Shown here: positions 1 through 64,000 of the stretch, in pieces
How positions within the stretch are numbered: position 1 is the first letter of the stretch
Layout: every line of letters begins with the position of its first letter
From: Candidatus Uhrbacteria bacterium
GTDB lineage: Bacteria; Patescibacteriota; Patescibacteriia; 2-12-FULL-60-25
Length of the DNA stretch: 64,000 bases
Assembly: GCA_018499965.2 (NCBI GenBank)
Contig: JAHBAS020000024.1
Coordinates: forward strand, 1 to 64,000
Reading direction: 5' to 3'
The notes under the pieces: generated by a model
Seen by the model: only the letters and a program-made list of their open reading frames with translations
The model's database searches: none
Told to the model about the DNA's origin: nothing
Program-made: the position numbers and the translations under genes

Positions 1-40
1 GGTTCTGGCTCCCTCCCTTCGCAGGGAGGGAGCCAGAACC
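1..40. repeat. Perfect GC-rich palindrome (17-bp arms, 6-nt loop)
   Basis: The first 17 bases are the exact reverse complement of bases 24-40, with TTCGCA between them. The CCCTCCC...GGGAGGG core recurs at about 11102-11131, 45239-45265 and 60411-60430. Here the palindrome lies in an open frame that runs into the partial gene downstream, so it seems to be translated. Confidence 0.75.
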
Positions 41-1118
41 AGAGGAAGATACCTTCCCTCCGATCTCGCGTCGCAACCTTTATAAGCATCCGATCTTTTG
101 GGCGCGATTCCTTGGGTACGCGATTCCTCTGGGATTCTTGCTCTACGTCTTATATTTGAACTATCTCCCCTTCGGATACCACAAAACATTCACCATCACC
201 GTCGGCTCGCCGGATGATACGAAGGTGTCAGAGTTCTATTTGGAGCCGTCAAAAGGGCTTTCCGAACGAAAGACCGCAGAAGATGGAACCACGTATCGGG
301 AATTGAATGGCGTAGGAAAGGTCGTTTTCAAGCCAAAGGCTGTTTTAAAAGACGCTTTGATCACCGTGGAAACGAACGATCCGGGGATTTCGTTCATTCC
401 TCCGTATGTCGATATCAATCCTCAAGAGATCTCTTGGGATATTGATTGGAATCTCACCAAAGAAGTCCCGCAAGAACTCGAGAATACGAATGTCTTCTAT
501 TTCGAAGGTGAACCGTACTTTGATGGAACATCCCGCCTGGAATACGCCAGCTCAAGCGACATGTTCGAAGATGGTCCGTTTACGGTATACGCAGAATGGA
601 AACCAAAGGATGCGGAGAACGATTTTCAACAAATCGTAGGACACTTTAATTGGGAAGTCCTCCAGAATAAAAACGTCGTTCGCTTTATGGTGGGACGCGT
701 TGATAATGCTGAAGGAAAATTTTACATCGCGGATTACACCATTCCGGACCCCACGACCTTCTTTAGCAACAAGCACGCCCTTTTAGCTATCTATAACCCC
801 GATCCTGAAAATGGAAACGGATACATCGAAATCTACGTAGACGGGTATTTCGGATCACGCATCAATATCGGAAACAGTGTGATCTGGAAGGACTATAACG
901 GAACAAAAAACCTCACTTCGGGGAAAAGTGGACATGGCGCAGCGAAATACTATCAAGGAAGTATTTATGCCATTCGCATTCGAAAAAGAACGTTCTTAAA
1001 AGAGTACCAAAAAATTTACTTGGACTTTTCTGAAATCAAAAGCAGCATAAAAATACCTATTCTAAGTCAGACCTCAAGCACTTTTAAGAACGTAAAACTT
1101 CATGCCGATCAGGATTAA
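3..1118 (+). CDS. Membrane-anchored LamG-like protein, 5' partial
   Basis: The frame is open from the left window edge with no stop and no convincing start, so the gene almost certainly begins upstream. The first translated stretch comes from the palindrome and is rich in Pro, Glu and Arg. A single hydrophobic segment follows at about 95-165 nt, ending near FGYHK. Next is a beta-rich region, then a segment with the pattern of a concanavalin/LamG fold: FYFEGEPYFDGTSRLEY, later YIEIYVDG and a final IYAIRIRKR strand. This suggests one transmembrane anchor and an extracellular carbohydrate- or ligand-binding domain. The stop overlaps the start of the next gene by 17 nt, which fits one transcript with the GT-C transferase. 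The fold is inferred from pattern only. Confidence 0.65.
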   Translation, partial: FWLPPFAGREPEPEEDTFPPISRRNLYKHPIFWARFLGYAIPLGFLLYVLYLNYLPFGYHKTFTITVGSPDDTKVSEFYLEPSKGLSERKTAEDGTTYRELNGVGKVVFKPKAVLKDALITVETNDPGISFIPPYVDINPQEISWDIDWNLTKEVPQELENTNVFYFEGEPYFDGTSRLEYASSSDMFEDGPFTVYAEWKPKDAENDFQQIVGHFNWEVLQNKNVVRFMVGRVDNAEGKFYIADYTIPDPTTFFSNKHALLAIYNPDPENGNGYIEIYVDGYFGSRINIGNSVIWKDYNGTKNLTSGKSGHGAAKYYQGSIYAIRIRKRTFLKEYQKIYLDFSEIKSSIKIPILSQTSSTFKNVKLHADQD

Positions 1119-3384
1119 AAATTTTAAATATTTCAATACTTTTTCCAAGATCTCTCTAATTAGAGCTCTATACTTAACGTTTTTCATTTTTCTATATCTA
1201 GCAATAAGCGACACAAAAATCTATTCCTTAACAAATAACCAGACCTGGTTCTTTACATCAATGCTGGGATATCTGTCACTAAACCAATTCGTAAAAAAAT
1301 GGAAAAAGGGTGATCAGATTCTTTTTGAATTTTCAAAAATAATATTTTATTGTAGCTTAATGTTACTCTTTCTTAGTAAGAACGATTTTTTTAACATACT
1401 CAAAATAGAAAATCATCAAGTATTATTAGGAGTGGCAGCGATATCAGGAATTATTATTTTCTCAAAAAATAAAAAACAGACCCATGAACTCATCAATCAA
1501 GCCGAGCAAAAAGAATACGAAGCCGAGCAAAGCAGAAGACGGCTAGTCGACGAATCCAAAAAGAATATCCTTATCAAGATAAAAAACGCTCTTTATATCG
1601 AGGGGTGGAAATACTGTCTGGTTCTTTTCTTTCTTATAGCCTTAGCTACGGGGATTAAATACCCATATTTTGGAACCTCGTTCACAGGAAAGCATTCAAT
1701 GAAATATGCGGTCTATGTAGACACGACTAAGTACATGTATGAACAAAATAATCCATTTTTAAATATAAGAAAATATTTAGCCGATCCCGTAGAAAGGCCC
1801 GACGGAAAATGGGACACGCTCGGACGACCCCCTATCATCGAGTGGGGCCTGCTGTACACATATAAAATGCTCCCATTCAAAACCATAGAATACAACACTC
1901 GGGTGTTCATGCACGTGTTAGAAGTTATAGCTATAATATCCGCCTACCTATTTTTTAAAAAAATATTAAATAAGACACAAGCTCTTTTTATCATTTTTTT
2001 CCTTGTTATAAACCCGATATTTAATTTTATATACTTCCTCACCGTTGAGGACAGCATGCTTATCATTTTCACTTTTCTCTGCTTAAGATTTTTTTATGAT
2101 TATCTAGAAGAAAATCAAATGAGAGACCTGTTCATCGCTGGTATATTTTTAGGACTAGGACTCTCGAACAAATCTTCTATCTTTCTATGGCTATTTCCAA
2201 TGCTATTGACCTTATTTTTATTAAAAAATCGAGACATAAACTCCTTTATAAAAAGCTTTGGCATTCTAGCGATAACATCACTCCTGCCAACGATGGTATT
2301 TAGAACATCGATAAGATATTTACCTAAAAATGCCTTATTATTTTTGGGTATTTTTATTATATGGATCATTGCCATATGGCACTATAAAAACCTTCTTATT
2401 AAGCAAGAAAAAAATCTTACAAACCTCATAGAAAAACTTCTAAAACAAAAACTACTTATCTACGGATCGATTGGTTCCTTTTGCATTGCAAGTCTTGTTT
2501 TTCTCTATACCACAAAACTATACCAACTAAGCGGAGAATTTTTAACAGACTCGAGTCTAATCTTCAATAAAAAACTCTATGCATACATGCTAGATCAGGA
2601 ATTTAGAATATACATTACGGACAATATTTATTATCTTGGCATAATTTCACTAATCTTTATCTTCATAGCAGGAAATAAAAAACAATTAAAATCAATCTCC
2701 ATAATCCTCGGCGCTATCTTTTATTGGGTTATAGCCTCAAAAGTTATTTTTTTCCATGACTACTACACGACTATCATCACCATCAGTTTTTGCTTAACTT
2801 GCGGAATATTTATTTATCTTCTAAGTAAATCTACTAAAAATAAAATCGGATCGACCTTGTTTGTGATACTGGTACTTCTTTGGGTAACCCCTCCAGCTAT
2901 AAAGGCAAATCGAGAGCGTCTCAGCAAAGAAAGAGAACAAATTAGCTTCAAAGCGGCGGTCGATTACCTACGAGAACATACGAATCCAGATGATTTATAT
3001 ATAGACAATATTGACCTAAGCCCTCTCACGATCGCAACTAGTCGCTCTCGTATAGAACCCGATACTCTTATAAAAGACAGTATCAAATTATCCATAAAAA
3101 ACATAGGTTTTTCTGAAACAATGAAAAAACTCAATATCGCTTACCTCATCACTTTTAAAGAAGATCCTCCTCTCGAATCCTTTGCAAATATTTTTACAGA
3201 AGAAGATCTTCAAGCCGTGAGCTATAGACGCGCAGATATTATAAAATCAAGACTGGATCCGGATTTTAAATATTTTTCCGACTCCGAAAAACGAAAAATG
3301 ATAATAAATGACAAAAACTTAAAAGATAAATTCGTCCTAGAGCAGACGATTGGGGAATATCGATTCTATACATTCAAAGACTAA
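1102..3384 (+). CDS. GT-C (GT39/ArnT-like) integral membrane glycosyltransferase
   Basis: This 760-aa protein has many hydrophobic helices. After a charged, coiled-coil-like stretch at about residues 130-155 (EQKEYEAEQ, RRRLVDESK) comes a GT39-like block. It reads FTGKHSMKYAVYVDTTKYM, then DTLGRPPIIEW, matching the first periplasmic loop where such enzymes hold their acidic residues. A soluble tail of about 130 residues ends the protein. GT-C enzymes transfer sugars from polyprenyl-phosphate donors on the outer membrane face. Codon use is strikingly A/T-rich (many AAA, ATA, TTA) compared with its neighbours, suggesting recent acquisition, as is common in polysaccharide clusters. It overlaps the upstream gene by 17 nt and meets the convergent flippase gene tail to tail with a 4-nt overlap. 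Substrate unknown. Confidence 0.7.
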   Translation: MPIRIKNFKYFNTFSKISLIRALYLTFFIFLYLAISDTKIYSLTNNQTWFFTSMLGYLSLNQFVKKWKKGDQILFEFSKIIFYCSLMLLFLSKNDFFNILKIENHQVLLGVAAISGIIIFSKNKKQTHELINQAEQKEYEAEQSRRRLVDESKKNILIKIKNALYIEGWKYCLVLFFLIALATGIKYPYFGTSFTGKHSMKYAVYVDTTKYMYEQNNPFLNIRKYLADPVERPDGKWDTLGRPPIIEWGLLYTYKMLPFKTIEYNTRVFMHVLEVIAIISAYLFFKKILNKTQALFIIFFLVINPIFNFIYFLTVEDSMLIIFTFLCLRFFYDYLEENQMRDLFIAGIFLGLGLSNKSSIFLWLFPMLLTLFLLKNRDINSFIKSFGILAITSLLPTMVFRTSIRYLPKNALLFLGIFIIWIIAIWHYKNLLIKQEKNLTNLIEKLLKQKLLIYGSIGSFCIASLVFLYTTKLYQLSGEFLTDSSLIFNKKLYAYMLDQEFRIYITDNIYYLGIISLIFIFIAGNKKQLKSISIILGAIFYWVIASKVIFFHDYYTTIITISFCLTCGIFIYLLSKSTKNKIGSTLFVILVLLWVTPPAIKANRERLSKEREQISFKAAVDYLREHTNPDDLYIDNIDLSPLTIATSRSRIEPDTLIKDSIKLSIKNIGFSETMKKLNIAYLITFKEDPPLESFANIFTEEDLQAVSYRRADIIKSRLDPDFKYFSDSEKRKMIINDKNLKDKFVLEQTIGEYRFYTFKD

Positions 3385-4667
3385 ACTAACTCCAAAGAAA
3401 CATCTTCGGCTTCCGTTTGAATAACCATCTTTTTCATTTCTTTAAAAAACATGATGCGTAGAGCGACAACCATGATCGTCACGCAAAAAAGGGTCGCGTA
3501 CAGGATGCCCATGTAGCCAAAAAGCTTGACCGCAAAAACATTGATAACCAAATTCGTGATCGCTAAGCCCGAATACAGCCACGTCATCAATTTCGCATGA
3601 CCCGTTGCCACGATCATGCCATGGTCAATGGTCGCCGTCGTGATGTTTATGGTAAAAATAAGCAGAGATATCACGAAAACATTCCAAAAATACTCATTGA
3701 TATACGCAGGAAAAAAGAATGAGATGATCAACGGGATCGTAAAAAAACAAAAAACACCAATGGCAAGGCCGCTTCCTAAAAATATGGCCGTATACCGCTT
3801 CAACGAGGTATAGATTTGCCCATACGCCTTCTGCCCATAAAAAAGCTCCGTAAATCGAGGCGCAAAAACCTGTCCAAGCAGCGTAAAAGGGATGACAAGG
3901 ATAGAAAAGATCTTATTAAGTAGCTCATACGTGGCAATCTGACCCATGAACCCGTAATGACCGAGGAACAGGACATCAATGCGGGCAAAGATCTGATAAC
4001 TGATAACGGCTAATCCGTAGATAAGAGAATACTTCCCTATCTCTTTTATGATCGTGGAATTAAACTTAATGTGAAAGTTTTTATACGAAAAAGCAAAGAG
4101 AAGGAAAAGTAACGCGTAAAACGAAACTTGCGTAAAAATAGAACCAACCATTCCAAACCGCATGATGAAAAAAGGGGCGAGAAAAAGGAAAAGTATGCCC
4201 AAACCGGTGGTGATCACCGCCCCTTCTTTAAAACGCTTCAATCCCCTATACACCCCGTCATAAATCGACGAGGCTGGAACCAAAAAAATAAGCGGAGAAA
4301 AGTAAACGAGGTAACGGAAATGCTCTTTAAAGTACCAACCGCCAAATAACCCCATACCAAGCGCAATCACGGCAACGAAAGCCAAAACCATTAAAAGCGC
4401 ATTGAAAACAACGTGCTTTAGCTTTTCCTGATTCAAGCTATGATACTCGGCTACATATTTACTCGTAGCCGTTGAAACACCAAAATCACAGAGTAAAATC
4501 AAGAAAAAAATCGCCGAAAGGATGTAATTATAAACACCAAACAACTCAGGACTTAAAGTTCGCGCGGTTAGGATGAAGATATAAAAAACAATCCCCTGTT
4601 TCGAAAGCGTAAACAAGATCCTCCAAAAAAAGTCTTTTACGAATTCCGCATTAACGATTTTCGCCAT
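3381..4667 (-). CDS. Wzx-type polysaccharide flippase (MATE/MVF superfamily)
   Basis: This 428-aa protein has about 12-14 hydrophobic segments. It begins with a short N-terminal stretch and the FWRILFTLSKQGIVFYIFIL helix, followed by TLSPELFGVYNY, a typical opening of Wzx/polysaccharide biosynthesis exporters. An Arg-Asp pair (IFARIDVLFLGHYG) in the middle matches the repeat start of this family. It should flip undecaprenyl-diphosphate-linked oligosaccharides across the cytoplasmic membrane. It lies last in a minus-strand run of glycosyltransferases, 4 nt after the preceding gene's stop, so it is probably co-transcribed with them. Confidence is high for the superfamily and lower for the exact substrate. 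Confidence 0.82.
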   Translation of the reverse strand: MAKIVNAEFVKDFFWRILFTLSKQGIVFYIFILTARTLSPELFGVYNYILSAIFFLILLCDFGVSTATSKYVAEYHSLNQEKLKHVVFNALLMVLAFVAVIALGMGLFGGWYFKEHFRYLVYFSPLIFLVPASSIYDGVYRGLKRFKEGAVITTGLGILFLFLAPFFIMRFGMVGSIFTQVSFYALLFLLFAFSYKNFHIKFNSTIIKEIGKYSLIYGLAVISYQIFARIDVLFLGHYGFMGQIATYELLNKIFSILVIPFTLLGQVFAPRFTELFYGQKAYGQIYTSLKRYTAIFLGSGLAIGVFCFFTIPLIISFFFPAYINEYFWNVFVISLLIFTINITTATIDHGMIVATGHAKLMTWLYSGLAITNLVINVFAVKLFGYMGILYATLFCVTIMVVALRIMFFKEMKKMVIQTEAEDVSLELV

Positions 4668-4671
4668 ACGA

Positions 4672-5643
4672 TTAAAGCCTCGGCGGCTTTATAGACAAAA
4701 AATCGTCCGTTGCGACCTTCCTACGTGATTGAAGATCTTTTCTGTTGCGTAAAGCGTTCGGTAGAATGCTGAAAAAAATTCCAATGGAGACGCAAAAATT
4801 ATAAAAAACCCTTATGTCACCTTTGATAAACGAAAACCTTATCGCCTTGATGCATTGATAGAGGAAAAACAGCGGGAAGCGCAAACAAACGTCGCCAAAG
4901 GTGTCGTTTTTAATGATGGATACCCCTTCTCCGGAAAAAAGGTATCGGTATCGATGTGCGTAAATCTTTGAGCTCGATGCGTGCTTGACCCCTAAATGCG
5001 TCAAAACCCTTTTCGTGTAAAGGAAATTCGAATATCCGAAAATAGCAAAACGCGGGCCGATATCCGATTCGTCCAAATGGTAAACCTGGCTTTCATCAAA
5101 TCCGCCAAGTCCATTCCACACATCCCGTCTAAAAAATAAACACGCACCCGTCGCGGACGCGATAGGAAGCATTTCCGGCAACTTGGAGATCTCCTCCCTA
5201 CTCGCCCACGGAATATTTCGATGGACGCCAAACGCCGTAAAATAAATTCCGTAGTACTTGGTTTTTTCCTTATCGACATCAAATAGCGGAAGTTGGATAA
5301 TGCCAGTACCTGGCGTAAAACGTTCAACCATCCTTTCAACAACATCCTTATCATTAATCAAAATGTCCCCATCAAGCGAAAAAACATATTCCCCCTTCGC
5401 ATGTTGAATACCGATATTTTTCCCCTTATTGAAACCTTCGTTGATCTTATTCTCAATGACAACGATACGCGAAAATTGTTTTAAATACTCAACGCTCCCA
5501 TCCGTAGAAGCATTGTCAACGTAAATAATTTCTAAATTCGGATAACTCAAATCCAAAAGAGGTTGAACGGTCTTTTGTAAAAATTCCAAACCGTTATAGG
5601 TCAATACGACGACGCTCACTAACGGAAATTCTTCATGCATCAT
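4672..5643 (-). CDS. GT2 family glycosyltransferase
   Basis: A 323-aa GT-A fold enzyme. The N-terminal nucleotide-sugar-binding strand is VSVVVLTYNG, followed by IIYVDNASTDGS and a metal-binding region (FSLDGDILI). An acidic pair (YHLDESDIG) sits where rhamnosyltransferase-like GT2 enzymes carry ED. The C-terminus has an amphipathic, partly hydrophobic section (FPLFFLYQCIKAIRFSFIKG) likely to lie on the membrane. Two adjacent ATG codons could start the protein; the first is used here. Its start overlaps the end of the upstream GT2 gene by 11 nt, so translation is probably coupled. It should add one sugar to a lipid-linked oligosaccharide; donor and acceptor are unknown. Confidence 0.82.
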   Translation of the reverse strand: MMHEEFPLVSVVVLTYNGLEFLQKTVQPLLDLSYPNLEIIYVDNASTDGSVEYLKQFSRIVVIENKINEGFNKGKNIGIQHAKGEYVFSLDGDILINDKDVVERMVERFTPGTGIIQLPLFDVDKEKTKYYGIYFTAFGVHRNIPWASREEISKLPEMLPIASATGACLFFRRDVWNGLGGFDESQVYHLDESDIGPRFAIFGYSNFLYTKRVLTHLGVKHASSSKIYAHRYRYLFSGEGVSIIKNDTFGDVCLRFPLFFLYQCIKAIRFSFIKGDIRVFYNFCVSIGIFFSILPNALRNRKDLQSRRKVATDDFLSIKPPRL

Positions 5644-6625
5644 ACTTTTTTATACCTACACGGCATCGCTTCCATACAAACTTCGGAAACAACAAGAAAG
5701 CGAAAAAATGCGCCTTGCAAAGGATCCGAATCATCGAAAACATCCCCATCCCCTCTTGCAACTTCTCAACCGACTCATTCTTTTTGCGAAGATAGCTCAA
5801 TTTCAAACCGATATTCCTGAATGGGAACAATATCAGATCCACGAATGACAAATCCTTTATCGCCGTAAGGATCGTATTCCTCTCACAATAGTAGGCTTTA
5901 AACGGAGACGCCTTGCCGCCGGTTTGTGAATGCAAATGGATCAGCGTCGCCCCCGGGGCAAGATACGCCTTATACCCCAAACCCTTTATGCGAAAACCCA
6001 AATCCAAATCTTCAACATACGCAAAATAGTCCTCATCAAAAACTTCCCCATCCCGCTTATACAAACGCTCCAAAACATCACGTCGATACAGAGGAGCCAC
6101 CCCGCCGGCGGCAAATATCTCGATCTCCCTTGATAATTCCGGAGCCTCTTGGTCCGTTAATCCATACCCCATGGAAATCCCGCCCTTGGCGTTTCTCTGC
6201 AACGCTTTTTCAAAAATCAACCCGGCGTTATTGATGACTTCACCTCCGATAAAATACGCCTTGCTCGAAACCGCTCCGATACTCCCATCGGTTTGCGCAA
6301 CAGCTACAAGCGACGCCAACCAATGCACGTCAACGATGGTATCGTTATTCAAACAAACGATGTAGGCGATATCCCGATCCTTAAAAGCCTCCTTCATGCC
6401 TTCGTTGTTCCCTTTGGCGAACCCTGTATTTTCCTGTAAGGCAATAATTTTCACTTTTTGAAAATGCTCTCGGACATAGGCAACTGATCCATCCCGGGAT
6501 CCGTTATCGACAAAAAACACCTCAAAATTTTGATAACTCTGACGGTATACCGCCGTTAAACAATCTTCTAAAAACCGAAGTCCATTCCAATTCACGATGA
6601 TGATGGCAACCTTTGGATCCGTCAT
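5633..6625 (-). CDS. GT2 family glycosyltransferase (rhamnosyltransferase-like)
   Basis: A 330-aa GT-A enzyme with VAIIIVNWNG at the N-terminus, FFVDNGSRDGS, then CLNNDTIVD for the DxD-like metal site. A downstream EDLDLGFRIKG holds the catalytic-base region typical of WbbL-like rhamnosyltransferases. The C-terminal part has a hydrophobic and a basic stretch consistent with peripheral membrane attachment. It overlaps the GT4 gene upstream by 4 nt and the next GT2 gene by 11 nt, showing a tightly packed operon. Family assignment is firm; rhamnose as the donor is only suggested by resemblance. Confidence 0.83.
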   Translation of the reverse strand: MTDPKVAIIIVNWNGLRFLEDCLTAVYRQSYQNFEVFFVDNGSRDGSVAYVREHFQKVKIIALQENTGFAKGNNEGMKEAFKDRDIAYIVCLNNDTIVDVHWLASLVAVAQTDGSIGAVSSKAYFIGGEVINNAGLIFEKALQRNAKGGISMGYGLTDQEAPELSREIEIFAAGGVAPLYRRDVLERLYKRDGEVFDEDYFAYVEDLDLGFRIKGLGYKAYLAPGATLIHLHSQTGGKASPFKAYYCERNTILTAIKDLSFVDLILFPFRNIGLKLSYLRKKNESVEKLQEGMGMFSMIRILCKAHFFAFLLFPKFVWKRCRVGIKKYDA

Positions 6626-7758
6626 AGCAAGTTCAAATGCTCACGCGAAATACGATCCAAATCAAATCGCTTGATCGTTTCCAAATTCTGTTCCGAAAAA
6701 AACTTTCTGGCCTCGGCATCTTCCCGCATGCGCGACAATGCATCAACCAATTCATCATCCTTGCCATGAGTAATCAAAAAGCCATTCTGTCCTTCTTTTA
6801 CGAAATCGACCTGTCCACCTTCATTGGTTGCGATAATCGGCAAACCCACTTGCATAGCTTCTTGCACCACGATCCCAAACCCCTCGTGCACAGAGGAAAG
6901 GACGAAAACATCGGCAACCGACAAATACTGGAACTTCCGTTCATCCGTAGCCCCGGAAATGATGTGTACACGATCTGAGATCCCGAGAGATTCGGCCAAC
7001 TCATGCAAACGATCACCTTCAGGACCCGAGCCGACGATCAATGCCTGAACCCGCTCATCGGGGATCTTCGCCAAACTACGAATTAAAAAATCAAATCCCT
7101 TTCGAGGAACCAACCTACCAACGCTAACCGTATAAAAGACATCGTTTCGCAAACCCAACTCCTCCCGCGTCTTGGGCGAAAAAGGAAATGATTCATAAGC
7201 CAACGGAATCAAGGCGATTTCCTTTGTATCGTCATAATACTTCTTCACGCCTCCTGCCGTATTCGAAGATTGCGCGGTCACAACATCAGATTGTCGCAAA
7301 ACCCAACGCACGACCGACCGGAAATACCATTTGCGATGCGGAGAAAAACGCTTGGTAGGATCATAGATATCGCCGCCATGCAACGAAAGGATATTCTTGA
7401 TACCGAATCGTTTAGACATCCAAACACCCAAAGGACCCGTGGGAAGTGCAAAATGCGTATTGATGAATTCATACCGATGCAGCTTGCACAGTTCTGCGGA
7501 CTTGCGATACGCCAAAAACGGGAAAGAGAGCAAAGAAGACATTGTCGCGGTCGGCAATTCCTTGCGACCTATCACCCGAACGCGATGGACATGAATACCA
7601 TCAACGACCTCAAACGACTTCAATCCCTCAAAGGAAGAGGTCACGCAGTCCACATGGTATCCCATGCGTAAAAACCCGATCGCAAGCTGCCTCGTGGCAA
7701 CGCCGCCTCCTCCTCCCAGCGGCGGAAACTCGTAATTCAATATCAAAATCCGTTTCAT
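6622..7758 (-). CDS. GT4 family glycosyltransferase
   Basis: A 378-aa GT-B fold enzyme. The N-terminal donor loop is the glycine-rich PPLGGGGGVATRQLA, and the C-terminal domain opens with VSVGRLVPRKGFDFLI. It also has VLSSVHEGFGIVVQEAM, the EX7E motif of GT4 retaining enzymes, and then GLPIIATNEGG. The length is normal for GT4. It begins 3 nt downstream of the epimerase stop and overlaps the following GT2 gene by 4 nt, so it belongs to the same operon. It should transfer a sugar to the growing polysaccharide unit on the cytoplasmic face. Substrate cannot be read from the sequence. Confidence 0.85.
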   Translation of the reverse strand: MKRILILNYEFPPLGGGGGVATRQLAIGFLRMGYHVDCVTSSFEGLKSFEVVDGIHVHRVRVIGRKELPTATMSSLLSFPFLAYRKSAELCKLHRYEFINTHFALPTGPLGVWMSKRFGIKNILSLHGGDIYDPTKRFSPHRKWYFRSVVRWVLRQSDVVTAQSSNTAGGVKKYYDDTKEIALIPLAYESFPFSPKTREELGLRNDVFYTVSVGRLVPRKGFDFLIRSLAKIPDERVQALIVGSGPEGDRLHELAESLGISDRVHIISGATDERKFQYLSVADVFVLSSVHEGFGIVVQEAMQVGLPIIATNEGGQVDFVKEGQNGFLITHGKDDELVDALSRMREDAEARKFFSEQNLETIKRFDLDRISREHLNLL

Positions 7759-7761
7759 ACC

Positions 7762-8742
7762 TTATCTTCCTTCTTTCAACGTTAATAGCCACTCCCTATT
7801 CTCTAAAAACCAATCCGCAAAAACCTGAATCCCCTCCTGCATCCCCACTTTCGGGTCAAACCCCAGCTCCGCGCGTGCCTTTGAAATATCTGCGTAGGTT
7901 TCAACCACATCCCCAGGCTGCATGGGAAGATATTCTTTCTTCGCCGAAACGCCCAAAGCAGCTTCGAGCATATTCACGACATCCTCCAAGCCCACCGGAT
8001 GATCCCCGCCAAGATTATAGACCTCAAAGCCCACATCTTTCTTCGTCATCGCGCCTTTGATTCCACTGACGATATCCGTGATAAACGTGAAGTCACGCTT
8101 CATCTTGCCGTGATTATAAATCGCGATCGATTCGCCCTTGAGCATCTTCGTGGCAAAACGGAACAATGCCATATCCGGACGATAGTACGGACCGTACACC
8201 GTAAAGAAACGCAGGCCGATCATTTCAATGCCATAGAGATGGTGATACGTATGCGCCATGAGCTCGCAAGCCTTTTTCGTGGCAGCATAGAGAGACACCG
8301 GGGAATCGGTCATGTCGCTTTCCGCGAATGGGATTTTCTCGTTCTTCCCATACACGCTCGAAGACGATGCGAACACAACCCGCTTGATCCCATGCAATCG
8401 CGCAGCTTCAAAAACATTCAGCGTGCCAAGCGTATTCGCTCGCTCATAGGCCCACGGATTCACCAACGAATACCGAACGCCCGCTTGCGCCGCAAGATGG
8501 ATGATTTGATCCGGCTTTTCCGTGCCAACGAGATCGCTCAACGCGCTCTCCTCCGCAATGTCGAAGGAATGAAAACGATACTTCGAAAATGCCGACAAGG
8601 CTTCGTTTCGCTTTTGTTTAAGCAACGGATCGTAATAATCATTCAACGAATCCACGCCAATCACCTCATGCCCCTCGGAAAGCAACGTCTCGGCTAGATG
8701 ATAGCCGATGAAACCGGAAGAGCCTGTGAGGAGAATGCGCAT
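7762..8742 (-). CDS. NAD-dependent epimerase, UDP-glucuronate 4-epimerase-like
   Basis: An extended short-chain dehydrogenase of 326 aa. The Rossmann motif is LLTGSSGFIGYHLAE, and the active site has SSSSVYG and YAATK (YxxxK). The signature DSLNDYYDPLLKQKR after the second strand is the hallmark of UDP-glucuronate 4-epimerases such as CapI/LspL. The start chosen is the ATG directly before RILLTGSS. A longer reading would add about 31 residues that overlap the upstream gene and break the fold. Only 1 nt separates it from the upstream transferase stop. It likely supplies UDP-galacturonate to the transferases next door; the precise substrate is an inference. Confidence 0.85.
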   Translation of the reverse strand: MRILLTGSSGFIGYHLAETLLSEGHEVIGVDSLNDYYDPLLKQKRNEALSAFSKYRFHSFDIAEESALSDLVGTEKPDQIIHLAAQAGVRYSLVNPWAYERANTLGTLNVFEAARLHGIKRVVFASSSSVYGKNEKIPFAESDMTDSPVSLYAATKKACELMAHTYHHLYGIEMIGLRFFTVYGPYYRPDMALFRFATKMLKGESIAIYNHGKMKRDFTFITDIVSGIKGAMTKKDVGFEVYNLGGDHPVGLEDVVNMLEAALGVSAKKEYLPMQPGDVVETYADISKARAELGFDPKVGMQEGIQVFADWFLENREWLLTLKEGR

Positions 8743-8743
8743 A

Positions 8744-9784
8744 TCATCCGTTTTCAATGACCTCGCGGACGTCATACGGACGATCCAGCGTAGCACCGAA
8801 ATAAATCTTCGTAAGCATGTCGGAAACCAAACCAAAAACGAGAAGAAGCAAGCCGATGAAAAATCCGAACATCGAAAGGTTGGTCATGGCGCTATTCGAG
8901 AGATCTTGGAAGGCGAAAAACTTTTTATAGAGCGCCATGAAACCCGCGAAGGCCGAAATCGCCATAAGCGCCACACCGGCTCCGCCAAAAAGATGGAGCG
9001 GACGCGCAGCGTACTTGTGCCAAAACCATACGGAGAACATGTCGAGAATCCCTTTCACCCCCCGCTTCCAGTTGTATTTCGTTTTCCCGGTCGTTCGCGC
9101 ACGATGATCAACGACTTCTTCGCCAATACGGAAGCCTTTGATTTTGAGGATCGCGGGAATGAAACGATGCATCTCACCATAGAGGTTCACACGATCAAAG
9201 CACTCGGATCGATAGACCTTGAGCGAACACCCACTATCATGGATCCCGTCCTTGATCAGACGACGCCGCACGAAAGCCGCAGCAAGCGACGCCCAACGCT
9301 TGGACTTCTTGTCCTGACGGTTCTTACGCCATCCGCTCACAACGTCCAAATCATCCTTTTCCAGCTTTGCAATGAGCCGAGGGATGTCCGCAGGGTTATT
9401 TTGCCCATCGCCGTCTAAGGTGGCCAAATAACGCCCACTCGCAGCCTTAATCCCTGCATCCATGGCCGCAGTCTGCCCGAAGTTGCGACGAAGGTTCACG
9501 ATCTTAATGGGACTCAGGGTCTTTAGGACCTCCATGGTCCGATCGGAAGAACCATCGTTGACGAAGATGATTTCGAAAAATGGGGAGTGAGTAGGGGGTA
9601 GAGGGGAGGGTGTTGGAGCATTTTCTTCAATCCCGCCACCCACTACCCTCTCCCCTCTCCCCATCCCCAAACACATGGCTAAAATTTCACGATGCAAATT
9701 TGCAACCGCCCCTTCTTCGTTATACACGGGCACGATGACGGATAAGTAGAGGGATTGAGATGACATAGAAAGATAGGCGCTCAT
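8744..9784 (-). CDS. DPM1/GtrB-like polyprenyl-phosphate glycosyltransferase with in-frame repeat
   Basis: A 346-aa GT2 enzyme of the ArnC/GtrB type. It shows SVIVPVYNEEG, IIFVNDGSSDRT, LDGDGQNNPADI (DxD site), GWRKNRQDKKSKRWAS and DSGCSLKVYR. Two C-terminal transmembrane helices follow (LFGGAGVALMAISAFAG; MFGFFIGLLLLVFGLV). Such enzymes charge undecaprenyl phosphate with a sugar for flipping and use by GT-C transferases, which fits the GT-C gene at the cluster's other end. Between REILAMCL and FFEIIFVNDG lie about 30 extra residues rich in Gly, Pro and Ser, encoded by a palindromic repeat. They fall in a surface loop ahead of the second strand, so the enzyme may still work. A second Met six codons in is an alternative start. 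Confidence 0.85.
   Translation of the reverse strand: MSAYLSMSSQSLYLSVIVPVYNEEGAVANLHREILAMCLGMGRGERVVGGGIEENAPTPSPLPPTHSPFFEIIFVNDGSSDRTMEVLKTLSPIKIVNLRRNFGQTAAMDAGIKAASGRYLATLDGDGQNNPADIPRLIAKLEKDDLDVVSGWRKNRQDKKSKRWASLAAAFVRRRLIKDGIHDSGCSLKVYRSECFDRVNLYGEMHRFIPAILKIKGFRIGEEVVDHRARTTGKTKYNWKRGVKGILDMFSVWFWHKYAARPLHLFGGAGVALMAISAFAGFMALYKKFFAFQDLSNSAMTNLSMFGFFIGLLLLVFGLVSDMLTKIYFGATLDRPYDVREVIENG
9578..9664. repeat. Palindromic repeat inserted in frame in a GT2 gene
   Basis: A G-rich arm at 9582-9612 faces a C-rich arm at 9637-9662, and the two can pair imperfectly. The region adds about 30 codons to an otherwise standard glycosyltransferase without breaking the frame. A similar purine-rich motif lies at 29289-29310. 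Confidence 0.7.
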
Positions 9785-9865
9785 TTATCTCATGGTTGAG
9801 AGAAAAATATCCAAAAAAGCATAGCATGGTGTCTATGAGCCATCAATGGAAAAGGATCGAGGATA

Positions 9866-9904
9866 ACAAAAAATCAGGCGCGTCACGTATCGACACACCT
9901 GATC
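9866..9904 (-). terminator. Intrinsic terminator of the 32-aa peptide gene
   Basis: On the minus strand a 12-bp stem (ATCAGGTGTGTC with GACGCGCCTGAT, two G-U pairs) and a 7-nt loop are followed by TTTTTTG. It lies about 30 nt after the small gene's stop. Confidence 0.8.
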
Positions 9905-9932
9905 CTTGAATACGGCGCACAATCCCTCCAAC

Positions 9933-10031
9933 TCAGAATCTCACCCAGAGCAAGTCGTAGATCGGATGACCTACGCCAAGAAAAGAAAGGACAACTACCT
10001 TCATCGTTGAAAGAACTTTTTTCAGGGTCAT
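9933..10031 (-). CDS. 32-residue hydrophobic peptide (unrecognised)
   Basis: This short frame has a strong ribosome-binding site (AAGGAGG, 4 nt before the ATG). Behind it is a promoter-like TTGATT-17-TACGCT, and a good intrinsic terminator follows, so it forms a complete stand-alone unit. The peptide starts with MTLKKVLSTMK, then a hydrophobic core (VVVLSFLGVG) and ends DLLWVRF. It has a basic N-terminus and one short membrane-like segment, as in small membrane proteins or type-I-toxin-like peptides. I recognise no family and propose no function. The strict signals on both sides are the main reason to call it real. Confidence 0.55.
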   Translation of the reverse strand: MTLKKVLSTMKVVVLSFLGVGHPIYDLLWVRF

Positions 10032-10055
10032 AAAACCTCCTTCGACAGCGGCGCG

Positions 10056-10084
10056 AGCGTAGCAATAATTATGAAGAAAATCAA
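10056..10084 (-). promoter_or_regulatory. Promoter of the 32-aa peptide gene
   Basis: Reading the minus strand, TTGATT and TACGCT are spaced by exactly 17 nt, about 25 nt upstream of the start codon with AAGGAGG between. Both boxes are imperfect. Confidence 0.5.
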
Positions 10085-10095
10085 GATACGGCGCT

Positions 10096-10138
10096 CGGAA
10101 AAACGTAAAGCGACCATCCCCGATTGGGAATGGTCGCC
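10096..10138 (-). terminator. Terminator after the methyltransferase-like gene
   Basis: The stem GCGACCATTCCC / GGGATGGTCGC with a short loop is followed on the minus strand by TTTACGTTTTT. It starts about 23 nt after the upstream gene's stop. Confidence 0.7.
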
Positions 10139-10160
10139 GAATGACGTGCCAATGAGCAAA

Positions 10161-10958
10161 TCAGTCCCTCAACTTGCGAAACACATGCATCGTATCCGAG
10201 CTGCCACGCTTATAAGGCAATGGCCAAAGCAAGGAGCCAGTATCCGTCGGATCCCCAAAAACAGGACCGTTAGGATCGCCGAGCTTAGCCATCGCATACT
10301 TTGCCCGAACGTAGAGGTCGATGTATCGATTGAGCAACGAACCCTCCACGGAAACGTTGTAGCATTGGCTGTACAGATGCAGATTACGCTGAAGCCCAAA
10401 ACCACCCGCGGGGTAGCGATCAACGAGCTCCTGATCCGTTTCCACGGTCTGGAAGTATTCCGCGAGCGCCTTTGATGATTCCTCGAAATCGTCTCCGTTC
10501 GGACTGATTGCCGCAACATGCTGAAACCGTTCATCGCGATGCATATTCGCCGCAAGACCAAACCGCTCCGTACAAATGAAGTATCCACCCAGATTCAATC
10601 GATGACACCCTACATCCATACCAGCAGACGCGTTCATCAAGACAACGATGTCCAAAGGAACCTTGGGATCGTACCGCAAGGCATCCGCATGAACGAATTC
10701 AAGGTCTGGACGAAGAGCGAACGTAGCCACGACATCCGGATCACAGTCCACGTAGATCACGCGCGCCTCTGGAAACACCAAGGATGGTGCGATGTCCGTA
10801 TGGCAACACGGATGATAGATCACCGAGTGACAATCACCGAACTTTTCAGAAAAAAGCCGGAGCTGCTCCGCGTGATGCTGCGCAGGAACGAGATCAACGA
10901 TCCGCTCCTGCTGCTGAATGACTCCGTCTTGTTGAGATGCTGATTGAGAAATGTGCAT
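10161..10958 (-). CDS. SAM-dependent methyltransferase-like protein
   Basis: A 265-aa protein with a Rossmann-like pattern: SVIYHPCCHTDIAPSLVFP, then ARVIYVDCDPDVV (acidic end of strand 2) and FVHADALRYDP (motif II region). This resembles class I methyltransferases, although the usual glycine-rich loop is replaced by YHPCCHTD. The start was chosen at the ATG preceded by AGGAGG with a 9-nt spacer; an upstream in-frame ATG has no such site. It stands alone between a small-peptide unit and a MITE-like element. Substrate is unknown, and the His/Cys-rich loop in place of GxGxG leaves room for a different Rossmann enzyme. Confidence 0.5.
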   Translation of the reverse strand: MHISQSASQQDGVIQQQERIVDLVPAQHHAEQLRLFSEKFGDCHSVIYHPCCHTDIAPSLVFPEARVIYVDCDPDVVATFALRPDLEFVHADALRYDPKVPLDIVVLMNASAGMDVGCHRLNLGGYFICTERFGLAANMHRDERFQHVAAISPNGDDFEESSKALAEYFQTVETDQELVDRYPAGGFGLQRNLHLYSQCYNVSVEGSLLNRYIDLYVRAKYAMAKLGDPNGPVFGDPTDTGSLLWPLPYKRGSSDTMHVFRKLRD

Positions 10959-11020
10959 AACCAAAAACCTCCTGATTAGGATATTCAAGCATAGAAAAGA
11001 AAAGGGGTCAACGCTCTTGG

Positions 11021-11209
11021 AGGAACCCCTAAATCCCCTTATCAGGGGACTTGAGCGCGGTACTAAGTAGGTATCAGATCATGATTCTTAAAAAGAAGTT
11101 CCCCTCCTTTCGGCTTGCCGAAGGGAGGGGTTAGGGGTGGGTTTTGGGATCGGCACGATGCATTCAGCATCGCGCCAAAGTCCCCTGATAAGGGGATTTA
11201 GGGGTTCCT
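11021..11209. mobile_element. MITE-like element, 32-bp perfect terminal inverted repeats
   Basis: Bases 11021-11052 (starting AGGAACCCCTAAATCCCC) recur as an exact reverse complement at 11178-11209. Between them is a second 14-bp palindrome at about 11102-11131. No coding frame lies inside and no clear target duplication is visible. Single arms or shorter pairs of the same family occur at 28752-28797, 43501-43598 and 54048-54081. It sits 1 nt from the alaS stop codon. Confidence 0.7.
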
Positions 11210-11210
11210 T

Positions 11211-13064
11211 CTACTGTCCAATCACGGCTTTAATGCGTCGAACGCCTGCGGATGAGGCTTCTTCTTTTTGGATCTTGAATGATCCGAGCTCTCCGGTATG
11301 CGCGGCATGAGGACCGCCGCAAATTTCTTTACTAAACCAATCCGCATCTTCACCCACCTGATATACGCTCAAACTTGGAAGGTTTTCGTACTTCTCTTTG
11401 AAGAATCCGAGCGCGCCCGAAGCTTCCGCATCTTTGACGCTCATATGCTGACAATTGATCGGAAGATCGCGCTTAATCGCCTCATTCACCAAGTTTTCCA
11501 CTTCTGTGATCTGCTCCGGCGTCATTTTTTCCGGATGCGAAAAATCGAAACGCAAACGTTCCGGAGTGATGTTCGATCCTTTTTGTTGGACATGCGGACC
11601 TAAAACTTTTCGCAATGCCGCGTGAAGCAAGTGCGTGGCCGTATGCAAACGAGCGCTCTCCGCCGAATCATCCTGCAATCCCCCTTTGAACATACCTGCG
11701 GATGCGGTACGTGACAGCTCCTGATGCTTTTCGAACTCAGCCTTAAAAGCATCATGATCAACCACGCCTCCGCGTTCACGGACGATTTCTTCCGTGAGTT
11801 CAAGCGGGAATCCGTACGTAGAATACAGCATGAACGCCTGTTCGCTCGTCATCGCGCCCTTTTCCAAAATCTTCTCAAGCTCTTTGACGCCGTTCGCGAC
11901 CGTCTTGCTGAATTTTTCCTCTTCTTTGACGAATTCCGCAATAATTTCCAAACGCTTCGCCTCAAGTTCATGATAATGCTCACCGAATTGACCGATGACC
12001 ACGTTGGCGATCTGATCACAGAACCGCGTCGAGATTCCGATACGGAGACCTTCGCGAATCGCACGACGGATCAAGCGACGGATCACATAACCCTGTTGGA
12101 CATTCGATGGAACAATGCCATCCGCGATCGCAAACGTCGCGGAACGGATATGATCCGCAATGATACGCATGGAACGATCCACGGATGCATCCGATCCATA
12201 CGTTTTATCGCACAACGATTCAATGCCACGGAACATCACCTGGAACACATCGAGATCGTACACGGTTGAAAACCCGTTCAAGACCGCAGCCGTACGCTCC
12301 AATCCCATGCCCGTATCCACGTTTTGCTTTGGAAGGACTTCAAGCGAACCACCTTCTTCCATGCGGTTGAATTGCATGAAAACGTTGTTCCAAATTTCTA
12401 CGAAACGTCCACAATCGCAGTTCGGATGACAAACCGGACCGAAAGCCGGGGTATGCGGAAGGCCGGTATCGTAAAAAATTTCCGTATCCGGTCCACACAA
12501 TCCCTTCGCCATCGCCCCAGGCCACCAATTCTTCGCTTTTGGATACGTGTAAATTCGAGGACCATCGCCATGCGCCGGTTCATCCTTTTCCGCAACGCCG
12601 ACATCCGCGACAACGCCTTTGACTTCATACTGCGCCCGCCAAATCCCGATGGACGTTTCATCACGAGGCGCGTCATCATCCCCTTCGAACACCGTCACGT
12701 AAATTTTCTTCGGATCGATCCCAAGCCAACGGCTGGACGTCAAAAACTCGAATGACCATGCGATGGATTCTTCCTTGAAATAGTCGCCGAGCGACCAGTT
12801 GCCAAGCATTTCAAAAAACGTCAGATGGCGATTGTCGCCGACTTCGTCGATGTCACCCGTGCGCAAACACTTTTGCGCATCCGCCAACCGCGTCCCCATG
12901 GGATGCGTCTCACCCTTCAGGTACGGCACCAAGGGCTGCATGCCAGCCGTGTTAAAAAGCACGCTCGGATCGTTTTCCGGCAATAACGAAGCCGAAGGGA
13001 TAATGGCATGTCCCTTTTCGGTAAAAAAATCGAGAAATTTCTGGCGAAGTTCGTGTATGGTCAT
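11211..13064 (-). CDS. alaS: Alanyl-tRNA synthetase lacking the C-terminal C-Ala domain
   Basis: This class II synthetase charges tRNA-Ala. The N-terminal catalytic core is intact: LRQKFLDFFTEKGH, NTAGMQPLVPYL, HLTFFEMLGNWS (motif 2 region) and GMGLERTAAVLNG (motif 3 region). The tRNA-recognition helices and an editing domain with HTATHLLHA and CGGPHAAHTGE (the zinc-binding HxxxH...CxxxH set) follow. The protein is 617 aa, while common bacterial AlaRS is about 870 aa. It ends right after the editing domain's GVRRIKAV, so the coiled coil and C-Ala/DHHA1 domain are missing. The stop lies 1 nt from a repeat element, but the cut is at a clean domain border, so a lineage-wide short form is equally likely. 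Its leader carries the shared CTACGGACC motif. Confidence 0.95.
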   Translation of the reverse strand: MTIHELRQKFLDFFTEKGHAIIPSASLLPENDPSVLFNTAGMQPLVPYLKGETHPMGTRLADAQKCLRTGDIDEVGDNRHLTFFEMLGNWSLGDYFKEESIAWSFEFLTSSRWLGIDPKKIYVTVFEGDDDAPRDETSIGIWRAQYEVKGVVADVGVAEKDEPAHGDGPRIYTYPKAKNWWPGAMAKGLCGPDTEIFYDTGLPHTPAFGPVCHPNCDCGRFVEIWNNVFMQFNRMEEGGSLEVLPKQNVDTGMGLERTAAVLNGFSTVYDLDVFQVMFRGIESLCDKTYGSDASVDRSMRIIADHIRSATFAIADGIVPSNVQQGYVIRRLIRRAIREGLRIGISTRFCDQIANVVIGQFGEHYHELEAKRLEIIAEFVKEEEKFSKTVANGVKELEKILEKGAMTSEQAFMLYSTYGFPLELTEEIVRERGGVVDHDAFKAEFEKHQELSRTASAGMFKGGLQDDSAESARLHTATHLLHAALRKVLGPHVQQKGSNITPERLRFDFSHPEKMTPEQITEVENLVNEAIKRDLPINCQHMSVKDAEASGALGFFKEKYENLPSLSVYQVGEDADWFSKEICGGPHAAHTGELGSFKIQKEEASSAGVRRIKAVIGQ

Positions 13065-13070
13065 AAGACG

Positions 13071-13079
13071 GGTCCGTAG
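13071..13079 (-). promoter_or_regulatory. CTACGGACC leader motif upstream of alaS
   Basis: The 9-mer ends 6 nt before the alaS ATG. The same 9-mer precedes uvrA (same distance) and the WecA/MraY-like gene (9 nt). Around alaS and uvrA the match extends to TTTAGA.CTACGGACC and CTTATG. Its role is unknown. Confidence 0.5.
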
Positions 13080-13087
13080 ATCTAAAC

Positions 13088-13837
13088 TTAAGCCTCTTCG
13101 GCTTCTAGCTGTTTTTGAGCCAATACACGATACAATAATTCTGCCTGGTTTGCATAGACACGAAGGAATCCTCCGTCAATTTCCAGGTTATCCTGCATCT
13201 TTGTCGGTAAAAGTAAAAACGCCTTTGCATCCATATCCTTTCGTGAAGATGGGATGACTAAGACATTCCGACCTTGTTCATCACGAACAAAATGATGCGA
13301 TCGATCACGCAAATGGACTTCGAGAAGATCCTTATTCGAAATAGAGATCGCCACATTCGGATCAACGAGGAATTCTTTAAGCGTCCGGAGCTTCGTCAAG
13401 GAAACGAAACGAATCGCCCCATGTTCCGAACGTACGAGCGCCGCAGCGCTCGCGGCGATAGATCGGAATAATTCTTTTCGTAAATGCTGCTCTGCATCAA
13501 TGGATCCGGCAGTTTGATTCGCAAGCTTCTTCAAAGCTTCAATTTGACGATTCACGGCACCGATATATTCATACGATTCCACCAGCTCCCGCTTTGTCCG
13601 ATCTAAATTCGTCACAACCTCTACATGCTCTTGGTTTTTATGATCAACCAAGCGTTCATACAAACCGAATATCGCAAGACCGGTCAATCCAAAAAAGAAA
13701 ATGAGAACCTCTTCAACGTGATCTTCCGAAATGCCAAAAAAATCATGACGAATAAGAGAAGGAGAAAGCACTGCGAGCACGAAAAGGAGAAGGTATAACA
13801 AAGAAATCCATTCAAGCCTGGGAGGACGACGTGCCAT
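13088..13837 (-). CDS. Membrane protein with coiled coil and GAF-like sensor domain
   Basis: A 249-aa protein with two N-terminal transmembrane helices (WISLLYLLLFVLAVLSP; VLIFFFGLTGLAIFGLYE). A helical, probably coiled-coil linker covers residues 70-120 (LDRTKRELVESYEYIGAVN). The C-terminal alpha/beta domain (FRSIAASAAALVRSEHGAI... LLLPTKMQDNLEI... YANQAELLYRVLAQK) has the order seen in GAF sensors placed ahead of histidine kinases, but no kinase follows. It looks like a sensor stripped of its output domain. A TATAGT box lies 8 nt before the ATG, so the mRNA may be leaderless. Its stop is 24 nt before alaS, with which it may share a transcript. Function unknown. Confidence 0.55.
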   Translation of the reverse strand: MARRPPRLEWISLLYLLLFVLAVLSPSLIRHDFFGISEDHVEEVLIFFFGLTGLAIFGLYERLVDHKNQEHVEVVTNLDRTKRELVESYEYIGAVNRQIEALKKLANQTAGSIDAEQHLRKELFRSIAASAAALVRSEHGAIRFVSLTKLRTLKEFLVDPNVAISISNKDLLEVHLRDRSHHFVRDEQGRNVLVIPSSRKDMDAKAFLLLPTKMQDNLEIDGGFLRVYANQAELLYRVLAQKQLEAEEA

Positions 13838-13845
13838 AGTTAAAA

Positions 13846-13851
13846 ACTATA
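13846..13851 (-). promoter_or_regulatory. -10 box (TATAGT) 8 nt before the start codon
   Basis: The spacing to the ATG at 13837 places the likely transcription start at or within 2 nt of the start codon. No clear -35 or TG extension is seen. Confidence 0.4.
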
Positions 13852-13895
13852 CCCGAAAAGAAGATCAGGGTCCAGCGCTCACATGAGCACAAATC

Positions 13896-14966
13896 TCAAC
13901 GAATAACGCCTCCACCGAGACACTCCTGCCCTTTATAAAAAACAGCAGATTGGCCCGGAGCAAGGGCAAAAACGGGCTTTTTAAAGATCAGACGGCAGGT
14001 AGATGCGGTCGCCGTAACAATTTCAACCGGCGTCGCTTCCTGACGATAGCGCACAGCGACCGAAACCCCTCGGGCATCGGCTTTCAGCGAATCCGCGATC
14101 CAATGGATTCCGCCCACATTCGCTCCCGACGCGTACAGAGCCGGATGATCATGCCCAGCAACCACGATGAGGAGATCCTTCTTTTCGTCTTTCGCTGCAG
14201 CATACCATGGTCCGCCTGGAATTCGAACGCGAAAACCGTGACGTTGTCCGATCGTAACCGCATCCAGTCCGTCATGCGAACCGATCACTACGCCGTCCTG
14301 GTTTACCACCTCTCCCGGCCTCGAGGGAATGCGCGAACGCAAAAAATCCTTCATAGGAAGTTTTCCCACAAAGCAAATACCCATACTTTCTTTCCGCTCT
14401 GCCGTCGGAAGCTTAAAAGATCGTGCGAGCGTACGGACATCCGATTTCACGAGATCACCGATAGGAAACAACGTTTTCCGCAAAGCGCCCTGACGGATGC
14501 GATGCAAAAAGTAACTCTGATCTTTTTCCGGATCTTTTCCGCGCAAGAGATGTGCGATGCCGTCACGGTCTACGCGACAACGGGCATAATGACCCGTCGC
14601 GATATAATCCGCCTTTAACCGCTTTGCCGCCTCAAAAAATACCCCGAACTTAATCTCCTGATTGCACAGCACATCTGGATTCGGAGTTCGTCCCTCACGA
14701 TATTCCGCGAACATCTTATCGATGACTTTTGCACGATAGAGATCTTCAAAATCAAACGTGATGAGTGGGATATCCAATGCTGCCGCAACGCGCATCGCAT
14801 CCCGTCGATCCCCTCGCCACGAACACTCCCCTGTCCACGCATCCTTGGAATCCGACCAATTCTTAATGAAACCGCCGATCACCCGATACCCCTTCTTCAA
14901 CAACAAAGCGGCGCTGACACTTGAGTCAACGCCTCCGCTCATGCCGACGAGAACGGTTTTAGCCAT
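13896..14966 (-). CDS. mnmA: tRNA-specific 2-thiouridylase MnmA
   Basis: A 356-aa enzyme that places sulfur on U34 of tRNA-Lys, -Glu and -Gln. The PP-loop ATP site is GMSGGVDSSVSA. The nucleophilic cysteine lies in PNPDVLCNQEIKFG and the second catalytic cysteine in MGICFVGK. Substrate motifs ATGHYAR and DQSYFLHR are present, as are the C-terminal beta-barrel parts (IGQRHGFRV; GQSAVFY; GGGVI). The ATG before AKTVLVGMSGG is used as start; an upstream ATG would add ten unconserved residues. Sulfur would come from a cysteine desulfurase, which is not in this window. Confidence 0.95.
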   Translation of the reverse strand: MAKTVLVGMSGGVDSSVSAALLLKKGYRVIGGFIKNWSDSKDAWTGECSWRGDRRDAMRVAAALDIPLITFDFEDLYRAKVIDKMFAEYREGRTPNPDVLCNQEIKFGVFFEAAKRLKADYIATGHYARCRVDRDGIAHLLRGKDPEKDQSYFLHRIRQGALRKTLFPIGDLVKSDVRTLARSFKLPTAERKESMGICFVGKLPMKDFLRSRIPSRPGEVVNQDGVVIGSHDGLDAVTIGQRHGFRVRIPGGPWYAAAKDEKKDLLIVVAGHDHPALYASGANVGGIHWIADSLKADARGVSVAVRYRQEATPVEIVTATASTCRLIFKKPVFALAPGQSAVFYKGQECLGGGVIR

Positions 14967-15014
14967 GGAAATAGTCGATCCGTTGATTGAGAACAACGAC
15001 TCCCAATCAACCGT

Positions 15015-16238
15015 CTACATGCCCGAATGCATCGCGAATCGCGTGTAGTAATCCAAATACCCCGAGCCTTTCACGGCCTTATGCGGGGTCAGAATCGCAT
15101 CCGCATGCGCCTCTTGATACCGTATTAAGGCGGCTTTCGTCAATGCGCCAAAAAGCGCCGTCTCTTTTCCCGGAGATCCCGGTCCGCTGGCGGCGATAAG
15201 AAAACCATGCGTATTGAGGTATTTTTGCAAATCCTTCACATCTTCTCCTTTATCGCCCAAACTCCGATTTTTCGGTAAAGACACCGTTGACGTCGATGCT
15301 TTCCAATCAAATCCGCTCCATGCCCAACGCATGAGCATGAGAGAATCGTCGATCGACGTTTTACGGACATCCGCGCCAAGAACCACGGCGACGAGCTCTT
15401 TTTCCGGCTCGCCCTTTGGATACGCACGTACAACGAAGTTATATTTCGCTTCATTGATGAATCCCGTTTTCCCCGCCGTAATCACCAAATCTTTCTGGCT
15501 GAACAGAAGGTCGTTTGTGCTCTTGATCGTCTTTTTTACTACCGGCTTTTTGATGGCAAACGTATACGTTGCGAGTGACATCGCTTTGGCAGCCTCAGGG
15601 TCCTCTGCCGTTTCTGCGATAAGAACTGCCGTATCGTATGCAGAAAGCGTATTCTTTTCATTCATGCCCGATGCGTCATGATACGACGATTGGACCAAAC
15701 CCAGATTCGCCGCCTCCTGATTCATGAGCGCGATGAATGCTGATTTGCCAGCTTTTGGAGCAAATAATCGACCTAAAGCCTCCGCTGCATTGTTCGCTGA
15801 TCCAATCAATGCAGAATAGAGGATGTCACGAAACGTCATCACGCTCCCAGATGAAACCTGAAGACGTCCTCCGCCGACTTCATCCGCCTTGAGAATCGCC
15901 GCATTCCCCTCCCACTTCGTTGGTGTGGTCGTAAATACATGCGACGTCATGAGCTTAGTCAAACTCGCTGCAGTCCACGTTTTTGCCGGTTCATGAGCAT
16001 AGAGAATTTTTCCGCTTGCCGTATCAACCAAAATCGCAGATGCGATATCCGTTGTGACAATCGGTTCCGCGACTCGCTCTTCGCGTTCAAAAGGGATCGC
16101 AATGCCCGCCGCTTGCGTTCCAAGAGGCATAACGAGGCACACCAATGCAACCACGCCCCTAGCGCACCAAGACCAAAACAGCTGCCGCGAGGATGAGGCG
16201 GTAAATCGCAAAGGATTTGAATGAATGCGTTTCAACAT
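15015..16238 (-). CDS. D-alanyl-D-alanine carboxypeptidase (S11) with peptidoglycan-binding domain
   Basis: A 407-aa exported serine peptidase that trims pentapeptides in peptidoglycan. The three active-site motifs are visible: SLTKLM (SxxK), SANNAAE (SxN) and AGKTGFI (KTG). The N-terminus has a basic region, a hydrophobic core (GVVALVCLVMPLGTQAAG) and an AxA-like cleavage site. After the peptidase domain comes a peptidoglycan-binding domain (LGDKGEDVKDLQKYLNTHGF... LTKAALIRYQEAH). The start is the ATG before LKRIHSN, which overlaps the end of uppP by 80 nt in another frame. A later GTG or TTG start is possible, since the overlap is unusually long. Confidence 0.85.
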   Translation of the reverse strand: MLKRIHSNPLRFTASSSRQLFWSWCARGVVALVCLVMPLGTQAAGIAIPFEREERVAEPIVTTDIASAILVDTASGKILYAHEPAKTWTAASLTKLMTSHVFTTTPTKWEGNAAILKADEVGGGRLQVSSGSVMTFRDILYSALIGSANNAAEALGRLFAPKAGKSAFIALMNQEAANLGLVQSSYHDASGMNEKNTLSAYDTAVLIAETAEDPEAAKAMSLATYTFAIKKPVVKKTIKSTNDLLFSQKDLVITAGKTGFINEAKYNFVVRAYPKGEPEKELVAVVLGADVRKTSIDDSLMLMRWAWSGFDWKASTSTVSLPKNRSLGDKGEDVKDLQKYLNTHGFLIAASGPGSPGKETALFGALTKAALIRYQEAHADAILTPHKAVKGSGYLDYYTRFAMHSGM

Positions 16239-16959
16239 AGGTTCGCAAAAAACGAATAGCCCACACACCTGCAATCGTCGCACTCGCGAAGCCGACGGCA
16301 AGAGAGAGGAATGACGCATCTCCAGCTCCATCTTTCACGAGCTTGAGAATGCCGTACGATGCTGCAGCGCCAACCGTCGGAATGCTTACGAGAAACGAAA
16401 AACGGACAGCAGTCTTTCGATCCAATCCAGAGAATAACCCGCCAGTTGCCGTAATGCCAGACCGAGAGGTTCCAGGGAAGAACGCAAGCATTTGCGAAAA
16501 TCCCACTACCATCGCCTGCGTCCACGTCATGGTTTGCACGGATGTAACAGATCGCGCTCGCTTGGCTGCATACACATCAGCAATCCACAGGATAATGCCC
16601 CAAAACGCCAAGCCGAACGCCACCCATACCGGAGATCGAAACGCCGCTTCAATCACGTCTCCAAAAAAGAACCCGAAAGCCAAACCTGGAACAGCCGCGC
16701 TGACAATCATCCACGATTCACGTTGCGTAGTTTTTTCCGGTTTAACGAACGTCCCGTGAAGCAACCTCCAAATATCCAAACGAAAAACCCACAAGAGAGC
16801 GAGTAAGGTTCCACCATGGAGCATCACGTCAAAAGCAACACCTTGGTCGCGCCACCCAAAAAGCACCGGCACGAGGATTAAATGCCCGCTTGATGAGACC
16901 GGGAAAAATTCCGTAACCCCTTGTACAACGCCGAGGATGGCGGACTGAATGAGAGACAT
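16159..16959 (-). CDS. uppP: Undecaprenyl-diphosphate phosphatase
   Basis: A 266-aa integral membrane enzyme that recycles undecaprenyl pyrophosphate to the monophosphate carrier used for wall and capsule synthesis. It matches the BacA/UppP family: GVVQGVTEFFPVSSSGHLIL (with the (E/Q)xxxE region and PGSTS-like SSSGH) and later FFPGTSRSGITATGGLFSGL. About eight hydrophobic segments are seen. Its end overlaps the carboxypeptidase start, so two peptidoglycan genes are expressed together. Confidence 0.95.
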   Translation of the reverse strand: MSLIQSAILGVVQGVTEFFPVSSSGHLILVPVLFGWRDQGVAFDVMLHGGTLLALLWVFRLDIWRLLHGTFVKPEKTTQRESWMIVSAAVPGLAFGFFFGDVIEAAFRSPVWVAFGLAFWGIILWIADVYAAKRARSVTSVQTMTWTQAMVVGFSQMLAFFPGTSRSGITATGGLFSGLDRKTAVRFSFLVSIPTVGAAASYGILKLVKDGAGDASFLSLAVGFASATIAGVWAIRFLRTYVETHSFKSFAIYRLILAAAVLVLVR

Positions 16960-16976
16960 GATGAAAACGATTTAAA

Positions 16977-17663
16977 TTAAATATCGAAGTTTTGAATCGT
17001 GTCACGGCACCAATTGGCGATTTCACCCATCAACGCCGCATCGCCATCAATCATTTTCATCGCATGACCCGCTAATTTAAGCCGATGATAAACTTTTACG
17101 TCCACTTCCAATTGATCCATAAGCGTATTCGCGGCATTCGCGCTCTCGTCGTCATCACCAGCCGAAGCCGTCATCCATACGCTCTGATGTGGGGCGACGT
17201 ATCGCACAATATCATCCGTTCGAACGCCATGGTAATTCAAACCAGGACTTAAAAGCACCGCGCCAGGAAGCGTCGGATACTCCGTAAGGAAACGCAAAGC
17301 AAGGTTCGCGCCAATCGAAGCGCCGATAACAACAATTTGTTCCCGATCAATGCCGCGACGACGAATCCACTCGTACGCTCCGCGCACATCTTCCATGGAA
17401 GAGAGATGTTCTTCATCCGAAAACGCCCGAGCATCAAGCGGCGCGCGTCCATTAGCATGAATCGATTCCCCATGTCCACGAAGATCAATCGCAAGCGATG
17501 CGATACCGCGTTTTGCAAGGATCATCTGAAATGCTCCCCACGACTCTTTCGTCGCCGGCATAGAATGCAGCAAAATCGCGCCGCCAATCGTCGTTGGCGT
17601 GGAAACCCAGTGACCAACGATATCGACATCATCACTCGTAGTGAATTGAATGCGTTCTGGCAT
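16977..17663 (-). CDS. Alpha/beta hydrolase
   Basis: A 228-aa protein with the alpha/beta-hydrolase order. ILLHSMPATKESWG holds the oxyanion-loop histidine, and DLRGHGES is the typical post-strand motif. The nucleophile elbow is VIGASIGANLALRF (GxSxG), with a late acidic residue and AGHAMKM for the catalytic histidine. It resembles DUF-type serine aminopeptidase or dienelactone hydrolase-like enzymes, but the substrate is not readable. It sits 17 nt upstream of uppP and 11 nt downstream of the TraG-like gene, so it is probably in the same operon. Confidence 0.8.
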   Translation of the reverse strand: MPERIQFTTSDDVDIVGHWVSTPTTIGGAILLHSMPATKESWGAFQMILAKRGIASLAIDLRGHGESIHANGRAPLDARAFSDEEHLSSMEDVRGAYEWIRRRGIDREQIVVIGASIGANLALRFLTEYPTLPGAVLLSPGLNYHGVRTDDIVRYVAPHQSVWMTASAGDDDESANAANTLMDQLEVDVKVYHRLKLAGHAMKMIDGDAALMGEIANWCRDTIQNFDI

Positions 17664-17674
17664 ACGAAGAGAGG

Positions 17675-20389
17675 TTAAGAATCAAACGTGATGCGTTGAC
17701 CCGGCTGAACGCGCATCCCGCCCTTAATCAGCGTTGGACGGTTCGGTACCGGAGGAGGCGATACTGGACGTTGACCGCGAAACACCGTTGCGGAACCGGA
17801 TGGCGTATCTTCTTTATCATCCCCTGCGGAAACAGAATTGTCGAGCGCGTGCCGTTCCGGAGGAATAATCCGTATCGACGGAGGCGCTGCCGCAGGATGC
17901 TTCGGAGGAAGAACCGGTGCCGGTCGTGGCGCAGGAGGGGTAGGCGGACGAGAAGGTACTACAGGAGGAGCAGGCGGCACGGATCGTGGCACGCTCGAAG
18001 CAGACGTCGGTGATGGCGCCATTGACCGTGGCGGGATAGCAGCAGATAACGAAGACGGTCGTGGCGATACAGAACCGGGCGTAGCCATAACAGGCCTTGC
18101 CGAAGAAATCGGCGTCGGAAGCGTCGCTCGAGCATCTTCACGATCAACATGCGCAAAATGACGCTCCAAGGAATCCCGTCGCTTCTCTTCCGGACGCGGA
18201 CGATCACGGTGCTTACGTTTGCGCTTATGCCGCTCTTCTTCCGTTTCACGATGTTCCATCGTTTGACGCTCCGGCTGATTCTCACCTTCCTGACGCGTCC
18301 CCACGTCCCCAGACGGAGGCGATGGGGTCAACGTTGCAGGACGCGGCATCGATGCCGCAGGAGACAGTGTCTTTGGCGGATTCGCAACGCTGCGACGTGT
18401 ATCAACCGCAACTCCACGCTGTTCGGCGATATCCGAAAGCAACGGCGAAACTTCCTCATCGCTTTCATCTTCTTTTTCCGCAATTTCCGCAAACCGCGAT
18501 GGATCCTCTACGACGATACGTGGACGATTCGGCTCTGGAGGCGTTGCCTTTTTTCGAATCGCTACAGAACCGCCTTCTTCAATAGCGCGCATCGCTGCGG
18601 CCAATGAGTCCGATTTTACATGTGCTTGCGACGGATCCGGTGGCGCCTCTTCCAACGCAACGCCCTCCGGTGGACGACCGCTTACTGCCGCTTTCATGAC
18701 CTTGCCTTTCACCTTCTGTTCATCGCGAATCAACGGCAAACACTCGGAACAGTACATTGGTCGCGTTGGATCCAATTGGATTGGCATTTCCCATACGGCA
18801 CCGCATCGCGAACACGTATGTTTGAATTTCGGTTTTTCTTTCTTCTTCGCCGGTTGCGACTTCTGGATTGCCGCTAAACGGTCCGGTGAAAAACGAAGGT
18901 ATTCCGCAGGGCCGCCGTGCTCCTGATCGTTCTCCTCCCCTTCATGCTCGCGCTTCGCTTCCAATTCTTCTTCAGACTCAATTTTCGGATATTGCAATGC
19001 CGTTTTCGCACCATCCTCTCCCTGCTCCTTATCCGGATCCTCTCCATTCACCAAAAACGTCGGGGACGCAGACGCCGAAGATCCGGATTCCATGCCGCTC
19101 CATTTCAATACCTTGTCTTCGATTTCCTGACGAGGCATGGCATAGCGTTCACGGGAAACCGCAATCACCTTTTCCATGCTCGCGGTGCGTTGGGCGATCG
19201 GGGGAAGCGTGGACGCGCTGAACGGTTCGGTTGAAACGCCATCCACCATCAACTTGAGATATATGCCGTACTTCGGAAGGCTCGTGAGATCCTCAGGAAT
19301 GAACGCCGGAGCGAATTCCTTTTCCATGTACAACGCATCCGGCGAACCCACACGGAACGTGAGAATGGATCCGATGTTACCGAACACGGCATCGCGAACC
19401 GTCTCATCAAGCTGTTCAATGTACTGGTGAGCCAAAATCAACGCCAAACGATACTTTCGAGCTTCGGACAAGATGTTCGCAAAGCTCGGCGTGGCGAAGT
19501 TTTGGAACTCGTCGACATACAGGAAGAAATCTTTTCGATCCGCCTCCGGCATATCCACGCGTTCCATGGCCGCCAACTGAAGTTTCGTGATGATCAATCC
19601 ACCTAACAAACGCATGTTATCTTCACCGATACGACCCTTCGAAAGGTTCACGATGAAAATCTTGCGATCATCCATAATCCGACGCGGATTGATCGTGGAT
19701 TTGACCTGCGCCAAAATATTTCGAATCACGCTTGCGCTCAAAAACTGCCCGACTTTGTTCTGCACCGGAGCCACGGCTTCCGTCGCATACTTTTCAGACC
19801 AAGAGGAGAACTCCGCCACCCAGAACGTCTTCACGATCGGATCCCGGATTTTCTCAATGACGCGCTGACGGTAATCCTTATCCACCAACAACCGGTTGAT
19901 GCCCAAAAGCGTAGCGCCTGGGAAATCAAGCAAGGCCAACACGCAGTTGAGCAAAATATATTCCATGCGGGGACTCCACACGTCCGGCCAAATCTTCTTG
20001 AACACGCCCATGAGTCCGGAGCCGACCAAATGTTTCTGCTCATCGCCGATGGTTTCAAGGATATTGAATCCGATCGGGAAATCCAAATCCGCCGGATTGA
20101 AGTACACCACGTCATTGATACGCCAGCTCGGGATGAAATCCAAAATCTTTTCCGCCGTATCGCCGTGCGGATCGATGTACGCGCATCCATGCCCAGCATA
20201 GATGTCGGACAAGATCATGTTTTCGAGCAACGTCGTCTTGCCCATACCCGTTTTTCCAAGGACGTACATGTGACGACGCCGATCGTCTAACTTAATCCCG
20301 AATCTCCGCTGTTGATTACGAAAATTCGTTTGCGCGAACAGCGTAATGCCATTTGGATCGATATTCAATTCGGAATTGGGTTGGGACAT
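17675..20389 (-). CDS. TraG/VirD4-like membrane-associated ATPase with zinc ribbon and Pro-rich tail
   Basis: A 904-aa protein. Residues 1-430 form a RecA-like motor of the TraG/VirD4/HerA group, with Walker A LGKTGMGKTTLLENM, Walker B FFLYVDEFQNF and a sensor region ALILAHQYIEQL. Residues about 530-560 form a four-cysteine zinc ribbon (CSRCGAVWEMP and MYCSECLP). The last 330 residues are low-complexity, first charged (ETEEERHKRKRKHRDRPRPEE) and then Pro/Ser/Ala-rich. The core resembles coupling proteins that pass DNA or protein substrates to a type IV secretion channel. No transmembrane helix is present, but the gene directly downstream of a membrane protein gene (18 nt) suggests that partner supplies the anchor. 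No relaxase or VirB genes are nearby, so conjugation is not implied. Confidence 0.75.
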   Translation of the reverse strand: MSQPNSELNIDPNGITLFAQTNFRNQQRRFGIKLDDRRRHMYVLGKTGMGKTTLLENMILSDIYAGHGCAYIDPHGDTAEKILDFIPSWRINDVVYFNPADLDFPIGFNILETIGDEQKHLVGSGLMGVFKKIWPDVWSPRMEYILLNCVLALLDFPGATLLGINRLLVDKDYRQRVIEKIRDPIVKTFWVAEFSSWSEKYATEAVAPVQNKVGQFLSASVIRNILAQVKSTINPRRIMDDRKIFIVNLSKGRIGEDNMRLLGGLIITKLQLAAMERVDMPEADRKDFFLYVDEFQNFATPSFANILSEARKYRLALILAHQYIEQLDETVRDAVFGNIGSILTFRVGSPDALYMEKEFAPAFIPEDLTSLPKYGIYLKLMVDGVSTEPFSASTLPPIAQRTASMEKVIAVSRERYAMPRQEIEDKVLKWSGMESGSSASASPTFLVNGEDPDKEQGEDGAKTALQYPKIESEEELEAKREHEGEENDQEHGGPAEYLRFSPDRLAAIQKSQPAKKKEKPKFKHTCSRCGAVWEMPIQLDPTRPMYCSECLPLIRDEQKVKGKVMKAAVSGRPPEGVALEEAPPDPSQAHVKSDSLAAAMRAIEEGGSVAIRKKATPPEPNRPRIVVEDPSRFAEIAEKEDESDEEVSPLLSDIAEQRGVAVDTRRSVANPPKTLSPAASMPRPATLTPSPPSGDVGTRQEGENQPERQTMEHRETEEERHKRKRKHRDRPRPEEKRRDSLERHFAHVDREDARATLPTPISSARPVMATPGSVSPRPSSLSAAIPPRSMAPSPTSASSVPRSVPPAPPVVPSRPPTPPAPRPAPVLPPKHPAAAPPSIRIIPPERHALDNSVSAGDDKEDTPSGSATVFRGQRPVSPPPVPNRPTLIKGGMRVQPGQRITFDS

Positions 20390-20407
20390 GGGAGGAATGG
20401 TACGGAA

Positions 20408-21787
20408 CTAACCGAATGGGAGGTTGATCGGAGGCTCGATCTTCTTCGCCTCGGTCTTCTTCAGCTGCGGAGCCTTCACGTTCTTCACAACCGGCAAATG
20501 CCACAAGCTCGCAATTTCATCAACGCCTAAATGGAACGGCGGAAGACCCATGCCGGGTGAACGGTTTCGATACGCCTCGATCAGCTTGTTTTTACGCCGA
20601 TTGTTCCGACGCTCTTTCATGAGCAAAATCGTGCTGCTCACGCCCACTTTTTTACTCTCCGGCTTTAAGGACTGAAGGTCATTCGCATTGAACTGCTTAA
20701 TGGCTCCAATGAACGATTGAAGGATTCGCGGCTTGGAAAAAACCTCTTTTTTCGCCACGTAAATGAAACGAATTTTACACAAAAATTGGATCTTCGACCG
20801 TTTGCGTTCAATCGCCTCGATCACATTGCGCTCACCAGGGGAAAGCATGAGCATTTTCATGGTCTTATCATCCTTTTTCGCCTCTTTTTCCCCTACCGCC
20901 ATACCAAGCAACGACGCACCAATGCCCGTAATCAGCTTGACCGGGAAATCCAACAATTCCTCCACCATGCTCTTTTTGGCCACTTTCGGAGGATCGCCTT
21001 TCAACTTCGAGACTTCCGCCTGGGCTTTGACCCCGAAATCCTTTTGATCGATCGGAATGAGGATCATTTGATACCAAGCTTGTTCGCCAGGACCTAAACG
21101 CGAAAAAGCCTCAAGAACCGCAGCGAGCGGATCCTTGAACTCACCGGTCAAGGAATGCTCAAAATCAACATACGTCTTAATCGGATACACGTCGCTTTTC
21201 ACGGGCATGAGCTCATTCCCGTATAACTCATACTCCTCATCTGGGTATTTTGACGGCACCGAAGGAACGTAATCACCTACCTGGGAAATTTCCGCCGTCG
21301 GATACTGGGCGTAGATCGAAGCTTCAACCAAATCCCGCAATTTATCCAAACATCGAATCAAGTACTGCAAATGCCCTTCCATGGAAATGATTTCAATGGA
21401 AAAACAATCCTGCACTTTTCCGTCCATCCACTTTTCCGTCCATGTCGCCGGTGAATGCGCACCCGCCAAATGAGCAAACGTATTTTCAACGGCTTTCACG
21501 CTTTGTTCCGATTCACGAGGGACATCAATAGCGAGTAAGACGTATTTTTTCTTCGAGATCGTCTTCCCCTGTTTGTAATCGAGAAACAATTCCGTAAAGG
21601 CGTACCACGCCAAAATCACAAAGACAATCCAACCGCCATGTGAAATAATAAACCACATGGCCTTGATTGGATCCTGACCCATTTGGGCTAATAATCGATC
21701 GAAAAACGTCACGTACGCTTCGTAATTCAACCAATCGGAGAACCCCGCGGCAATCGTCGGATCCGCTGTGAGTGGAATATCCTCCAT
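20408..21787 (-). CDS. Membrane partner of the TraG-like ATPase
   Basis: A 459-aa protein with one clear transmembrane helix near residues 50-70 (GGWIVFVILAWYAFTELFL), then a large alpha/beta cytoplasmic part (KKYVLLAIDVPRESEQSVKAVENTFAHL...). A basic region (KERRNNRRKNKLIEAYRNRS) leads to a tail ending in NLPFG. I do not recognise a named family. The single N-terminal anchor, the size and the fixed position before a VirD4-like ATPase suggest the membrane-embedded half of a two-protein machine. The start is the ATG at MEDIPLT because a perfect extended -10 (TGCTATAAT) ends 7 nt before it; longer frames start upstream of that promoter. Confidence 0.6.
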   Translation of the reverse strand: MEDIPLTADPTIAAGFSDWLNYEAYVTFFDRLLAQMGQDPIKAMWFIISHGGWIVFVILAWYAFTELFLDYKQGKTISKKKYVLLAIDVPRESEQSVKAVENTFAHLAGAHSPATWTEKWMDGKVQDCFSIEIISMEGHLQYLIRCLDKLRDLVEASIYAQYPTAEISQVGDYVPSVPSKYPDEEYELYGNELMPVKSDVYPIKTYVDFEHSLTGEFKDPLAAVLEAFSRLGPGEQAWYQMILIPIDQKDFGVKAQAEVSKLKGDPPKVAKKSMVEELLDFPVKLITGIGASLLGMAVGEKEAKKDDKTMKMLMLSPGERNVIEAIERKRSKIQFLCKIRFIYVAKKEVFSKPRILQSFIGAIKQFNANDLQSLKPESKKVGVSSTILLMKERRNNRRKNKLIEAYRNRSPGMGLPPFHLGVDEIASLWHLPVVKNVKAPQLKKTEAKKIEPPINLPFG

Positions 21788-21794
21788 GGAAGCT

Positions 21795-21803
21795 ATTATA
21801 GCA
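21795..21803 (-). promoter_or_regulatory. Extended -10 promoter TGCTATAAT, 7 nt before ATG
   Basis: A consensus TATAAT with the TGn extension lies so close to the ATG at 21787 that the transcript would begin at or next to the start codon (leaderless). The -35 region is weak, which the extension can offset. Confidence 0.7.
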
Positions 21804-21870
21804 CAGAACGCATCTCCTATCTCTCCCTTGTCGCAGAAGGACACGAACGAGATTACAGAATAGTTCAGAC

Positions 21871-21900
21871 AACAAAAAGGACCCGGTTTCCCGAGTCCTA
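21871..21900 (-). terminator. Terminator after secF
   Basis: On the minus strand AGGACTCGG and CCGGGTCCT pair around a short A-rich loop, followed by TTTTTGTTG. It lies about 20 nt after the secF stop. Confidence 0.75.
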
Positions 21901-21919
21901 CCACACCCCACGCCCTACC

Positions 21920-22804
21920 CTACGACTTCTTGCTCAATTTATTCCAAGTCACCAAAATCGGACTGGCGATGAAAATGGAGGAATACGTTCCGACGACAAT
22001 ACCGATGATCAAGGCGAGCGCAAACGGACGAAGCGTCATCCCTCCGAAAAAGAAGATCGCGACGAGTGAAAGTAACGTCGTCATAGACGTGTTGATCGAT
22101 CGAACATACGTCTGCCTCAACGACTCGGTTACGATATGCTCAAACGACCCGCTCATGCGACGCAAATTCTCACGGATACGATCCAAGACGACGATCGTGT
22201 CATTGATGGAATACCCAAGCACGGTCAAGATGGCGACGACGAATGTCGTATCCACTTCAAGCCCCATCTGCTTTCCGAGAACGGCGAATACCCCAATTGG
22301 AATAATCGTGTCATGCAGAGCGGAAATCAAGGTTACGATGCCGTACTTCCAGTTCTGTACCGCACCAGAAACGCCACGGAATGAATAGGCAATGTATAAC
22401 CCGATCGCGATGAGCGCCACGATGAGCGCCGTCACGGATTTTGCACGTAATTCCGCCCCAATCGCAGGACCGATAGAATCGAATCGTAATTCTTTTGCAC
22501 TCGCGAAGGCCTTTTGGAGACGACCGAATACTTCTTGATGCTGCACATCATCCAAGGACTTCATGCGAATATTCACATCCGTATCACCAACAGGCTGGAT
22601 CACGACAGATCCAACATCGAGACCATCCATTGCCCGTTCAATTTCCACCGACGTCGGACGGTGGTCAAAACGAACCGACAGCAAAGACCCTCCAGTGAAA
22701 TCAATACCGAATTTCAAACCGAATACAGCGACACAGAAGAGAGATCCGAGAACAAGGATGCCTGAAAGGGCATACCACACGGAACGAAGTTTAATGATAT
22801 TCAT
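21920..22804 (-). CDS. secF: Protein translocase subunit SecF
   Basis: A 294-aa RND-like membrane protein that uses the proton gradient to assist SecYEG export. It has TM1, then GLKFGIDFTGGSLLSVRF (the FTGG motif), the P1 periplasmic domain and five further helices. LTVLGYSINDTIVVLDRIRENL carries the family's GYSxNDTxVVxDRIREN motif. The gene starts 3 nt after the secD stop in a two-gene operon closed by a terminator. Length is normal. Confidence 0.95.
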   Translation of the reverse strand: MNIIKLRSVWYALSGILVLGSLFCVAVFGLKFGIDFTGGSLLSVRFDHRPTSVEIERAMDGLDVGSVVIQPVGDTDVNIRMKSLDDVQHQEVFGRLQKAFASAKELRFDSIGPAIGAELRAKSVTALIVALIAIGLYIAYSFRGVSGAVQNWKYGIVTLISALHDTIIPIGVFAVLGKQMGLEVDTTFVVAILTVLGYSINDTIVVLDRIRENLRRMSGSFEHIVTESLRQTYVRSINTSMTTLLSLVAIFFFGGMTLRPFALALIIGIVVGTYSSIFIASPILVTWNKLSKKS

Positions 22805-22807
22805 ACC

Positions 22808-24844
22808 TTAGACGTTGGTTGAGCGAGATTTCAAGAAGAGCCACGGAGCGATTCGTGCGAGCGGCGTCAATGCAACAAGTTTTAAGAGCACACGCGTAAT
22901 CACGATCGCTGAGAACATCGATGTCACGATACCGATGGAAAGCGTGAGAGCAAACCCCTTAATCAAGGACGACGTGAAGAGGAAAAGCACCAAACACACG
23001 ATCAGCGTTGTTGCGTTTCCATCTCGAATGGATGGCCATGCACGCGTAAACGCATCATCGATAGCTAATCCCAAGGCTTTTCCGGACTTCAGTTCCTCCT
23101 TCATGCGCTCAAAAATCAGCACGTTCGCGTCAACAGCAATGCCGATCGATAAGATGAAACCAGCGATCCCGGACATACTCAACGTAACCGGAATGAGCTT
23201 GAAGAGCGCGATCACGATCGCCGAGTAGCACACGAGCGCTAACACAGACATGAGTCCAGGCACGCGATAGAACATGACCATAAAGATGATCACGAAGAGG
23301 AATCCGACCAATCCAGCCACGAGCGAAGCGGATACCGATTCTGCTCCAAGTACCGGACCAACGGACTGCTGGGCGACGAGCGAGATCGCAACCGGCAAAG
23401 CACCAGCCTGCAAACGCTGCGAAAGCTCCTTCGCTTCCTGAATCGTAAAGTTTCCGCTGATCACAGCCTGACCGCTTGGAATTTCATTCTGAACCGTCGG
23501 AATACTGATCGGCGTTCCATCGAGGTAAATCGCGACCGGCTTGCCGATATTGCGACGTGTGATTTCCGAAAACATCTTCGATCCTTCGCCGTCGAACTGA
23601 AGCGAGACCTGCGCAGAACCCGTTTGCGGATCAAAATCGAGCGTGGCGCGCTGCAAGTTCTTTCCGGTCAAATCCGTACGCTTATACGGTTCGCTATCAA
23701 CGATATCCGACTGCCGCTGCTTTGCGACAGCGATGATCGTGGCGCGCATATCCTCACGAGGACGTTCACCAGTCTTCTTGATCAAGTGGAATCCGAATGG
23801 CGTTTCAATAACCTCGGAGATTTTATTCGTTTCCATCCCGAATGCCTTATTTTCAAAGGCCTCAACCATGTCCCCCTTCTTGAACCAACCTAAATCCCCA
23901 CCCGTCTCTGCCGCACCAGGCTCCTGCGAATATTTACGAACCAATGTGTCAAAGTTTTCTGAAGTCGCCTCTTTTGCAATCTTTTCAATCAATGCCTTTG
24001 CTTCTTCTTTGGTGGTCGTCGCCGTGCTGCGCTCCGCTCCCTTCCACTGGATCAAAAGATGCGCTGCGCTTACTTCAGAACCGATCGACTTCTTTTCCTT
24101 GATATCAACCACAGCCAACGTCGATCCATCATCAACGACTTTTTTCACGAGACCGGCCGATTGGCCCTGAAGAACATCCAAAAGTCCCGCATAAGTCGTG
24201 TTCTCGGAAAGCCATCCAGCATCAACCGCGCCAGAAACGTAGGCATGATCTTTCTGGAGATCACGCGCGACTTCATCGAAGTTCGCGCTTGATTGCACGC
24301 GCGTAAGCGCTTCTTCCGCAACCTTTGTCCGCGTTTCATTTTCCGCGTTCAACGCCTTCGTTTCTTCTTCGGTCAATGCACGACCTGCATCCGGATTCTC
24401 TTCGCGGAATTCCAAGATCGGCGTTTCACCGATCATTTTAATGGCTTGATTAATATCACGAACACCTGCGAGTTCGATCGTAAGACGCCACTGTTCACCG
24501 GATTTGGTGGTCAACACGGTTGGCTCTGAAACACCCATTTGGTTCACGCGACGCTCAATCACGTTACGGACGCCATCCATCGCGCTCTGTCGATCCTTTT
24601 CCGGGATCTTTGAGAGATCAGCGACGTATTCCAGGTGCGTCCCTCCCTGCAAATCCAAACCAAGGACGATCGGGAAATTCACAGATGGGATCTTTGCACT
24701 CGTAAGGGCGTTTACACGTCCAATGAGCCAATTAGCCCCTTGCGGATATGAGATAGAACCCGCAACGAGGAAAAGCACAAAAACGAGTAATGCCCGCTTC
24801 ACTAACGACTTCTTCGGAGTCGAAACGTTCTTCGTGGTAGCCAT
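22808..24844 (-). CDS. secD: SecD with inserted parvulin-type prolyl isomerase modules
   Basis: A 678-aa SecD. The family parts are TM1 (residues ~17-33), LGLDLQGGTHLEY, the P1 base with TPILEFRE, the second P1 half (LQFDGEGSKMFSEIT) and five C-terminal helices with GIAVDANVLIFERMKEE. Between TPILEFRE (~145) and TDLTGKNLQRA (~390), where other SecDs carry the P1 head, is a foreign block. Residues ~256-360 match parvulin/PpiC: VSAAHLLIQW, FDTLVRKYSQEPGAAETGGD, LGWFKKGDMVEAFE and TPFGFHLIKKTGERP. Residues ~168-250 look like a second, decayed copy (FDEVARDLQKD, GAVDAGWLS, LLDVLQGQSAG), recalling tandem SurA. The protein may fold or catch exported chains as they leave the channel; that role is inferred. 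The start fits a promoter 12 nt upstream. Confidence 0.93.
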   Translation of the reverse strand: MATTKNVSTPKKSLVKRALLVFVLFLVAGSISYPQGANWLIGRVNALTSAKIPSVNFPIVLGLDLQGGTHLEYVADLSKIPEKDRQSAMDGVRNVIERRVNQMGVSEPTVLTTKSGEQWRLTIELAGVRDINQAIKMIGETPILEFREENPDAGRALTEEETKALNAENETRTKVAEEALTRVQSSANFDEVARDLQKDHAYVSGAVDAGWLSENTTYAGLLDVLQGQSAGLVKKVVDDGSTLAVVDIKEKKSIGSEVSAAHLLIQWKGAERSTATTTKEEAKALIEKIAKEATSENFDTLVRKYSQEPGAAETGGDLGWFKKGDMVEAFENKAFGMETNKISEVIETPFGFHLIKKTGERPREDMRATIIAVAKQRQSDIVDSEPYKRTDLTGKNLQRATLDFDPQTGSAQVSLQFDGEGSKMFSEITRRNIGKPVAIYLDGTPISIPTVQNEIPSGQAVISGNFTIQEAKELSQRLQAGALPVAISLVAQQSVGPVLGAESVSASLVAGLVGFLFVIIFMVMFYRVPGLMSVLALVCYSAIVIALFKLIPVTLSMSGIAGFILSIGIAVDANVLIFERMKEELKSGKALGLAIDDAFTRAWPSIRDGNATTLIVCLVLFLFTSSLIKGFALTLSIGIVTSMFSAIVITRVLLKLVALTPLARIAPWLFLKSRSTNV

Positions 24845-24856
24845 AATATGGGGCCG

Positions 24857-24886
24857 AGTGTACCCCCCGAGTGGGCAAAATGGCAA
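24857..24886 (-). promoter_or_regulatory. Promoter of secDF
   Basis: TTGCCA and TACACT are separated by 18 nt on the minus strand. The -10 ends 12 nt before the secD ATG, giving a leader of about 5 nt. Confidence 0.6.
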
Positions 24887-24922
24887 GGGAAAAGTCGATC
24901 TCGTCCTAATTGGCAGCTAGAC

Positions 24923-24951
24923 TTGACAAAATGACCATTTTATGTTATCTT
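24923..24951 (+). promoter_or_regulatory. Strong promoter of the structured-leader locus
   Basis: A perfect TTGACA at 24923 and TATCTT at 24946 are spaced 17 nt. It is divergent from secDF and is the only clear promoter seen before three plus-strand genes. Confidence 0.75.
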
Positions 24952-24957
24952 TATTTG

Positions 24958-25105
24958 TTCTCTAGAAGATCCGGAAGCCCCTTCCAAACCCTAGAGCGAG
25001 GAGAGACGACCGACGCATCAAGGTCGAAAAAGAACAGATGTTCGGTTTTGTGATAACAAAGCCAAAAATATGACCGGCTCTCCTCAAAAAAGACGCCGGT
25101 TTTTA
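24958..25105 (+). ncRNA. Candidate structured RNA ending in an intrinsic terminator
   Basis: The predicted transcript starts near 24958 and can fold into a three-way arrangement. GAGGAGAG (24997-25004) pairs with CTCTCCTC (25079-25086). Inside lie CGACC/GGTCG and the hairpin GGTTTTGT-GATA-ACAAAGCC. ACCGGC and GCCGGT then enclose the 3' strand of the long helix and are followed by TTTTT, forming a terminator that overlaps it. This could be a free RNA or a read-through switch for the next gene. It does not match SRP RNA, tmRNA, 6S or RNase P as I know them. Confidence 0.5.
25075..25105 (+). terminator. Terminator within the leader, overlapping a long-range helix
   Basis: A 6-bp stem ACCGGC/GCCGGT with a 16-nt loop is followed by TTTTT. 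The loop holds the CTCTCCTC strand of the alternative helix, which makes conditional termination plausible. Confidence 0.55.
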
Positions 25106-25132
25106 GATCTTTATTCCGGTGATTCGACATAT

Positions 25133-25232
25133 CCCCTCACTTCAGGGCGCGAACAACATTCGTGAAATGAAGCGAGGGAGTATGGAACGCATGTCGCGTT
25201 TCACATCTTCCTCACTCAAAAGAGGATATCCC
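25133..25232 (+). promoter_or_regulatory. Leader element L1 (copy 1 of a duplicated RNA motif)
   Basis: This 100-nt leader matches the 99-nt leader of the next gene over nearly its whole length. CCCTCACTTCA pairs with TGAAGCGAGGG around an inner CGCGAA/TTCGTG helix. A second hairpin AACGC-ATGTC-GCGTT follows, then the start codon. Several differences between the copies keep the pairing. Confidence 0.7.
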
Positions 25233-25517
25233 ATGAATACCGCAGTCGCACTTTCCACCACCATGATCAATACCCGCACCACCCGTCGCTCTCTCAAAGA
25301 GCTTTGCCAACTCGCAATTGATGCCAATGCCGGCGTCGAACAAGTCGAGGCCATCGAATGTCTCTCTCGAGACTATGGAATCACGGAACGGCAACGACAG
25401 GCCCTTCGGACAAGGCTCTATCACATCGCCTTCCGCTACGCCTTCAAAAGCGACCCGAATGCCTGGCAAAGGCTCCATACGGAATTCGGCAAGATGAAGC
25501 CATTGAAGAATAACTGA
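25233..25517 (+). CDS. Unrecognised 94-aa basic helical protein
   Basis: No family is recognised. The protein begins MNTAVALSTTMINTRTTRRS and then has a run of predicted helices (LKELCQLAIDANAGVEQVEAI, YGITERQRQALRTRLYHIAF) ending in a Lys-rich tail. The three-helix, basic, Arg-rich character could fit nucleic-acid binding, but no defined motif is visible. The start was chosen because the duplicated leader ends exactly here and both leader-linked genes start ATGAA.AC. It is the first gene after a strong promoter and is followed by a 12-bp hairpin at 25535-25563. Confidence 0.6.
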   Translation: MNTAVALSTTMINTRTTRRSLKELCQLAIDANAGVEQVEAIECLSRDYGITERQRQALRTRLYHIAFRYAFKSDPNAWQRLHTEFGKMKPLKNN

Positions 25518-25534
25518 TCTTAGGTGGGACTTAC

Positions 25535-25563
25535 GAGAGCGTTAGACATTCGTCTACGCTCTC
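25535..25563 (+). other. Intergenic hairpin after the first leader-locus gene
   Basis: GAGAGCGTTAGAC pairs with GTCTACGCTCTC, about 12 bp with one bulge, without a U-run. Similar strong hairpins follow the second and third genes of the locus. Confidence 0.6.
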
Positions 25564-25661
25564 CCCTCACTCCATCACACGAAACATATTCGCGGGATGA
25601 AGCGAGGGAGCATTCAAACGCACATCGCGTTTCATGACTTCCTCATACGGAGCACTTTCCC
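25563..25661 (+). promoter_or_regulatory. Leader element L2 (copy 2 of a duplicated RNA motif)
   Basis: The sequence parallels L1: CCCCTCACT at the start, the identical GATGAAGCGAGGGAG-type middle, a hairpin AAACGC-ACATC-GCGTTT, CTTCCTCA and TTTCCC before the ATG. The loop of the second hairpin changes from ATGTC to ACATC while the stem is kept and even lengthened by one pair. Confidence 0.7.
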
Positions 25662-25952
25662 ATGAACACTCGTTCAAGCGCAGTCGTCGATTCCACCGTC
25701 ACTTCCGAAGAAGAACTTAGCCTCGTCCTGGCCGACACACCCATCAGCGATGACGATATCAACTTTCTCTTCAACGGAGCGTTCGATCAGGAATTTTCCG
25801 GAGAAGTTACGGTCCAAAAACCGACGATAGAGAGCAGCATGAACTTCGATACGTTCCTCGCTTCCGGAATCGACCCCACGACGATCGGCGACGAGGCAGC
25901 ACCACTTACGCTGCCATCCACGCTTCTCCTGCGAAACGGAGAAGGGAGCTAA
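25662..25952 (+). CDS. Unrecognised 96-aa acidic protein
   Basis: No family is recognised. The protein begins MNTRSSAVVDSTVTSEEELS and is strongly acidic (ISDDDINFLFNGAFDQEFSGE), Ser/Thr-rich and poor in Lys. It has short hydrophobic patches and no transmembrane segment or cysteines. Its charge is opposite to that of the basic 94-aa neighbour, which carries the same leader, so the two might bind each other; this is speculation from charge and context. The start is fixed by the L2 leader. It is followed by a perfect 9-bp hairpin at 25991-26012. Confidence 0.6.
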   Translation: MNTRSSAVVDSTVTSEEELSLVLADTPISDDDINFLFNGAFDQEFSGEVTVQKPTIESSMNFDTFLASGIDPTTIGDEAAPLTLPSTLLLRNGEGS

Positions 25953-25990
25953 CGAGCTTCAACTCGCGTCACGCGGACGCAAACAGGATT

Positions 25991-26133
25991 GAGGAAAACA
26001 CTCGTTTTCCTCTCCTCACCTCAACGCTTCATGCCGCATGCATGGAACCTCGAGATGAGGATGCATCCTACGCACCTCGACAATCACACAAACCGGGACT
26101 CATCATCCCAACAACCGCATCGTGGAGGCAATC
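25991..26133 (+). promoter_or_regulatory. Leader L3 of the third leader-locus gene
   Basis: A perfect hairpin GAGGAAAAC-ACTC-GTTTTCCTC is followed at once by CCTCACCTC, which can pair with GAGATGAGG at 26052-26060 (8 of 9 pairs). The layout (hairpin, CCTCAC-type stem, start) repeats that of L2, and the sequence itself is different. A GGAGG site precedes the ATG at 26134. Confidence 0.55.
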
Positions 26134-27426
26134 ATGTCGCTCTCTCAAGTTCTCGCAGACGTCTTCGGTATTAGCCGCAAACCAGCGAAGAAGCCAGAAA
26201 AGCAATTACCGACGATCATCGTCACACAACCCGCGGCAGCACAAGCAGGAAAAACCCAACCTTCCCAACGGAAGCAAGTAGAACAAACGAAGCGCAAGGG
26301 TCCACCGCCGCTTCCGCCGCCAGGAAGCCCTGTCTACGCAGAGGCCGCCCAAGGAGCTCGAGCTTTTCCAAAAGCCGCACATCCAACGGCAACCCTTTCG
26401 CCTCAACAGGAGTACGAGCGATCCAGAGCAGTGTTTCTCGCAAACCAACCCGCAAGTGCAGATCTAAATGCGCTCACATCGGATCTGGATCAAGAATGGA
26501 CCGCTATGGCAGATCAAGCACGTCAACAAAAGACGATGATGATGCCGCCCCGTCGTGCCACAGCGCCAGTCGCAATGACACCCACAACCGCGCCCACACG
26601 GACGCTCTACATGGAAGGAGCCATTCAAGTCCTACCATCGCCGCAAGCAGTGACTTCGACATCTTCGAAACCACCAGCTCCAAAGCGAACCATGGTCGGT
26701 ATCGGATCACCTACGCCGCCCGTGGCCGTACACGTGCCGCCTCAATCGAGACGACCCACGCCACCGCCAACGGCACCGACGCGCACTCCTGGAGGCAATC
26801 ACACCATCATGGGGTTCCCACAGGTACCGACAGCGGCCGCCGTTCCAGCAGCAACCGCCAAGCAACGCATCATGCCACCGAATACGCGGCAGACTATAAC
26901 CAGCGGACTATTCGACAAGACCAGACAGCCCGCAATGCCCGCGCCACTCAATGCACGAGAACAACTACGCCAAGGTCTGAGCACGGAACATGGACTATGG
27001 TATCTCTGCCAGCTATCCGAAATCATTTCACATGAACCACAAGGTGACGCAAAACCAATCACGATGGACTGCAACGGCTTGCCGATGTATTCAACCGGCA
27101 TTCTCGAGCGAGCCATCGCGAACGGCTATCGAGTCATCCTGTTGATCGACCGATTCAACTGCAAAGAGCAGCAGCCGGAAAGCAATCAGCCTGGGTGGTG
27201 GATGCAATATCTCGCATCGCAAGATGTCGTGATCAGCATCGATCAATTCTCAGGCAGTCATGCCGACCGACTTCTCTGGGCATGGAGGTCTATCTACGAT
27301 GCCATCGGCGCAAGTCAATTCGTTTCCCCTCGGATGACGCACGAGCAGCTTCGAGATAGCGTCCATCTGTATCAAGTCAGTCGCGGAAACAATATCCGCG
27401 CCTTCAATATCCGAGCCGCGTCCTAA
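26134..27426 (+). CDS. Unrecognised 430-aa protein with long Pro/Ala linker and C-terminal domain
   Basis: The ATG with GGAGG 5 nt upstream is used; a GTG four codons earlier is an alternative. A short N-terminal helix (MSLSQVLADVFGISRK) is followed by about 260 low-complexity residues rich in Pro, Ala, Thr and Gln (PPLPPPGSPVYAEAAQ; APTRTPGGNHTIMGFP). The last 150 residues form a compact domain with LREQLRQGLSTEHGLWYLC... GYRVILLIDRFNC... GWWMQYLASQDVVISIDQF... LLWAWRSIYDAIGAS. The alternating strands and helices suggest an alpha/beta domain with conserved-looking Trp and Asp residues, but I cannot name it. A tether plus domain fits a scaffold or effector. It closes the locus and is followed by a hairpin and a bidirectional terminator. 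Confidence 0.6.
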   Translation: MSLSQVLADVFGISRKPAKKPEKQLPTIIVTQPAAAQAGKTQPSQRKQVEQTKRKGPPPLPPPGSPVYAEAAQGARAFPKAAHPTATLSPQQEYERSRAVFLANQPASADLNALTSDLDQEWTAMADQARQQKTMMMPPRRATAPVAMTPTTAPTRTLYMEGAIQVLPSPQAVTSTSSKPPAPKRTMVGIGSPTPPVAVHVPPQSRRPTPPPTAPTRTPGGNHTIMGFPQVPTAAAVPAATAKQRIMPPNTRQTITSGLFDKTRQPAMPAPLNAREQLRQGLSTEHGLWYLCQLSEIISHEPQGDAKPITMDCNGLPMYSTGILERAIANGYRVILLIDRFNCKEQQPESNQPGWWMQYLASQDVVISIDQFSGSHADRLLWAWRSIYDAIGASQFVSPRMTHEQLRDSVHLYQVSRGNNIRAFNIRAAS

Positions 27427-27464
27427 CGCAGCTCATTCGCCCTTTCCCCTTTAACCTTCTCACC

Positions 27465-27492
27465 GTACCGAATTGCCATAGCAATCCGGTAC
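27465..27492 (+). other. Hairpin after the third leader-locus gene
   Basis: GTACCGAATTGC and GCAATCCGGTAC pair over 11 of 12 positions around a CATA loop. It lacks a U-run; the true terminator follows 22 nt later. Confidence 0.6.
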
Positions 27493-27513
27493 AGAACAGA
27501 ACGTTGAAGCAAT

Positions 27514-27556
27514 CAAAAAATCTCCTCACTTACAACAGAGTGACGGAGATTTTTTA
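27514..27556. terminator. Bidirectional intrinsic terminator
   Basis: AAAAAATCTCC.TCACTT and AGAGTGA.GGAGATTTTTT pair around a short loop and have T-runs in both directions. It serves the plus-strand locus and the convergent VIT gene, whose stop codon it overlaps. Confidence 0.85.
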
Positions 27557-28069
27557 TACGACAGCTTTCATGAACGCACCCACGCCCATACCGATCAGGA
27601 TCGCTAATCCACCGAGAACAGCCATACGAAGACCGCTTCTGAAGATGCGCGTTCGGGAAACGCTTCCACTCCAAACGCCAAGCAAGAAAAGCGCGAGAAT
27701 AGACGAAGCGATGGAAACCGGAAACGCCGCAGCCACTGGAAGGATCATGTACGGTAAGAGCGGAACGAATCCAGCAAAAAAATATCCGGCGAACATCAAA
27801 AACGCCGCAGGGATAGATGCGATAGATGAAGATTCTTTTCGAAGCAAGAATTCCGCACCGGATCGCTCCGAAAGATAACTCCCGACGCCCATCGAAAACG
27901 CTTCGACAAAAATAACCACGATCCCGGTGATAAAAATGATGGATCGCGGAACATCTGCGAATGCGACGCCCGAAAGCACGCCAACCGTTGATACGAGACT
28001 GTCTTCAACGCCAAAAATAAAATTCCGAAACTGCTGGGCTTGCGATGAGCGCGGATGAAAAAGTCGCAT
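27554..28069 (-). CDS. VIT/CCC1-family membrane protein
   Basis: A 171-aa protein with five hydrophobic segments. FIFGVEDSLVSTVGVLSGVA matches the (D/E)xLVSTxGVLxG start of the VIT1/CCC1 family of iron and manganese transporters, and SMGVGSYLSERSG follows as in that family. It is shorter than the plant and yeast members because the cytoplasmic metal-binding loop is missing, leaving only FLLRKESSS. It probably moves divalent metal across the membrane. It is transcribed towards the plus-strand locus and ends in their shared terminator. Confidence 0.8.
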   Translation of the reverse strand: MRLFHPRSSQAQQFRNFIFGVEDSLVSTVGVLSGVAFADVPRSIIFITGIVVIFVEAFSMGVGSYLSERSGAEFLLRKESSSIASIPAAFLMFAGYFFAGFVPLLPYMILPVAAAFPVSIASSILALFLLGVWSGSVSRTRIFRSGLRMAVLGGLAILIGMGVGAFMKAVV

Positions 28070-28121
28070 GATGATAAAAGTATAACACGAACACGCGTAT
28101 CGACGAATTGATATGCTCGCA

Positions 28122-28130
28122 TGCTACACT
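28122..28130 (+). promoter_or_regulatory. Extended -10 promoter TGCTACACT before the pseudopilin gene
   Basis: The box ends 9 nt before the ATG at 28140, so transcription should start 1-3 nt before the start codon. No good -35 is seen. Confidence 0.5.
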
Positions 28131-28139
28131 GCTTTCTAT

Positions 28140-28673
28140 ATGCGTATCCGAAAAGGCTTTACGCTCATCGAACTCCTGGTCGTCATCGCTATCATCGGGT
28201 TGATCGCAACGATCTCCGTGGTGACGCTGCAATACACCCGCGAACGCGCAAGAATCGCTCAAGCGCGCAATAGTTTAAAACTCCTCGAAAAACTTTACAT
28301 GGCCGCGCAACAAGAACAGAGCGCGCCGATCGTCAATATCACCCTTAATGGATGTACGGATTGCAGTTGCCGAACGAGTACGGACATGAGGAATACCACC
28401 GGTCCTTGTTATACGGACTGGGAAACATCGCTCAATCGCGTCAAAGCGGCCGCAAGCGGAGCCATCACCGCAGCTCCAGAAGTTTTTCTGCGCGATCCAT
28501 GGGGAAGTCCGTATAGCCTGGACGAGAATGAACGAGAATTCTCTCCAGCCGATTGTCGCCCAGATACCTTTCGATCACTTGGGCCTGATGGCATCTACAA
28601 TACCGTAGACGACATCAACTTGGACGGCACTGCCTATCTCTCACCCATTCCGTATAGCAGGCCGTGTCCGTAA
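28140..28673 (+). CDS. Type IV pilin-like (GspG/PulG-type) pseudopilin
   Basis: A 177-aa protein with the class III signal peptide MRIRKGFTLIELLVVIAIIG. The basic leader, cleavage before Phe and Glu at mature position 5 are all present. An N-terminal helix and a globular C-terminal domain follow, which carries cysteine-rich CTDCSC and a calcium-site-like ending (LGPDGIYNTVDDINLDG), as in GspG major pseudopilins. It should be processed by a prepilin peptidase and assembled into a pilus used for adhesion or DNA uptake. No pilus motor genes are nearby; it stands alone, reading away from the VIT gene. Confidence 0.9.
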   Translation: MRIRKGFTLIELLVVIAIIGLIATISVVTLQYTRERARIAQARNSLKLLEKLYMAAQQEQSAPIVNITLNGCTDCSCRTSTDMRNTTGPCYTDWETSLNRVKAAASGAITAAPEVFLRDPWGSPYSLDENEREFSPADCRPDTFRSLGPDGIYNTVDDINLDGTAYLSPIPYSRPCP

Positions 28674-28682
28674 ATCGTCTGA

Positions 28683-28722
28683 ACCAGGATTCTCAGGATT
28701 TAAGGATTTTCAGGATTGATAA
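28683..28722. repeat. Short tandem-like GGATT repeat
   Basis: Four GGATT units spaced 7-10 nt apart occur just after the pseudopilin stop (CAGGATTCTCAGGATTTAAG and on). It has no dyad and no unique spacers. It resembles intergenic mini-repeats and may be a remnant. Confidence 0.5.
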
Positions 28723-28751
28723 TACGAGACGAGATAGGCAAAAACGCTCTT

Positions 28752-28797
28752 AGTACCGCGCTCAAGTCCCCTGACAAGGGGATTTAGGGGTTCTTGT
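28752..28797. repeat. Single arm of the AGAACCCCTAAATCCCC repeat family
   Basis: It matches the arms at 11021 and 43501, including the conserved inner GAGCGCGGTACT. The stop codon of the transglutaminase-like gene lies inside it (CCCTAAATC), so the repeat supplies the last codons and the stop. Confidence 0.75.
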
Positions 28798-29284
28798 TTC
28801 GCACTTCCGCCAACCAGGCGTTTAGCGCACGATAGAAATCCCCGTTCTTTTCGAGGTCGGCTATGATCACTTCTTCGGACATCTCGGCATCGAAACGTTT
28901 TTGACTCTCTTCCGCGGATAAAAAGTTCATCGCTGGCACAGCAACGCGCGTACTCGAAAGACCGTCCCAGGTTACCGTCGGGAATGCCGAAGACAATCCG
29001 CGATCCCACGTTGGATCAACCACTTTCCAATCTCCATCGATGCGAACCTCTACGAAGACATGTGAACAGAGATCATCATGCGGGATTTCACTCACGGATG
29101 CTGGAAGAGAAACGTCGCTCCACCGAAACTCGCACATCCGTACTCGTGCTTCATAGCCAACATCATCAAAAAGACTTAAAAGAAGTTTCGCTTTTCCAGA
29201 GCAGCATCGATCCGGCGCATCAGGCGTTAACGGGATCTCATAGGGAATGTCACGAATGCTTTCAAAAGCGAGAGGAAGATTCAT
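28784..29284 (-). CDS. Transglutaminase-like (papain-fold) protein
   Basis: A 166-aa protein resembling small transglutaminase-like cysteine proteins. APDRCCSGKAKLLLSLFDDVG carries the catalytic Cys region, HVFVEVRIDGDWKVVDPTWD the catalytic His and the Asp. The start is the ATG before NLPLAFES; longer readings run through a purine-rich repeat-like stretch and into the upstream Nudix gene. The last codons, EVRNKNP, and the stop come from a dispersed repeat arm, so the original C-terminus may be altered. Substrate unknown. It lies last in a run of Nudix and phosphatase genes. Confidence 0.65.
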   Translation of the reverse strand: MNLPLAFESIRDIPYEIPLTPDAPDRCCSGKAKLLLSLFDDVGYEARVRMCEFRWSDVSLPASVSEIPHDDLCSHVFVEVRIDGDWKVVDPTWDRGLSSAFPTVTWDGLSSTRVAVPAMNFLSAEESQKRFDAEMSEEVIIADLEKNGDFYRALNAWLAEVRNKNP

Positions 29285-29316
29285 AAGTGGGAGGAGTGAG
29301 GAGAGGGTGAAGGGAA

Positions 29317-29766
29317 TCAGATATCGGAATCCATGCATCGTATGCCCTCTCGATAAGATGTGATAGCCATGCGGCAATAGATAAATAAAGGCTCCGGCAA
29401 TGCATCAAGATCATACCAATCCCAAGATTCGCATTTATCCGGTTCAAGATTCACCGGATCCCCACTTTCCCAATCCGCGATCATGCCGATGCATACGTAA
29501 TGCCGTGGATCGAAATGAAGTGAGTTCGCACAGAATTGAAAACGCACGTTCTTGATACGTATTCCACACTCTTCCAACGTTTCACGCGTTGCGCACGCCG
29601 CAAACGACTCCATCATCTCTAATGATCCTCCTGGAGAGGCGTACTCCCCTTCTCCGTGCGCACCTTTTCGTTTTCCAAGCAAAACCTTTCCATCTTTCAC
29701 GACCATCACGTTAACCCCTACACGCGGCACGGAAAACGATGAGGAATGAGATGGTTCCTGCGTCAT
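29317..29766 (-). CDS. Nudix hydrolase (NUDT15/MutT-like)
   Basis: A 149-aa enzyme with a complete Nudix box GSLEMMESFAACATRETLEE followed by CGI. The preceding YASPGG and the VLLGKRKGAHGEGEY stretch are typical of NUDT15-like and MutT-like nucleoside triphosphatases, which clear damaged or unwanted dNTPs. The ending DWYDLDALPEPLF is also family-like. It begins 6 nt after the preceding gene's stop. Substrate is inferred from resemblance only. Confidence 0.85.
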   Translation of the reverse strand: MTQEPSHSSSFSVPRVGVNVMVVKDGKVLLGKRKGAHGEGEYASPGGSLEMMESFAACATRETLEECGIRIKNVRFQFCANSLHFDPRHYVCIGMIADWESGDPVNLEPDKCESWDWYDLDALPEPLFIYCRMAITSYREGIRCMDSDI

Positions 29767-29772
29767 ATGTCT

Positions 29773-30309
29773 TTAAACATCCGTATTCTCTCCCGCCGGC
29801 GGAAGCGTAGACAGAGACGATTTTCCGATGAGAAATTTCAAAGTCCCTTCAAAGGGACGGCCTTCTTTTCGCATTAAGGCGAGCGCGCATGCGCGATGCA
29901 TGCCTTCGATGACCATCATACGACCGTCGCTCAACTCCAAGGCTGTGATCATGGTTTCACGTGGATAGCGTTCCGAGATAGATCGAACCCCTTTGTGCTC
30001 AAGGATGCCGGAACGATCCGCGAGTTCTGCGAAGGTTTTTGTGATCGCCCCGTCGTAAAATCGCTCGATCCATGTCCGAAACGGTCCACCGTACCATGAC
30101 GCGATCACCTCAGACGGATTCTCGATCTCATAGATTCCCCACTCCGCATTCGCACAATCAAAACGCTTCGCATACCCGTTGATACGCCAATCTGCCCACG
30201 ATGCAAATCCACGTTCTTGCGCAAGCTTAATCCAATTCGGATTCTCTCCCTCGTTTTGATACCAAGAGAGAAAAACTTCTTCCCAGGAGCAGGAGCGGAT
30301 GAGTTGCAT
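29773..30309 (-). CDS. Unknown 178-aa protein with ParB/Srx-like motif
   Basis: No named family is recognised with certainty. The N-terminus is Trp-rich (SWEEVFLSWYQNEGENPNW; FASWADWRINGY). Near residues 133-145 is MMVIEGMHRACALALM, which resembles the ParB/sulfiredoxin-fold motif G.HR..A. This fold can bind nucleotides such as CTP or ATP, so a role beside its Nudix neighbours is plausible. It lies 4 nt after the upstream Nudix gene and 6 nt before the next one, clearly in one operon. Confidence 0.5.
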   Translation of the reverse strand: MQLIRSCSWEEVFLSWYQNEGENPNWIKLAQERGFASWADWRINGYAKRFDCANAEWGIYEIENPSEVIASWYGGPFRTWIERFYDGAITKTFAELADRSGILEHKGVRSISERYPRETMITALELSDGRMMVIEGMHRACALALMRKEGRPFEGTLKFLIGKSSLSTLPPAGENTDV

Positions 30310-30313
30310 AAGA

Positions 30314-30730
30314 TTACTTCTTCAGATACGCCTCAAACACTGGATACAAATTTTCAATCAATCCATGTTCACGAAATGTCACAGGATCAATCCATTTGAA
30401 TGCATCATGATCCTCACTCAATCTAACCCCATCATCTTCTGACGTACATGCAAAAAAGATGCCCACGATTTGCCATTGCTCTTCACGAACAATTGGACGC
30501 CACTCATTCACCGCTATTGGACCGCCGATCTGTACGCTCAAACCCGTTTCTTCACCCACTTCACGACGAAGTGCCTCATCGAATCGCTCACCTGGCTTTA
30601 ATCGACCTCCTGGAAGATCGAACCGACCGACGTTCGAACCATCTTGATAAGATCCAGCCTCTCTCAAAATCAACACCTTGCCTTTATGAAGAATGAAGGC
30701 CTTTGTTGCAATAAATAGTTTCGGCTCCAT
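30314..30730 (-). CDS. Nudix hydrolase
   Basis: A 138-aa enzyme with the intact box GGRLKPGERFDEALRREVGE followed by ETGL, preceded by GRFDLP. The N-terminal strand AFILHKGKVLILREAG is standard. It should hydrolyse nucleoside diphosphate derivatives; the exact substrate is unknown. It follows the HAD phosphatase gene by 28 nt and belongs to the nucleotide-sanitation cluster. Confidence 0.88.
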   Translation of the reverse strand: MEPKLFIATKAFILHKGKVLILREAGSYQDGSNVGRFDLPGGRLKPGERFDEALRREVGEETGLSVQIGGPIAVNEWRPIVREEQWQIVGIFFACTSEDDGVRLSEDHDAFKWIDPVTFREHGLIENLYPVFEAYLKK

Positions 30731-30758
30731 ATGAAAACAGCCTACCTCATTCGTGTCT

Positions 30759-31373
30759 CTATTTCAAAGCAACTTCAACCGCTTTCACGATATCGCTTGC
30801 ATGATGCACGAGTGCGGCGAATTCGCCTTTTCGCAAAGTTTCTTCACTATGGAATCCGTAAGTCACGGCGATAGATCGAACTCCGACTTTTTTCGCCTCC
30901 CGAAGGTCTCCGAGCGTGTCTGTGACGAAGACGCAATCTTTTGCTTCAACGCCATACTTCTGAAAAAGCATCTCGAACTTTTCAACCTTACTCTTAGAAA
31001 CATCCGCGCCAAGAATATCTTTGAAATATTCAAGCAAACGACTCTTCTCAAGCCACTCCCGAAGCACGCGAGAATCCGTAGAGGAAATCAATGAGAGCGA
31101 ATGGGATTCCGCAAGATGTCGAATGACTTCTGAAATCCCTTCCACAGGATCTCGTTGAAGGATTTTCGGAAGGTACTGATCAAAGAAACCCGAAAAAACG
31201 AAACAGAACTTCTTTTCCTCAGCCGCCTCATAAACGTTCCCCTCAAAACATTCGCGATATTCGTCTTCATGAATCACGAGATTGGGCTGATGTTCACGCA
31301 CGACTTCAAGCGCAGATTGAAACGAATCGACGATCACGCCGTCAAAATCGAAGATGATGAGGGAGGTATTCAT
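30759..31373 (-). CDS. HAD-superfamily phosphatase
   Basis: A 204-aa haloacid dehalogenase-like hydrolase. Motif I is IIFDFDGVIVDS with the nucleophilic Asp, motif II is LSLISSTDS, the motif III lysine lies near GADVSKSKVEKF, and motif IV is CVFVTDTLGDLREAKKVG. The cap is alpha-helical, as in phosphoglycolate phosphatase and beta-phosphoglucomutase-like members. The ATG before NTSLIIFDFDG is chosen; earlier ATGs would extend past the divergent gene's promoter. Substrate unknown. Confidence 0.85.
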   Translation of the reverse strand: MNTSLIIFDFDGVIVDSFQSALEVVREHQPNLVIHEDEYRECFEGNVYEAAEEKKFCFVFSGFFDQYLPKILQRDPVEGISEVIRHLAESHSLSLISSTDSRVLREWLEKSRLLEYFKDILGADVSKSKVEKFEMLFQKYGVEAKDCVFVTDTLGDLREAKKVGVRSIAVTYGFHSEETLRKGEFAALVHHASDIVKAVEVALK

Positions 31374-31402
31374 GCGGATAAGCATGCCATATCTCCTATC
31401 TA

Positions 31403-31431
31403 TTGACCATACGGCCAAAATTCGCTACCGT
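31403..31431 (+). promoter_or_regulatory. Promoter of the 88-aa gene
   Basis: TTGACC and TACCGT lie 17 nt apart on the plus strand, giving a leader of about 48 nt that includes AGAGGT before the ATG at 31486. Confidence 0.55.
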
Positions 31432-31485
31432 CGCGACGATCGCAAGATCAACCGGAACATACAACATCGAACCTTTAGAGGTACC

Positions 31486-31752
31486 ATGGGAATTTCTCTA
31501 AGACTTACCGCAAAAGAAGAAGACGTTCTTCAAGCTTTCGATCAGACCAGCGAACAGGAGCCGACCACGCAAATGCTCGCCGCCCATACGAATGGAATGA
31601 AAACGAACGGCGTCAGCCAAGTACTTACCCACCTCCAAAACAAGAAACTTGTCGCCTATGTCAGCGGCGAAGGTGGCACAAAAAAGTGGAAGAAACTTCC
31701 ACCTCCGTCATCCGAACCTTCCGAGGCATCCGTAGCCTCAACATCCGAGTAA
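31486..31752 (+). CDS. Small winged-helix-like protein
   Basis: An 88-aa protein. Residues 1-65 have the helix spacing of a winged helix: LRLTAKEEDVLQAFDQ, TQMLAAHTNGMKTNGVSQVL (helix-turn-helix with recognition helix) and THLQNKKLVAYVSGEGGTKK (wing). A Ser/Pro/Glu tail follows. It is probably a small DNA-binding regulator; the targets are unknown. The start is set by AGAGGT and an ATG that begins the fold; a longer open frame upstream crosses the promoter. It stands alone, divergent from the HAD gene, and is followed by a hairpin. Confidence 0.6.
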   Translation: MGISLRLTAKEEDVLQAFDQTSEQEPTTQMLAAHTNGMKTNGVSQVLTHLQNKKLVAYVSGEGGTKKWKKLPPPSSEPSEASVASTSE

Positions 31753-31774
31753 CTCAAACTCGGACGACTCATCC

Positions 31775-31809
31775 AGAGCCTCGCGAACCAAGTAGGTACG
31801 TGAGGCTCT
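31775..31809 (+). terminator. Hairpin after the winged-helix gene
   Basis: AGAGCCTC and GAGGCTCT form an 8-bp stem with a loop that can pair further. Only a short T-run follows, so termination strength is uncertain. Confidence 0.45.
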
Positions 31810-31832
31810 TGCAATATGAAATAAAAACGAAT

Positions 31833-32534
31833 CTAAACTTTCAGTCCGATATACGCCACCATCCCTTCCAACGGATCGGATTTGTCTCGACGTGCGGAGT
31901 AATACCGTTCATCTTTATACGTGCACGCAGGATGAACGGAGATCTCGCTCACACCCAATCCTCGAAGTCGCATTTCAGCTTCGCTTGCGAGCCTCACAAA
32001 CAGTTGACCATCGCGACGATCCACATTCTCTTCTGCGAATTGCGCAGCCACGTCTTCGCCGACTTTATAGTGACATGCACGAATATGCGGACCAATGATT
32101 ACGCGAATATCCTCTGGACGAGAACCGTATGCACGACCCATTTCCCGAATGACGTTTTCCAATACCCCAGCAATAAGCCCGCGCCATCCTGCATGTGCCA
32201 TCCCCACGCTCTTCGTCACCGGATCAAAAAAGAATACCGGCATACAATCCGCAGCCGTGACGCTTAAGACGACATCAGCAACATTCGTAATCAATCCATC
32301 GCTATTCAGAAGATATTGACCCGCGTGCTCATCACCAACCTTCACTACGCGCGTACCGTGAATAATACCACCAGCGACAACGCGAGCAGGATCTACACCT
32401 ATCTTCTCGAAATATCGATCACGATTTTGACGAACCGCTTCGTTCACCGGCAACGTATTCCACCAAATCATGGAACCATCCACACGCTCCGACATGCCGG
32501 AGATCACGCCTGGATGGTTAAAAGAGATACTCAT
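31833..32534 (-). CDS. pgeF: Multicopper-fold nucleoside phosphorylase/peptidoglycan editing factor (YfiH family)
   Basis: A 233-aa laccase-domain protein of the YfiH/PgeF family. The metal-binding residues lie in GGIIHGTRV, TAADCMPVFFFDP, GMAHAGWRGLIAG and IGPHIRACHYKVG, and HPACTYKDERYYSARRD closes the domain. Members act on purine nucleosides and also correct muropeptide errors. It is the last gene of the operon that begins at the HD gene. The SD-like GGGGAG lies at the end of the preceding gene. Confidence 0.9.
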   Translation of the reverse strand: MSISFNHPGVISGMSERVDGSMIWWNTLPVNEAVRQNRDRYFEKIGVDPARVVAGGIIHGTRVVKVGDEHAGQYLLNSDGLITNVADVVLSVTAADCMPVFFFDPVTKSVGMAHAGWRGLIAGVLENVIREMGRAYGSRPEDIRVIIGPHIRACHYKVGEDVAAQFAEENVDRRDGQLFVRLASEAEMRLRGLGVSEISVHPACTYKDERYYSARRDKSDPLEGMVAYIGLKV

Positions 32535-32540
32535 AGATAT

Positions 32541-32750
32541 TTACTCCCCAATGTATTCGAATCTCGGCATCACCTTTCCATCTACCTCGACATGTTCAAT
32601 GAACATCGAGAGCGGACGAACCCATAACCCAAATTCACCGTAGAGCGCACGATACACCACGAGCTCTTCTCGTGTCTCGCTATGATGCGCCACGCCAATC
32701 ACTTCATACTCTTTATTCTTATAGTGACGGTATTTTCCGAGCTTGAGCAT
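32541..32750 (-). CDS. DUF1653 protein
   Basis: A 69-aa all-beta protein with the DUF1653 signature: LGKYRHYKNKEYEVIGVAHH, ELVVYRALYGEFGLWVRPL and MFIEHVEVDGKVMPRFEYI. It is a widespread single-domain family of unknown function, often near nucleotide-metabolism genes, as here. It lies 6 nt before pgeF and 2 nt after the ASCH gene. Confidence 0.88.
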   Translation of the reverse strand: MLKLGKYRHYKNKEYEVIGVAHHSETREELVVYRALYGEFGLWVRPLSMFIEHVEVDGKVMPRFEYIGE

Positions 32751-32752
32751 AT

Positions 32753-33076
32753 CTATAAAAGTTTAAAATCCAATATCTTCACGAGCGTATCAAGCGTAAC
32801 TACATCCCCATAGTACTTCCGATATTCCTCAAGCATCTTTTCGGGACTCTCGTACTTCTCATGCTTCTCAAAATCTTTTTCCTCAACTTCCCCTAATCTC
32901 TTTTCCTCCATCTTAATAATTTCCGCATCTGCAAATTTTTCTCCAGTCTCCCACACCAAAAATTCAACTCGATCTCCAGCATCAAGATCTTTATCATCAA
33001 ATAATCGCCAGGTAGACGTCTTTCGACCTGCTAAAATCTCCTTTGCAAGAAACTCACGGAATTTGATTTTTTTCAT
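32753..33076 (-). CDS. ASCH-domain protein
   Basis: A 107-aa protein with an ASCH-like pattern: KIKFREFLAKEILAGRKTST (family GxKTxT), DAGDRVEFLVWETGE, then ADAEIIKMEEKRLGEV. The ASCH fold is related to PUA domains and binds RNA or modified nucleosides; some members are hydrolases of acetylated cytidine. The C-terminal helices are Glu/Lys-rich. It sits in the house-cleaning operon between the MazG-like and DUF1653 genes. Confidence 0.75.
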   Translation of the reverse strand: MKKIKFREFLAKEILAGRKTSTWRLFDDKDLDAGDRVEFLVWETGEKFADAEIIKMEEKRLGEVEEKDFEKHEKYESPEKMLEEYRKYYGDVVTLDTLVKILDFKLL

Positions 33077-33084
33077 ATATTTAC

Positions 33085-33387
33085 CTAAGACTCCTCCAGA
33101 ATAATCTTCTGCGTAAACGCCCCTCGTTCTTCACGTTTTTCCTGCTGCTTCTTCACAACCTGTTCAATCGTCCACCCCTTCACCTCCAAGATCGCCGTGA
33201 TCACCTCAAACACATCCGCAAATTCTTCCAAACTCTCGTCTTGATCGAATTCCTGCACCTCTTCATGTAATTTTTCTTTCAACTTCTGCCAGTATTCTGC
33301 ATCATCGGCAACATGCGTCACCGGAACACCACCCTTTTGACGGATGATTTCAGGAATCTTGTCGCGAATAAGCTTGTTGTATCGCAT
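33085..33387 (-). CDS. MazG/HisE-like pyrophosphohydrolase
   Basis: A 100-aa all-helical protein. [15 protein letters not shown] is the standard start of the phosphoribosyl-ATP pyrophosphohydrolase-like family. [20 protein letters not shown] carries the ExxE...ExxD metal-binding set, and [14 protein letters not shown] and KREERGAF follow. It probably hydrolyses non-canonical nucleoside triphosphates. It lies 8 nt upstream of the ASCH gene. Confidence 0.88.
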
Positions 33388-33443
33388 ATCAATTTCTTCG
33401 GTTCTAGACTACGCCTTCATCCGCATTCGTACAATCTCATCTT

Positions 33444-33770
33444 TTAGACTTCCTCCAATGGATACACGTCCATCGCGATTTCTTCGTACGGATGAACTCC
33501 CTTGATGGCAGCGACAACATCCTGCAACAAACTCCGCTCGCATACCACTTCGATCCGCTCCTCTTCCACTGATTCCATTTTCCCAACCTCACCAATAGCC
33601 GGATGCGCGCCATCTTCAGGCTTAAAGCGTCCGATGCCCTTTGAAGAAAAGCTGCAAAACGTATAATTCCCGATCTTTCCAGCGCCTGCTTTTCCCATTG
33701 CTTCGCGAACCACATCCGCATGCGACTCCGGAACAAACACGACGATTTTTACGTGACGAGATTGGGACAT
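33444..33770 (-). CDS. NIF3/YqfO middle-domain-like (CutA/PII-fold) protein
   Basis: A 108-aa protein matching the free-standing version of the YqfO insert domain. Strands are KIVVFVPESHADVVREAMGK, GKIGNYTFCSFSSKGIGRF and EERIEVVCERSLLQDVVAAI, and the family ending is KGVHPYEEIAMDVYPL. The ferredoxin-like fold resembles PII/CutA and is usually trimeric; function is unknown. The ATG at 33770 is used, right after the HD gene stop, with GGGGAAGAG upstream. Confidence 0.8.
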   Translation of the reverse strand: MSQSRHVKIVVFVPESHADVVREAMGKAGAGKIGNYTFCSFSSKGIGRFKPEDGAHPAIGEVGKMESVEEERIEVVCERSLLQDVVAAIKGVHPYEEIAMDVYPLEEV

Positions 33771-33775
33771 AGCGT

Positions 33776-34414
33776 TTACTCTTCCCCTTTCTTTCCCCAT
33801 TCGCGGTCTCCAGCATTCCGATCTACGAACCAGGCGTCATTCACATCAAACCACCACGCATCAGGATGCGTTTCAATCAAATGCTTCCCTATCCGTTTCC
33901 CGGCATCCGTCTTCAACCGCTTCATCGTGACCTCGATCCATTCCTTTGCCTTCGCATTCCCTTTCACCTCTTCCGCGCGCAACGTGGTGATCCATTCAAG
34001 CTGATCCGCATCTTTCACCAGCTGCGCTTCCAAAGTTTCCCGTGCCTGCTCTTCTTGGAAAAGCTCGAGGATTTCTCCACCGAACGGAAGGCTGTTTGCG
34101 ATATCCTTCACCGCCTCCCCTTCCGCGAGCCGACCGTATCGCTGATGCACGTAATTATGATCAGACGTTCGTCCTTCGCCGATATCATGGAACAACGCCA
34201 TGAGCACCACCTTATGCCGATCGACTCTCGGTTCCAAATGCGCGAGCGCATACGCGATCATCGCGGTATGGAACAAATGCTCGGCCACAGACTGCTGACC
34301 GCTCCCCAAAAACCACAACCCGGATCGTGGCGTTTTGCTATGGATACACGTCTCATACACGAAATCCGTGATCTGCTTATAGACTTTATCGTCTGATGAT
34401 TGTTCTTGAGGCAT
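33776..34414 (-). CDS. HD-domain phosphohydrolase (YfbR-like)
   Basis: A 212-aa helical metal-dependent phosphohydrolase. The HD motif set is SVAEHLFHTAMIAYAL, ALFHDIGEGRTSDH and later QLVKDADQLEWITTL, so all metal ligands are present. It resembles YfbR-type 5'-deoxynucleotidases. It heads an operon of nucleotide-related genes that runs down to pgeF. Substrate is inferred. Confidence 0.88.
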   Translation of the reverse strand: MPQEQSSDDKVYKQITDFVYETCIHSKTPRSGLWFLGSGQQSVAEHLFHTAMIAYALAHLEPRVDRHKVVLMALFHDIGEGRTSDHNYVHQRYGRLAEGEAVKDIANSLPFGGEILELFQEEQARETLEAQLVKDADQLEWITTLRAEEVKGNAKAKEWIEVTMKRLKTDAGKRIGKHLIETHPDAWWFDVNDAWFVDRNAGDREWGKKGEE

Positions 34415-34446
34415 ATCTTTTTGCAGAATAATTCGTTTCGTAGATA

Positions 34447-34478
34447 CCGAAAGGGCGGGGAAACCCCGCCCCTACCAA
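34447..34478. repeat. GGTAGGGGCGGGG REP-like hairpin after secA
   Basis: GGGCGGGG and CCCCGCCC form a tight hairpin with a 3-nt loop, read as GGTAGGGGCGGGGTTTCCCC on the minus strand. It begins 4 nt after the secA stop. A near-identical copy follows the hpf gene, and a related one lies inside uvrC. Confidence 0.7.
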
Positions 34479-34481
34479 TTT

Positions 34482-37151
34482 TTACGCACCGTGGCACTTC
34501 TTGAACTTCTTTCCGCTCCCGCATGGGCATGGATCGTTTCGCCCAACATCACCATGCGATTCAACCACCGTATCCTGACGCTCTGCGCCTTCTTCCATGG
34601 TCGCATTCGCGGCCACCGTGCTTTCACGATGGATCTGGATACGAAATACCATATGTGCAATATCACGGGAAATCTGCGACTGCATGTCATTGAACATGAA
34701 GTAGGCCTGCTTCTTATATTCCACGAGCGGATCGCGCTGACCGTAGCCCTGAAGGCCAATGCCATGACGAAGATGACCCATGTTTTCGAGCTGACCGATC
34801 CACGCATCATCAATGGCTCGCAATGAAATCGCGCGCTCGACATCCGTCAACGCCGCAGGATCACCGATCTGTTCCTCAAGCGCCGCATAGGATTCATTCA
34901 CCCAATTCATAACACACTTCACCAATGAATCACGACGTTCCGCGAGATCGAGCTTCCCATCAAGATCCGTTCGGCACACGGTGAGTTTTCCACCCACGTC
35001 TTGCGTTGGCGGCAAAATCGTCTTCAAACCGTCTTCGATCGCCTTCATGTCCCATGATGCAGGATCTTCCGCCGAGGTATGGAACATCACGAGCTGTTCG
35101 ACTTCACCTTCGATCGCTTCAAGAATCACCGCCTTCAATGGACGTTCGCCTTCATTCGTTCGTTCCATGGAAGCCAACAAAATCTTCTTGCGTCGCCCGT
35201 AAATCGCCATGCGATGCTTGTTCAATACATCATCGTATTCGATCAAATGTTTTCGAATATCGAAGTTGTGACCTTCCACGCGTTTTTGCGCCTGCTCCAT
35301 GGAAGAGGAGAGCATCTTATGCTCGATCGGCATGTCATCCGGTACATGAAGGACCTCCATCACCCGCTTCACGCGATCACCTCCGAAGATACGCATGAGA
35401 TCATCTTCAACCGAAAGGAAAAACTGCGTGGAACCAGGATCACCCTGGCGCGCAGCACGTCCGCGAAGCTGGTTATCAATACGACGGGATTCATGACGCT
35501 CCGTACCAAGGACGTGTAAACCGCCAAGTTCACGAACCGCTTTCGACTCCTCGCTATCCGGCGGGTTTCCACCAAGAATGATGTCCACACCGCGTCCAGC
35601 CATATTCGTGGCGAGCGTGACCGCGCCCCGGCGACCAGCCTGAGCGATGATCGCACCTTCGCGTTCATGGTTCTTCGCGTTCAGCACTTCATGAGGCACA
35701 TTCGCCTCGCTCAAAAACGCCGAGAGGATCTCATTCTTCTCAATCGATGCCGTACCGATCAACACCGGCTGACCCTTCTTTTGCCGTTCTTTCACCTCTT
35801 CGACCACGGCACGGAATTTGCTTATCTCCGTTTTATAAATGCGATCCGGAAGGTCTTTGCGTTGAGCTGTGCGATTCGTCGGAATCACGAGCACATCAAG
35901 TTTGTAGATTTTATAAAACTCCTCTGCTTCCGTTTCCGCCGTACCGGTCATACCTGCAAGCTTCGTGTACAAACGGAAAAAGTTTTGGAAGGTAATCGTT
36001 GCAAGCGTGATGGATTCGCGCTGGATCGTCACGCGCTCTTTGGCTTCGATCGCCTGATGCAACCCCTCGCTATAGCGACGACCCGGCATCAAACGTCCGG
36101 TGAATTCATCAACGATTAACACTTCATTGTCTTTCACGACGTAATCCTTATCTTTCTTGTACAACACCTGTGCGCGCAAAGCCTGCTCAAGATGATGCAC
36201 CGTTCGCATGCCTTCTGCGGTATACAAATTCCCCATGCCAAGCCATTCCTCCATCTTGGTAATACCATCTTCCGTAATCGTGGCAACACGCTGCTTCTCA
36301 TCGATCTTATAATCAACATCCGCCTCCAAACGAGGCACGAGATCCGCCATGCGATAGTACAACTCCGCTGGTTCGGATGCAGGACCGCTAATGATCAACG
36401 GCGTTCGCGCTTCATCGATCAAAATCGAGTCGACTTCGTCTACGATCGCGAAATTCAATTCCCGTTGCGCCATTTGCTCCACGCGCTGCACCATATTGTC
36501 GCGCAAGTAGTCGAATCCGAATTCGTTGTTCGTTCCGTACGTGATATCCGCGGCATACGCTTCACGACGCGTACACGGACGCATGTAATCCATGTCGACT
36601 TTAAAGCTCCCTGTAGCATCGCGCTCCACATCATGCTTCGGCTCATTGGTAAAATTCGGATCGTACAAAAATCCTCCCTCATGCTGGATACAACCGATAC
36701 TTAATCCGAGGAAATTATAGACCTGACCCATCCACGCTGCGTCGCGTCGAGCAAGGTAATCGTTCACGGTAATCAAATGAACGCCCTTCCCAGAAAGCGC
36801 GTTCAAAACAACCGGCGCAACAGCCGTCAGCGTTTTTCCTTCACCTGTTCGCATTTCCGCGATCGTCCCGCGATGCAATGCCACGCCACCAATGAGCTGA
36901 ACGTCATACTGACGCTGCTTCAATGTGCGATAGGTCGCCTCACGCGTTAACGCAAAAACCTCCACCAAAACATCATCTAACGACGCCCCGTTCGCGATTC
37001 GTTCTCGAATCCCCAAAATCCGCGCTCGAATCTCCTCGTCTGATAATGCCTTTATCTCAGCATCAAGGGCGTTGATTTGATCAATAATCGGCTGAATGGC
37101 CTTAATTTCCTTCGCATTCGGATCTCCAAAAATCTTGGTAAGAATTCCCAT
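34482..37151 (-). CDS. secA: Protein translocase ATPase SecA
   Basis: An 889-aa motor that drives preproteins through SecYEG. It shows MRTGEGKTLTAVAPVVLNAL (Walker A), FAIVDEVDSILIDEARTPLI (DEAD box with preprotein-binding start), the cross-linking domain, ATNMAGRGVDI and RGRAARQGDPGSTQF in the second motor domain, helical wing and scaffold parts, and a C-terminal zinc-binding SEC-C motif CPCGSGKKFKKCHG. Length is normal. The ATG at MGILTKIF is used because the -10 box of its promoter overlaps the next upstream ATG (MAETMGIL). Confidence 0.97.
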   Translation of the reverse strand: MGILTKIFGDPNAKEIKAIQPIIDQINALDAEIKALSDEEIRARILGIRERIANGASLDDVLVEVFALTREATYRTLKQRQYDVQLIGGVALHRGTIAEMRTGEGKTLTAVAPVVLNALSGKGVHLITVNDYLARRDAAWMGQVYNFLGLSIGCIQHEGGFLYDPNFTNEPKHDVERDATGSFKVDMDYMRPCTRREAYAADITYGTNNEFGFDYLRDNMVQRVEQMAQRELNFAIVDEVDSILIDEARTPLIISGPASEPAELYYRMADLVPRLEADVDYKIDEKQRVATITEDGITKMEEWLGMGNLYTAEGMRTVHHLEQALRAQVLYKKDKDYVVKDNEVLIVDEFTGRLMPGRRYSEGLHQAIEAKERVTIQRESITLATITFQNFFRLYTKLAGMTGTAETEAEEFYKIYKLDVLVIPTNRTAQRKDLPDRIYKTEISKFRAVVEEVKERQKKGQPVLIGTASIEKNEILSAFLSEANVPHEVLNAKNHEREGAIIAQAGRRGAVTLATNMAGRGVDIILGGNPPDSEESKAVRELGGLHVLGTERHESRRIDNQLRGRAARQGDPGSTQFFLSVEDDLMRIFGGDRVKRVMEVLHVPDDMPIEHKMLSSSMEQAQKRVEGHNFDIRKHLIEYDDVLNKHRMAIYGRRKKILLASMERTNEGERPLKAVILEAIEGEVEQLVMFHTSAEDPASWDMKAIEDGLKTILPPTQDVGGKLTVCRTDLDGKLDLAERRDSLVKCVMNWVNESYAALEEQIGDPAALTDVERAISLRAIDDAWIGQLENMGHLRHGIGLQGYGQRDPLVEYKKQAYFMFNDMQSQISRDIAHMVFRIQIHRESTVAANATMEEGAERQDTVVESHGDVGRNDPCPCGSGKKFKKCHGA

Positions 37152-37161
37152 AGTTTCGGCC

Positions 37162-37190
37162 ATCGTAGCGTAAAATGGTCTTTTGAACAA
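37162..37190 (-). promoter_or_regulatory. Promoter of secA
   Basis: TTGTTC and TACGAT are 17 nt apart on the minus strand. The -10 includes the ATG of the alternative upstream start and thereby excludes it. Confidence 0.6.
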
Positions 37191-37378
37191 TAGAATAAAG
37201 TCCCTGCTAAAAAAAGCTCGTTTAAGATAAAAAACAGCGTGAAACGAACAATCTTCCGTGTTTTATTTCCACCAGCCTTTTCACAAACAAAAACCTCCAA
37301 CAAACCACCTCCCACTTCCCCAAGTCGTGCGTCGTAAAACGTTAAACATTATCTATATATACCCGCTCGCGCACGCAT

Positions 37379-37414
37379 ACATAAAAGATGTCGTTTATGC
37401 GACATCTTTTATGT
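37379..37414. terminator. Perfect 15-bp palindrome, bidirectional terminator
   Basis: ACATAAAAGATGTCG and CGACATCTTTTATGT pair around TTTATG or a shorter loop. It lies between hpf and secA. Confidence 0.65.
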
Positions 37415-37419
37415 AACTC

Positions 37420-37445
37420 AGGGCGGGAAAACCCCGCCCCTACCG
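37420..37445. repeat. GGTAGGGGCGGGG REP-like hairpin after hpf
   Basis: GGGCGGG and CCCCGCCCC form a hairpin starting directly after the stop codon of the gene at 37447. It is the same family as at 34447. Confidence 0.7.
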
Positions 37446-37446
37446 A

Positions 37447-37773
37447 TTACTCCATGGCCGGCTCACCTTCTGAATCGCGTCGCTTCTCTTTCCATTCAAC
37501 AATCATTTCCTGCAAATGGTCTTTCACCTTATCGATCGCCTTGTAGAGATCCGCTTCCTGCTTTTCAACGAAGAAATCCTTTCCCGGCACAAAGAGATGC
37601 CCGGTACAGGCGTAGACATCGCCATGCTGATGCTTATGCGAATCCATTTTCAATTCACAACGAATTTCCACGATTTGATCATCGTATTTTTCCAGCATCG
37701 TAAATTTTTCCTCCGCGTACGTCTTGAGGGCGTCCGTCAATTCGAGCCCCTGCGCTTTTACATCGATAAACAT
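37447..37773 (-). CDS. Ribosome hibernation factor HPF/RaiA-like, short form
   Basis: A 108-aa protein of the YfiA/HPF family. It shows the first strand FIDVKAQGLELTDALKTYAE, KFTMLEKYDDQIVEIRCELK, DVYACTGHLFVPGKDFFVEK and the DLYKAIDKVKDHLQEMIVEW helix with the family DxYxAID motif. It has no long-form C-terminal dimerisation domain. It would bind the 30S decoding region and silence idle ribosomes. It stands as a single gene between the Nudix-like gene and secA. Confidence 0.9.
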   Translation of the reverse strand: MFIDVKAQGLELTDALKTYAEEKFTMLEKYDDQIVEIRCELKMDSHKHQHGDVYACTGHLFVPGKDFFVEKQEADLYKAIDKVKDHLQEMIVEWKEKRRDSEGEPAME

Positions 37774-37833
37774 AGATTTTATAGAGGTTACGAATAAGTT
37801 CCCCTTTACTATAGTCCGAGGGAAATAAAAAAG

Positions 37834-38316
37834 CTACTTCACCTGGCACACGCCTTCATTCGGATTCTCGTGACAAGCGTCTGAGAGCGTCTCGAATCGG
37901 ATGCGGTCGATCGCAGCCCTTGCGACGAGCGACATGTACTCCGGTAAATGCGTTACCGGAAACCACTTCGCATCTTCCACGAGATCGTCATGGATCTGGA
38001 ATGCCAAATCCTCCACATGGATAAGGAAACAGTGGAGCGTATCCTGTTTTTGACGACGACTGCTGAAGACCGTGTCGATTTCCCTCGCATCATCGACTTC
38101 GATCCCGACTTGGTCATACGTCGCACGGATCACCGCATCCAACGGATCCTCATCCTTCTCGATATTCCCGCTTGGCAATGTCCACGCCGTTTTTCGACTT
38201 AAAGAATGTCGAATCATTAAAATCGATCCCTCACACTCAATCAAACACGCAACGCCATGGATTTCCGGGCGTAAATACCGCCAATACCACCGACGAAAAG
38301 GACCAAAAAGAGACAT
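37834..38316 (-). CDS. Nudix-fold protein with degenerate catalytic box
   Basis: A 160-aa protein with a Nudix-like order: GVACLIECEGSILMIRHS, TAWTLPSGNIEKDEDPLDAV and IRATYDQVGIEV. Where active enzymes have REUxEExGU, this one reads RATYDQVGI, so the metal-binding glutamates are replaced by Ala, Asp and Gln. It may bind a nucleotide without cutting it, or have changed chemistry. The N-terminus is basic and aromatic (FGPFRRWYWRYLRPE). An extended -10 box lies 9 nt before the ATG. It follows murB by 36 nt. Confidence 0.65.
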   Translation of the reverse strand: MSLFGPFRRWYWRYLRPEIHGVACLIECEGSILMIRHSLSRKTAWTLPSGNIEKDEDPLDAVIRATYDQVGIEVDDAREIDTVFSSRRQKQDTLHCFLIHVEDLAFQIHDDLVEDAKWFPVTHLPEYMSLVARAAIDRIRFETLSDACHENPNEGVCQVK

Positions 38317-38325
38317 GTTGAGATC

Positions 38326-38334
38326 ATTATACCA
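38326..38334 (-). promoter_or_regulatory. Extended -10 promoter TGGTATAAT, 9 nt before ATG
   Basis: A consensus TATAAT with a TG extension lies between murB and the Nudix-like gene. Expected transcription start is 1-3 nt before the start codon at 38316. Confidence 0.6.
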
Positions 38335-38352
38335 GACGAACGGTAAGAATTC

Positions 38353-39321
38353 CTACCAACCCACGAACTGAACCTCGGTCTGCAAACGGATTCCGAAACG
38401 ATTCCGAACTTCCATCTGGCAAATCGAAACAAGCTGTGCGACTTCGTCTGCCGTTCCGCCGCCGTGATTGATGAGGAAATTTCCATGCTTCGGGCTTACC
38501 TCGATATTTCCGATCCGTCGCCCCAAAAGTCCCGCATGATCAATGAGCCATCCTGCACCGATCGTCTTTGATGCGATCATCGACGCCGGAACATCGACTT
38601 CTGATTGCAATTGCGCGATTTCGGAAACATCCGCGAATTCCACGTTCTTGAACATGCACCCGGCGCCTGATTCGCCGAGCGGCTGTTTTTCTTTTCGCTT
38701 GGCATTGATTTCATCGATGCGCTGAAGAGACGCTTTCGCATCACCCGGAACCAAACGGAGCGTACAACCGAAAATGATATGTCTATCTTTTTTAAAATGC
38801 GACTCACGATATCCGAATCCACATTCCGCATTCGTCAACGTAACGCACTGACGGTCCGATAATCGATAGGCATCGACCGATACGATCGCATCCTTCATTT
38901 CGCCGCCATAGCATCCGGCATTCCCGTAAATCGCTCCACCGATCGTTCCCGGAACCCCCGCGGCCCATTCGAATCCCGCTAATCCTGCTTCCGCGGCCTT
39001 TCGTGCAACGAGCGCCGTAATCACACCAGCATCGCACACGATCTCTTCGCCATTCACCTCCATGGATCGAAATCCGACCTGGATCATCAATCCGTCGAAT
39101 CCCTTGTCTGCAACGAGAAGATTCGATCCGCCACCGTATACGTACCATGCAATCCCCGCCCGTTCAGCAACTTCGATCGCGTGAATACACGCTTCTTTCG
39201 TCGATGCCACAACATAGTATCGCGCCACGCCGCCGATACGAAAATTCGTATGCTTTGCCATGGGCTCGTTTTCAACAAAACCCGGGAGAGATTTAAGTTC
39301 AAGATACAAATCGTTCGTCAT
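38353..39321 (-). CDS. murB: UDP-N-acetylenolpyruvoylglucosamine reductase MurB
   Basis: A 322-aa FAD enzyme that makes UDP-MurNAc. It shows KHTNFRIGGVARYYV, YGGGSNLLVADKGFDG (FAD phosphate loop) and AGVPGTIGGAIYGNAGCYGG. GYRESHFK carries the catalytic Tyr/Ser region, followed by KQPLGESGAGCMFKN (type I-like serine) and SPKHGNFLINHGGGTA. The gene starts 6 nt after murC ends, so the two are co-transcribed. Confidence 0.96.
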   Translation of the reverse strand: MTNDLYLELKSLPGFVENEPMAKHTNFRIGGVARYYVVASTKEACIHAIEVAERAGIAWYVYGGGSNLLVADKGFDGLMIQVGFRSMEVNGEEIVCDAGVITALVARKAAEAGLAGFEWAAGVPGTIGGAIYGNAGCYGGEMKDAIVSVDAYRLSDRQCVTLTNAECGFGYRESHFKKDRHIIFGCTLRLVPGDAKASLQRIDEINAKRKEKQPLGESGAGCMFKNVEFADVSEIAQLQSEVDVPASMIASKTIGAGWLIDHAGLLGRRIGNIEVSPKHGNFLINHGGGTADEVAQLVSICQMEVRNRFGIRLQTEVQFVGW

Positions 39322-39327
39322 ACGTTA

Positions 39328-40752
39328 TCACTTTTTCTCAGCGATCTTCCTCGCCAAACCATCAATCGTTCCTGCGCCCATCATGAGCAAGAGATCCTGC
39401 GGGCCGACGATCGAACGAATAGCGGATTCGGTTTTTGGCAGGTCTTCAGCAAAAACAATCGTTCGCGATCGTCCGGCTTGCGCATCGCGCTCCCGCACCG
39501 CATCCGCCAACTGCGATGACGAAACATCCGCATCCTCTGCTGCTTCGCGGCCAGGAACATCGTAGATCTCTGAAAGGATCAAAACATCTGCGAGATCAAA
39601 GGCTGGGATGAACTCCTGAAATAATCCGCGCGTGCGATTGCGATGATGCGGCTGATAGCACAACACGATGCGACGATCTGGAAACGTCACCTTTGCCGCT
39701 TTGAGTGTTTCGGAAATCTCCGTTGGATGATGCCCGTAATCCGAAATTACCGGCGCACCCTCTAAGAGACCTACCCGTTCAAATCGACGCCAACATCCAG
39801 GGAATTCCGCAAATGCCCGTAGGACCTTTTCTTCCGCGCCATCATCTTCCACGCGCGCGATCGTCGCCGTAAGCGCCATGACCGCATTACGCATATTCAT
39901 TTCACCCGGAAGCTGGATGCGTAATTGCGCCGGCTCGGACTTTGAAGCCGTCACATTCGCAACCTGGCCGTCATGCTCAACCTCGACTTCGCCGAATTGA
40001 ATGTCTCCGATATTTTTTCCAACGCGCACGATATGAATCCCGCGTTCATGCATTTCCCCCTCATGTCGTTTGACGAGCGCCATGCACGTTTCATCATCCG
40101 CATTCACGATAAGCAATCCCTTGTCGCGAATCTGATGGAACGCTTCTTCGAACATCGTGTGGTAATCATCAACATCCTTAAACGCATCCGGATGGTCGAA
40201 CTCGATATTATTCAAAACGAGAATCGTTGGCTGGTACGAAAGCACATGCCGTCGATACTCATCCCCTTCTACGACAAGTAAATCATCCGATCCAAGATGG
40301 AAGTTGCCGTCCGGAAAGACCGAAGATTTCGTCCCCACGACTACCGTTGGATTTACGCCAGCCGCCATCAAGGCCATCCCGACCATGGTCGACGTCGTGC
40401 TTTTGCCATGCGTTCCCGTAACAACGACCTGATCCTTCCCTTCAAAAAGTTTTGCCAAAAACGCATGCGTGTCAATGCAAAGAATCCCACGCCGCTTCGC
40501 TTCCACAAATTCCGGATTATCCTCCGGTACCGCGTGCGTATACACCACGACCTCCGTATCCTCCGGAACATTTTCCGCACGATGTCCCACCGTGATCGAA
40601 AAACCTCGATCACGAAGCTCGCGAACGAGTTCATGGTTAACGGCATCGCTTCCGGAAAGGATTGCGCCATTTGCTGCAAGCAGCTTCGCAACCGCCCCAA
40701 CATGAATACCGCCAATGCCAATGCAATGAACGCGTGTATACGGGAGTTTCAT
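39328..40752 (-). CDS. murC: UDP-N-acetylmuramate-L-alanine ligase MurC
   Basis: A 474-aa Mur ligase that joins L-Ala to UDP-MurNAc. It has the N-terminal Rossmann domain HCIGIGGIHVGAVAKLLAA, VTGTHGKSTTSTMVGMALM (ATP loop), VVEGDEYRRHVLSYQPTILV, NNIEFDHPD, and the C-terminal domain with ISDYGHHPTEISETL and QPHHRNRTRGL. Length is normal. A TTGCCT-17-TAATCT promoter ends 6 nt before the ATG, so its mRNA appears leaderless. It heads the murC-murB operon. Confidence 0.96.
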   Translation of the reverse strand: MKLPYTRVHCIGIGGIHVGAVAKLLAANGAILSGSDAVNHELVRELRDRGFSITVGHRAENVPEDTEVVVYTHAVPEDNPEFVEAKRRGILCIDTHAFLAKLFEGKDQVVVTGTHGKSTTSTMVGMALMAAGVNPTVVVGTKSSVFPDGNFHLGSDDLLVVEGDEYRRHVLSYQPTILVLNNIEFDHPDAFKDVDDYHTMFEEAFHQIRDKGLLIVNADDETCMALVKRHEGEMHERGIHIVRVGKNIGDIQFGEVEVEHDGQVANVTASKSEPAQLRIQLPGEMNMRNAVMALTATIARVEDDGAEEKVLRAFAEFPGCWRRFERVGLLEGAPVISDYGHHPTEISETLKAAKVTFPDRRIVLCYQPHHRNRTRGLFQEFIPAFDLADVLILSEIYDVPGREAAEDADVSSSQLADAVRERDAQAGRSRTIVFAEDLPKTESAIRSIVGPQDLLLMMGAGTIDGLARKIAEKK

Positions 40753-40758
40753 GCGCCT

Positions 40759-40787
40759 AGATTAGCCTTCTTTAGAGAAAAAGGCAA
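40759..40787 (-). promoter_or_regulatory. Promoter of murC (leaderless)
   Basis: TTGCCT and TAATCT are spaced 17 nt on the minus strand, with the -10 ending 6 nt before the ATG at 40752. Confidence 0.65.
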
Positions 40788-40844
40788 AAAGAGAAAGCAT
40801 GGGAGAAAAAAATTCCAATGCCCATGCCTTATCCTCAAAATCCC

Positions 40845-42245
40845 TTAGACTTTCTTTCGGAATACGAAGTAGGAAATTCCAAGAAGAACCGCCGCCACGA
40901 CTCCGATCGCCACCCGTACGAATAGCGCATTCGCATCCCAAAATGACATTACTTGAGACGGAACCTGCTCAGTCGATGACGATTTCGTCTCCAAAGACTT
41001 GGAAGATGTTGTCGAAACACTCGTTACCTCGCCTTTTATCGGAGCTGCGCGCAATGCTTCCATCTTCTTCAACATCACCTCATCAGGATAGCTAGCCTTG
41101 CCATGATATGCTTTTTGAAATCCATCCCAAAGATCCGCACACTGTAATAGCCAATCAATCAGATATCGATCATCTTCCTTCCATTCATGTGAACGAACAT
41201 AGGAAATGAGATTATCGTATGCCTTTTCATCCGTCATCGGGTAGCAACCGATGCCATCGCAAGGATCGACGAAATTATCTGAGTATAACCTCGCCAAATA
41301 AAACGCACCCTCTGCCGTACTTGGCGTCGTGGTCGTTCCAAACCGCAGCTCTGCCGCCTTGAACGACAAAGGCCAATAATCGATGATCAATGGGCGTCCT
41401 CGATATCCAAGAAGACTCTTCTCGAATTGCGCAAGATCTTCATACCCTTTCGGATCCGTAGGATCATGATCGATCACGGATTGCTTTTGAAGAATCTGTA
41501 CAACATCACTGGGATTATAAAAATGAAACTCTAGATCTTCCCGATCCTTTGGCTCAATATCCTTAAAGACATATGAAACGGTCTTCGTAGTATCATCGTA
41601 GGCGTAGGTAGGCGTTACCGTGTAGGCGCTTCCCACTTCACGATAATCAAATACCCACGGTCCTTTTGCATATGGATATTCAATTTCAAATGTCGCTTGA
41701 CCGATATTTCCAGCCCATCCCGCACCAGAGGCGAGAAGATACGAAAAAGCATTTTCACTGTCACTCAACGGAAGAACGGGAGATAAAAAATCGATCACAA
41801 CAACCGCCGTCTGGCCCGCCGCAATTTCTACAGGGAATTGATATCCCGTACTCGTCACCGCCTGCAAACCCCGATCATCTCTCACGGCATACGTATACGT
41901 TCCATCTTTTCCAGGTACGCTTTTCCCATCAATCGTGATGCGAACATCTTTTGCATACACAGCGCCACGCTCGCTCAATAAAAACGGAAATACGCTCTGA
42001 AACGCTACTTTTTTATCCGTCGGATTATGCATCCAAAACGTCGCTTTTGCTTTTAAAAATGCACTATCTTGATCCGGAGCTGGAATCGTGAAATGAACCA
42101 CCTCTTTTTCCATGCGAACCGAACTTTCTTCGATCGGGGCAATCGAACTCGCCTTATTTAATTCATACCCCATGTCCGCACTCGCCGCACTCGGCAGAAG
42201 CGCAAAACCACAAAACAAACCCACCAATAGGAAATAATTTTTCAT
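40845..42245 (-). CDS. Exported, C-terminally membrane-anchored surface protein
   Basis: A 466-aa protein with a signal peptide (MKNYFLLVGLFCGFALLPSA, then ASA). A beta-rich first half (FTIPAPDQDSAFLKAKATFW, MHNPTDKKVAFQSVFPFLLS) resembles domains that contact other envelope proteins. A helical second half follows, then a Ser/Thr-rich stalk (SVSTTSSKSLETKSSSTEQ). One C-terminal transmembrane helix (VAIGVVAAVLLGISYFVF) and the stop-transfer RKKV close it. No LPXTG signal is seen. Topology suggests a large extracellular domain held by a single helix. Function unknown. A TTGCTT-17-TATGCT promoter lies upstream. Confidence 0.65.
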   Translation of the reverse strand: MKNYFLLVGLFCGFALLPSAASADMGYELNKASSIAPIEESSVRMEKEVVHFTIPAPDQDSAFLKAKATFWMHNPTDKKVAFQSVFPFLLSERGAVYAKDVRITIDGKSVPGKDGTYTYAVRDDRGLQAVTSTGYQFPVEIAAGQTAVVVIDFLSPVLPLSDSENAFSYLLASGAGWAGNIGQATFEIEYPYAKGPWVFDYREVGSAYTVTPTYAYDDTTKTVSYVFKDIEPKDREDLEFHFYNPSDVVQILQKQSVIDHDPTDPKGYEDLAQFEKSLLGYRGRPLIIDYWPLSFKAAELRFGTTTTPSTAEGAFYLARLYSDNFVDPCDGIGCYPMTDEKAYDNLISYVRSHEWKEDDRYLIDWLLQCADLWDGFQKAYHGKASYPDEVMLKKMEALRAAPIKGEVTSVSTTSSKSLETKSSSTEQVPSQVMSFWDANALFVRVAIGVVAAVLLGISYFVFRKKV

Positions 42246-42264
42246 ATGAATTGGAGACATTTCC

Positions 42265-42293
42265 AGCATAGGCTTGTCCAAAAAATAAAGCAA
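42265..42293 (-). promoter_or_regulatory. Promoter of the anchored surface-protein gene
   Basis: TTGCTT and TATGCT spaced 17 nt on the minus strand, 19 nt before the ATG at 42245. Confidence 0.5.
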
Positions 42294-42380
42294 AGACCTT
42301 GATTCTATTGCATAAACAACCACTTATCCACAGACAAAAAAAACGAAACACGCACCCACCCCTAAATAAATCAAGCTACC

Positions 42381-42409
42381 TTGACATTTTCGCCGTTTTA
42401 TCCTATGCT
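42381..42409 (+). promoter_or_regulatory. Promoter of the beta-barrel-like gene
   Basis: A perfect TTGACA and TATGCT at 17-nt spacing. The leader of about 30 nt carries CGGAG before the ATG at 42446. Confidence 0.75.
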
Positions 42410-42445
42410 CCGCAGCACCTGGAAGATTTTGCCTACGGAGAACTC

Positions 42446-43033
42446 ATGAACATTCACAAATTTTTCGGTTTTGTTTCCCTTCTATTCTGTCTCGTTATCA
42501 CATCGCTCGCATCAGCAAGCCCCGCGCGCGTTGTTCTATGGGCGCACGGGGATACCCCTCTCAAAGAGAAGAGCATCGTTTCGCTACGAAGCGACATGGC
42601 TATTGCTGGTTTGGAAAGCAATCGCCCTACGACGTACATCTACTTCGGATTAGGTTTCGATCTATCGAAACGCATCCGAGTCGATGCATTCGCAGGATAC
42701 GATACGCTCAATGAGTACATCGCGTCACCCAGGCTCGTAACGGCCTGGGACAAGTTCTCGACATGGACGCTCGTTGAGTACTATTCCAAAAACAAAGGCG
42801 GGTACATCTTTCAAATGGCTGATTATGCGCCGACCAAATGGCTGCAAGCTGGAGCAGAGTATGAATGGTTCGGATCGTACAAAACGATCGACCAATCCAG
42901 CCATGGCTTTGGCCCGCATCTTCTGTTCAATCTGGGTCGATACGGTCTAGATACCGTACTGCAAGCGCGACAGTATGCTGCAGGCAGCAACTGGAAGGCG
43001 GCACCATTCTTTCGTGTCCACTTCTTCTTATAG
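42446..43033 (+). CDS. Exported beta-rich protein, outer-membrane-barrel-like
   Basis: A 195-aa protein with a clear signal peptide (KFFGFVSLLFCLVITSLASA, then SPA). The mature part is made of alternating polar/apolar segments with many aromatic residues (TTYIYFGLGFDLSKRIRVDA, FSTWTLVEYYSKNKGGYIFQ, WLQAGAEYEWFGSYK, LDTVLQARQYA). It ends FFRVHFFL, a terminal aromatic/aliphatic strand like the insertion signal of outer-membrane barrels. About eight strands can be drawn. This would be odd in an organism thought to lack a classical outer membrane, so a soluble beta-sandwich is an alternative. It is a stand-alone gene with strong promoter and terminator. Confidence 0.6.
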   Translation: MNIHKFFGFVSLLFCLVITSLASASPARVVLWAHGDTPLKEKSIVSLRSDMAIAGLESNRPTTYIYFGLGFDLSKRIRVDAFAGYDTLNEYIASPRLVTAWDKFSTWTLVEYYSKNKGGYIFQMADYAPTKWLQAGAEYEWFGSYKTIDQSSHGFGPHLLFNLGRYGLDTVLQARQYAAGSNWKAAPFFRVHFFL

Positions 43034-43058
43034 ACGGGAACAGAACCGCTACTTCACT

Positions 43059-43100
43059 ACAGGCATCGAACATCCGTTCGATGCCTGTTGTTGTTTTTTT
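43059..43100 (+). terminator. Strong intrinsic terminator
   Basis: ACAGGCATCGAAC and GTTCGATGCCTGT form a perfect 13-bp stem with ATCC loop, followed by TGTTGTTTTTTT. Confidence 0.92.
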
Positions 43101-43113
43101 GAATATCCCTTCT

Positions 43114-43491
43114 CTACGCCTTCCTCACCACCCTCACCCCTTCTTTTATTCCCCACTCCGCAGCTTTCCCGGCATTCACTTCAAGTACGTGATTCGCGGA
43201 GACGCGAGAACAAATAATCCGAGGCAACGCGAACCCTTTTGGATACGGAACATTCGAGACCACGGAAACAACGATACCATTACGAATAAAAATAATATCG
43301 ATCGGAAACTTCATGCCGAACATCCAAAAATATTGAACGGATACGAATGGAAAAACAAAGAGCATGCCATGATTCACATCTAAACCTTCACGTCCGAACA
43401 ATCCCCTCATCCGCGCCCACCACGAAGAAGCGATCTCAACGAAAATTTCGCGATCACCGATTTGGAGAATGGTTGAGTTGAGTGGCTTCAT
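43114..43491 (-). CDS. DUF192 protein
   Basis: A 125-aa member of the DUF192 family. It shows VEIASSWWARMRGLFGREGL (family RxxGLMxR-like region), NHGMLFVFP, FWMFGMKFPIDIIFI and the closing VLEVNAGKAAEWGIKEGVRV. No signal peptide is visible in this copy, while its paralogue at 43598 has an N-terminal membrane helix. The fold is a small beta barrel of unknown role. A family-A repeat element separates the two genes. Confidence 0.9.
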   Translation of the reverse strand: MKPLNSTILQIGDREIFVEIASSWWARMRGLFGREGLDVNHGMLFVFPFVSVQYFWMFGMKFPIDIIFIRNGIVVSVVSNVPYPKGFALPRIICSRVSANHVLEVNAGKAAEWGIKEGVRVVRKA

Positions 43492-43500
43492 ACGCTATCT

Positions 43501-43598
43501 AGAACCCCTAAATCCCCTTGTCAGGGGACTTGAGCGCGGTACTGAGGAGATATTTGCATTAAAGTCTCCCCTGACAAGGGGAGATTTAGAGGGGTTCT
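43501..43598. mobile_element. Short inverted-repeat element of the AGAACCCCTAAATCCCC family
   Basis: The left arm at 43501-43545 carries GAGCGCGGTACT, and the right arm at 43561-43598 is its reverse complement with a few single-base insertions. ATCT occurs near both ends, which may or may not be a target duplication. The right end touches the stop codon of the second DUF192 gene. Confidence 0.65.
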
Positions 43599-44116
43599 CA
43601 TCTAAACACCTCCACTCTCGTTCCCTCTACAATTCCCCACTCCGCGGCTTTCCCGGCGTTAATCTCTAGGACCTGATCTGCGTCCGTCTTTGATCGAACG
43701 ATCGCGGGCGTAAGGCTTTCGGATGTAGGAGGTGGAACATCTGCATGAACATCTACCACTACGCCTTCTCGAAGAAAAATGATATCGAGCGGAAATTTCA
43801 TGCGATGCATCCAGAATATTTGCGGTTCTGGTCGATCGAACAAGAAGAGCATGCCGTGATCGCTAGACAAAAACTCACGATCAGACAAGCCCTGCTCACG
43901 CGCCGCATTCGTCATCGCGAGTTCGACGACGATCTGACGCGAACCGACATCAACGAGCGCGCTTGGAAGCACGCCAACCACCGGCGTTTCCCGATGCGCC
44001 TCGCGCTCCATCTGCAACATTAAGCCAATAAATAACGCAGCGCAGGAAATGACAACGCAGCACGCCACGAGCATCTTTTGTCCCGGCAAGTGGCTATTTC
44101 CTGGCTTGACGAGCAT
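43598..44116 (-). CDS. DUF192 protein with N-terminal membrane anchor
   Basis: A 172-aa paralogue of the gene at 43114. The N-terminus has a transmembrane helix (MLVACCVVISCAALFIGLML). The DUF192 part follows: VELAMTNAAREQGLSDREFL, DHGMLFLFDRPEPQIFWMHR, KFPLDIIFLREGVVVDV and VLEINAGKAAEWGIVEGTRV. It is probably exposed outside the cell or in the periplasm-like space. It overlaps the start-proximal end of the WecA/MraY-like gene's tail by 23 nt. The stop codon abuts a repeat element. Confidence 0.9.
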   Translation of the reverse strand: MLVKPGNSHLPGQKMLVACCVVISCAALFIGLMLQMEREAHRETPVVGVLPSALVDVGSRQIVVELAMTNAAREQGLSDREFLSSDHGMLFLFDRPEPQIFWMHRMKFPLDIIFLREGVVVDVHADVPPPTSESLTPAIVRSKTDADQVLEINAGKAAEWGIVEGTRVEVFR

Positions 44117-45155
44117 ACGCAGTAACGGAAAATCCGATCACGAGGATCAAAAGACCGGCTAATAAAAACATCTTTCCCCTGGTCTGCATGGTCAACGCCG
44201 CAAGACCAAAAATCGCCGCAACCGCCCAAATGACTCGAGCGGTCATGCGAGGAGACAGACCCGCATTCATTAAACGATGATGGATATGCGTAGCATCCCC
44301 ACGGAATGGCGACACGCCGCGCAACATCCGACCGATCACGACCACGCCGATGTCGATAATCGGAATTCCAAGCGCAATCGCAGCGGTCGCGACTTTTGCT
44401 CCAGAGATAATCGAAAGAACCGCGAGCGAAAAACCCGCGATCGTACTCCCCGCCTCGCCCAAAAAAATAGATCCTGATCGGTTGAATCGAATGAATCCCA
44501 AATGGATTGCCGCGATCGAAAGCGCGAGCAATGCCACGATAGGCTGGAAGTACGCCAAAGACGATGCAAGCGCACCAATGAGTAAGGCGCTGACGATCGT
44601 AAGTCCGGAAACCAATCCATCCAATCCATCAAGTAGCTTCATGGCGTAAGTCACCACAAGCAACCATAAAATCGTTAAGATGTCTGCAGGCCAAGAAAAA
44701 GAAAGGAGACCGTCCAGGAAGGAAAACTTCTGCCACACGAGCGAGAACGCTCCGCCCATTGGATTCGTGACATAGCTAATGCCGCTTCCGGAGAGCACGA
44801 TCACGACGGATGCGGCGAGCGGAAAAAGGAATTGAGCCCATGAAGGAAGCGTAAACGCATCATCGAGCATGCCACCGATCATGAGAATGGCGATCCCGCA
44901 GCCGAAACCGACGACCTGCATCATGCGAAGCTCGGATCCGTCCACGAGCGGCGAGACCGCGATAAGCGCCAAGATAATCGATGATCCGGTCGCGACGCCG
45001 CCCCACAAGGCAGTCCGTTTTTGATGGATCTTCCGTCCGCCAACAGGTTCGTCGCACACGCCAATCGCAAATGCCGCCCGACGGATCACCCACGTCAAAA
45101 CCATAGACACCAGGAGGGATCCAAGAATGACGAGAAAGAAGAATAAAGAAAACAT
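44094..45155 (-). CDS. WecA/TagO-MraY family polyprenyl-phosphate sugar-1-phosphate transferase
   Basis: A 353-aa protein with about ten transmembrane helices. Active-site features are IGGMLDDAF (Asp pair), MKLLDGLDGLVSG, FLGEAGSTIAGF and DATHIHHRL. The HIHHRL end is typical of WecA/TagO enzymes, which start teichoic or capsular polymers, rather than MraY. Two usual residues differ: Lys replaces the Asn before DGxDG, and FLGEAGS replaces F.GDxGS, so activity should be checked. It links undecaprenyl phosphate to the polysaccharide genes elsewhere. Its leader has the CTACGGACC motif. Confidence 0.85.
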   Translation of the reverse strand: MFSLFFFLVILGSLLVSMVLTWVIRRAAFAIGVCDEPVGGRKIHQKRTALWGGVATGSSIILALIAVSPLVDGSELRMMQVVGFGCGIAILMIGGMLDDAFTLPSWAQFLFPLAASVVIVLSGSGISYVTNPMGGAFSLVWQKFSFLDGLLSFSWPADILTILWLLVVTYAMKLLDGLDGLVSGLTIVSALLIGALASSLAYFQPIVALLALSIAAIHLGFIRFNRSGSIFLGEAGSTIAGFSLAVLSIISGAKVATAAIALGIPIIDIGVVVIGRMLRGVSPFRGDATHIHHRLMNAGLSPRMTARVIWAVAAIFGLAALTMQTRGKMFLLAGLLILVIGFSVTAYARQARK

Positions 45156-45164
45156 GGAGAAATA

Positions 45165-45173
45165 GGTCCGTAG
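45165..45173 (-). promoter_or_regulatory. CTACGGACC leader motif upstream of the WecA/MraY-like gene
   Basis: The same 9-mer as before alaS and uvrA, continuing as CTACGGACCTAT as at uvrA, and ending 9 nt before the ATG at 45155. Confidence 0.5.
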
Positions 45174-45234
45174 AGTGGGAACTCACGAAGAGTGTCGCGG
45201 GCGGAGAGATAGATGTCAAACAATATACCTATCC

Positions 45235-45269
45235 GGCCCCCTCCCTTTTAAGGGAGGGCTAGGGTGGGT
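45235..45269. repeat. GC-rich palindrome after the Clp gene
   Basis: CCCTCCCTTTTAAGGGAGGG is a 20-bp palindrome followed by CTAGGGTGGGTG. The core is shared with the palindromes at 1-40, 11102-11131 and 60411-60430. It lies about 20 nt after the Clp stop codon. Confidence 0.65.
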
Positions 45270-45285
45270 GTAGAGCTAGCCTATA

Positions 45286-47952
45286 CTACGTCCCAATCGC
45301 CTTTGCTGGTTCAACAGCGAGCGTCGCATCCGCTTTTAATACGACCGTGTCACGACGCTTGATGCTATTGCGAAGCAAGAGATCCGCCAACTGCGTATCC
45401 ACACGATCCTGGATCACACGACGAAGCGGACGCGCGCCGAAGAGCGGATCGAAGCCAGCTTTTGCGAGAATCTCCACGCCCCCATCTTCCGCACGGAATC
45501 CGATGCCACGCTCGGCGAGCTGATGTTCGATGTGACGAAGCATAAGCCAACAAATCTGCTCCACATCATCCAACGTAAGCGGATGATACACGATCATGGC
45601 ATCAAAACGGTTCAAGAACTCCGGACGGAACAAGGTTTTCAATTCCCGTTCGATTAACGCGGTCTTGATTTGCTCGATCGGCGTTCCGAGCTGGATCTGT
45701 TCTTGAATATACGACGTTCCCGCGTTCGAAGTTGCGATAAGAACCACGTTCGTAAAATCAACCGTGCGACCGACGCCATCGGTTAATCGTCCGTCATCCA
45801 TGACCTGCAGGAACAGGTTCAAAATATCCGAATGCGCCTTTTCGATTTCATCAAGCAAGACAATGGAGAACGGACGTTTGCGCACCGCCTCAGTAAGAAG
45901 ACCGCCGCGCTCATCCCCTGCTGCGCCGATCATGCGATACACGGAATCCGCTTCCTGGTATTCCGACATGTCCACGCGAATCATATTCGCTTCATCGCCG
46001 AAATATTCCGCGGCCAACGCTTTTGCGGTCTCAGTTTTTCCAACACCCGTCGGACCCAAGAACAAGAAGTTCGCAATCGGCCGCTTGCCTTCACGGAGTT
46101 CCGCGCGTGCACGACGCATGGCTTGCGCCACCGCAGTCACCGCATCCACCTGACCGATCACACGCGTATGCAAACGCTCTTCCAAACCCAACAGCTTCTC
46201 GGATTCATCCTGAGACACAGCCTCCACTGGAATATTCGTCTTATCATGCACCACGCTTGCCACATCTTCTCCGGTAACCAAAGCCTGATCCCCTCGCGTG
46301 CGATGCGCGAGCACCGCAGCTTCACGAATCACATCCAAAGCCGTGGAAGGCATGGCTCGATCATGGAGGTATCGACTTGCGAGCTTTGCCGCACGCTCGA
46401 TCGCCGAGAACGTGAAAAAGACATTCTGCTTATACTCAATCGCTCCGGAGCGAGCCATGATCACGCGAATCGATTCATCAACACTCAGTTCAGGAACATC
46501 AACGCGCGCGAGCTTGGAGCCAAGCAAACGACGTTCGATATATGCCGTATACGCATCCGGCGTTGCGGTTCCGATCACGATAAAGCGTCCGCGATTCAAT
46601 TCATTTGCCAAGCTTTCCGAAAGATCCAATGGACCGCTCCCACGCGCCCCGGAAAGCGCTTCGATGCCCTCGAGGACAAGAATGATATTTCCGCTCATCT
46701 CGACTTCTTCCAGAATCGCAAAGAATCGCTCAGACGCGAGACTCGCATCGCCAGCGGCAACGACTTGCGGAATATTGATAGAAACAAGACGTCGATCGAA
46801 GAGCTCCGAAGGCACATCTTCTTCGACCATACGTCGCGCCAATCCTTCGATGAGCGCACGCTTCCCCACACCGCGAGGTCCGACGAGCACCACGGATCGC
46901 GATCCGCTTTCAATAGATCGAAGCAATTCCTCCATTTCCGTGGCACGTCCAACAATCGACGGGATATACCCGTTTCGTGCCGCAACCGTAAGGTCTTCGC
47001 TGAATCGATCGAGCAATGGCGTTGCACGAGCAGTCATGGAACGGTTCATCGCCGTCTTTGGCTTCAACATCGCTAAATGTGCAAAACGCTGATGGTCTTC
47101 GCGCATCTTTTCGCGCAAACGAATCCATTCCGCCACGTGTATCACGTGCTCTGGCGGATATCCCATACCATCAAATGCCTCACGAAGACGATCATCTTGC
47201 GTGAAACAGGCTAAGAATACTTCAATCGTCCGCACATTCATGCGTCGATCTTTTCGCGCCTGTTCATACGCGATAATCAACGCGCGAACCACGTCCGGCG
47301 AAAGCGTTGGCGCTTTTCGATCACTCGCTTCTCCGAGACGGATGAGTTGTGCGATCGGCTCCTTCGTTTTCTCAAAGGCCAGACCAACGCGAGCCAAGAA
47401 TCGCGCGCCGGTCATAGACGCAAGGGATGCTGCAAAAAGATGCGGGATGCCCACCTCGGCCTTTGAAAGATTTCGCGCCAATCGATACGCCGCATCAATC
47501 ACCTCCCAAACCTCGGCGCTAAAATACTCACTCACGTCAAAACGATGCTCCGCGCGATCGCGAGCTGTTTTCTCATGCTCCTTATTCCACACCGCACCCT
47601 TATCCCATCCCGGAATCCGCTTGGCATCCTGTCCGTATTCCATCAAGCGGAAGATCAGGAAACAATCAATAAAAATACCGAGCCAGAACAACGCAACTTC
47701 CGGATACCCTCCAAACCAAAACGCCGAGGTCAATACACCATCCAACGCATCAAGATGTACCACGCGCCATACGAAAATCGCCAAGGTCGTACCGGAGGCG
47801 ACCATGAGCAATAAGTGAAAAATCGTTGTGACCGTTCGACGAATGCGCCGGAACGCCAAATGAAACTCATCAACCGGCGCGCCCCAAATGAGCATGCCGT
47901 CCACGGATGCAAGACCGATCTTCGCCGCGGGTTCTTGTCTCTTCTCGCTCAT
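45286..47952 (-). CDS. Membrane-anchored ClpB/ClpC-type AAA+ ATPase
   Basis: An 888-aa protein. Two N-terminal transmembrane helices (IFHLLLMVASGTTLAIFVW; PEVALFWLGIFIDCFLIFRL) are followed by a Clp-N-like repeat domain (~135-285). D1 has LVGPRGVGKRALIEG and IILVLEGIEAL: the P-loop Ser/Thr is Arg and the Walker B Glu is lost, so D1 probably cannot hydrolyse ATP. D2 is intact (FLGPTGVGKTETAKALA; IVLLDEIEKAH; FRPEFLNRFD). Where ClpC has the LGF-type loop that docks ClpP, this protein reads IQLGTPIEQ, so ClpP binding is unlikely. It looks like a membrane-based unfoldase or disaggregase. Its start overlaps the upstream membrane-protein gene by 4 nt. Confidence 0.9.
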   Translation of the reverse strand: MSEKRQEPAAKIGLASVDGMLIWGAPVDEFHLAFRRIRRTVTTIFHLLLMVASGTTLAIFVWRVVHLDALDGVLTSAFWFGGYPEVALFWLGIFIDCFLIFRLMEYGQDAKRIPGWDKGAVWNKEHEKTARDRAEHRFDVSEYFSAEVWEVIDAAYRLARNLSKAEVGIPHLFAASLASMTGARFLARVGLAFEKTKEPIAQLIRLGEASDRKAPTLSPDVVRALIIAYEQARKDRRMNVRTIEVFLACFTQDDRLREAFDGMGYPPEHVIHVAEWIRLREKMREDHQRFAHLAMLKPKTAMNRSMTARATPLLDRFSEDLTVAARNGYIPSIVGRATEMEELLRSIESGSRSVVLVGPRGVGKRALIEGLARRMVEEDVPSELFDRRLVSINIPQVVAAGDASLASERFFAILEEVEMSGNIILVLEGIEALSGARGSGPLDLSESLANELNRGRFIVIGTATPDAYTAYIERRLLGSKLARVDVPELSVDESIRVIMARSGAIEYKQNVFFTFSAIERAAKLASRYLHDRAMPSTALDVIREAAVLAHRTRGDQALVTGEDVASVVHDKTNIPVEAVSQDESEKLLGLEERLHTRVIGQVDAVTAVAQAMRRARAELREGKRPIANFLFLGPTGVGKTETAKALAAEYFGDEANMIRVDMSEYQEADSVYRMIGAAGDERGGLLTEAVRKRPFSIVLLDEIEKAHSDILNLFLQVMDDGRLTDGVGRTVDFTNVVLIATSNAGTSYIQEQIQLGTPIEQIKTALIERELKTLFRPEFLNRFDAMIVYHPLTLDDVEQICWLMLRHIEHQLAERGIGFRAEDGGVEILAKAGFDPLFGARPLRRVIQDRVDTQLADLLLRNSIKRRDTVVLKADATLAVEPAKAIGT

Positions 47953-48344
47953 AGCGCAGACGTCCGATCATGGATGGCGCTCAATACGCCACCCTGAATC
48001 GCCAAAATCAATGCCGTCGGAGGCAAAAGTACCCAAACCGCAATCCCAACTGCATACAAGAGGATTTCAAATACCAACCCGATGCATCGCCCGATCAATA
48101 CGACCAGTCGCATGAACACGCTGATCAATCGGCTCGTCCAATCATGCAAACCGTACATCGGAACGAAAAAATTCCGTATCCACACGCCAAAAGCGTATGC
48201 ACGAATGCGATATCCAATTGCCGTATACGCCGCATTCATCACCCGCTGCAACCCACGGGTATACCACCATACCGGAAACCAAACGATGCTCCCCGCAAGG
48301 TCAACGAAAAGAAGTTGCGCAACAGCACCAACGCGCGATTTCAT
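47949..48344 (-). CDS. Membrane protein coupled to the Clp ATPase
   Basis: A 131-aa hydrophobic protein with three or four membrane-embedded segments (LLFVDLAGSIVWFPVWWY; FGVWIRNFFVPMYGL; LVVLIGRCIGLVFEILLYAV; AVWVLLPPTALILAIQGGVL). It is rich in Trp and Tyr, and no family is recognised. The 4-nt stop/start overlap with the membrane Clp gene means coupled translation, so it is probably a partner or adaptor. A TGCTATACT extended -10 lies 7 nt before its ATG, so this promoter drives a leaderless two-gene operon. Confidence 0.6.
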   Translation of the reverse strand: MKSRVGAVAQLLFVDLAGSIVWFPVWWYTRGLQRVMNAAYTAIGYRIRAYAFGVWIRNFFVPMYGLHDWTSRLISVFMRLVVLIGRCIGLVFEILLYAVGIAVWVLLPPTALILAIQGGVLSAIHDRTSAL

Positions 48345-48351
48345 AGGGACA

Positions 48352-48360
48352 AGTATAGCA
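48352..48360 (-). promoter_or_regulatory. Extended -10 promoter TGCTATACT, 7 nt before ATG
   Basis: Identical to the box before trxB. It starts the membrane-partner/Clp operon; the transcription start would fall at the start codon at 48344. Confidence 0.65.
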
Positions 48361-48400
48361 CGCGGAGAGGTGGAGGGAGAAGAAAAGAAATAGGAAGGAG

Positions 48401-48434
48401 AAACAAAAAACGCCTCGACGACCGCCGAAGCGTT
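48401..48434 (-). terminator. Terminator of the mraZ-rsmH-ftsL operon
   Basis: AACGCTTCG and CGAGGCGTT form a 9-bp stem (one G-U) and are followed by TTTTGTTT on the minus strand. Confidence 0.7.
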
Positions 48435-48440
48435 TCCTGT

Positions 48441-48530
48441 TTATAATTGACCGTGATAGGTACGAGTTCCCCAGTCCCTGTTCAGAAGGCCGAGAAACCC
48501 TGGTGCGCTTTCAAGAACATCCGGTAGCAC
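48441..48530 (-). CDS. Possible 29-residue peptide after ftsL
   Basis: A GTG start has AGGTGA 4 nt upstream, and the TGA of that SD is the ftsL stop codon, so translation could be coupled. The frame ends 7 nt before the terminator hairpin. The peptide begins VLPDVLESAPGFLGLLNRDW and ends HGQL. It has no recognised family and could be chance, since the frame is short; it is listed because the signals are well placed. Confidence 0.3.
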   Translation of the reverse strand: MLPDVLESAPGFLGLLNRDWGTRTYHGQL

Positions 48531-48534
48531 AAAC

Positions 48535-48909
48535 TCACCTGGCGAGGGCGTACGAATGGCCGACATCAACCGAATCAACCTGTTTGACGGCGACGAACCC
48601 GAGATCTTGCGCGCGAGCAGCCATGGCGTCGATCGAGGAAAGTCGAGCGACATCCATTTCGAGCGACCGTGCTTCGCTTTGCAAACGCTCTAAGCGTTGC
48701 TCTGCGTCACGGAGCTGGAATCCGCGCGCCGAAGAAGCCGTGATAAAGCCGATGTAGGTCAGGACAAACCCGAAGATCATCGTCCAAATCAAGGTCTCCC
48801 AGAGGAGCGGAGCATTCTGTGCAAGCTGGCGAACCCAAGGTTGCGCCATCCCGAGCCGTTCATGCGGCTTCGTCATTGTGAGTGCGTATGCACGTGTTGC
48901 GTTAGTCAT
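48535..48909 (-). CDS. ftsL: FtsL-like cell division protein
   Basis: A 124-aa bitopic protein. A cytoplasmic N-terminus (residues 1-50), one transmembrane helix (TLIWTMIFGFVLTYIGFI) and a leucine-zipper-like coiled coil (FQLRDAEQRLERLQSEARSL) match FtsL/DivIC topology, and the position after rsmH is where ftsL is always found. The closing region (MAARAQDLGFVAVKQVDSVD) resembles FtsL's ending. It should link FtsQ/B to the FtsWI synthase at the septum. Sequence similarity in this family is low, so the call rests on topology and context. Confidence 0.75.
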   Translation of the reverse strand: MTNATRAYALTMTKPHERLGMAQPWVRQLAQNAPLLWETLIWTMIFGFVLTYIGFITASSARGFQLRDAEQRLERLQSEARSLEMDVARLSSIDAMAARAQDLGFVAVKQVDSVDVGHSYALAR

Positions 48910-48993
48910 TTTGTTTGGTATTGGTTTTCTTACGAACGAAAGAACAAAAAGCTGCACGTCTCCGTGCAGTTCTGCGCGAAAACTTTTTTTTAA

Positions 48994-49872
48994 TTACATC
49001 CGTTCTGCGACGCGAAGCTTGGCGCTGCGCGACCGAGGGTTCTCCATCACTTCCTGCTCGGATGGAGCAAGAGGTTTTTTGGTGATGGCATTCCACGGTT
49101 CGGCGGCAAACGCACGCTTCACAATGCGGTCTTCCAATGAATGGAAGGTGATGATGGCTAAACGCCCGCCAGGTTTGAGCACGCGTGACGCGGCTTCAAT
49201 GGCGATTTTGAGCGTTTCGAGCTCATCATTCACCGCAATGCGAAGGGCTTGAAATGCCTTCGTTGCAGGATGGATATGAGACGGAATATGCGGCACGGAG
49301 CGCGTGATCACGGATACGAGATCCAGGGTCCCGATAATCCGTGCGGACTTGCGCGCATCCACGATCCCATGAGCGATCCGTCGCGCGAACGGCTCTTCGC
49401 CGAACACGCTTAAGACGCGTTCAATATCCTGTACCGTCCACGTGTTCACGATATCTGCGGCGGTTAAGCCATCATCATTCGCATGCGGACCAAGACGCAT
49501 GTCTAGCGGTCCATCGATGCGGAATGAGAGACCCTTCGTCGGATCATCCAGCTCATCGGAACTCAATCCGAGGTCAAGCAAGATGCCATCAAGGGGCGCA
49601 AGGCCATTCGCTTCTGCGGCGCGATCAAGGTGACGGAAATTTTCTTCCGCACACATCCATCGAGCACCGTAGGGAGCTAAAAGCTCTCGTGTACGCGCAA
49701 GGGCTGATCGATCGACATCAAGGGAAAGCACTTTGCCATCCGGAGCACAGGCTTGAAGCAACGCACGGGTATGCGTTCCCCCGCCGAGCGTCCCATCAAG
49801 GTAACGCCCACCGGGTTGAGGTTGTAATCCCTCAATAGCCTCTTGCACCATTACGGCAATGTGTTTGGTCAT
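48994..49872 (-). CDS. rsmH: 16S rRNA m4C1402 methyltransferase RsmH
   Basis: A 292-aa SAM enzyme that modifies C1402 of 16S rRNA. It shows HIAVMVQEAIEGL, YLDGTLGGGTHTRALLQ (SAM loop), DGILLDLGLSSDELDDPTKG and FRIDGPLDMR. FQALRIAVNDELE, GRLAIITFHSLEDRIVKRAF and the family ending NPRSRSAKLRVAER complete the family pattern. The ATG before TKHIAVMV is used; it lies 5 nt after mraZ. The gene is the second in the division operon. Confidence 0.96.
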   Translation of the reverse strand: MTKHIAVMVQEAIEGLQPQPGGRYLDGTLGGGTHTRALLQACAPDGKVLSLDVDRSALARTRELLAPYGARWMCAEENFRHLDRAAEANGLAPLDGILLDLGLSSDELDDPTKGLSFRIDGPLDMRLGPHANDDGLTAADIVNTWTVQDIERVLSVFGEEPFARRIAHGIVDARKSARIIGTLDLVSVITRSVPHIPSHIHPATKAFQALRIAVNDELETLKIAIEAASRVLKPGGRLAIITFHSLEDRIVKRAFAAEPWNAITKKPLAPSEQEVMENPRSRSAKLRVAERM

Positions 49873-49877
49873 ATTCG

Positions 49878-50309
49878 TTACATGCCATCCGCTCCAAGGC
49901 GTTCGGCAATTGCATTCCCATCTGCTTCGGTCTTTTCGCGGTAGGTATTCCATGTCTCTTCATCCCAGATTTCGATACGGTCATAGAGACCGGTCACGAC
50001 GACATTCTTACTGAGATTGGCATACTCCCGCAAGTAGATAGGGATACTAATACGACCACTTGCATCGATCTCCGCCTCCATAGCGCCCGCAAGCATGAGT
50101 CGGGCGAAGGCGCGGGTATCAGATTTTCCGAGCGGGAGAGCGGCGAGCTTTTGTGCAAGCCGCTCCCACTCGGTTTTTGGGTACAGGAAGAGTGATCGAT
50201 CCAATCCACGCGTAATGACGAGGCCATGAGCCACGTCTGCGCGGAACTTCACTGGAACCGATAATCGGCCTTTTTCATCAAGGGTATGACTGTATTGGCC
50301 GATAAACAT
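49878..50309 (-). CDS. mraZ: Transcriptional regulator MraZ
   Basis: A 143-aa protein with two MraZ/AbrB-like repeats: MFIGQYSHTLDEKGRLSVPV and KFRAD in the first, and EAEIDASGRISIPIYLREYA in the second. It also has the DGRI-type DASGR loop and IEIWDEETW. It forms ring-shaped oligomers that bind repeated TGGG boxes and repress the division operon. A matching operator lies just upstream of it (50386-50410), so it regulates itself. Heads the mraZ-rsmH-ftsL operon. Confidence 0.96.
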   Translation of the reverse strand: MFIGQYSHTLDEKGRLSVPVKFRADVAHGLVITRGLDRSLFLYPKTEWERLAQKLAALPLGKSDTRAFARLMLAGAMEAEIDASGRISIPIYLREYANLSKNVVVTGLYDRIEIWDEETWNTYREKTEADGNAIAERLGADGM

Positions 50310-50385
50310 AAAAAGCCAATAGCAGGGACAAAAAAGACGGATCTCGGAAGGATGTCTCCTTCACAAACTCTCCCGTCTCTGTGTT

Positions 50386-50410
50386 TCCCACTACTCACCA
50401 CCTGATCCCA
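50386..50410 (-). promoter_or_regulatory. MraZ operator (three TGG boxes at 10-nt period)
   Basis: Reading the minus strand: TGGGA-N5-TGGTG-N5-TGGGA. This matches the known MraZ box layout of three TGGGN repeats separated by 5 nt. It begins inside the -10 box of the mraZ promoter, so binding would block transcription. Confidence 0.85.
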
Positions 50411-50438
50411 TTTTATGCCACTTCATGACATCCGTCAA
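50410..50438 (-). promoter_or_regulatory. Promoter of mraZ
   Basis: TTGACG and TAAAAT are 17 nt apart on the minus strand. The transcript would have a leader of about 95 nt; 50310-50385 holds nothing else recognisable. Confidence 0.8.
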
Positions 50439-50566
50439 AGGTTCTGGGAATAGATATTTAACTCTCAACCCAGCCAAAAAAGCGTTCGTTTTCTGTTCCA
50501 GTGTTGATAACCCATTTCCCACTTGACTGATAATTAGAGAGATGGGACTGAATAGATGGCGCAAAG

Positions 50567-51033
50567 GTTAGCGAGTTGGCGGGTTTGCGTGTTTACGAGT
50601 TTACGAGTTTAAAAACAACATCTTATTATGCAGATTCGTTCTTACGACGAAATCCAATCTTGGAAAAAAGGTATCGAGCTTACAAAAAAGATCTATACCC
50701 TAACTTCAAATCCCCCTTTATCAAAAGATTGGTCACTATGCGATCAGATGAGACGAGCGGCCGTTTCAATAAGTTCAAATATTGCAGAAGGTTTTGAGCG
50801 AAATAATAACAACGAGTTCACTCGATATCTCGTGATATCAAAAGGTTCCGCAGGCGAACTACGCACGCAGATCATCATCGCATACCACGTTGGATATCTT
50901 TCGGAATCACAATATCTTCAAGTCCTGCAAGAAATAAACCATATTATGATCATGCTCGGATCATTTATTACCTACTTAAAAAAACTCAAAGCATCAAAAA
51001 CCCGCAAACACGCAAACCCACCAACTCGCTAAC
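50567..51033 (+). mobile_element. S23-gene unit bounded by 36-bp inverted repeats
   Basis: Bases 50567-50602 and the reverse complement of 50998-51033 agree at 33 of 36 positions (starting GTTAGCGAGTTGG and running into GGGTTTGCGTGTTT). They enclose one complete gene. The right repeat supplies the stop codon of uvrC (CGTTAGCGAG) and the C-terminal residues of the enclosed gene. Related solo sequences lie at about 52335-52370 and 61148-61180. No clear target duplication is seen. Confidence 0.7.
50628..51032 (+). CDS. S23/TIGR02436-type four-helix-bundle protein
   Basis: A 134-aa all-helical protein. It shows SYDEIQSWKKGIELTKKIYT, LCDQMRRAAVSISSNIAEGF, FTRYLVISKGSAGELRTQI and YLQVLQEINHIMIMLGSFIT. 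These are the hallmarks of the family first seen in 23S rRNA intervening sequences and related to the Avd protein of diversity-generating retroelements; it binds nucleic acids through a positively charged pore. The last residues (KTRKHANPPTR) are encoded by the flanking repeat. It is inserted between mraZ's promoter region and uvrC on the opposite strand. Confidence 0.9.
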   Translation: MQIRSYDEIQSWKKGIELTKKIYTLTSNPPLSKDWSLCDQMRRAAVSISSNIAEGFERNNNNEFTRYLVISKGSAGELRTQIIIAYHVGYLSESQYLQVLQEINHIMIMLGSFITYLKKLKASKTRKHANPPTR

Positions 51034-52282
51034 GTAATAATCCTCTTACTTTCCGATGATACGTGATCGCGAACCGATGCGCTTCGTCGCGTAATTGCGT
51101 TAAGAGCGTAAGATGCGGCTCGCAGGTTTTGCAAATATCTTCTTGACCCTGCTCGCATACGAGATCCGTTCGCTTGCGATCGCGGCCTTTGACCATGCCG
51201 ATCACCGGAACCGGAATGTTCATTTCTTTGAGCACGTGGAGCGCCATGCGAACCTGACCGATGCCGCCATCAATGAGTACGAGATCCGGCAAACGCCATT
51301 CCGGATGACGAAATCGACGGATCATGACTTCGCGAATCGACGCATAATCATCTGATCCGATCACGGTTTTGATCCGAAACTTTCGATACTCGGCTTTCGC
51401 AGGCGCACCCTGCTCAAAAACCACCATGGACGCAACCGTAGACGTTCCAGATACATGCGAGATGTCATACCCTTCGACTCGCCCGAAGATATTTACGCCA
51501 CCCGAGGGCGAAGGAACCTCGCCCCTACGAGCTTCCTCATCTTCTCGTTTCATCGAAGCGACATCACGGATGTGTTCGAGCGCAAAAATCTTATTTCGTA
51601 ATACAGCCGCTTCTTCAAATTGCTTCGCTTTGGACGCCTTTAACATTTGACGACGATACGACGAGATAATCCCCTCTTTTTTTCCTTCGAAGAACTTGAT
51701 CAAATCACGAATGGTTTTTTGATACGTTTTCTTTTCCGCAACACCGATGCACACGCCAGGACAAAGTTTGAGATGATGGTAAAAACACGCGCGCCGCTGA
51801 CCGGGCGTACAGGTGGTCCATGGAAAAATCGGTCGGATCATTTCCAATGCCGCACGAACCGATCGCGGAGACGTGTACGGACCGAACACGGCCTTATAAA
51901 CCTTTCCCGCATCCATTCCGAGATCCGATCCACGAATGAACAACGGACGTGGAAAATCCTCTTTTGTGATGACGAGATACAAAAAACTCCGATTGTCCTT
52001 GTCTTTGATGTTGTACTTCGGCCAATAGTGCTTAATGAGATTCGCTTCCAGGATCAAGGCTTCGACCACCGTAGGACGTTCAATGTAGTCAATCGTACGA
52101 ATCAAACTCACCATTTCTTCAATACGTCCGTCATGCGCCTTTTGAAAATACGAAGACACCCGCCGCTTTAACGAGGTCGCTTTGCCCACGTAGATGATCG
52201 TCCCCTTTGCGTCCTTCATCAAATAGACGCCCGGAACATCCGGCAATTCATCGTTTTTCACCTTGACCTTCGAAGGGATCAT
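51029..52282 (-). CDS. uvrC: UvrC-type excinuclease subunit lacking the HhH domain
   Basis: A 417-aa nuclease of nucleotide excision repair. It has the GIY-YIG domain (PGVYLMKDAKGTIIYVGKAT), the central Cys-rich region, the UVR motif (LKASKAKQFEEAAVLRNKIF) and the RNase H-like 5' nuclease (YDISHVSGTSTVASMVVFEQ; LVLIDGGIGQ; EAHRFAITYHR). Standard UvrC is about 600 aa; the C-terminal (HhH)2 DNA-binding part is absent. The last codon and stop come from the S23 unit's inverted repeat, so insertion may have cut the gene, although no HhH remnant is seen beyond it. Residues near REDEEARRGEVPSPSGG are encoded by a palindromic repeat. A TGCTAAGCT box lies 6 nt before the ATG. Confidence 0.92.
   Translation of the reverse strand: MIPSKVKVKNDELPDVPGVYLMKDAKGTIIYVGKATSLKRRVSSYFQKAHDGRIEEMVSLIRTIDYIERPTVVEALILEANLIKHYWPKYNIKDKDNRSFLYLVITKEDFPRPLFIRGSDLGMDAGKVYKAVFGPYTSPRSVRAALEMIRPIFPWTTCTPGQRRACFYHHLKLCPGVCIGVAEKKTYQKTIRDLIKFFEGKKEGIISSYRRQMLKASKAKQFEEAAVLRNKIFALEHIRDVASMKREDEEARRGEVPSPSGGVNIFGRVEGYDISHVSGTSTVASMVVFEQGAPAKAEYRKFRIKTVIGSDDYASIREVMIRRFRHPEWRLPDLVLIDGGIGQVRMALHVLKEMNIPVPVIGMVKGRDRKRTDLVCEQGQEDICKTCEPHLTLLTQLRDEAHRFAITYHRKVRGLLR
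51500..51532. repeat. REP-like palindrome in frame inside uvrC
   Basis: GAGGGCGAAGGAACCTCGCC followed by CCTAC is the relative of the repeats at 34447 and 37420 (GTAGGGGCGAGGTTCC on the minus strand). It falls in the linker between the UVR motif and the RNase H-like domain and keeps the frame. Confidence 0.65.
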
Positions 52283-52288
52283 GGGAAT

Positions 52289-52297
52289 AGCTTAGCA
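52289..52297 (-). promoter_or_regulatory. Extended -10 promoter TGCTAAGCT, 6 nt before uvrC ATG
   Basis: Same spacing and TGC extension as the boxes at 21795, 48352 and 62149. Weak hexamer (TAAGCT), but its position fits a leaderless start. Confidence 0.45.
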
Positions 52298-52329
52298 CAA
52301 GATGAGCGTTAGACGAGAGACGCCTCTAT

Positions 52330-52372
52330 TCACACTCGCAAACCCATCAGCCCGCAAACCCGCCAACGAGCC
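52330..52372. repeat. Degenerate solo copy of the S23-unit terminal repeat
   Basis: CTCGCAAACCCATCAGCCCG followed by CAAACCCGCCAACGAG resembles the right repeat at 50998-51033. No gene is associated with it. Confidence 0.5.
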
Positions 52373-52447
52373 CTCGACACTTTCCCCGCAAAATGCTTTG
52401 ATACTGCCCAGAACCTTTGACATGCGAACCGCAGAAAGCGAGGCAGC

Positions 52448-53959
52448 ATGCACGCAGCGAAAAAACACGAAACAGAAACAAAACCTGCTCCGGTACGTCC
52501 GATCCGAAGGATAAGAAAAGAACCGAAATCCCTCGAAGAGTATCTTCGACGATCGCACAAAGCCAACCCACAAATCATTCCAAACGAACACCAACGGCTC
52601 GTGGAGCGATATGGTTCCGAAGAACGGGCCATGGCGCACATCCACGCGCTCATTCGAGCGAACTGGAATAGATTGCATATTCGACAATCCATGTCAGCGA
52701 CGTATTGCCCAATCACTCGAACGGCAGAAGAACTCTTGCGCTATCAGGCGATCCTCGTATCCTACGGCGTTAAATCTTTCGATGCCGAAAACGGCTCATA
52801 CAAACTGATTGCGATTCGGCGAACGACGTCTCCAGATGAATTCGAGGAAAAGCTTTACATCATCCTGAATTTGGACGAAACGCAACCGCCTACCCGATCG
52901 TTTCCACGTCGACTCTTCCGACAATCAAGCAGACTCTTCGAACTCTCGACCACGGAACTCCGCGCACTCAAACAGCGCACGCTCGCTCAAGGCACCCAAT
53001 TCGCCATTCTTCCTGAAGCGCTCTCCAGAACGCTCAAAGCAGAGCAAGTAAAAGCAAAAGCCGAACAGAAAGGACCGAAACAAAAAACGAAAGCCGAACC
53101 GCTTCCGCTCCCACCCGTTCCGATCGATCATCTCCGGACCATTCAGGACAAAAAATCGCTCGGCGACGGAAAATCCATCGACGATCTCGTTTCCGCATCG
53201 TTCACGACATTGCCGCATACCGCATCACGCCACGAACTTCAACGCCGACTCGATCTCTTTGAGAGAAAATGCAGGCGACCTATTGGAAGAATTTTTGCAC
53301 TTGTCCAGGCCCGATGGGATCAGATGATCAAGGCGCATGAAGCGCATATGACAACGCTCACCAACAAAAGGAGGCATGGCATCCCGGAATGCATCGCATG
53401 CAACACCCCGTTCATCGGACTCATGGAAGGCTTGCAACCGCTTCATGAATCCATTGATGAGGTTATGGACGTTGGAACGGCTCTCATCCGAAAGTATGCC
53501 GGTATGGATTCGACGGAGGTCATGGAATTCATCACTGAACATCCGGAGCTCCTCTGCTGGAACAGCCAGCCACTCATCGTTCTCATCAGCCTGATTCGCT
53601 GCTATGGCGCTTCCGTTCGGGACCTCCGCGTCAATCTCGGCAACCCCTTGGCTCGATTCGTACTTTTCATGGATCCGCCGGTCATCCAGGAACGCATTGC
53701 GAGCATTCGTCAGTTGTACCGCGGATATGAACGTCCGGAATGCAATCTGGATCCGGCGCGGGATTGGCGCAAGCTCTTCACGCCTCTTCCAATCCTCCAA
53801 CAACGATTCGAGCACATTCGGAAATCCGAAGACATCCGAACGAAAGTCGAATGGACGCAACCATTCGTCGACACCATTTTCTTCGCTCCGAATGAAGCGT
53901 TCGGACAAAGCCTCAGGCAACATCTGCGCACTCGCAAAACCGCTCGGGAAAAGGACTGA
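52448..53959 (+). CDS. Unrecognised 503-aa helical protein
   Basis: No family can be named. The protein is basic and helical throughout. Parts are an N-terminal Arg/Lys-rich stretch (RPIRRIRKEPKSLEEYLRRS), a helical block (LVERYGSEERAMAHIHALIR), a variable Lys/Ala/Pro linker (~200-225) and a C-terminal helical array. Residues 355-425 (VMEFITEHPELLCWNSQPLI; VLISLIRCYGASVRDLRVN; RFVLFMDPPVIQERIASIRQ) have a loose mTERF-repeat-like spacing (P-LL ... L-x-x-x-G ... P), which could mean nucleic-acid binding; this is weak. The ATG has GAGG five nt upstream. It stands alone between uvrC and uvrA on the opposite strand, with its own terminator. Confidence 0.6.
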   Translation: MHAAKKHETETKPAPVRPIRRIRKEPKSLEEYLRRSHKANPQIIPNEHQRLVERYGSEERAMAHIHALIRANWNRLHIRQSMSATYCPITRTAEELLRYQAILVSYGVKSFDAENGSYKLIAIRRTTSPDEFEEKLYIILNLDETQPPTRSFPRRLFRQSSRLFELSTTELRALKQRTLAQGTQFAILPEALSRTLKAEQVKAKAEQKGPKQKTKAEPLPLPPVPIDHLRTIQDKKSLGDGKSIDDLVSASFTTLPHTASRHELQRRLDLFERKCRRPIGRIFALVQARWDQMIKAHEAHMTTLTNKRRHGIPECIACNTPFIGLMEGLQPLHESIDEVMDVGTALIRKYAGMDSTEVMEFITEHPELLCWNSQPLIVLISLIRCYGASVRDLRVNLGNPLARFVLFMDPPVIQERIASIRQLYRGYERPECNLDPARDWRKLFTPLPILQQRFEHIRKSEDIRTKVEWTQPFVDTIFFAPNEAFGQSLRQHLRTRKTAREKD

Positions 53960-53980
53960 CTCGTCCCCGACCCACCAAAA

Positions 53981-54016
53981 ACCCCGGTAGTACCATGCTA
54001 CCGGGGATTTGTTTTA
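53981..54016 (+). terminator. Terminator after the 503-aa gene
   Basis: CCCCGGTAG and CTACCGGGG form a perfect 9-bp stem with a 6-nt loop, followed by ATTTGTTTTAT. Confidence 0.85.
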
Positions 54017-54047
54017 TCCAGAATCCCCCTTCGGATGCACTCAGGGC

Positions 54048-54081
54048 GGGCTCTTGTCAGGGGACTTAAGCGCGGTACCGA
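54048..54081. repeat. Partial arm of the AGAACCCCTAAATCCCC repeat family
   Basis: CTCTTGTCAGGGGACTTAAG followed by CGCGGTACCGAGAG matches the inner half of the arms at 11021 and 43501. It lies 6 nt beyond the uvrA stop; the outer half is replaced by GGGCGGG-type sequence of another repeat family. Confidence 0.65.
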
Positions 54082-54086
54082 GAGAG

Positions 54087-56645
54087 CTACTTCTTCAATA
54101 CCTTCCTCAAATACTGCCCCGTGTAACTCTCTTTGACCTTTACCACATCTTCCGGCGCTCCTTGTGCGACGATTTTTCCACCCAAATCTCCACCTTCCGG
54201 CCCGAGGTCAATGACCCAGTCGGCATTCTTGATGACGTCTAAGTTGTGCTCGATCACGACGACGCTGTTTCCGCGATTCACCAAACGATGCATCACTTCG
54301 AGAAGCTTGGCGATGTCATCGAAGTGCAATCCCGTGGTCGGCTCATCGAAAAGATAGAACGTCTTGCCCGTATCGCGACGCGAAAGTTCCGTGGCAAGCT
54401 TGACGCGCTGCGCTTCTCCGCCAGAAAGCGTGGTGGCGCCTTGTCCAAGGGAAATGTATCCGAGCCCGACTTCCATGAGCGTCTTGGTACGATCACGAAT
54501 CGGAGGGATATCCGCAAAGAAGGCATTCGCTTCTTCAATCGTCATCGAAAGTACATCGTGAATCGATTTGTTGCGATACTTCACTTCAAGCGTTTCGCGA
54601 CTAAAACGACGCCCCTTGCAAACATCGCAGGAAACGTACACCGTTGGCAGGAAATGCATTTCAATCGCAAGTTGCCCGTTTCCTTCACAGTGTTCACATC
54701 GACCGCCACCACGTGCCGCCGGAACGTTAAAACTAAAGCGTCCGACCTTATACCCACGCACGCGCGCTTCTGGCGTTAACGAAAAGAGATCGCGAACATG
54801 CGTCCAAATGCCTGTATACGTTGCAGGATTTGATCGCGGCGTTCGTCCGATCGGCGATTGATCCACGTCCACGATCTTATCCAGCCAATCCATACCCGTA
54901 ACGCCGCCATGCTTGCCGGATTCCGCCGTCGCACCATTAAGGCGCTTCGCGAGTTCACGATACAAGATATCGATCATGAGCGTGGACTTACCAGAACCGG
55001 ATACGCCGGTTACGCACACGAATCGCTTCAGCGGAATTTGCACGTTGATATTCTTGAGATTGTTCTCACGCGCGCCCTTGATTCCCAAAAAAGTCGTTGC
55101 TGGACCGCGACGCTTCTTTGGAAACGGAATGGATTTATCACCACGAAGATAGGCGCATGTCGAGCTCTCCGGCGTTTTCAATACCTCCGGCATCGGACCG
55201 GCGGCAACGATTTCTCCACCATGCCTTCCGGCACCAGGACCGATATCAACGAGATAGTCCGCAGCCGCGATCGTATCCTCGTCGTGCTCAACCACGATGA
55301 TGCTGTTCCCGAGATCCCGCAAGCGCTCCAGCGTTTCAACGAGCTTGGTATTGTCCCGCTGATGCAATCCGATCGTCGGCTCATCAAGAATGTAGAGCGT
55401 CCCAACGAGACGCGAGCCGATTTGCGATGCAAGTCGAATTCGTTGCGCCTCACCACCGCTCATGGACCCAGCACGTCGATCAAGCGTGAGGTAATGCAAC
55501 CCCACATCAAGTAAAAACGTTAAACGCGAGAGCACCTCTCGTAAAAGCGGCTCAGCGATGGCCGCATGTTGCTCGTTAAGTTTCAGGGTCGAAAAAAAGT
55601 CATGTGCCGCCTGAATATCCAACGCCGTCACCTCAACGATATTCTTCTTATTGATGAATACATGCAACGCCTCAAGACGAAGACGCGCACCCTTGCACGT
55701 TTCGCAGATCTCATCTGAAAAAACATCCTTCGTTCCCAATCCGTTACACGCTTCACATGCGCCGTACGGGGAATTGAACGAAAAAAGACGCGGCTCGATT
55801 TCCGGGAAGGTAAATCCGTCTTCGGGACAGGAAAAACGAGCACTCATCAACAACTCCGATCCGTCATCCAAAACCACGCGAACCGTATCTCCACCCCGCT
55901 CTAATGCAAGTTCAATCGCCTCACTCACGCGGGTTTGTAATCCCTTATTCCCTTTTACCGGCCATGCAAGCGGCACACGATCAATCACTAACTCAATCGT
56001 ATGCTGCTGATATCGCTTTAACTCCACACCTTCGCGCAACGAAACCACCTTGCCATCCACGCGCGCTTCTAAAAATCCATCGTGATAGTAATCCTGAAGG
56101 AGTTGATGATATTCACCCTTACGACCAAGCACGGACGGTGCTAATACGAGAATCTCGTTTCGATTCTCCCCTTTGCGTCCCTTGATCGCCGCAGGATCGG
56201 AATGGATTTCATCCGTACGCTTGATCACCGCATCCACCATTTCATCGATCGTCATTTTGCGAACCGGCTTTCCGGAAATCGGAGAAAACGGCTCGCCGAT
56301 GCGCGCGTACAACACGCGGAGGTAGTCGTAGATTTCCGTGATCGTAGCAACAGTCGATCGTGGATTATGCGAATGCGCTTTTTGGTCAATGGAAATCGCC
56401 GGAGAAAGCCCCTCGATCTCATCCACGTCCGGCTTGTCCATTTGACCCAAAAACTGCCGTGCGTACGCGCTCAGAGACTCCACATATCGACGCTGGCCTT
56501 CGGCAAAGATCGTATCAAACGCCAAACTCGACTTTCCAGATCCGGAAAGCCCCGTGAATACGACCAGCTTATTACGCGGAAGCTCAAGCGAAATATTCTT
56601 GAGATTATGCTCACGCGCGCCTTTGATGGAGATGATGTCTTTCAT
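54087..56645 (-). CDS. uvrA: Excinuclease ATPase subunit UvrA
   Basis: An 852-aa damage-recognition ATPase with two ABC modules. It shows Walker [21 protein letters not shown] and [20 protein letters not shown], signature [18 protein letters not shown] and [17 protein letters not shown], and the zinc module [20 protein letters not shown] with CDVCKGRR. In the first zinc site the usual CPxC reads CPED, so one ligand Cys is Asp, while the second pair (CEACNGLG) is intact. It is somewhat shorter than the usual ~940 aa. The ATG at [11 protein letters not shown] is used. A long leader of about 130 nt with a possible TTGTAG-16-TATATT promoter carries the CTACGGACC motif. Confidence 0.96.
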
Positions 56646-56651
56646 AAGATA

Positions 56652-56660
56652 GGTCCGTAG
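56652..56660 (-). promoter_or_regulatory. CTACGGACC leader motif upstream of uvrA
   Basis: Extends to TTTAGACCTACGGACCTATC before TTATG. The same core precedes alaS at the same 6-nt distance. Confidence 0.5.
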
Positions 56661-56903
56661 GTCTAAAAAATCCAAAGACCCCGCGAAAACGGGCCAACCA
56701 TAGGAGGATAGAGGAAGATGGGCAGAATGTCCACTGAAAGAAGGTTCATCTCCTGCACGTATAAATATACTGATTATTTACTATTCTACAAAATCACCAC
56801 GCCCATGCTCCGCGTCCCTTCTCTTATCCCTTGACGTCGCCTAGATCATCCCCTCCCTTTCGCGTATGATTCAACGGCAATTCCCTAATTAACGAAAGAT
56901 CTT

Positions 56904-57671
56904 ATGAGTATTTTGTCCAACAATTCAGACTCGGTCGCAGGGCTCACAGGCAGTCCAAAAACCATGTTCATTCTCGGTCTCGCCGTGGGCGTCGGCGCCA
57001 TGGCGATCCTCGCTTTAATCTGCACCATGATGCTTATCGTAAAGGGTAACCTTTCGATCGGAGGCAAAGCCGCAGCACCATCCGCACCAAGCGCACCGCT
57101 CGATCCGTCAGACCCGCAGGCGCAGGCGCCAACGCAGCCAGCCGGACCGGTTCCAGAAGTCACGGGTGAAGACCATGTGAAAGGCAATGCGAACGCGAAA
57201 GTGACCTTGATCGAATACTCGGATTTCGAGTGTCCATACTGCGCAAAGCACAACCCATCCATCGATCAGGCCTTAAAAGACTTCCCGAACGATGTTCGCG
57301 TGATCTACCGTCACTTCCCACTCTCCTTCCACCCGAATGCACAGAAGGCCGCTGTCGCGTCTGAATGTGCCGCGAAGCAAGGCAAGTTCTGGGAAATGCA
57401 TGACGGTCTCTTCAAGATGGCAGAAACCGAAGGATTGACCATCGAAGGCATGCGAAAGCTCGCCGGAGATCTCAAGTTGAACACGGGCGATTTCAACACC
57501 TGTCTTGACGGGGATGAAACCCTCGCCCGCGTTGAAGCGGACTACAATGGCGGCGTCGCTGCCGGTGTAAGCGGAACGCCAGGAACATTCGTCAATGGCA
57601 AAATCGTCGAAGGAGCCGTGCCTTACGCTTCCTTCAAGCAAGCCATCGTCGCAGCAGGAGCAAGCAAGTAG
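56904..57671 (+). CDS. DsbA-family thioredoxin-fold oxidoreductase, membrane-anchored
   Basis: A 255-aa protein with an N-terminal transmembrane anchor (MFILGLAVGVGAMAILALIC), a Pro/Ala linker (~55-85), and a DsbA-like domain with the redox motif YSDFECPYCAKHNPS (CPYC), an inserted helical part, and the cis-Pro loop VSGTPGTFVNGK. It should form disulfides in exported proteins. Its own intrinsic terminator closes the transcript. A second DsbA-like gene lies at 60436. Confidence 0.92.
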   Translation: MSILSNNSDSVAGLTGSPKTMFILGLAVGVGAMAILALICTMMLIVKGNLSIGGKAAAPSAPSAPLDPSDPQAQAPTQPAGPVPEVTGEDHVKGNANAKVTLIEYSDFECPYCAKHNPSIDQALKDFPNDVRVIYRHFPLSFHPNAQKAAVASECAAKQGKFWEMHDGLFKMAETEGLTIEGMRKLAGDLKLNTGDFNTCLDGDETLARVEADYNGGVAAGVSGTPGTFVNGKIVEGAVPYASFKQAIVAAGASK

Positions 57672-57699
57672 TTCAGGATAAAAAAATAAAGCTCAAACA

Positions 57700-57732
57700 A
57701 AATCCCGGAAGCATCTTTGCTTCCGGGTTTTG
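57700..57732 (+). terminator. Terminator after the first DsbA-like gene
   Basis: CCCGGAAGC and GCTTCCGGG form a 9-bp stem with a 6-nt loop, followed by TTTTG. Confidence 0.85.
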
Positions 57733-57751
57733 TATACGGGCGTTCGCTCGC

Positions 57752-57880
57752 TCAGTTTGTTGACTTCAATCTCTTTGCGCGCCACGCTCGAAACGACGTC
57801 ATCCAATCGCGCCACTGAAGAGCCACGACTGCGATCACAGTCAATGGCACCAAAATCTCCCAACTGATAGCACCGGCCAT
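57752..57880 (-). CDS. 42-aa single-pass membrane protein (unrecognised)
   Basis: A small protein with one transmembrane helix (ISWEILVPLTVIAVVALQW) followed by a basic, Arg/Lys-rich tail (SFRAWRAKRLKSTN), giving an N-out/C-in or membrane-surface topology. The ATG has GGAAGGAG 7 nt upstream, and a promoter TTGACC-16-TAGGCT lies ahead. No family recognised. The combined signals make it a likely real small gene. Confidence 0.6.
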   Translation of the reverse strand: MAGAISWEILVPLTVIAVVALQWRDWMTSFRAWRAKRLKSTN

Positions 57881-57923
57881 AAAGAGCTCCTTCCAAGGGA
57901 CGATTCCCCTCTTTGCATTCGCA

Positions 57924-57951
57924 AGCCTAGCAGATGGGAAGGATTGGTCAA
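57924..57951 (-). promoter_or_regulatory. Promoter of the 42-aa gene
   Basis: TTGACC and TAGGCT spaced 16 nt on the minus strand, 44 nt before the ATG. Confidence 0.5.
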
Positions 57952-58064
57952 TTTCCCCATAAATATGACATTTATAACGAAAAGGTGAACAGAGCTCCCT
58001 TTCCGTACCGAACCTTGATTTCTTTAGCCGAATACCGTAAGCTTGCCGGGCAATTGAAGAACAC

Positions 58065-58152
58065 GGAGAGGTCGCATAGTGGCCTAGTGCACTTGCTTGG
58101 AAAGCAAGCATACCGCAAGGTATCCAGAGTTCGAATCTCTGCCTCTCCGCCA
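58065..58152 (+). tRNA. tRNA-Ser (anticodon GGA), CCA encoded
   Basis: The acceptor stem GGAGAGG pairs with CCTCTCC, with discriminator G and an encoded CCA at 58150-58152. The anticodon stem CTTGC/GCAAG encloses the loop TTGGAAA, giving anticodon GGA that reads UCC and UCU. A long variable arm (ATACCGCAAGGTAT) is typical of class II serine tRNAs, and the T arm contains GTTCGAATC. Confidence 0.95.
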
Positions 58153-58154
58153 TG

Positions 58155-58188
58155 ATAAAACCACCTGAAAGGGTGGTTTTATCTTTTA
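58155..58188 (+). terminator. Terminator after tRNA-Ser
   Basis: AAAACCACC and GGTGGTTTT pair around a 6-nt loop, followed by ATCTTTT. Confidence 0.8.
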
Positions 58189-58200
58189 TACTGACCCTCC

Positions 58201-58229
58201 TTGCCTCCCCTTTTGTTTTAGCGTAAAGA
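58201..58229 (+). promoter_or_regulatory. Promoter of the 216-aa gene
   Basis: TTGCCT and TAAAGA at 17-nt spacing, followed by a 35-nt leader with GGAGGAG before the ATG. Confidence 0.6.
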
Positions 58230-58269
58230 TAGAGCTATCGACCTACACCCCAAACCGGAGGAGAAACGA

Positions 58270-58920
58270 ATGGACCCTAGATCGAAAAGTATCGAAGTGC
58301 AGCCGCCTTTAAAAGCGACGATGCAAGTCGAAGTTGTTAACGCCCTTTTTGATGCCATTAAAGAAATGGATTCCGGAGAGCTTCAACGCCTCCGCGCGAT
58401 CATTCCGACCCTGTCGCAACAAGTCTCAACACGCGCCATTTACACGACGAGCAGTCATCTCGTAGTCACGAGCACGGAAAGCGTGACCATGAAAGACGTC
58501 CTTGCCCGACTTGGCGTAAAAATAAGCCTTGCGGCACGAGTGAGCAGCATCACGAGCCAACTCCCCAAAGAACCTATTCCAAGGGGTGTCATGCCGATCT
58601 CGATCGCCACGCTCTTTCGACGCATTCCAACCGAAACGATTCTCACGGAACTCGAAGCGCACGGCATGGTACTCGCGAACCCGCTCCATCTCGCGGCATT
58701 CATGAACATGGGAACGCATCTCGTTTGCACAGAACCGCTCATCGCCTTTGGACGCGTAACAATCAAACGTCGTACATGGATGATTCCCTATAGTATCCGT
58801 AAGGACAAAAAAGAAAACCTTCTCTTCGAAATCCATCGTCCGGACTTCTGGATGAAACAACCGAAACTTCCAGATCAAACATTTATCTTGCAGCTCCTTC
58901 TCGTCCCAAAAACAACATAA
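58270..58920 (+). CDS. Unrecognised 216-aa protein
   Basis: No family is recognised. Helical N-terminal half (MQVEVVNALFDAIKEMDSGE; LQRLRAIIPTLSQQV) followed by an alpha/beta half that ends with basic and aromatic residues (VTIKRRTWMIPYSIRKDKKE; LFEIHRPDFWMKQP). No signal peptide or membrane segment. The ATG has GGAGGAG 6 nt upstream, and a promoter and a 48-bp repeat module bracket the gene. It is the first of three plus-strand single-gene units after tRNA-Ser. Confidence 0.6.
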   Translation: MDPRSKSIEVQPPLKATMQVEVVNALFDAIKEMDSGELQRLRAIIPTLSQQVSTRAIYTTSSHLVVTSTESVTMKDVLARLGVKISLAARVSSITSQLPKEPIPRGVMPISIATLFRRIPTETILTELEAHGMVLANPLHLAAFMNMGTHLVCTEPLIAFGRVTIKRRTWMIPYSIRKDKKENLLFEIHRPDFWMKQPKLPDQTFILQLLLVPKTT

Positions 58921-58930
58921 CGCTCCACTC

Positions 58931-58978
58931 AATGCCCTCTCCGGCTTCCGGACGAGGGCATTGGCATCGTTGACGAAG
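58931..58978 (+). repeat. 48-bp hairpin + TTGACG module, copy 1
   Basis: Identical over 48 bp to 59799-59846. It has a 9-bp stem (AATGCCCTC/GAGGGCATT) around a C/G-rich loop, followed by GGCATCGTTGACGAAG. The TTGACG serves as -35 of the next transcription unit. Confidence 0.8.
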
Positions 58979-58998
58979 TCTTAAAAAAACCATAAGAT
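58970..58998 (+). promoter_or_regulatory. Promoter of the attenuated NlpC/P60 unit
   Basis: TTGACG (inside the 48-bp module) and TAAGAT spaced 17 nt. The start would be near 59005, 3 nt before the leader-peptide ATG. Confidence 0.65.
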
Positions 58999-59007
58999 AC
59001 AATAATC

Positions 59008-59076
59008 ATGCTCCACACGAAACGAATCGCAACGTGGTCCGGCTTCATCCACTCCTTTTTTATCCCTCTGCCCTAG
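59008..59076 (+). CDS. 22-aa leader peptide
   Basis: An ATG right after the promoter opens a 22-codon frame (MLHTKRIATWSGFIHSFFI, then PLP) that stops 1 nt before the first strand of an attenuator. Such a position is classical for a leader peptide whose ribosome stalls or releases to set RNA folding. The content is not dominated by one amino acid (two Phe in a row, Pro-Leu-Pro end), so the inducing signal is not obvious; a stall at the Pro-rich end or an inhibitor are options. Very short frame, so partly circumstantial. Confidence 0.45.
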   Translation: MLHTKRIATWSGFIHSFFIPLP

Positions 59077-59134
59077 TGGACAGGTTTTGATGTTCAAAAC
59101 CTCAAAATCTGTCCAGCTGGGACAGATTTTTTCT
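59077..59134 (+). promoter_or_regulatory. Transcription attenuator (antiterminator/terminator switch)
   Basis: Three matching strands: GGACAGGTTTT (59078-59088), AAAATCTGTCC (59104-59114) and GGACAGATTTT (59120-59130). Strand 2 pairs fully with strand 1 (one G-U) or perfectly with strand 3. The 2:3 helix is followed by TTC TTTT and forms an intrinsic terminator, and 1:2 would prevent it. A small hairpin GTTTTGA/TTCAAAAC inside can compete with 1:2. Confidence 0.75.
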
Positions 59135-59167
59135 TTTCCCACCCTTCTCTATACAGGTAGAACGATC

Positions 59168-59773
59168 ATGGAATATCGAGCTGTACAGAACCGATCTACG
59201 TTCATTCTCGACGACCTGCAGTTGCCAATCTCGCACGAAGAAGCTATTCGCATCTTAAAAGAAAAAGGCTTCGTCTTTCTCGATATCGACATCGTGAAGC
59301 TTGCTCGATCATGCATCAAGACTTCACGGTATCGACGCGGAGCCAAACCATCCGAAGCCCCTGCAGTAGTAGATTGTTCGAGCTTCATCAAATGGCTCTA
59401 TGGTGAATGCGGTATCTGGCTGCCACGTCGATCCATCCAACAACGAGCATACGGTGAACACATCGACCTTCATGCACTCATGCCTGGCGATATCATCTTC
59501 ACCTCTGGACATATCGATTACTATGACCACGATCCGACAGACGGCGTAGGACACGTCGGTATCTATACCAAAAACCAAACCGTCATTCATGCCGCCAATA
59601 AAAAAGAACATGTCATCGAAACCGAACTCGCGCGCTTTATCAAAGGTAATGCCTTTCGTGGAGCGAGGCGATACATCCCCCAAAACAAAGAAGTACGAAC
59701 CGTTCAAGCGCCAAAAGAAAGAGAAATCGAAATCGCAAACGATCTTCGATGGATAATCCTGCAGTCACTTTAA
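59168..59773 (+). CDS. NlpC/P60-family cysteine peptidase-like protein
   Basis: A 201-aa protein. Residues 70-170 hold the NlpC/P60 core. VVDCSSFIKWLYGECGIWLP carries the catalytic Cys, LHALMPGDIIFTSGH the usual PGD turn, GVGHVGIYTKNQTVIHAAN the catalytic His and the third polar residue. A helical N-terminal section precedes it. No signal peptide is visible, unlike many wall hydrolases, so it may act inside the cell or use another route. It is controlled by an upstream attenuator. The start is the ATG at EYRAVQN; earlier ATGs lie inside the terminator. Confidence 0.8.
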   Translation: MEYRAVQNRSTFILDDLQLPISHEEAIRILKEKGFVFLDIDIVKLARSCIKTSRYRRGAKPSEAPAVVDCSSFIKWLYGECGIWLPRRSIQQRAYGEHIDLHALMPGDIIFTSGHIDYYDHDPTDGVGHVGIYTKNQTVIHAANKKEHVIETELARFIKGNAFRGARRYIPQNKEVRTVQAPKEREIEIANDLRWIILQSL

Positions 59774-59798
59774 ACGCCTGCATGAGCCACCCCTCCTT

Positions 59799-59846
59799 AA
59801 TGCCCTCTCCGGCTTCCGGACGAGGGCATTGGCATCGTTGACGAAG
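59799..59846 (+). repeat. 48-bp hairpin + TTGACG module, copy 2
   Basis: Exact copy of 58931-58978, again between two plus-strand genes, with its TTGACG used as the -35 of the next gene. Confidence 0.8.
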
Positions 59847-59866
59847 CGTCAAATTATCCTTAGGAT
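59838..59866 (+). promoter_or_regulatory. Promoter of the 149-aa gene
   Basis: TTGACG and TAGGAT spaced 17 nt, the same spacing as at 58970. The -10 covers an ATG at 59865 and thus rules it out as start. Confidence 0.65.
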
Positions 59867-59903
59867 GCGCCCGTACATTCATCCCCAAACCCATGGAGGT
59901 ACT

Positions 59904-60353
59904 TTGCTAATCCCGAAACCCGCCTATCGGCTCCGTATCGGCTTCAACTGCCACGAAACCGCCCTTGATGCGACCGTGATCCAAAAGCTCGTCGCCGAAG
60001 GCCATCGCGTAGAATCCATTTCCTTCCACGACCCGCAAGCGCACCGCGCCACTGTCGCCTGGATCGAGGAATACGACATCAGCGTATCAGCGAGAATCCT
60101 TGGAAGAGACATGCATGAGGGTGATATCGCCAAAGATTACGACGTCATTCTTCACGACGATGCGATGCAGGCCGAAGAATACTTTTTATTCGGAACCGTC
60201 CACGTGTATTTCCTCACGCGTACCTCGAACGGCAGCATCGAAACCTCGCCGGGAATCACACACGTTCCGTCCTTTGAAGCGTTCTACGAGCACTTCACTG
60301 CCATCTACCAACGGCAATACCACTACCCCTCCCAAGAAAGGGAACAAACCTAA
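59904..60353 (+). CDS. Unrecognised 149-aa protein with TTG start
   Basis: The TTG start is chosen because GGAGGT lies 3 nt upstream and the nearest in-frame ATG is within the promoter. The protein opens LIPKPAYRLRIGFNCHETAL with a Rossmann-like alternation (AEGHRVESISFHDPQAHRAT; YDVILHDDAMQAEEYFLFGT) and ends with a charged tail. The pattern recalls a response-regulator-like or nucleotide-binding alpha/beta domain, with an Asp pair (HDDAM). No family recognised. It is followed by its own hairpin terminator. Confidence 0.55.
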   Translation: MLIPKPAYRLRIGFNCHETALDATVIQKLVAEGHRVESISFHDPQAHRATVAWIEEYDISVSARILGRDMHEGDIAKDYDVILHDDAMQAEEYFLFGTVHVYFLTRTSNGSIETSPGITHVPSFEAFYEHFTAIYQRQYHYPSQEREQT

Positions 60354-60392
60354 TACGCCCGACGCATTTCTCGCGTCCGGGCGTATTGTTTA
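60352..60392 (+). terminator. Hairpin terminator after the 149-aa gene
   Basis: AATACGCCCGACGC and GCGTCCGGGCGTATT pair (one bulge), followed by GTTTAA. It starts within the stop codon. The long stem is clear; the T-run is weak. Confidence 0.65.
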
Positions 60393-60410
60393 ACGACCCA
60401 CCCCGGCCCT

Positions 60411-60432
60411 CCCTTTGCAGGGAGGGAGGTAA
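60411..60432. repeat. GC-rich CCCTCCC...GGGAGGG palindrome
   Basis: CCCTCCCTTTGCAGGGAGGG lies just after the stop of the second DsbA-like gene (minus strand). Nearly the same core as the palindrome at 1-40 (TTCGCA loop there, TTTGCA here). Confidence 0.65.
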
Positions 60433-60435
60433 AAA

Positions 60436-61101
60436 TTATTTCTGCGTCGCTTCTTTGATCGCTGCATCCCACTGCGCATTACTCATTACGCCCACATAAC
60501 GCTTTTGGTTGACGAAGAACGTTGGCGTGGCATCCACTTTATTCGCCTGCGCTTCCTTGGAATCTGCCACGACCTTAGCGTCGTATCGTCGATCGTCAAA
60601 ACAGGTCGTAAACGAATCCTTATTCAACCCGATCTGCTCCGCATAACGAATGAATAAGGTCTGAGCGTCGCTCGCATTTTTCGACTGTGACCAATACGGC
60701 TGTTCCTGATACACGAGATCTCCATACTCCCAAAACTTCCCCTGTTCTTCCGCGCAACGACCAGCATTCGCCGCTAAGCGCGCATATTGATGCATCGGAA
60801 GTGGAACGTCATTCCACACGAAACGAACCTTATCACCATAGGTTTGCTTCACATAATCAACACCCGTCTTGGCTACGCGACATGCGGAGCACTCAAAATC
60901 TTCAAACATCCGAATGGTTATCGGTGCATCCGTTGGTCCGTACGTCGGATCTCCATCATCAACGAACGACACGTTCGCATCATAGGTACCGCTTGAAGAA
61001 GACGGGCCTGCGTATCGAACGGCAAAAATAATACCACCAACCATGAGCGCCGCGAGAGAAATCAGCCCAAGGACAAAGGGTTTTCGAGAGTCAGTCATCA
61101 T
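60436..61101 (-). CDS. DsbA-family thioredoxin-fold oxidoreductase, membrane-anchored
   Basis: A 221-aa protein with an N-terminal transmembrane helix (VLGLISLAALMVGGIIFAV), a short Ser-rich linker, and a thioredoxin-fold domain. The redox motif is FEDFECSACRVAKTG (CSAC), with a helical insert and the cis-Pro loop VDATPTFFVNQKRYVG. It is a paralogue of the gene at 56904 with a different dipeptide between the cysteines, so its redox potential probably differs. It could work as oxidase, isomerase or reductant partner together with TrxB, which is 114 nt upstream. Confidence 0.92.
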   Translation of the reverse strand: MMTDSRKPFVLGLISLAALMVGGIIFAVRYAGPSSSSGTYDANVSFVDDGDPTYGPTDAPITIRMFEDFECSACRVAKTGVDYVKQTYGDKVRFVWNDVPLPMHQYARLAANAGRCAEEQGKFWEYGDLVYQEQPYWSQSKNASDAQTLFIRYAEQIGLNKDSFTTCFDDRRYDAKVVADSKEAQANKVDATPTFFVNQKRYVGVMSNAQWDAAIKEATQK

Positions 61102-61145
61102 ACCCAGAAATCATACGCGGAACGCAAAAAATCGTCTATGCCCAT

Positions 61146-61182
61146 TTCAAAAACCCGCAAACTCGCCAACACGCTAACGCGC
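61146..61182. repeat. Solo copy of the S23-unit terminal repeat
   Basis: AAAAACCCGCAAACTCGCCA followed by ACACGCTAACGCGCCAAC resembles the repeat at 50998-51033. It has no adjacent S23 gene, so it looks like a remnant or a target-like site. Confidence 0.55.
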
Positions 61183-61215
61183 CAACCTAGAAACGAGTAA
61201 ACCCCCGCCCGCCCC

Positions 61216-62142
61216 CTACTTCCGATCCGGCTGCTTCTGTAACCACTTAATCATTTGCAAAGCCGCTTTGCTGCCCTCGCCGACCGCAACCGCGATTTGC
61301 TTCTCCGTGATATTCGTCACGTCTCCGGCGGCCCAAATGCCCGGCACACTCGTTTCATTCCGTTCGTTCACGAGAATCTCGTTCCATTTGTCTTTTTTCA
61401 CGATCGACACGAAATCACTCGCCGGAACCAAACCGATTTCAATAAAGACGCCTTGGACATCCAAAATCTGTCGCTTGCCGTCTGGCAATTCATACTCCAC
61501 GCCATTCACGAACGTATCGCCGAAAATCTTCGTGGTCTTGGCATTCGGAATCACACGGATCATCTTACTCGCAAGGATACGCTGCTTATACATCTCATCG
61601 CCCTTCAAGGCGTCATTCACTAAAACGATCGTGACGCTCTTCGCGTACTTTTCCAAAAGCAATGCCGCTTCCATGGCACTATTCCCGCCGCCGACCACAA
61701 TCGTATCTTTCCCGGCATACATCGGCGCATCGCAGGTGGCGCAATACGTCACCCCTCGTCCATAGAACGCCTTTTCGCCTGGCGCGCCAAGCTCGCGATG
61801 CTTTTCACCGGTCGCAATCAAGGCCATACGTGCATCAAACGTATCCCCCTTTTCGGTCTTCAAACGAAATCCTCCATCGATCGCCGTCAATTCCGTTGCT
61901 CGCTGGGTTTCTTTTAACGTAAACGAATCTTTATAGTCATTCAAATGCTCACGAAAACGCTCCACCAGATGCATGCCATCAATCAAATGGAATCCGAGAT
62001 AATTCTCCACATCGGAACTCCATGCCGCTTGTCCACCGATCACGTCCGCAATAACGATGAACTGCAATTTCTGACGCGCAAAATAAATAGCCGCAGCAAG
62101 TCCCGCAGGACCACCGCCGATAATCATCGCATCGTACATCAT
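61216..62142 (-). CDS. trxB: Thioredoxin reductase-like FAD/NAD(P) oxidoreductase
   Basis: A 308-aa flavoenzyme. It shows FAD loop AMIIGGGPAGLAAAIYFARQ, redox pair VTYCATCDAPMYAG (CATC), the NAD(P) loop TIVVGGGNSAMEAALLLEKY, and VPGIWAAGDVTNITEKQIAV at the FAD end. It transfers electrons from NAD(P)H to thioredoxin-like proteins. NNxA-type GGGNSAM plus the following residues do not settle NADH versus NADPH. An extended -10 (TGCTATACT) lies 6 nt before the ATG, so its mRNA is probably leaderless. Confidence 0.93.
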   Translation of the reverse strand: MMYDAMIIGGGPAGLAAAIYFARQKLQFIVIADVIGGQAAWSSDVENYLGFHLIDGMHLVERFREHLNDYKDSFTLKETQRATELTAIDGGFRLKTEKGDTFDARMALIATGEKHRELGAPGEKAFYGRGVTYCATCDAPMYAGKDTIVVGGGNSAMEAALLLEKYAKSVTIVLVNDALKGDEMYKQRILASKMIRVIPNAKTTKIFGDTFVNGVEYELPDGKRQILDVQGVFIEIGLVPASDFVSIVKKDKWNEILVNERNETSVPGIWAAGDVTNITEKQIAVAVGEGSKAALQMIKWLQKQPDRK

Positions 62143-62148
62143 GGCGTC

Positions 62149-62157
62149 AGTATAGCA
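62149..62157 (-). promoter_or_regulatory. Extended -10 promoter TGCTATACT, 6 nt before ATG
   Basis: TATACT with TGC extension, 6 nt before the trxB start at 62142. Identical to the box at 48352. Confidence 0.65.
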
Positions 62158-62172
62158 GGAAGAAGAAAACTC

Positions 62173-62673
62173 CTACAGCGCGCCGATCAATTCCAATGCC
62201 TTCTTGAAGGAATGGATTGCCGAACGGGCCTGTGCATCACCGACCTCGAAATCCGTTTCGTGCACGAGCTGATTGCGCAGCTTGTGCGCATACCATACTT
62301 CGGAAATCTTCTGATACTTATATCCGGCCGCTTTCAAGCGCTCGCCCATGGTCTGCCCTGGCATCATCATGGATTTCAACGCGGCATCTAAAAGTTTATC
62401 CGCTTCCACAATCGCCATCTTCGCTCCCATTCTCCCCTGCTTGGAAATACGTTCGATTTCATCCCATCGCGCCTGGACTTCTTTGCGCGTCATGCCCTGG
62501 AACTGCGAACGACGAAGAACGCGACGAGCAAGACTGATGATAATCAATAAAAAAACGAGAATGACCAATCCAATTCCAATGGCAATCCCTATATCCATAC
62601 CCGATGACGACGCCGAAGAACCCTGACTTGCCGTCTGGGTCCCTTCCACGAGGTTCAAGGGGATATCAACCAT
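62173..62673 (-). CDS. Membrane protein with cytoplasmic helical domain (unknown)
   Basis: A 166-aa protein with one transmembrane helix (GIAIGIGLVILVFLLIIISL), a basic stop-transfer, and a helical C-terminal domain (KEVQARWDEIERISKQGRMG; AIVEADKLLDAALKSM; AQARSAIHSFKKALELI). The second helix pair (VEADKLLD) resembles domains found in other CPR membrane proteins. Function unknown. The ATG at VDIPLNLVEG overlaps the end of gatA by 8 nt, so the two are co-transcribed. Confidence 0.65.
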   Translation of the reverse strand: MVDIPLNLVEGTQTASQGSSASSSGMDIGIAIGIGLVILVFLLIIISLARRVLRRSQFQGMTRKEVQARWDEIERISKQGRMGAKMAIVEADKLLDAALKSMMMPGQTMGERLKAAGYKYQKISEVWYAHKLRNQLVHETDFEVGDAQARSAIHSFKKALELIGAL

Positions 62674-64000
62674 TAGAAGAAGATTCGTAGGCACGAGCGA
62701 CCGCAAAGAGCGTCGCCTCATCGAACATCCGACCCGTTAAGTGTACACCAACCGGAAGCCCTGCGGACCCCTTGGTAGCACTTGGGAATGAAAGCGCAGG
62801 CAAACCCGTGACATTCGCACCGACCGTAAAGAGGTCGCCGAGATACATCGCAAGCGGATCATTCACCTTTTCACCCAAACCATATGCAACGCTTGGCGTG
62901 GTTGGCGTAAGGAGCACGTCAACATTCGTAAGCGCAGACTGATATGCGTTTCGGATCAAGGTCTGTACCTTCTTTGCTTTCTTGTAGTACGCATCGTAAT
63001 ACCCTGCAGACAAGGCATACGCACCCAAAAGCATACGACGACGAGGTTCGCGGCCGATGAGTTCACCACGAGTGCGGAGATAAGTCTCAAGCAATCCGGC
63101 GCCTTGCAAACGAACGCCGTAACGCATGCCGTCGAATCGGGAAAGGTTCGCTGAAACTTCGCACGGCACAACCACGTAGTACACGGCGAGCACTTCATCC
63201 GAATACGGAAGATCGACGTCAACGATCTCCGCACCAAGACTGCGCAAGCGTTCAACAACGCTAAGTACGCTCTCGCGGACATCCGCATCGATTCCTTCAC
63301 CCCAAGCCTGTTTCGGCAAACCAATGCGAAGACCCGTGAGATCCTCACGCCATGCCGGCTGGAACGCCGGGGCATCCGCTGTCGTTTGATCTAACGCGTC
63401 TTTGCCCGCGATCGCTTGGAACACGTACGCTGCATCTTCCACGTTCTTCGTAAGCGGACCGATTTGATCGAATGATGATGCCATGGCCATAAGCCCGGAT
63501 CGCGACACGCGGCCGTATGTCGGCTTCAATCCGACCAAGCCGCAGAACGATGCTGGCTGACGGATAGATCCACCGGTATCAGAACCCAATGCCGCCAAAC
63601 AAAAATCCGCGGCCACCGCTGCCGCACTTCCACCGGAAGATCCGCCAGGAACACGACCCGCATCCAACGGGTTGCGCGTCACGCCGTACGCGGAATTTTC
63701 CGTAGACGATCCCATGGCGAATTCATCCATGTTCGTGCGCCCAACGAAAACCGCACCCTGCGCTTTTAATTTTTTGATCACGGTCGCATCACGAACCGCA
63801 ACGTAATTTTCTAAAATCTTCGATCCGGCCGTGCATCGTCGACCTTCAATGAGAATATTATCTTTGATCCCGAGCGGAATGCCATCAAGCACGCCAAGAC
63901 GATCACCGTTCGCACGACGAGCATCTGCAACCTCCGCTTCTTTCAACGCTTCATCTTTCCACGTTTCGAGAAAAGCGTGCACGCTCTCATCCTGATCATG
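62666..64000 (-). CDS. gatA: Glutamyl-tRNA(Gln)/Asp-tRNA(Asn) amidotransferase subunit A, 5' partial
   Basis: The frame is open up to the right window edge (the last residues read HDQDESVHAFLETW), so about 40 N-terminal residues are missing. This amidase subunit releases ammonia from glutamine for GatB. The catalytic triad is visible: Lys in IPLGIKDNILIEG, cis-Ser in GGSSGGSAAAVAA and nucleophile Ser in LGSDTGGSIRQPASFCG. RVPGGSSGG and LPVGVHLTGRMFDE are further family marks. It starts an operon with the small membrane-protein gene. It is required where GlnRS or AsnRS is absent. Confidence 0.95.
   Translation of the reverse strand, partial: HDQDESVHAFLETWKDEALKEAEVADARRANGDRLGVLDGIPLGIKDNILIEGRRCTAGSKILENYVAVRDATVIKKLKAQGAVFVGRTNMDEFAMGSSTENSAYGVTRNPLDAGRVPGGSSGGSAAAVAADFCLAALGSDTGGSIRQPASFCGLVGLKPTYGRVSRSGLMAMASSFDQIGPLTKNVEDAAYVFQAIAGKDALDQTTADAPAFQPAWREDLTGLRIGLPKQAWGEGIDADVRESVLSVVERLRSLGAEIVDVDLPYSDEVLAVYYVVVPCEVSANLSRFDGMRYGVRLQGAGLLETYLRTRGELIGREPRRRMLLGAYALSAGYYDAYYKKAKKVQTLIRNAYQSALTNVDVLLTPTTPSVAYGLGEKVNDPLAMYLGDLFTVGANVTGLPALSFPSATKGSAGLPVGVHLTGRMFDEATLFAVARAYESSSNG

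Follow-up and report, generated by a model that had tools for sequence, protein, structure and literature searches.

An 85-nt palindromic element built of degenerate heptamer arrays lies in frame, at positions 9580-9664 (minus strand), within a gene for a polyprenyl-phosphate sugar transferase in the window, the 64,000-nucleotide stretch of DNA that was analysed. The element most probably belongs to a family of short palindromic repeats, selfish or passive, that is specific to this species and was retained where the reading frame remained open and the protein loop was tolerant. The host is a Patescibacterium of the class ABY1, which also holds Falkowbacteria, Kuenenbacteria and Kerfeldbacteria, as judged by homologue sequences recovered identically in two separate scans.

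The gene that bears the insert occupies positions 8744-9784 on the minus strand, and its reading frame runs unbroken through 346 amino acids. Its product is assigned to the GT2 family (ArnC/GtrB-like) by its open reading frame, by Pfam and NCBIfam profiles and by its structural relatives: it matches Pfam Glycos_transf_2 (PF00535) at 8.9e-30, and the nearest solved structures are the ArnC-type undecaprenyl-phosphate sugar transferases 9bhc and 8vxh and the GtrB-like sll0501 protein 5eke. In a 33-sequence alignment all 38 invariant columns are retained, including D77-G-S and the D124xD126 motif; both the frame and the catalytic motifs are kept, as the original prediction had claimed. The prediction of an in-frame palindromic insert in this enzyme was likewise borne out by the extent of the element and by its folding, described below.

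The element consists of two inverted arms and a spacer. Arm 1 (9580-9613) displays degenerate G-rich heptamers on the plus strand and is accordingly C-rich on the gene strand, whereas arm 2 (9639-9664, minus strand) carries the G-rich heptamers on the gene strand itself and reads GGGGAGA GGGGAGA GGGTAGT GGG; the spacer spans 9614-9638. The outer ends of this imperfect palindrome are ATGGGGAG...CTCCCCAT, and its inner arms (9596-9613 and 9645-9662, 31 nt apart) are 83% complementary over 18 nt. As DNA, the element folds at −20.8 kcal/mol compared to a mean of −13.5 for shuffled sequences (z −3.0, with none of the 200 shuffles as good), and as gene-strand RNA it folds with a z of −3.3 relative to shuffles. 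The insert also contains one G-quadruplex-type motif. An Rfam search of 7500-12000 returned no match.

The closest orthologue that we found, L010 of genome G030, shares 78% protein identity with the GT2 enzyme and reads ...EILAMC-QKLNQP-FEIIF..., with 6 residues at the position where the GT2 protein has 31 between EILAMC and FEIIF, a net gain of 25 amino acids or 75 nt. About 30 residues rich in Gly, Pro and Ser had been predicted here; the length agrees, and the composition proves to be Gly/Arg-rich in the first part and Pro/Ser/Thr-rich thereafter (a peptide that spans the insert is, for example, VVGGGIEENAPTPSPLPPTHSPFFEIIFVNDGSSDR). Every other sequence in the 33-sequence alignment has a gap of 25 columns, or one column more, at this place. 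The spacing from the P..NE motif of the first strand to (D/N)DGS is 57 residues in the GT2 protein, compared to at most 39 in the 112 homologues, out of 113 from many phyla, that could be scored; in 92 of them it is exactly 32. The short loop expected of related GT2 enzymes is thus what they have, and the homologue alignment, set beforehand as a check, gave the same answer: an insert or an equivalent segment of equal length was looked for among the 113 homologues, one of them unscorable, and was not found. At the DNA level, the site measures about 97 nt here and about 22 nt in the diverged L010, with no clear target duplication.

In the GT-A fold, the loop that joins helix 1 to strand 2 faces away from the active site, on the other side of the sheet. 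The insert is likely to occupy this very loop, and the enzyme, with a loop of about 25 extra residues, has presumably kept its function. The assembler might instead have joined a repeat into the GT2 gene; several arrays do lie at contig ends, some of them followed by Nextera-adapter-like sequence, and the repeats evidently cause the assembler difficulty. The GT2 copy, however, is internal to a long contig, where the two halves of the gene flank the insert in a single open frame, and we regard such an artefact as extremely improbable.

The repeat unit is a degenerate 7-nt word, GGGKAGW, arrays of which are dispersed over the genome at about 45 places, mostly intergenic. In many copies a spacer separates a G-rich array from a C-rich one, so that the two arrays are inverted, and autocorrelation over 14 full copies peaks at lag 7, 25 standard deviations above shuffles, followed by lag 14. 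The GT2 element has 39 BLAST matches within its own genome. The best of these, on contig C16 (2046-2126), is 78% identical over 86 nt (E 2e-13) and aligns along the full length of the element; its spacer differs by 3 nt, and the match between the two spacers scores 10 against a shuffled mean of 5.3 (p 0.004). This alignment identifies the two as sister copies. As the sister copy is near full length, spacer included, the heptamer element was likely dispersed by copying. The genome has 47 exact occurrences of the 17-mer GGGKAGWGGGKAGWGGG, compared to 2 occurrences of its reversed control, 0-1 per genome in 40 other genomes of the same family and 0-3 per genome in a class sample of 379 other genomes (Patescibacteria/ABY1). 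Given 47 exact hits here against 0-3 elsewhere, the family appears almost private to this species among the genomes compared.

The copies vary in spacer and in heptamer number, and common descent is clear for just one sister copy, that on C16. Such differences in unit number and spacer between sites, together with the strong period of 7, are also what would be expected if each array were born in place, by slippage of G-rich 7-nt words and templated inversion at the hairpin, without ever having been a mobile copy; an array with a single arm in a variable linker of the RlmD gene, described below, points the same way. Against such an origin, the C16 copy reproduces the full 85-nt arrangement, spacer and all, and the arrays are largely confined to a single genome, where they are scattered over about 45 places, which leaves birth in place unlikely.

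The reading that we favour, a dispersed repeat, would proceed as follows. A short non-autonomous repeat would have been copied or moved into the helix 1–strand 2 loop of the GT2 gene, where it would have been retained because it offered a stop-free register and a net length of 75 nt in a loop tolerant of flexible extra residues. With no obvious benefit to the host, its spread would be selfish or passive, and the length of the arrays would change by slippage. We infer the movement into the GT2 gene, the tolerance and the neutrality alike. Two points count against this reading: (i) the arrays in RlmD and LeuRS occupy loops that are of variable length anyway, and (ii) the nearest orthologue, at 78% protein identity, is too diverged to provide an exact empty site; a scan of genome contigs did find homologues, none of them from a near strain.

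The arrays fall into 46 clusters: 27 are outside ORFs, 10 extend across an ORF end and the remaining 9 are, at face value, internal. Across the 14 full copies, no more than 26 of the 84 registers are free of stops, and a length that is a multiple of three arises by chance one time in three; we therefore estimate that about one in ten random insertions into genes would keep the frame, and this low chance fits the bias of the arrays towards intergenic sites. Among proteins of recognised families with homologues on both sides of the array, only three carry a truly internal one: the GT2 enzyme, leucyl-tRNA synthetase (LeuRS) and the rRNA methyltransferase RlmD, the last identified by TIGR00479 above its cut-off. 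The LeuRS array (C15:65147-65210) is in frame and reads EDREAP-VKGRGERGEGSGDTLPTTHYPLPSAR-MAYKTTTTINWCPSC. That of RlmD (C20:16674-16700), also in frame, is a single arm that fills a variable linker and reads MDFVS-TTPHSPLPSTLL-DLYCG. At the ends of genes, heptamer arrays supply RuvC with its C-terminal tail and stop codon, and TsaE and RecR with N-terminal parts. Other arrays that looked internal, ahead of AsnB, PfkB, EF-P and a kinase (names read off the sequences rather than from profiles), were set aside as probable 5′ regions of genes that likely start downstream.

This distribution also bears on whether the insert could be a contingency tract, in which each 7-nt unit added or dropped would shift the frame and so toggle the glycosyltransferase. 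A 7-nt change is indeed a frameshift, and the heptamers do lie in a glycosyltransferase gene near glycan-like ORFs (6622-7758 and 7762-8835, which are situated beside the GT2 gene and resemble glycan genes). The element, however, has only about 2.4 perfect tandem units (GGGGAGAGGGGAGAGGG), not enough to sustain frequent slippage; arrays are present as well in LeuRS and RlmD, whose silencing would probably kill or harm the cell, and the family is mostly intergenic. Phase variation is thus very improbable.

The best-documented palindromes of the protein-coding kind are those of Rickettsia and Wolbachia and, among REPs, those of a restricted range of phyla. Like the palindromic elements of Rickettsia (RPEs) and the protein-coding palindromes of Wolbachia, the heptamer family comprises short dispersed palindromes of hairpin type that are present in many genomic copies, both intergenic and in frame in conserved genes. 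RPEs, however, are described as sequence families of 105-146 bp from Rickettsia (PMC2229807), and by these descriptions the present element, which is 85 nt long, is made of 7-nt tandem units and resides in a Patescibacterium, stands apart. The predicted resemblance to RPEs therefore holds for a dispersed palindrome that is in frame, but not for membership, which we reject on account of the ABY1 host, a length of 85 nt that falls below the 105-146 bp range, and the heptamer arrays in two inverted arms. That an enzyme decorated with an RPE can remain active is illustrated by guanylate kinase (reviewed in PMC2229807).

A second comparison is with the GTAG/CGTC REPs, which, in the sections of PMC3733652 cited here, are tagged stem-loops of 20-40 bp with many copies near gene 3′ ends; intragenic REP dimers encode 20-30 amino acids, and different REPs can occupy nearly the same position in orthologues, as in recB of Xanthomonas. 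As far as these sections describe them, the likeness extends to in-frame copies of 20-30 amino acids in coding regions (GT2 and LeuRS, shorter in RlmD), to many copies near gene 3′ ends, to a RAYT-like gene in the genome, and, akin to recB, to different repeats at about the same site of orthologues, here RlmD. Unlike the REPs of those sections, the heptamer copies are GGGKAGW arrays with GTAG inside the units and no single end tag, and the carriers of GTAG or CGTC repeats named there include no Patescibacteria. By the defining features tested, the heptamer family works by a mode like that of RPEs and intragenic REPs and is a member of neither.

The RAYT-like gene raises the question of the mover. 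The heptamer elements could be GTAG-type REPs mobilised by this transposase, a reading compatible with our preferred one of a dispersed repeat, and GGGTAG and GGGGAG do include the GTAG/GGAG tetranucleotides. The gene (L105:2511-3080, on contig G000:C21) encodes a relative of REP-associated tyrosine transposases, with PF01797 above its cut-off and NCBIfam REP_Tyr_transpos at 62.7 bits against a cut-off of 80. The repeats at and in the gene, however, are of another type (CGTAGGGGCGGG...CCCGCCCCTACG): a perfect palindrome, CGTAGGGGCGGGTCT/AGACCCGCCCCTACG (GSAVGAGLRPAPTRQ), lies in frame within it, and a portion of this repeat recurs immediately beyond its end, both being of the GTAGGGGCGGG type. 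Unlike a REPtron of the heptamer family, the gene thus has GGGGCGGG-type REPs in and beside it, and no heptamer array was found nearby; nor are the arrays single tagged stem-loops. We consider mobilisation by this transposase quite unlikely.

Cyanobacterial STRRs are heptanucleotide arrays of the CCCCAGT type, found also within rnpB. Likened by description rather than by sequence, the two families share degenerate 7-nt tandem units that are dispersed over one genome, some of them within genes; the present arrays differ in often forming inverted pairs, in being in frame in protein genes and in belonging to another phylum.

The LeuRS and RlmD loops that hold heptamer arrays in this genome also vary in relatives of the same family. 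The RlmD of G009 (L224) has ATTCCCGCGAAGGCGGGAAT in frame at the loop before DLYCG, from a ATTCCCGC/GCGGGAAT palindrome with 11 sites in that genome, and the RlmD of G014 (L219) has TCCCTCTCCTTACGAAGGAGAGGGA at the loop before DLYCG, from a CCCTCTCCTT/AAGGAGAGGG palindrome with 14 sites. These inserts indicate that unrelated palindromic families entered the same RlmD loop independently, three families in three relatives. In the LeuRS of G009 (L230), the second palindrome is also present in frame, as CCCTCTCCTTACGAAGGAGAGGG, and encodes PHPNPLLRKERGS before KFYGL, at a site different from that used in the present genome. It is conceivable, and we propose it tentatively, that in this family of Patescibacteria certain surface loops of housekeeping proteins are entered time and again by unrelated palindromic repeats, which would make repeat insertion a main contributor to the length and sequence of loops; the UvrC of the window, described below, carries yet another repeat type. 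Peptide words encoded by the repeats, when searched for, gave chance matches only, and a literature search on palindromic repeats in Patescibacteria gave nothing on point.

That a streamlined Patescibacterium has in-frame repeats in three enzymes (one a synthetase, one an rRNA methyltransferase, one a glycosyltransferase) suggests that short selfish repeats can add peptides to proteins even in very small genomes, and it extends to bacteria of a very different kind what had been described above all in Rickettsia. The RlmD loop, with its three unrelated repeat families in three relatives, lends itself to a direct test of whether loops grow recurrently by repeat insertion.

Repeats of other families were seen alongside these. 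Within the window, a UvrC homologue (51029-52282, minus strand) contains an in-frame GGGCGA...CTCGCCC palindrome at 51505-51533, a REP of the CGTAGGGGCG type whose encoded peptide, EARRGEVPSPS, falls in the stretch that links the UVR motif to the RNase H domain. A second family of short-unit arrays, with 8-nt units near CGCNAACN, is present at 50567-50613, 50986-51036, 52329-52378 and 61139-61197, one pair being inverted. Genome G002 has two LeuRS genes (L190 and L207) on short contigs, with different short tandem repeats in the same loop, which may reflect a strain mixture or paralogues. The contig ends L041 (G000:C43) and G000:C8 carry all or the first part of CTGTCTCTTATACACATCT, a Nextera-type adapter that remained in the assembly beside heptamer arrays. 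Finally, a dispersed palindromic repeat around CCCCTTATCAGGGG, with the flank GACTTGAGCGCGGTACTAAG, occurs at 11023-11074, 11166-11207, 28752-28793, 43502-43553 and 54053-54082.

Follow-up and report, generated by a model that had tools for sequence, protein, structure and literature searches.

Candidate Phyla Radiation bacteria have tiny genomes, yet they carry many orphan genes. A locus at positions 24923-27556 of the stretch of Candidatus Uhrbacteria DNA that we analysed (64,000 nt, hereafter the window) raises the question of whether such genes, interleaved with RNA hairpins, can form one regulated system. An earlier note on this DNA had proposed that three genes here are individually controlled at the RNA level, as a possible basic/acidic partner pair plus a tethered effector. 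Our data point to a unit defined in other terms. We regard it as an evenly balanced proposition that the locus is a genus-specific expression island, in which one promoter and an attenuator-like leader produce a polycistronic RNA of fast-changing small genes, with cistrons insulated or cut at pairs of hairpins.

The outline of the locus is as first described. A sigma-70 type promoter, TTGACA-17-TATCTT, stands on the plus strand at 24923-24951, divergent from secDF, with 10 of 12 consensus positions matched. The promoter scan is weak by itself because it found four promoter-like sites where 1.9 were expected. Three plus-strand reading frames follow: ORF A (25233-25517), a putative basic protein of 94 aa and pI 9.8; ORF B (25662-25952), a putative acidic protein of 96 aa and pI 4.1; and ORF C (26134-27426), a tethered protein of 430 aa and pI 10.0. 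The hairpins reported after every gene (25535, 25991 and 27465) are all real, and so is the closing bidirectional terminator. The latter is an intrinsic-terminator-like hairpin at 27513-27556, between C and a VIT1-family gene, with T runs on both strands; it is evident from the fold and was missed by a simple terminator scan. None of the three proteins has a significant match in Pfam, PADLOC or PHROG, or, for the C domains that were covered, in NCBIfam. The same held for 10 cargo proteins of the arrays discussed below when compared with PADLOC and PHROGs, and likewise Pfam, for membership in toxin-antitoxin or phage defence families.

Is this arrangement found elsewhere? An orphan-gene array occupies the slot between secDF and the VIT1-family gene in three of the four genomes of the genus. 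The two relatives that share the slot are Ca. Uhrbacteria RIFCSPHIGHO2_12_FULL_60_25 (G001; array L004) and UCB1 (G003; array L046). In G003, two additional genes separate secD from the promoter. The fourth member, G002, has no array at its secD and no C homologue. The cargo of the slot varies by species, and the relatives hold other small genes. ORF B was found in its own genome only, one of 333 searched; for ORF A, the 40 other genomes of the family gave nothing better than E 0.1; and neither matched anything in the other arrays that retain C. The three genes thus do not co-occur in relatives. All three arrays share the promoter type, which in G001 and G003 was read from the sequence ahead of the leader. 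They also share a leader that has diverged yet keeps corresponding helices, a terminator and a probable pseudoknot, and each has at least one C-domain protein. The idea of one RNA-regulated system therefore survives as a promoter-led unit with an RNA architecture conserved in position and form in three of four genomes, and fails as a system of these three genes. A small membrane protein is common to two of the three arrays; profile matches to it outside G001 and G003 (23 of 25 genomes, E ≤ 0.1) are short, lie mostly within longer reading frames, and were dropped. We found no paper on such arrays in the open-licence part of PubMed Central.

ORFs A and B may be chance reading frames. In 899 of 2000 shuffles the plus strand contained one ORF of 94 aa or more starting with ATG, and in 144 it contained two, so ORFs of this length often arise here by chance. 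Codon usage is atypical in A, B and C. A leader together with the first codons is duplicated ahead of A and B, and the CCTCAC-type hairpin ahead of A (plus strand, about 25128-25184) shares 77% identity with the one that precedes B. Such stems had been placed just ahead of each start; they are present, but end some 48-72 nt before the annotated starts. Between this hairpin and ORF A lie two small plus-strand hairpins (25185-25226), the second of which contains a Shine-Dalgarno-like AGAGGA. An in-frame ATG for ORF A also occurs at 25182, at the CCTCAC stem. The opposite charges of A and B, the leader and first codons common to both, and the compact domain in which C ends would suit a regulated partner pair, for example one that is toxin-antitoxin-like, with C as its tethered effector. 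We consider this very improbable. The pair has no support, since A and B are not conserved even where C is retained; PADLOC, PHROG and Pfam returned no match; and the homologues of C in other genera occur on their own.

ORF C is built as previously proposed, with a long tether (residues 21-285 are 31% Pro+Ala) ahead of a compact C-terminal domain at about 26980-27423 that is conserved. The domain, with the motif YSTGxLExA...WW, occurs in at least one protein of each of the three arrays (phmmer E 7e-07 to 3e-03, with which a profile search agrees), and the long tether is found in this species only. A wider search of the phylum with the C domain returned its own genome only (1 of 379). A seventh profile match, in G365, lacks the YSTG motif, looks like another domain, and was dropped. 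A phage origin was rejected, as C had no match among 50,697 phage records and three scans of viral contigs gave no relative. We also discarded low SH3-like matches to solved structures by sequence (E 0.005-0.013, and one at 1.4). The first predicted model of the domain has the order strand, helical turn, beta-hairpin, helix, strand. HAD-fold phosphatases head its Foldseek list without significance (best E 0.023), and the VIA-align matches include the T4 PNKP phosphatase, also without significance (Z 5.8, 95 aligned residues, 3.5 Å); both hint weakly at a HAD fold. DxD is the catalytic motif of the HAD superfamily; it is absent from our seven-sequence alignment of the C domain, although where it should be sought follows from a fold match that is itself weak. 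The list for a second model, computed with the window sequence first, is not led by HAD proteins.

Between the promoter and the first gene lies a structured leader (24998-25104, plus strand; fold z -5.0). It comprises helix P1 (24998-25005/25078-25085), helix P2 (25007-25011/25022-25026), a possible pseudoknot (25015-25019/25037-25041), helix P3 (25044-25063) and a terminator stem (25073-25078/25095-25100) with a T run behind it. The 3' strand of P1, read by eye, overlaps the terminator. The order of elements is matched on the minus strand in L004 (6161-6262) and L046 (5176-5293). The P2 loop is complementary to a downstream strand in all three leaders, with differing letters (GCATC/GATGT, GACGGTT/AACCGTC and GCGGCA/TGCCGC) and p values of 0.025, 0.003 and 0.004. 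The exact leader pattern occurs in eight of 380 genomes of the class, and a reversed-pattern control occurs in none. Only at the three same-genus sites does it come with the other parts of the motif and with the slot; the other five matches were dropped because the remainder of the leader is missing. The fold of the G001 leader barely differs in stability from its shuffles (z -1.45), and in the window the pseudoknot strand is also used by a competing hairpin. MAFFT alignment of the leaders misaligns the helices. A leader-like sequence elsewhere in the window's own genome (C27, E 0.02) lies behind a tRNA without the other elements and was set aside, as was a leader peptide, for which the reading frame in the window stops early when read by eye.

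In one general kind of transcription attenuator or riboswitch, a terminator follows a hairpin that forms a pseudoknot. The array leader looks similar, with a hairpin whose loop would pair downstream, followed in the 5' leader by a terminator that overlaps an upstream helix, and this layout is kept in three species, with the P1/terminator overlap seen by eye. It differs in being confined to one genus, in cargo that hints at no ligand, and in having no Rfam match. Rfam searches gave nothing significant at E ≤ 5 for the window locus, at E ≤ 1 for the G001 and G003 arrays, or at the gathering threshold for the whole window at this locus; the one whole-window match is a tRNA that lies elsewhere. 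Alternatively, the leader could be a small RNA in its own right, stopping at the leader terminator, with the downstream genes expressed by weak read-through or from other promoters. This would suit the roughly 150 nt that lie, in all three species, between a strong promoter and a terminator with a T run. The leader nonetheless heads an array in each of the three places where it is found, and the scan, weak as it is, shows no second good promoter ahead of ORF A; we judge a free-standing small RNA improbable.

What most clearly marks the arrays is the form of their intergenic RNA. Under our final rule, a hairpin of 9-14 bp soon after a stop codon (H1) touches a second hairpin of at least 13 bp (H2). 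In the window, all on the plus strand, H1 after A (25535-25563, loop ATTC) abuts H2 (25564-25608, CCCTCAC...GCGAGGG) with no intervening nucleotide, and H1 after B (25991-26012, loop ACTC) abuts H2 (26013-26061, TCCTCAC...TGAGGA) in the same way; the hairpin after C (27465-27492) fails the rule. By this criterion, which was fixed after the structures were seen, 10 of 11 array spacers carry the pair; 200 dinucleotide shuffles per spacer give an expectation of 0.34, and of 113 control spacers one carries it. The gap is 0 nt in nine of the 10 pairs and 1 nt in the other. Sequences differ between spacers and the architecture is kept in three of the four genus genomes; by the test that the earlier note had set, the hairpin part of its idea stands. 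The rule found no pair in 25 spacers around C homologues and profile matches in other genera, and one in 44 spacers near secD in family members. H1 is not an ordinary terminator, since at most three T occur within the following 8 nt in all 10 cases. H2 cannot be a general Shine-Dalgarno blocker, because for most genes a Shine-Dalgarno-like site distinct from H2 lies behind it.

These counts come from three loci in three species, with array spacer boundaries set by hand and control genes taken from a crude ORF picker. The counts exclude one 25-nt spacer and the junctions in G003 and G001 at which genes overlap. The first two detectors include pre-gene spacers among their 11, in place of which the final rule includes the spacers after the last genes. 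Considering exterior-loop stems only, the first detector showed no enrichment (2/11 array against 13/72 control spacers). The second, which allowed nested stems, gave 10/11 against 8/51, and under three stricter settings 7/11 against five, three and one of 51. Spacer structure alone is not special here: minimum free energy z-scores at the locus range from -3.2 to -6.8, and nine of the 14 other co-directional spacers in the window have z ≤ -2.5. That background, the lack of enrichment with the first detector, and the possibility that the unconserved A and B are chance ORFs would all be expected if there were no system, only a hot spot of gene gain where orphan ORFs do not last long and hairpins are incidental or generic mRNA ends. 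We think this unlikely, given the abutting pairs (10/11 here against 1/113 elsewhere) and the persistence of the leader and the C domain amid divergence of the remaining sequence.

A third possibility is an integron-like cassette array, in which a recombinase would use structured elements to shuffle promoterless orphan genes behind one promoter. The likeness extends to one-way gene order and to elements after genes that are conserved in structure and variable in sequence. The R boxes of attC sites follow the consensus RYYYAAC...GTTRRRY; no such pair occurs in any of the 11 spacers on either strand. There are two abutting hairpins where one is expected, and no recombinase or integrase was noticed among the neighbouring ORFs that we read. 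The duplication ahead of A and B might be taken for cassette traffic, but the repeat continues into coding sequence instead of stopping at a cassette edge. The array elements resemble attC sites as described in PMC9024848. On balance, an integron-like array seems improbable.

In the expression island that we favour, transcription would start at the one strong promoter and cross the structured leader. P1 and the terminator overlap, so one may exclude or remodel the other and thereby gate read-through. The read-through RNA would be polycistronic, a single transcription unit being suggested by strand and promoter. After nearly every stop codon with a following spacer, H1 directly touches H2. H1 could protect the message before it at its 3' end, and H2 the message after it at its 5' end, while the RNA might be cut, or a pause might occur, where the two hairpins meet. 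Each cistron would then be a separate unit, and genes could be gained, removed or exchanged with no disturbance to those beside them. More speculatively, and only as a tentative suggestion, this may be a new kind of locus: a fixed slot with one promoter and a pseudoknotted leader, a plug-in orphan array, and a coaxial H1-H2 pair that acts as a universal, sequence-independent separator, whether cut or bound by protein, so that cistrons exchange freely. With its constant RNA architecture and changing cargo, such a slot offers a handle on the expression, gain and replacement of orphan genes, and in the double hairpin it presents a concrete RNA element that might act as a natural cistron separator.

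PMC5927463 describes E. coli operons remodelled by two kinds of element, protective hairpins that lie behind genes and structured 5' ends in front of them. The arrays resemble the papBA and menBCE operons treated there, cases of programmed mRNA decay, in that a polycistronic mRNA would be divided by such elements. The examples described are ordinary operons with hairpins at some junctions, whereas the array has a touching pair in nearly every spacer. Hairpins between the cistrons of what appears to be one transcription unit were found in 10 of the 11 array spacers.

The evidence best supports a genus-specific slot, the gap between secD and a VIT1-family gene, in which one promoter would drive changing orphan genes through a structured leader and double hairpins would keep the cistrons apart on the RNA. 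In the window, which belongs to a genome of 1.11 Mb (contig C28), we found the elements that an earlier note had claimed: the promoter, three plus-strand ORFs (A, 25233-25517; B, 25662-25952; C, 26134-27426), hairpins starting at 25535, 25991 and 27465, stems of the CCTCAC type and the terminator that closes the locus. In G001 (Ca. Uhrbacteria RIFCSPHIGHO2_12_FULL_60_25), of the same genus, the gap is occupied by two tiny genes together with a gene homologous to the C-terminal domain of C (the C domain), all on the strand opposite to both flanking genes. The corresponding gap of a further congener, G003 (UCB1), contains about eight small genes, including two homologues of the C domain, preceded by a promoter and a leader of the same type as in the window; between secD and this promoter lie two additional genes. 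In G002, the fourth genome of the genus, a different gene stands beside secD and no C homologue was found. Directly upstream of secD in several family members are secA or other genes. Residues 242-352 of SecD itself (22811-24826, minus strand) match a rotamase domain of the PPIC (parvulin) type (Pfam E 2e-31), and the protein aligned across almost its full length in most of the 40 matching family genomes. The two genes that separate secD from the array promoter in G003 (L046, 5447-6046 and 6077-6682, minus strand) adjoin each other, are lipoprotein-like and weakly resemble DUF3558, below the Pfam cut-off.

The leaders of all three species share GGAGAGA, CGACC/GGTCG, an A-rich stretch, further hairpins and a CCGG...CCGG-T terminator. 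BLAST did not detect leader similarity across species, so the layout has outlasted the sequence. Of 380 class genomes, 8 contain the exact leader pattern; three of these also have the remaining motif, every time in this slot. In each species the loop of leader helix P2 is complementary to the strand 3' of P2, with letters that differ between species (shuffle p = 0.025, 0.003 and 0.004, for regions picked by eye); leader fold z-scores were -5.0, -1.45 and -2.93. Bases common to helix P1 and the terminator suggest that the leader may act by attenuation. The stems preceding A and B are 76-77% identical across 52-84 nt and, judged by eye, their similarity extends into the initial codons (MNT...), so a leader module has been copied to an unrelated ORF. 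A could be 17 residues longer if it began at the in-frame ATG at 25182, which lies immediately 3' of the CCTCAC stem and of a sequence GAGGGAG; the stretch concerned (25182-25232, plus strand) is non-coding by codon score.

When array spacers were folded, a short hairpin of 9-14 bp (H1) started 7-38 nt past the stop codon, followed by a second of at least 13 bp (H2), mostly starting with a CTC-containing stretch; the gap between them was 0 nt in nine spacers and 1 nt in one. This H1-H2 rule, defined after structures had been viewed, holds for 10 of 11 array spacers, from three loci and with limits set by hand, against 0.34 predicted by shuffles and 1 of 113 control spacers, which rest on crude gene calls. 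The one control spacer that follows the rule has a loose fold with weak pairing. Earlier tandem detectors had scored array versus control spacers at 2/11 versus 13/72 and 10/11 versus 8/51. Near secD in family members the rule holds in 1 of 44 spacers, and around C homologues or profile matches outside the genus in 0 of 25. H1 has no T run behind it: more than three Ts within 8 nt 3' of H1 were seen in none of ten cases. AYTC is present in all four H1 loops of the window and G001; the G003 loops are different. An integron-like array would have a similar outline, but the attC box pair is absent from all 11 spacers. For a slot whose cistrons would be separated by hairpins, the nearest established behaviour is known from E. 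coli, where operons are divided by hairpins with a protective role and by structured 5' ends (PMC5927463). The spacers of the G003 array contain a long palindrome-like sequence around GAATTCCGAATTATTCGAAT in several copies (L046, 3930-4000 and 4900-5025).

The proteins A, B and C all lack a significant family match. Apart from itself, A reached at best E 0.12 against 41 family genomes, and B matched only its own genome among 333; the proposal that the two form a partner pair gained no comparative support. A small membrane protein is common to G001 and G003 (phmmer E 2e-10). When codons were scored in frame, A, B and the C domain came out near zero and the Pro/Ala tether of C at -0.13, compared with a range of 0.09 to 0.34 among 16 training genes and a value of 0.11 in the VIT1-family gene. 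Both A and B score higher in one antisense frame, and shuffled sequence yielded one ORF this long in 899 of 2000 trials and two in 144 of 2000.

The C domain is safe as a gene because it is conserved. A profile search found it in 6 of 380 class genomes, with one of seven matches discarded; among 379 phylum genomes the single match was its own genome. Members carry YSTGxLExA-like letters, with STGxLExA invariant, plus a WW pair. In three genomes of other genera (G172, G140 and G028) the domain makes up a small gene that stands alone and has signals of its own that, by eye, are promoter-like and terminator-like. An AlphaFold model of the G172 domain (mean pLDDT 78, pTM 0.75) placed HAD phosphatases at the top of the Foldseek list, with E 0.023 at best; its highest Z in VIA-align was 5.8, and no match at E <= 0.001 was found in a viral library. 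A model with the window sequence first (pLDDT 73.5) did not return a HAD-led list. Given these weak matches and the second model, a degenerate HAD-like fold is put forward as a lead only. KRTMVGIG and NHTIMGFP are examples of short motifs that recur within the tether (26700-26900, plus strand); similar Pro-rich TMxG motifs occur in proteins of other bacteria.

Elsewhere in the window, a 71-nt unit is present at 58928-58998 and 59796-59866 (plus strand; 87% identity between copies). It comprises a hairpin, AATGCCCTC...GAGGGCATT, then a TTGACG promoter-like sequence, and the copies lie behind two genes of a further small module, one member of which is an NlpC/P60 protein.

Follow-up and report, generated by a model that had tools for sequence, protein, structure and literature searches.

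Control of transcription through translation of a short leader is known in several forms. Attenuators of the trp and his type have a short leader frame, followed by RNA that folds into either an antiterminator or an intrinsic terminator, and it is the position of the ribosome on the frame that decides between the two. In another group, comprising TnaC, SecM, ErmCL and SpeFL, the ribosome is arrested by the peptide it is making, a conserved nascent chain with a critical tryptophan. TnaC keeps a fixed distance between this residue and a proline placed before the stop codon, the spacing from tryptophan to last residue being 12, and the termination that it controls is Rho-dependent, at boxA/rut. 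Stalling of the ribosome on a leader peptide also favours antitermination at bmrBCD of Bacillus subtilis, at mef/msrD and at erm. Finally, THF (folate) riboswitches use attenuation to control genes of folate transport and synthesis.

The stretch of DNA analysed here, hereafter the window, comprises 64,000 nucleotides of Candidatus Uhrbacteria bacterium (contig JAHBAS020000024.1, positions 1 to 64,000), from a genome of 1.11 Mb. The Patescibacteria, to which this organism belongs, are for the most part uncultured bacteria with small genomes, and to our knowledge little is known of their gene regulation. Upstream of an NlpC/P60 gene of the window lies a leader that we read, with a probability of about 0.7, as a translation-coupled transcription attenuator, the sensor being a conserved leader peptide of the ribosome-arrest type, in a folate-linked regulon of Patescibacteria. 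With attenuators of the trp and his type it has in common the short leader frame, the competition between antiterminator and intrinsic terminator and the deciding role of ribosome position; it differs from them by the lack of a run of regulatory codons, by a conserved motif with one tryptophan, by folate-related targets and by a nearly leaderless mRNA. With the arrest peptides it shares a nascent chain that is conserved and holds a critical tryptophan; in three long leaders, those of the window, L003 and L004, the distance from tryptophan to last residue equals the TnaC value of 12. Membership in the TnaC family was nevertheless rejected: neither this spacing nor a final proline is conserved, the terminators are intrinsic (28 of 32 long leaders) and the targets are different. 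The likeness to bmrBCD, mef/msrD and erm lies in antitermination favoured by a ribosome stall, while the peptide sequence is unrelated and no resistance gene is targeted. Control of folate genes by attenuation recalls the THF riboswitches, the sensor here being a translated peptide and not an aptamer. The literature that we searched holds no description of the motif, of folate leader peptides, or of leader-peptide attenuation or an arrest peptide in Patescibacteria, and a scan of the window against Rfam at gathering thresholds returned only a tRNA, with no riboswitch or other Rfam family at the leader. Leader-peptide attenuation is a known kind of control; it is the peptide family, the target set and the phylum that are absent from the literature searched and, for the window, from Rfam, which is not proof of novelty.

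The leader transcript and its conserved peptide

All features of the leader, and the nlpC gene that it precedes, lie on the forward strand. A sigma-70-type promoter, TTGACG-17-TAAGAT, is found at 58970-58998; it matches the consensus at 9 of 12 bases, a score that taken alone is not above chance. The transcript start predicted from it, at about 59004-59008, coincides with or closely precedes the leader frame, so that the mRNA would be leaderless or nearly so. This frame, MLHTKRIATWSGFIHSFFIPLP, has 22 sense codons, from the ATG at 59008 to the TAG at 59074-59076. Promoter, frame and the three RNA strands discussed below are placed where the earlier note had put them. The same frame occurs at 44 distinct loci, only four of them with a Shine-Dalgarno-like motif ahead of the start codon. 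Among the 20 best promoters of this collection, 16 have a -10 box whose end lies 6-12 nt ahead of the ATG; a promoter of such score appears in 26% of shuffles, which makes individual promoter calls uncertain.

The promoter belongs to a 71-nt direct repeat (58928-58998 and 59796-59866, 87% identical), which stands on either side of the nlpC unit and has no further copy within the window. Its first 44 nt (58931-58974 and 59799-59842) are identical in the two copies, and it contains a GC-rich hairpin, AATGCCCTC...GAGGGCATT, followed by the TTGACG promoter. The gene after nlpC (59904-60350) is served by its own copy of the repeat and its promoter, and seems to start at a TTG preceded by GGAGG; it gave no Pfam match.

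Leaders of nlpC homologues in other families of Patescibacteria were initially recognised by eye. The motif WS[SG][FY] was then sought in the 400 nt preceding nlpC homologues and was retrieved at 20 of 41 distinct loci, with a start codon always nine codons before the tryptophan; two more nlpC loci (L108 and L112) joined later, and certain nlpC homologues are devoid of such a leader. A frame of this kind is expected by chance about twice in 10,000 per locus, a back-of-envelope estimate that assumes uniform base composition. The nlpC homologue of L014 is preceded by a variant, MLHTRQHRTWSGEI, with glutamate replacing the invariant phenylalanine, perhaps a decayed leader. The consensus reads M-[IL]-x6-T-W10-S-[SG]-F-[VIA], with tryptophan always as residue 10.

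About 800 genomes were also scanned with a fixed-spacing DNA pattern for M-[IL]-x6-[TS]-W-S-[SG]-[FY]. Matches were obtained in 5 of 380 genomes of the phylum, 19 of 334 of the class and 11 of 86 of the order, where the second codon was allowed slightly more freedom, as against 1, 0 and 0 for the reversed pattern in the same three scans. Fixed spacing was adopted because a variable-gap pattern had mixed true matches with chance ones (L089, L090, L092 and L095 were judged to be chance). Over the whole collection T/S9, W10, S11, S/G12 and F/Y13 are each found in 44 of 44 leaders, a figure to be read with its sampling in mind: half of the leaders (22) were found through the nlpC gene and not through the motif, and these provide the independent test of tryptophan at position 10, since the later pattern scans imposed both that position and the WS[SG][FY] core.

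In the window the conserved core is T9-W10-S11-G12-F13 (59032-59046), which comparison with homologues makes the proposed arrest motif and which is the sole copy of its kind in the genome. Wobble positions vary freely among the 44 leaders (ACN for residue 9; TCT, TCA, TCC or TCG for 11; AGY or GGN for 12; TTT or TTC for 13), which indicates that the conserved entity is the peptide. As expected of the leader of a ribosome-mediated attenuator, the sequence comparison thus finds conservation at the amino-acid level across 44 homologues. Beyond residue 13-14 conservation ceases, and in 11 leaders residue 14 is the very last; ends range overall from residue 14 to residue 27, the distance from W10 to the stop codon varies from 4 to 17 codons, and a final proline is rare. 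Being conserved at a fixed distance from the initiator methionine, and showing no run of codons for one amino acid, the peptide suggests arrest by the nascent chain.

Alternative helices and the position of the ribosome

Three strands follow the leader frame: strand 1, GGACAGGTTTT (59078-59088), strand 2, AAAATCTGTCC (59104-59114), and strand 3, GGACAGATTTT (59120-59130), the last continued by a T-rich tail to 59137. Strands 2 and 3 are the 5' and 3' arms of a perfect 11-bp hairpin which, with its T-rich tail, makes the terminator announced by the earlier note. That note also had strand 2 pairing fully with either neighbour: this holds at the level of RNA, where the whole of strand 1 is paired to strand 2, one of the pairs being G-U. 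The antiterminator so formed extends to 14 bp, its 5' arm (59077-59090) starting directly after the leader stop codon and its 3' arm (59102-59115) being the shared strand 2. A local 8-bp hairpin of strand 1, absent from the earlier description, pairs 59083-59090 with 59094-59101; it is compatible with the terminator and competes with the antiterminator. For the 165-nt leader the folding energy is -42.8 kcal/mol, compared with a value of -30.3 +/- 3.2 in shuffles (z -3.85), and relative to shuffles the 1:2 hairpin and the terminator hairpin have z values of -5.4 and -4.2.

Both alternative helices are 93% paired in the six nlpC leaders that can be aligned, with changes on both sides of the stem, and sliding the partners abolishes the signal. 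Such two-sided changes affect three pairs of the antiterminator and five of the local hairpin and terminator together, the local hairpin accounting for three among the six sequences; antiterminator, local hairpin and terminator are all retained in five homologous NlpC leaders. The earlier note had proposed to look for the pairing in homologous leaders, its lack of conservation being what would tell against an attenuator: the pairing is conserved, and covariation is present.

How the RNA would respond to a ribosome was explored by taking, for each leader, the best terminator-like hairpin and computing the probability of its stem in the RNA from the front edge of the ribosome onward. Such a hairpin is present in 28 of 32 long leaders, and antiterminator and terminator exclude each other, as they do in attenuators. 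In a thermodynamic model that assumes a ribosome edge of 16 nt and ignores co-transcriptional folding, the mean probability of the terminator in these 28 leaders is 0.44 with no ribosome (the 5' arm of the terminator being then sequestered, at 0.77), 0.22 when F13 occupies the P site and 0.90 once the ribosome has reached the stop codon; in the leader of the window the last two values are 0.00 and 0.92. The mean shift of 0.67 compares with 0.03 +/- 0.04 for shuffled spacers that keep their dinucleotides, the largest of 60 shuffles reaching 0.15. When the ribosome is swept along the frame, termination is least probable at codons 13-16 (0.19-0.28), at the end of the conserved motif, and exceeds 0.9 from codon 19 on. 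In silico, then, ribosome position selects the structure; in 7 of the 20 NlpC and Vut_1 leaders tested, a ribosome at F13 still left the terminator at 0.5 or more. Together, folding as a function of ribosome position and covariation indicate an RNA arranged to terminate when the leader is completed and to continue when a ribosome pauses where the motif ends. At several loci the competing arm even includes the stop codon of the leader itself, as in L110 (CCGATAAGG vs CCTTATCGG).

No recognisable terminator was found in 13 of the 44 leaders, mostly those of 14 residues (L039, L041, L045, L046, L049 and L018 among them), and no other device stood out clearly in its place. Sequestration of a Shine-Dalgarno sequence was considered for short leaders of this kind and set aside, no consistent pattern emerging and a clear shift being seen in L033 and L046 only.

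Genes behind the leader

In the window the gene controlled (59168-59773, ATG at 59168) encodes a protein of 201 amino acids of the NlpC/P60 family (PF00877, E 3e-16). C70 and H129 are invariant and H141 nearly so, giving the Cys-His core of the family, and the AlphaFold2 model (pLDDT 96) is a confident NlpC/P60 fold, with 7cfl as the best PDB match (E 4e-10). The matches found by sequence and by structure are cell-wall hydrolases, and a role in peptidoglycan recycling is possible. The N-terminus, as read from sequence and model, does not look like a signal peptide. That the leader peptide might be a substrate or precursor for this enzyme was rejected, the same leader being found before unrelated genes.

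Indeed, the first genes at the 44 loci are NlpC/P60 (22), Vut_1 (7), FGase (5), FolC2-like (2), FolB (2), FolC-like (2) and sigma-70-like (1), three being unknown or cut. Behind three of the seven Vut_1 genes comes a FolC2-like ligase, once with a RibD_C/DHFR-like gene in between; one of the two FolC2-like genes that come first is followed by FGase, and the two FolB genes by FolK or FolC2. Pfam supports Vut_1 (PF02592, 6e-40), F420_ligase (PF01996, FolC2/CofE-like), FolB, HPPK, RibD_C/DHFR and FGase (PF05013). For FolC the only basis is a hit to Mur_ligase_M (E 6e-8) together with sequence motifs. L128 scores slightly under the Pfam cut-off for FGase (26.8 vs 28.9 bits), and sequence similarity is all that places L129 and the second gene of L130. 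CT611 of Chlamydia, a member of COG1478 (the CofE family), complements folC of Escherichia coli (PMC1971073). Searches of 22 leader-bearing genomes gave five strong PF01996 genes, every one of them in the leader operon, and HPPK was found in three genomes only, a scarcity that fits salvage of folate over its synthesis in most of them. Family searches found neither HPPK nor PF01996 in the genome of the window, where the link to folate therefore rests on relatives.

The presence of one leader before FolC, FolC2, FolB-FolK, Vut_1 and FGase points to folate metabolism, and the regulon, judged from these family assignments, looks like one of folate salvage and polyglutamylation, not of the cell wall. 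NlpC, FGase and Vut_1, which make up its largest target classes, have no established place among folate genes, and Vut_1 proteins are known for transporting queuosine precursors. At L099, L103 and L109, where Vut_1 genes precede FolC2-like ligases in genomes with no HPPK detected, this branch of the family may import folate instead. Genes resembling N-formylglutamate amidohydrolase, the FGase class, lie behind the leader at L086, L096, L100, L128, L129 and L130, next to a FolC2-like gene at L096 and L130, and their products are possibly folate or p-aminobenzoyl-glutamate hydrolases. The NlpC/P60 enzyme, by virtue of its regulon, would act in folate or gamma-glutamyl salvage, presumably as a cytoplasmic gamma-glutamyl hydrolase. 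At L127 the leader stands before a sigma-70-like protein (Sigma70_r4, E 4e-9), which may link its signal to a wider response in one genome.

What the leader may sense

In the mechanism that we propose, RNA polymerase would start at about 59005 and a ribosome would initiate at the 5'-proximal AUG. If the whole leader were translated, the ribosome at the stop codon would cover the start of strand 1, strands 2 and 3 would form the terminator and transcription would stop before nlpC. A ribosome halted with residues 13-16 in the P site, after T-W-S-S/G-F, would leave strand 1 free to pair with strand 2, and the polymerase would read through. Comparative and folding evidence supports the conservation of the peptide, the alternative helices, the dependence of these helices on where the ribosome stands, and the target gene set. 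Arrest at the motif, which the pattern of conservation suggests, would be what the switch responds to.

The earlier note had seen here a textbook attenuator. Its translation-coupled, leader-peptide nature is strongly supported; the anatomy typical of amino-acid control is not, a single invariant tryptophan inside a conserved peptide taking the place of a run of regulatory codons. Attenuation by tryptophan starvation, with slow decoding of that codon causing read-through, would account for W10 in all leaders, and a stall nearby would favour the antiterminator. It is nevertheless quite improbable: there is one such codon, S11, S/G12 and F13 match W10 in conservation, the codons of residue 12 call for different tRNAs (Ser AGY or Gly GGN), and the genes downstream have no link with tryptophan, nor are they amino-acid biosynthesis genes. 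The same note had imagined a cell-wall peptidase induced by translation stress or inhibitors. The layout, a short leader in which arrest favours antitermination, does match antibiotic-inducible attenuators such as bmrCD (PMC4191407), yet no resistance determinant is present among the controlled families, where folate and glutamyl chemistry recur, relatives carry the leader before folate-type genes and the NlpC/P60 protein begins with nothing like a signal peptide, all of which makes a response to antibiotics that act on the ribosome, as with erm, or to translation stress in general, hard to credit. Just as remote is sensing of queuosine precursors. Codons for His, Asn and Tyr, often found at residues 3-5 (N4 in 23 and H3 in 17 of 44 leaders), are read by queuosine tRNAs, Vut_1 offers a transporter for the precursors, and TGT, counted in leader-bearing genomes only, is present in 22 of 22; against this, FolB, FolK, FolC and FolC2 are foreign to queuosine salvage, residues 3-5 are also often Leu, Ile, Thr or Lys, and the invariant residues lie elsewhere.

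A more serious competitor, if still an unlikely one, dispenses with arrest. Leaderless mRNAs initiate mostly on 70S ribosomes, where formylation is described as more important (PMC7949028), and a leaderless AUG might be used only when formyl-Met-tRNA is plentiful: in folate shortage the leader would stay untranslated, the antiterminator would form and the genes would be on, the sequence of the peptide mattering little. The near-leaderless transcripts without Shine-Dalgarno sequences are in line with this, as are the sequestered terminator arm and intermediate termination predicted for ribosome-free RNA, and Formyl_trans_N is found in 20 of the 22 leader-bearing genomes, with no match in two. 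Initiation taken by itself nonetheless leaves T-W-S-S/G-F and its fixed distance from the methionine unexplained, and places the minimum of termination at zero occupancy instead of at codons 13-16, where the model predicts it. The arrest-type attenuator thus remains our preferred reading. Initiation on 70S ribosomes and its dependence on formylation imply that the leader, whether or not arrest occurs, could signal one-carbon status when translation starts.

Taken with the target genes, this suggests that arrest or initiation would report folate status, for instance by way of fMet-tRNA formylation, which should affect a leaderless AUG, or by means of a folate ligand. We are inclined to doubt, without dismissing it, the bolder proposal that the peptide represents a new class of regulatory nascent chain, sensing folate or one-carbon status on the ribosome and controlling a folate salvage regulon across Patescibacteria. 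Sensing might then depend on a folate ligand lodged within the exit tunnel, or on the formyl group of the peptide's own initiator methionine, nine residues before the tryptophan. If this is right, the folate riboswitch would have its counterpart in a peptide. A short and defined peptide gives a means to ask whether the ribosome reads folate or formylation status, and a peptide sensor common to FolC, FolC2, FolB-FolK, Vut_1, FGase and NlpC/P60 predicts functions in folate salvage for three poorly understood families.
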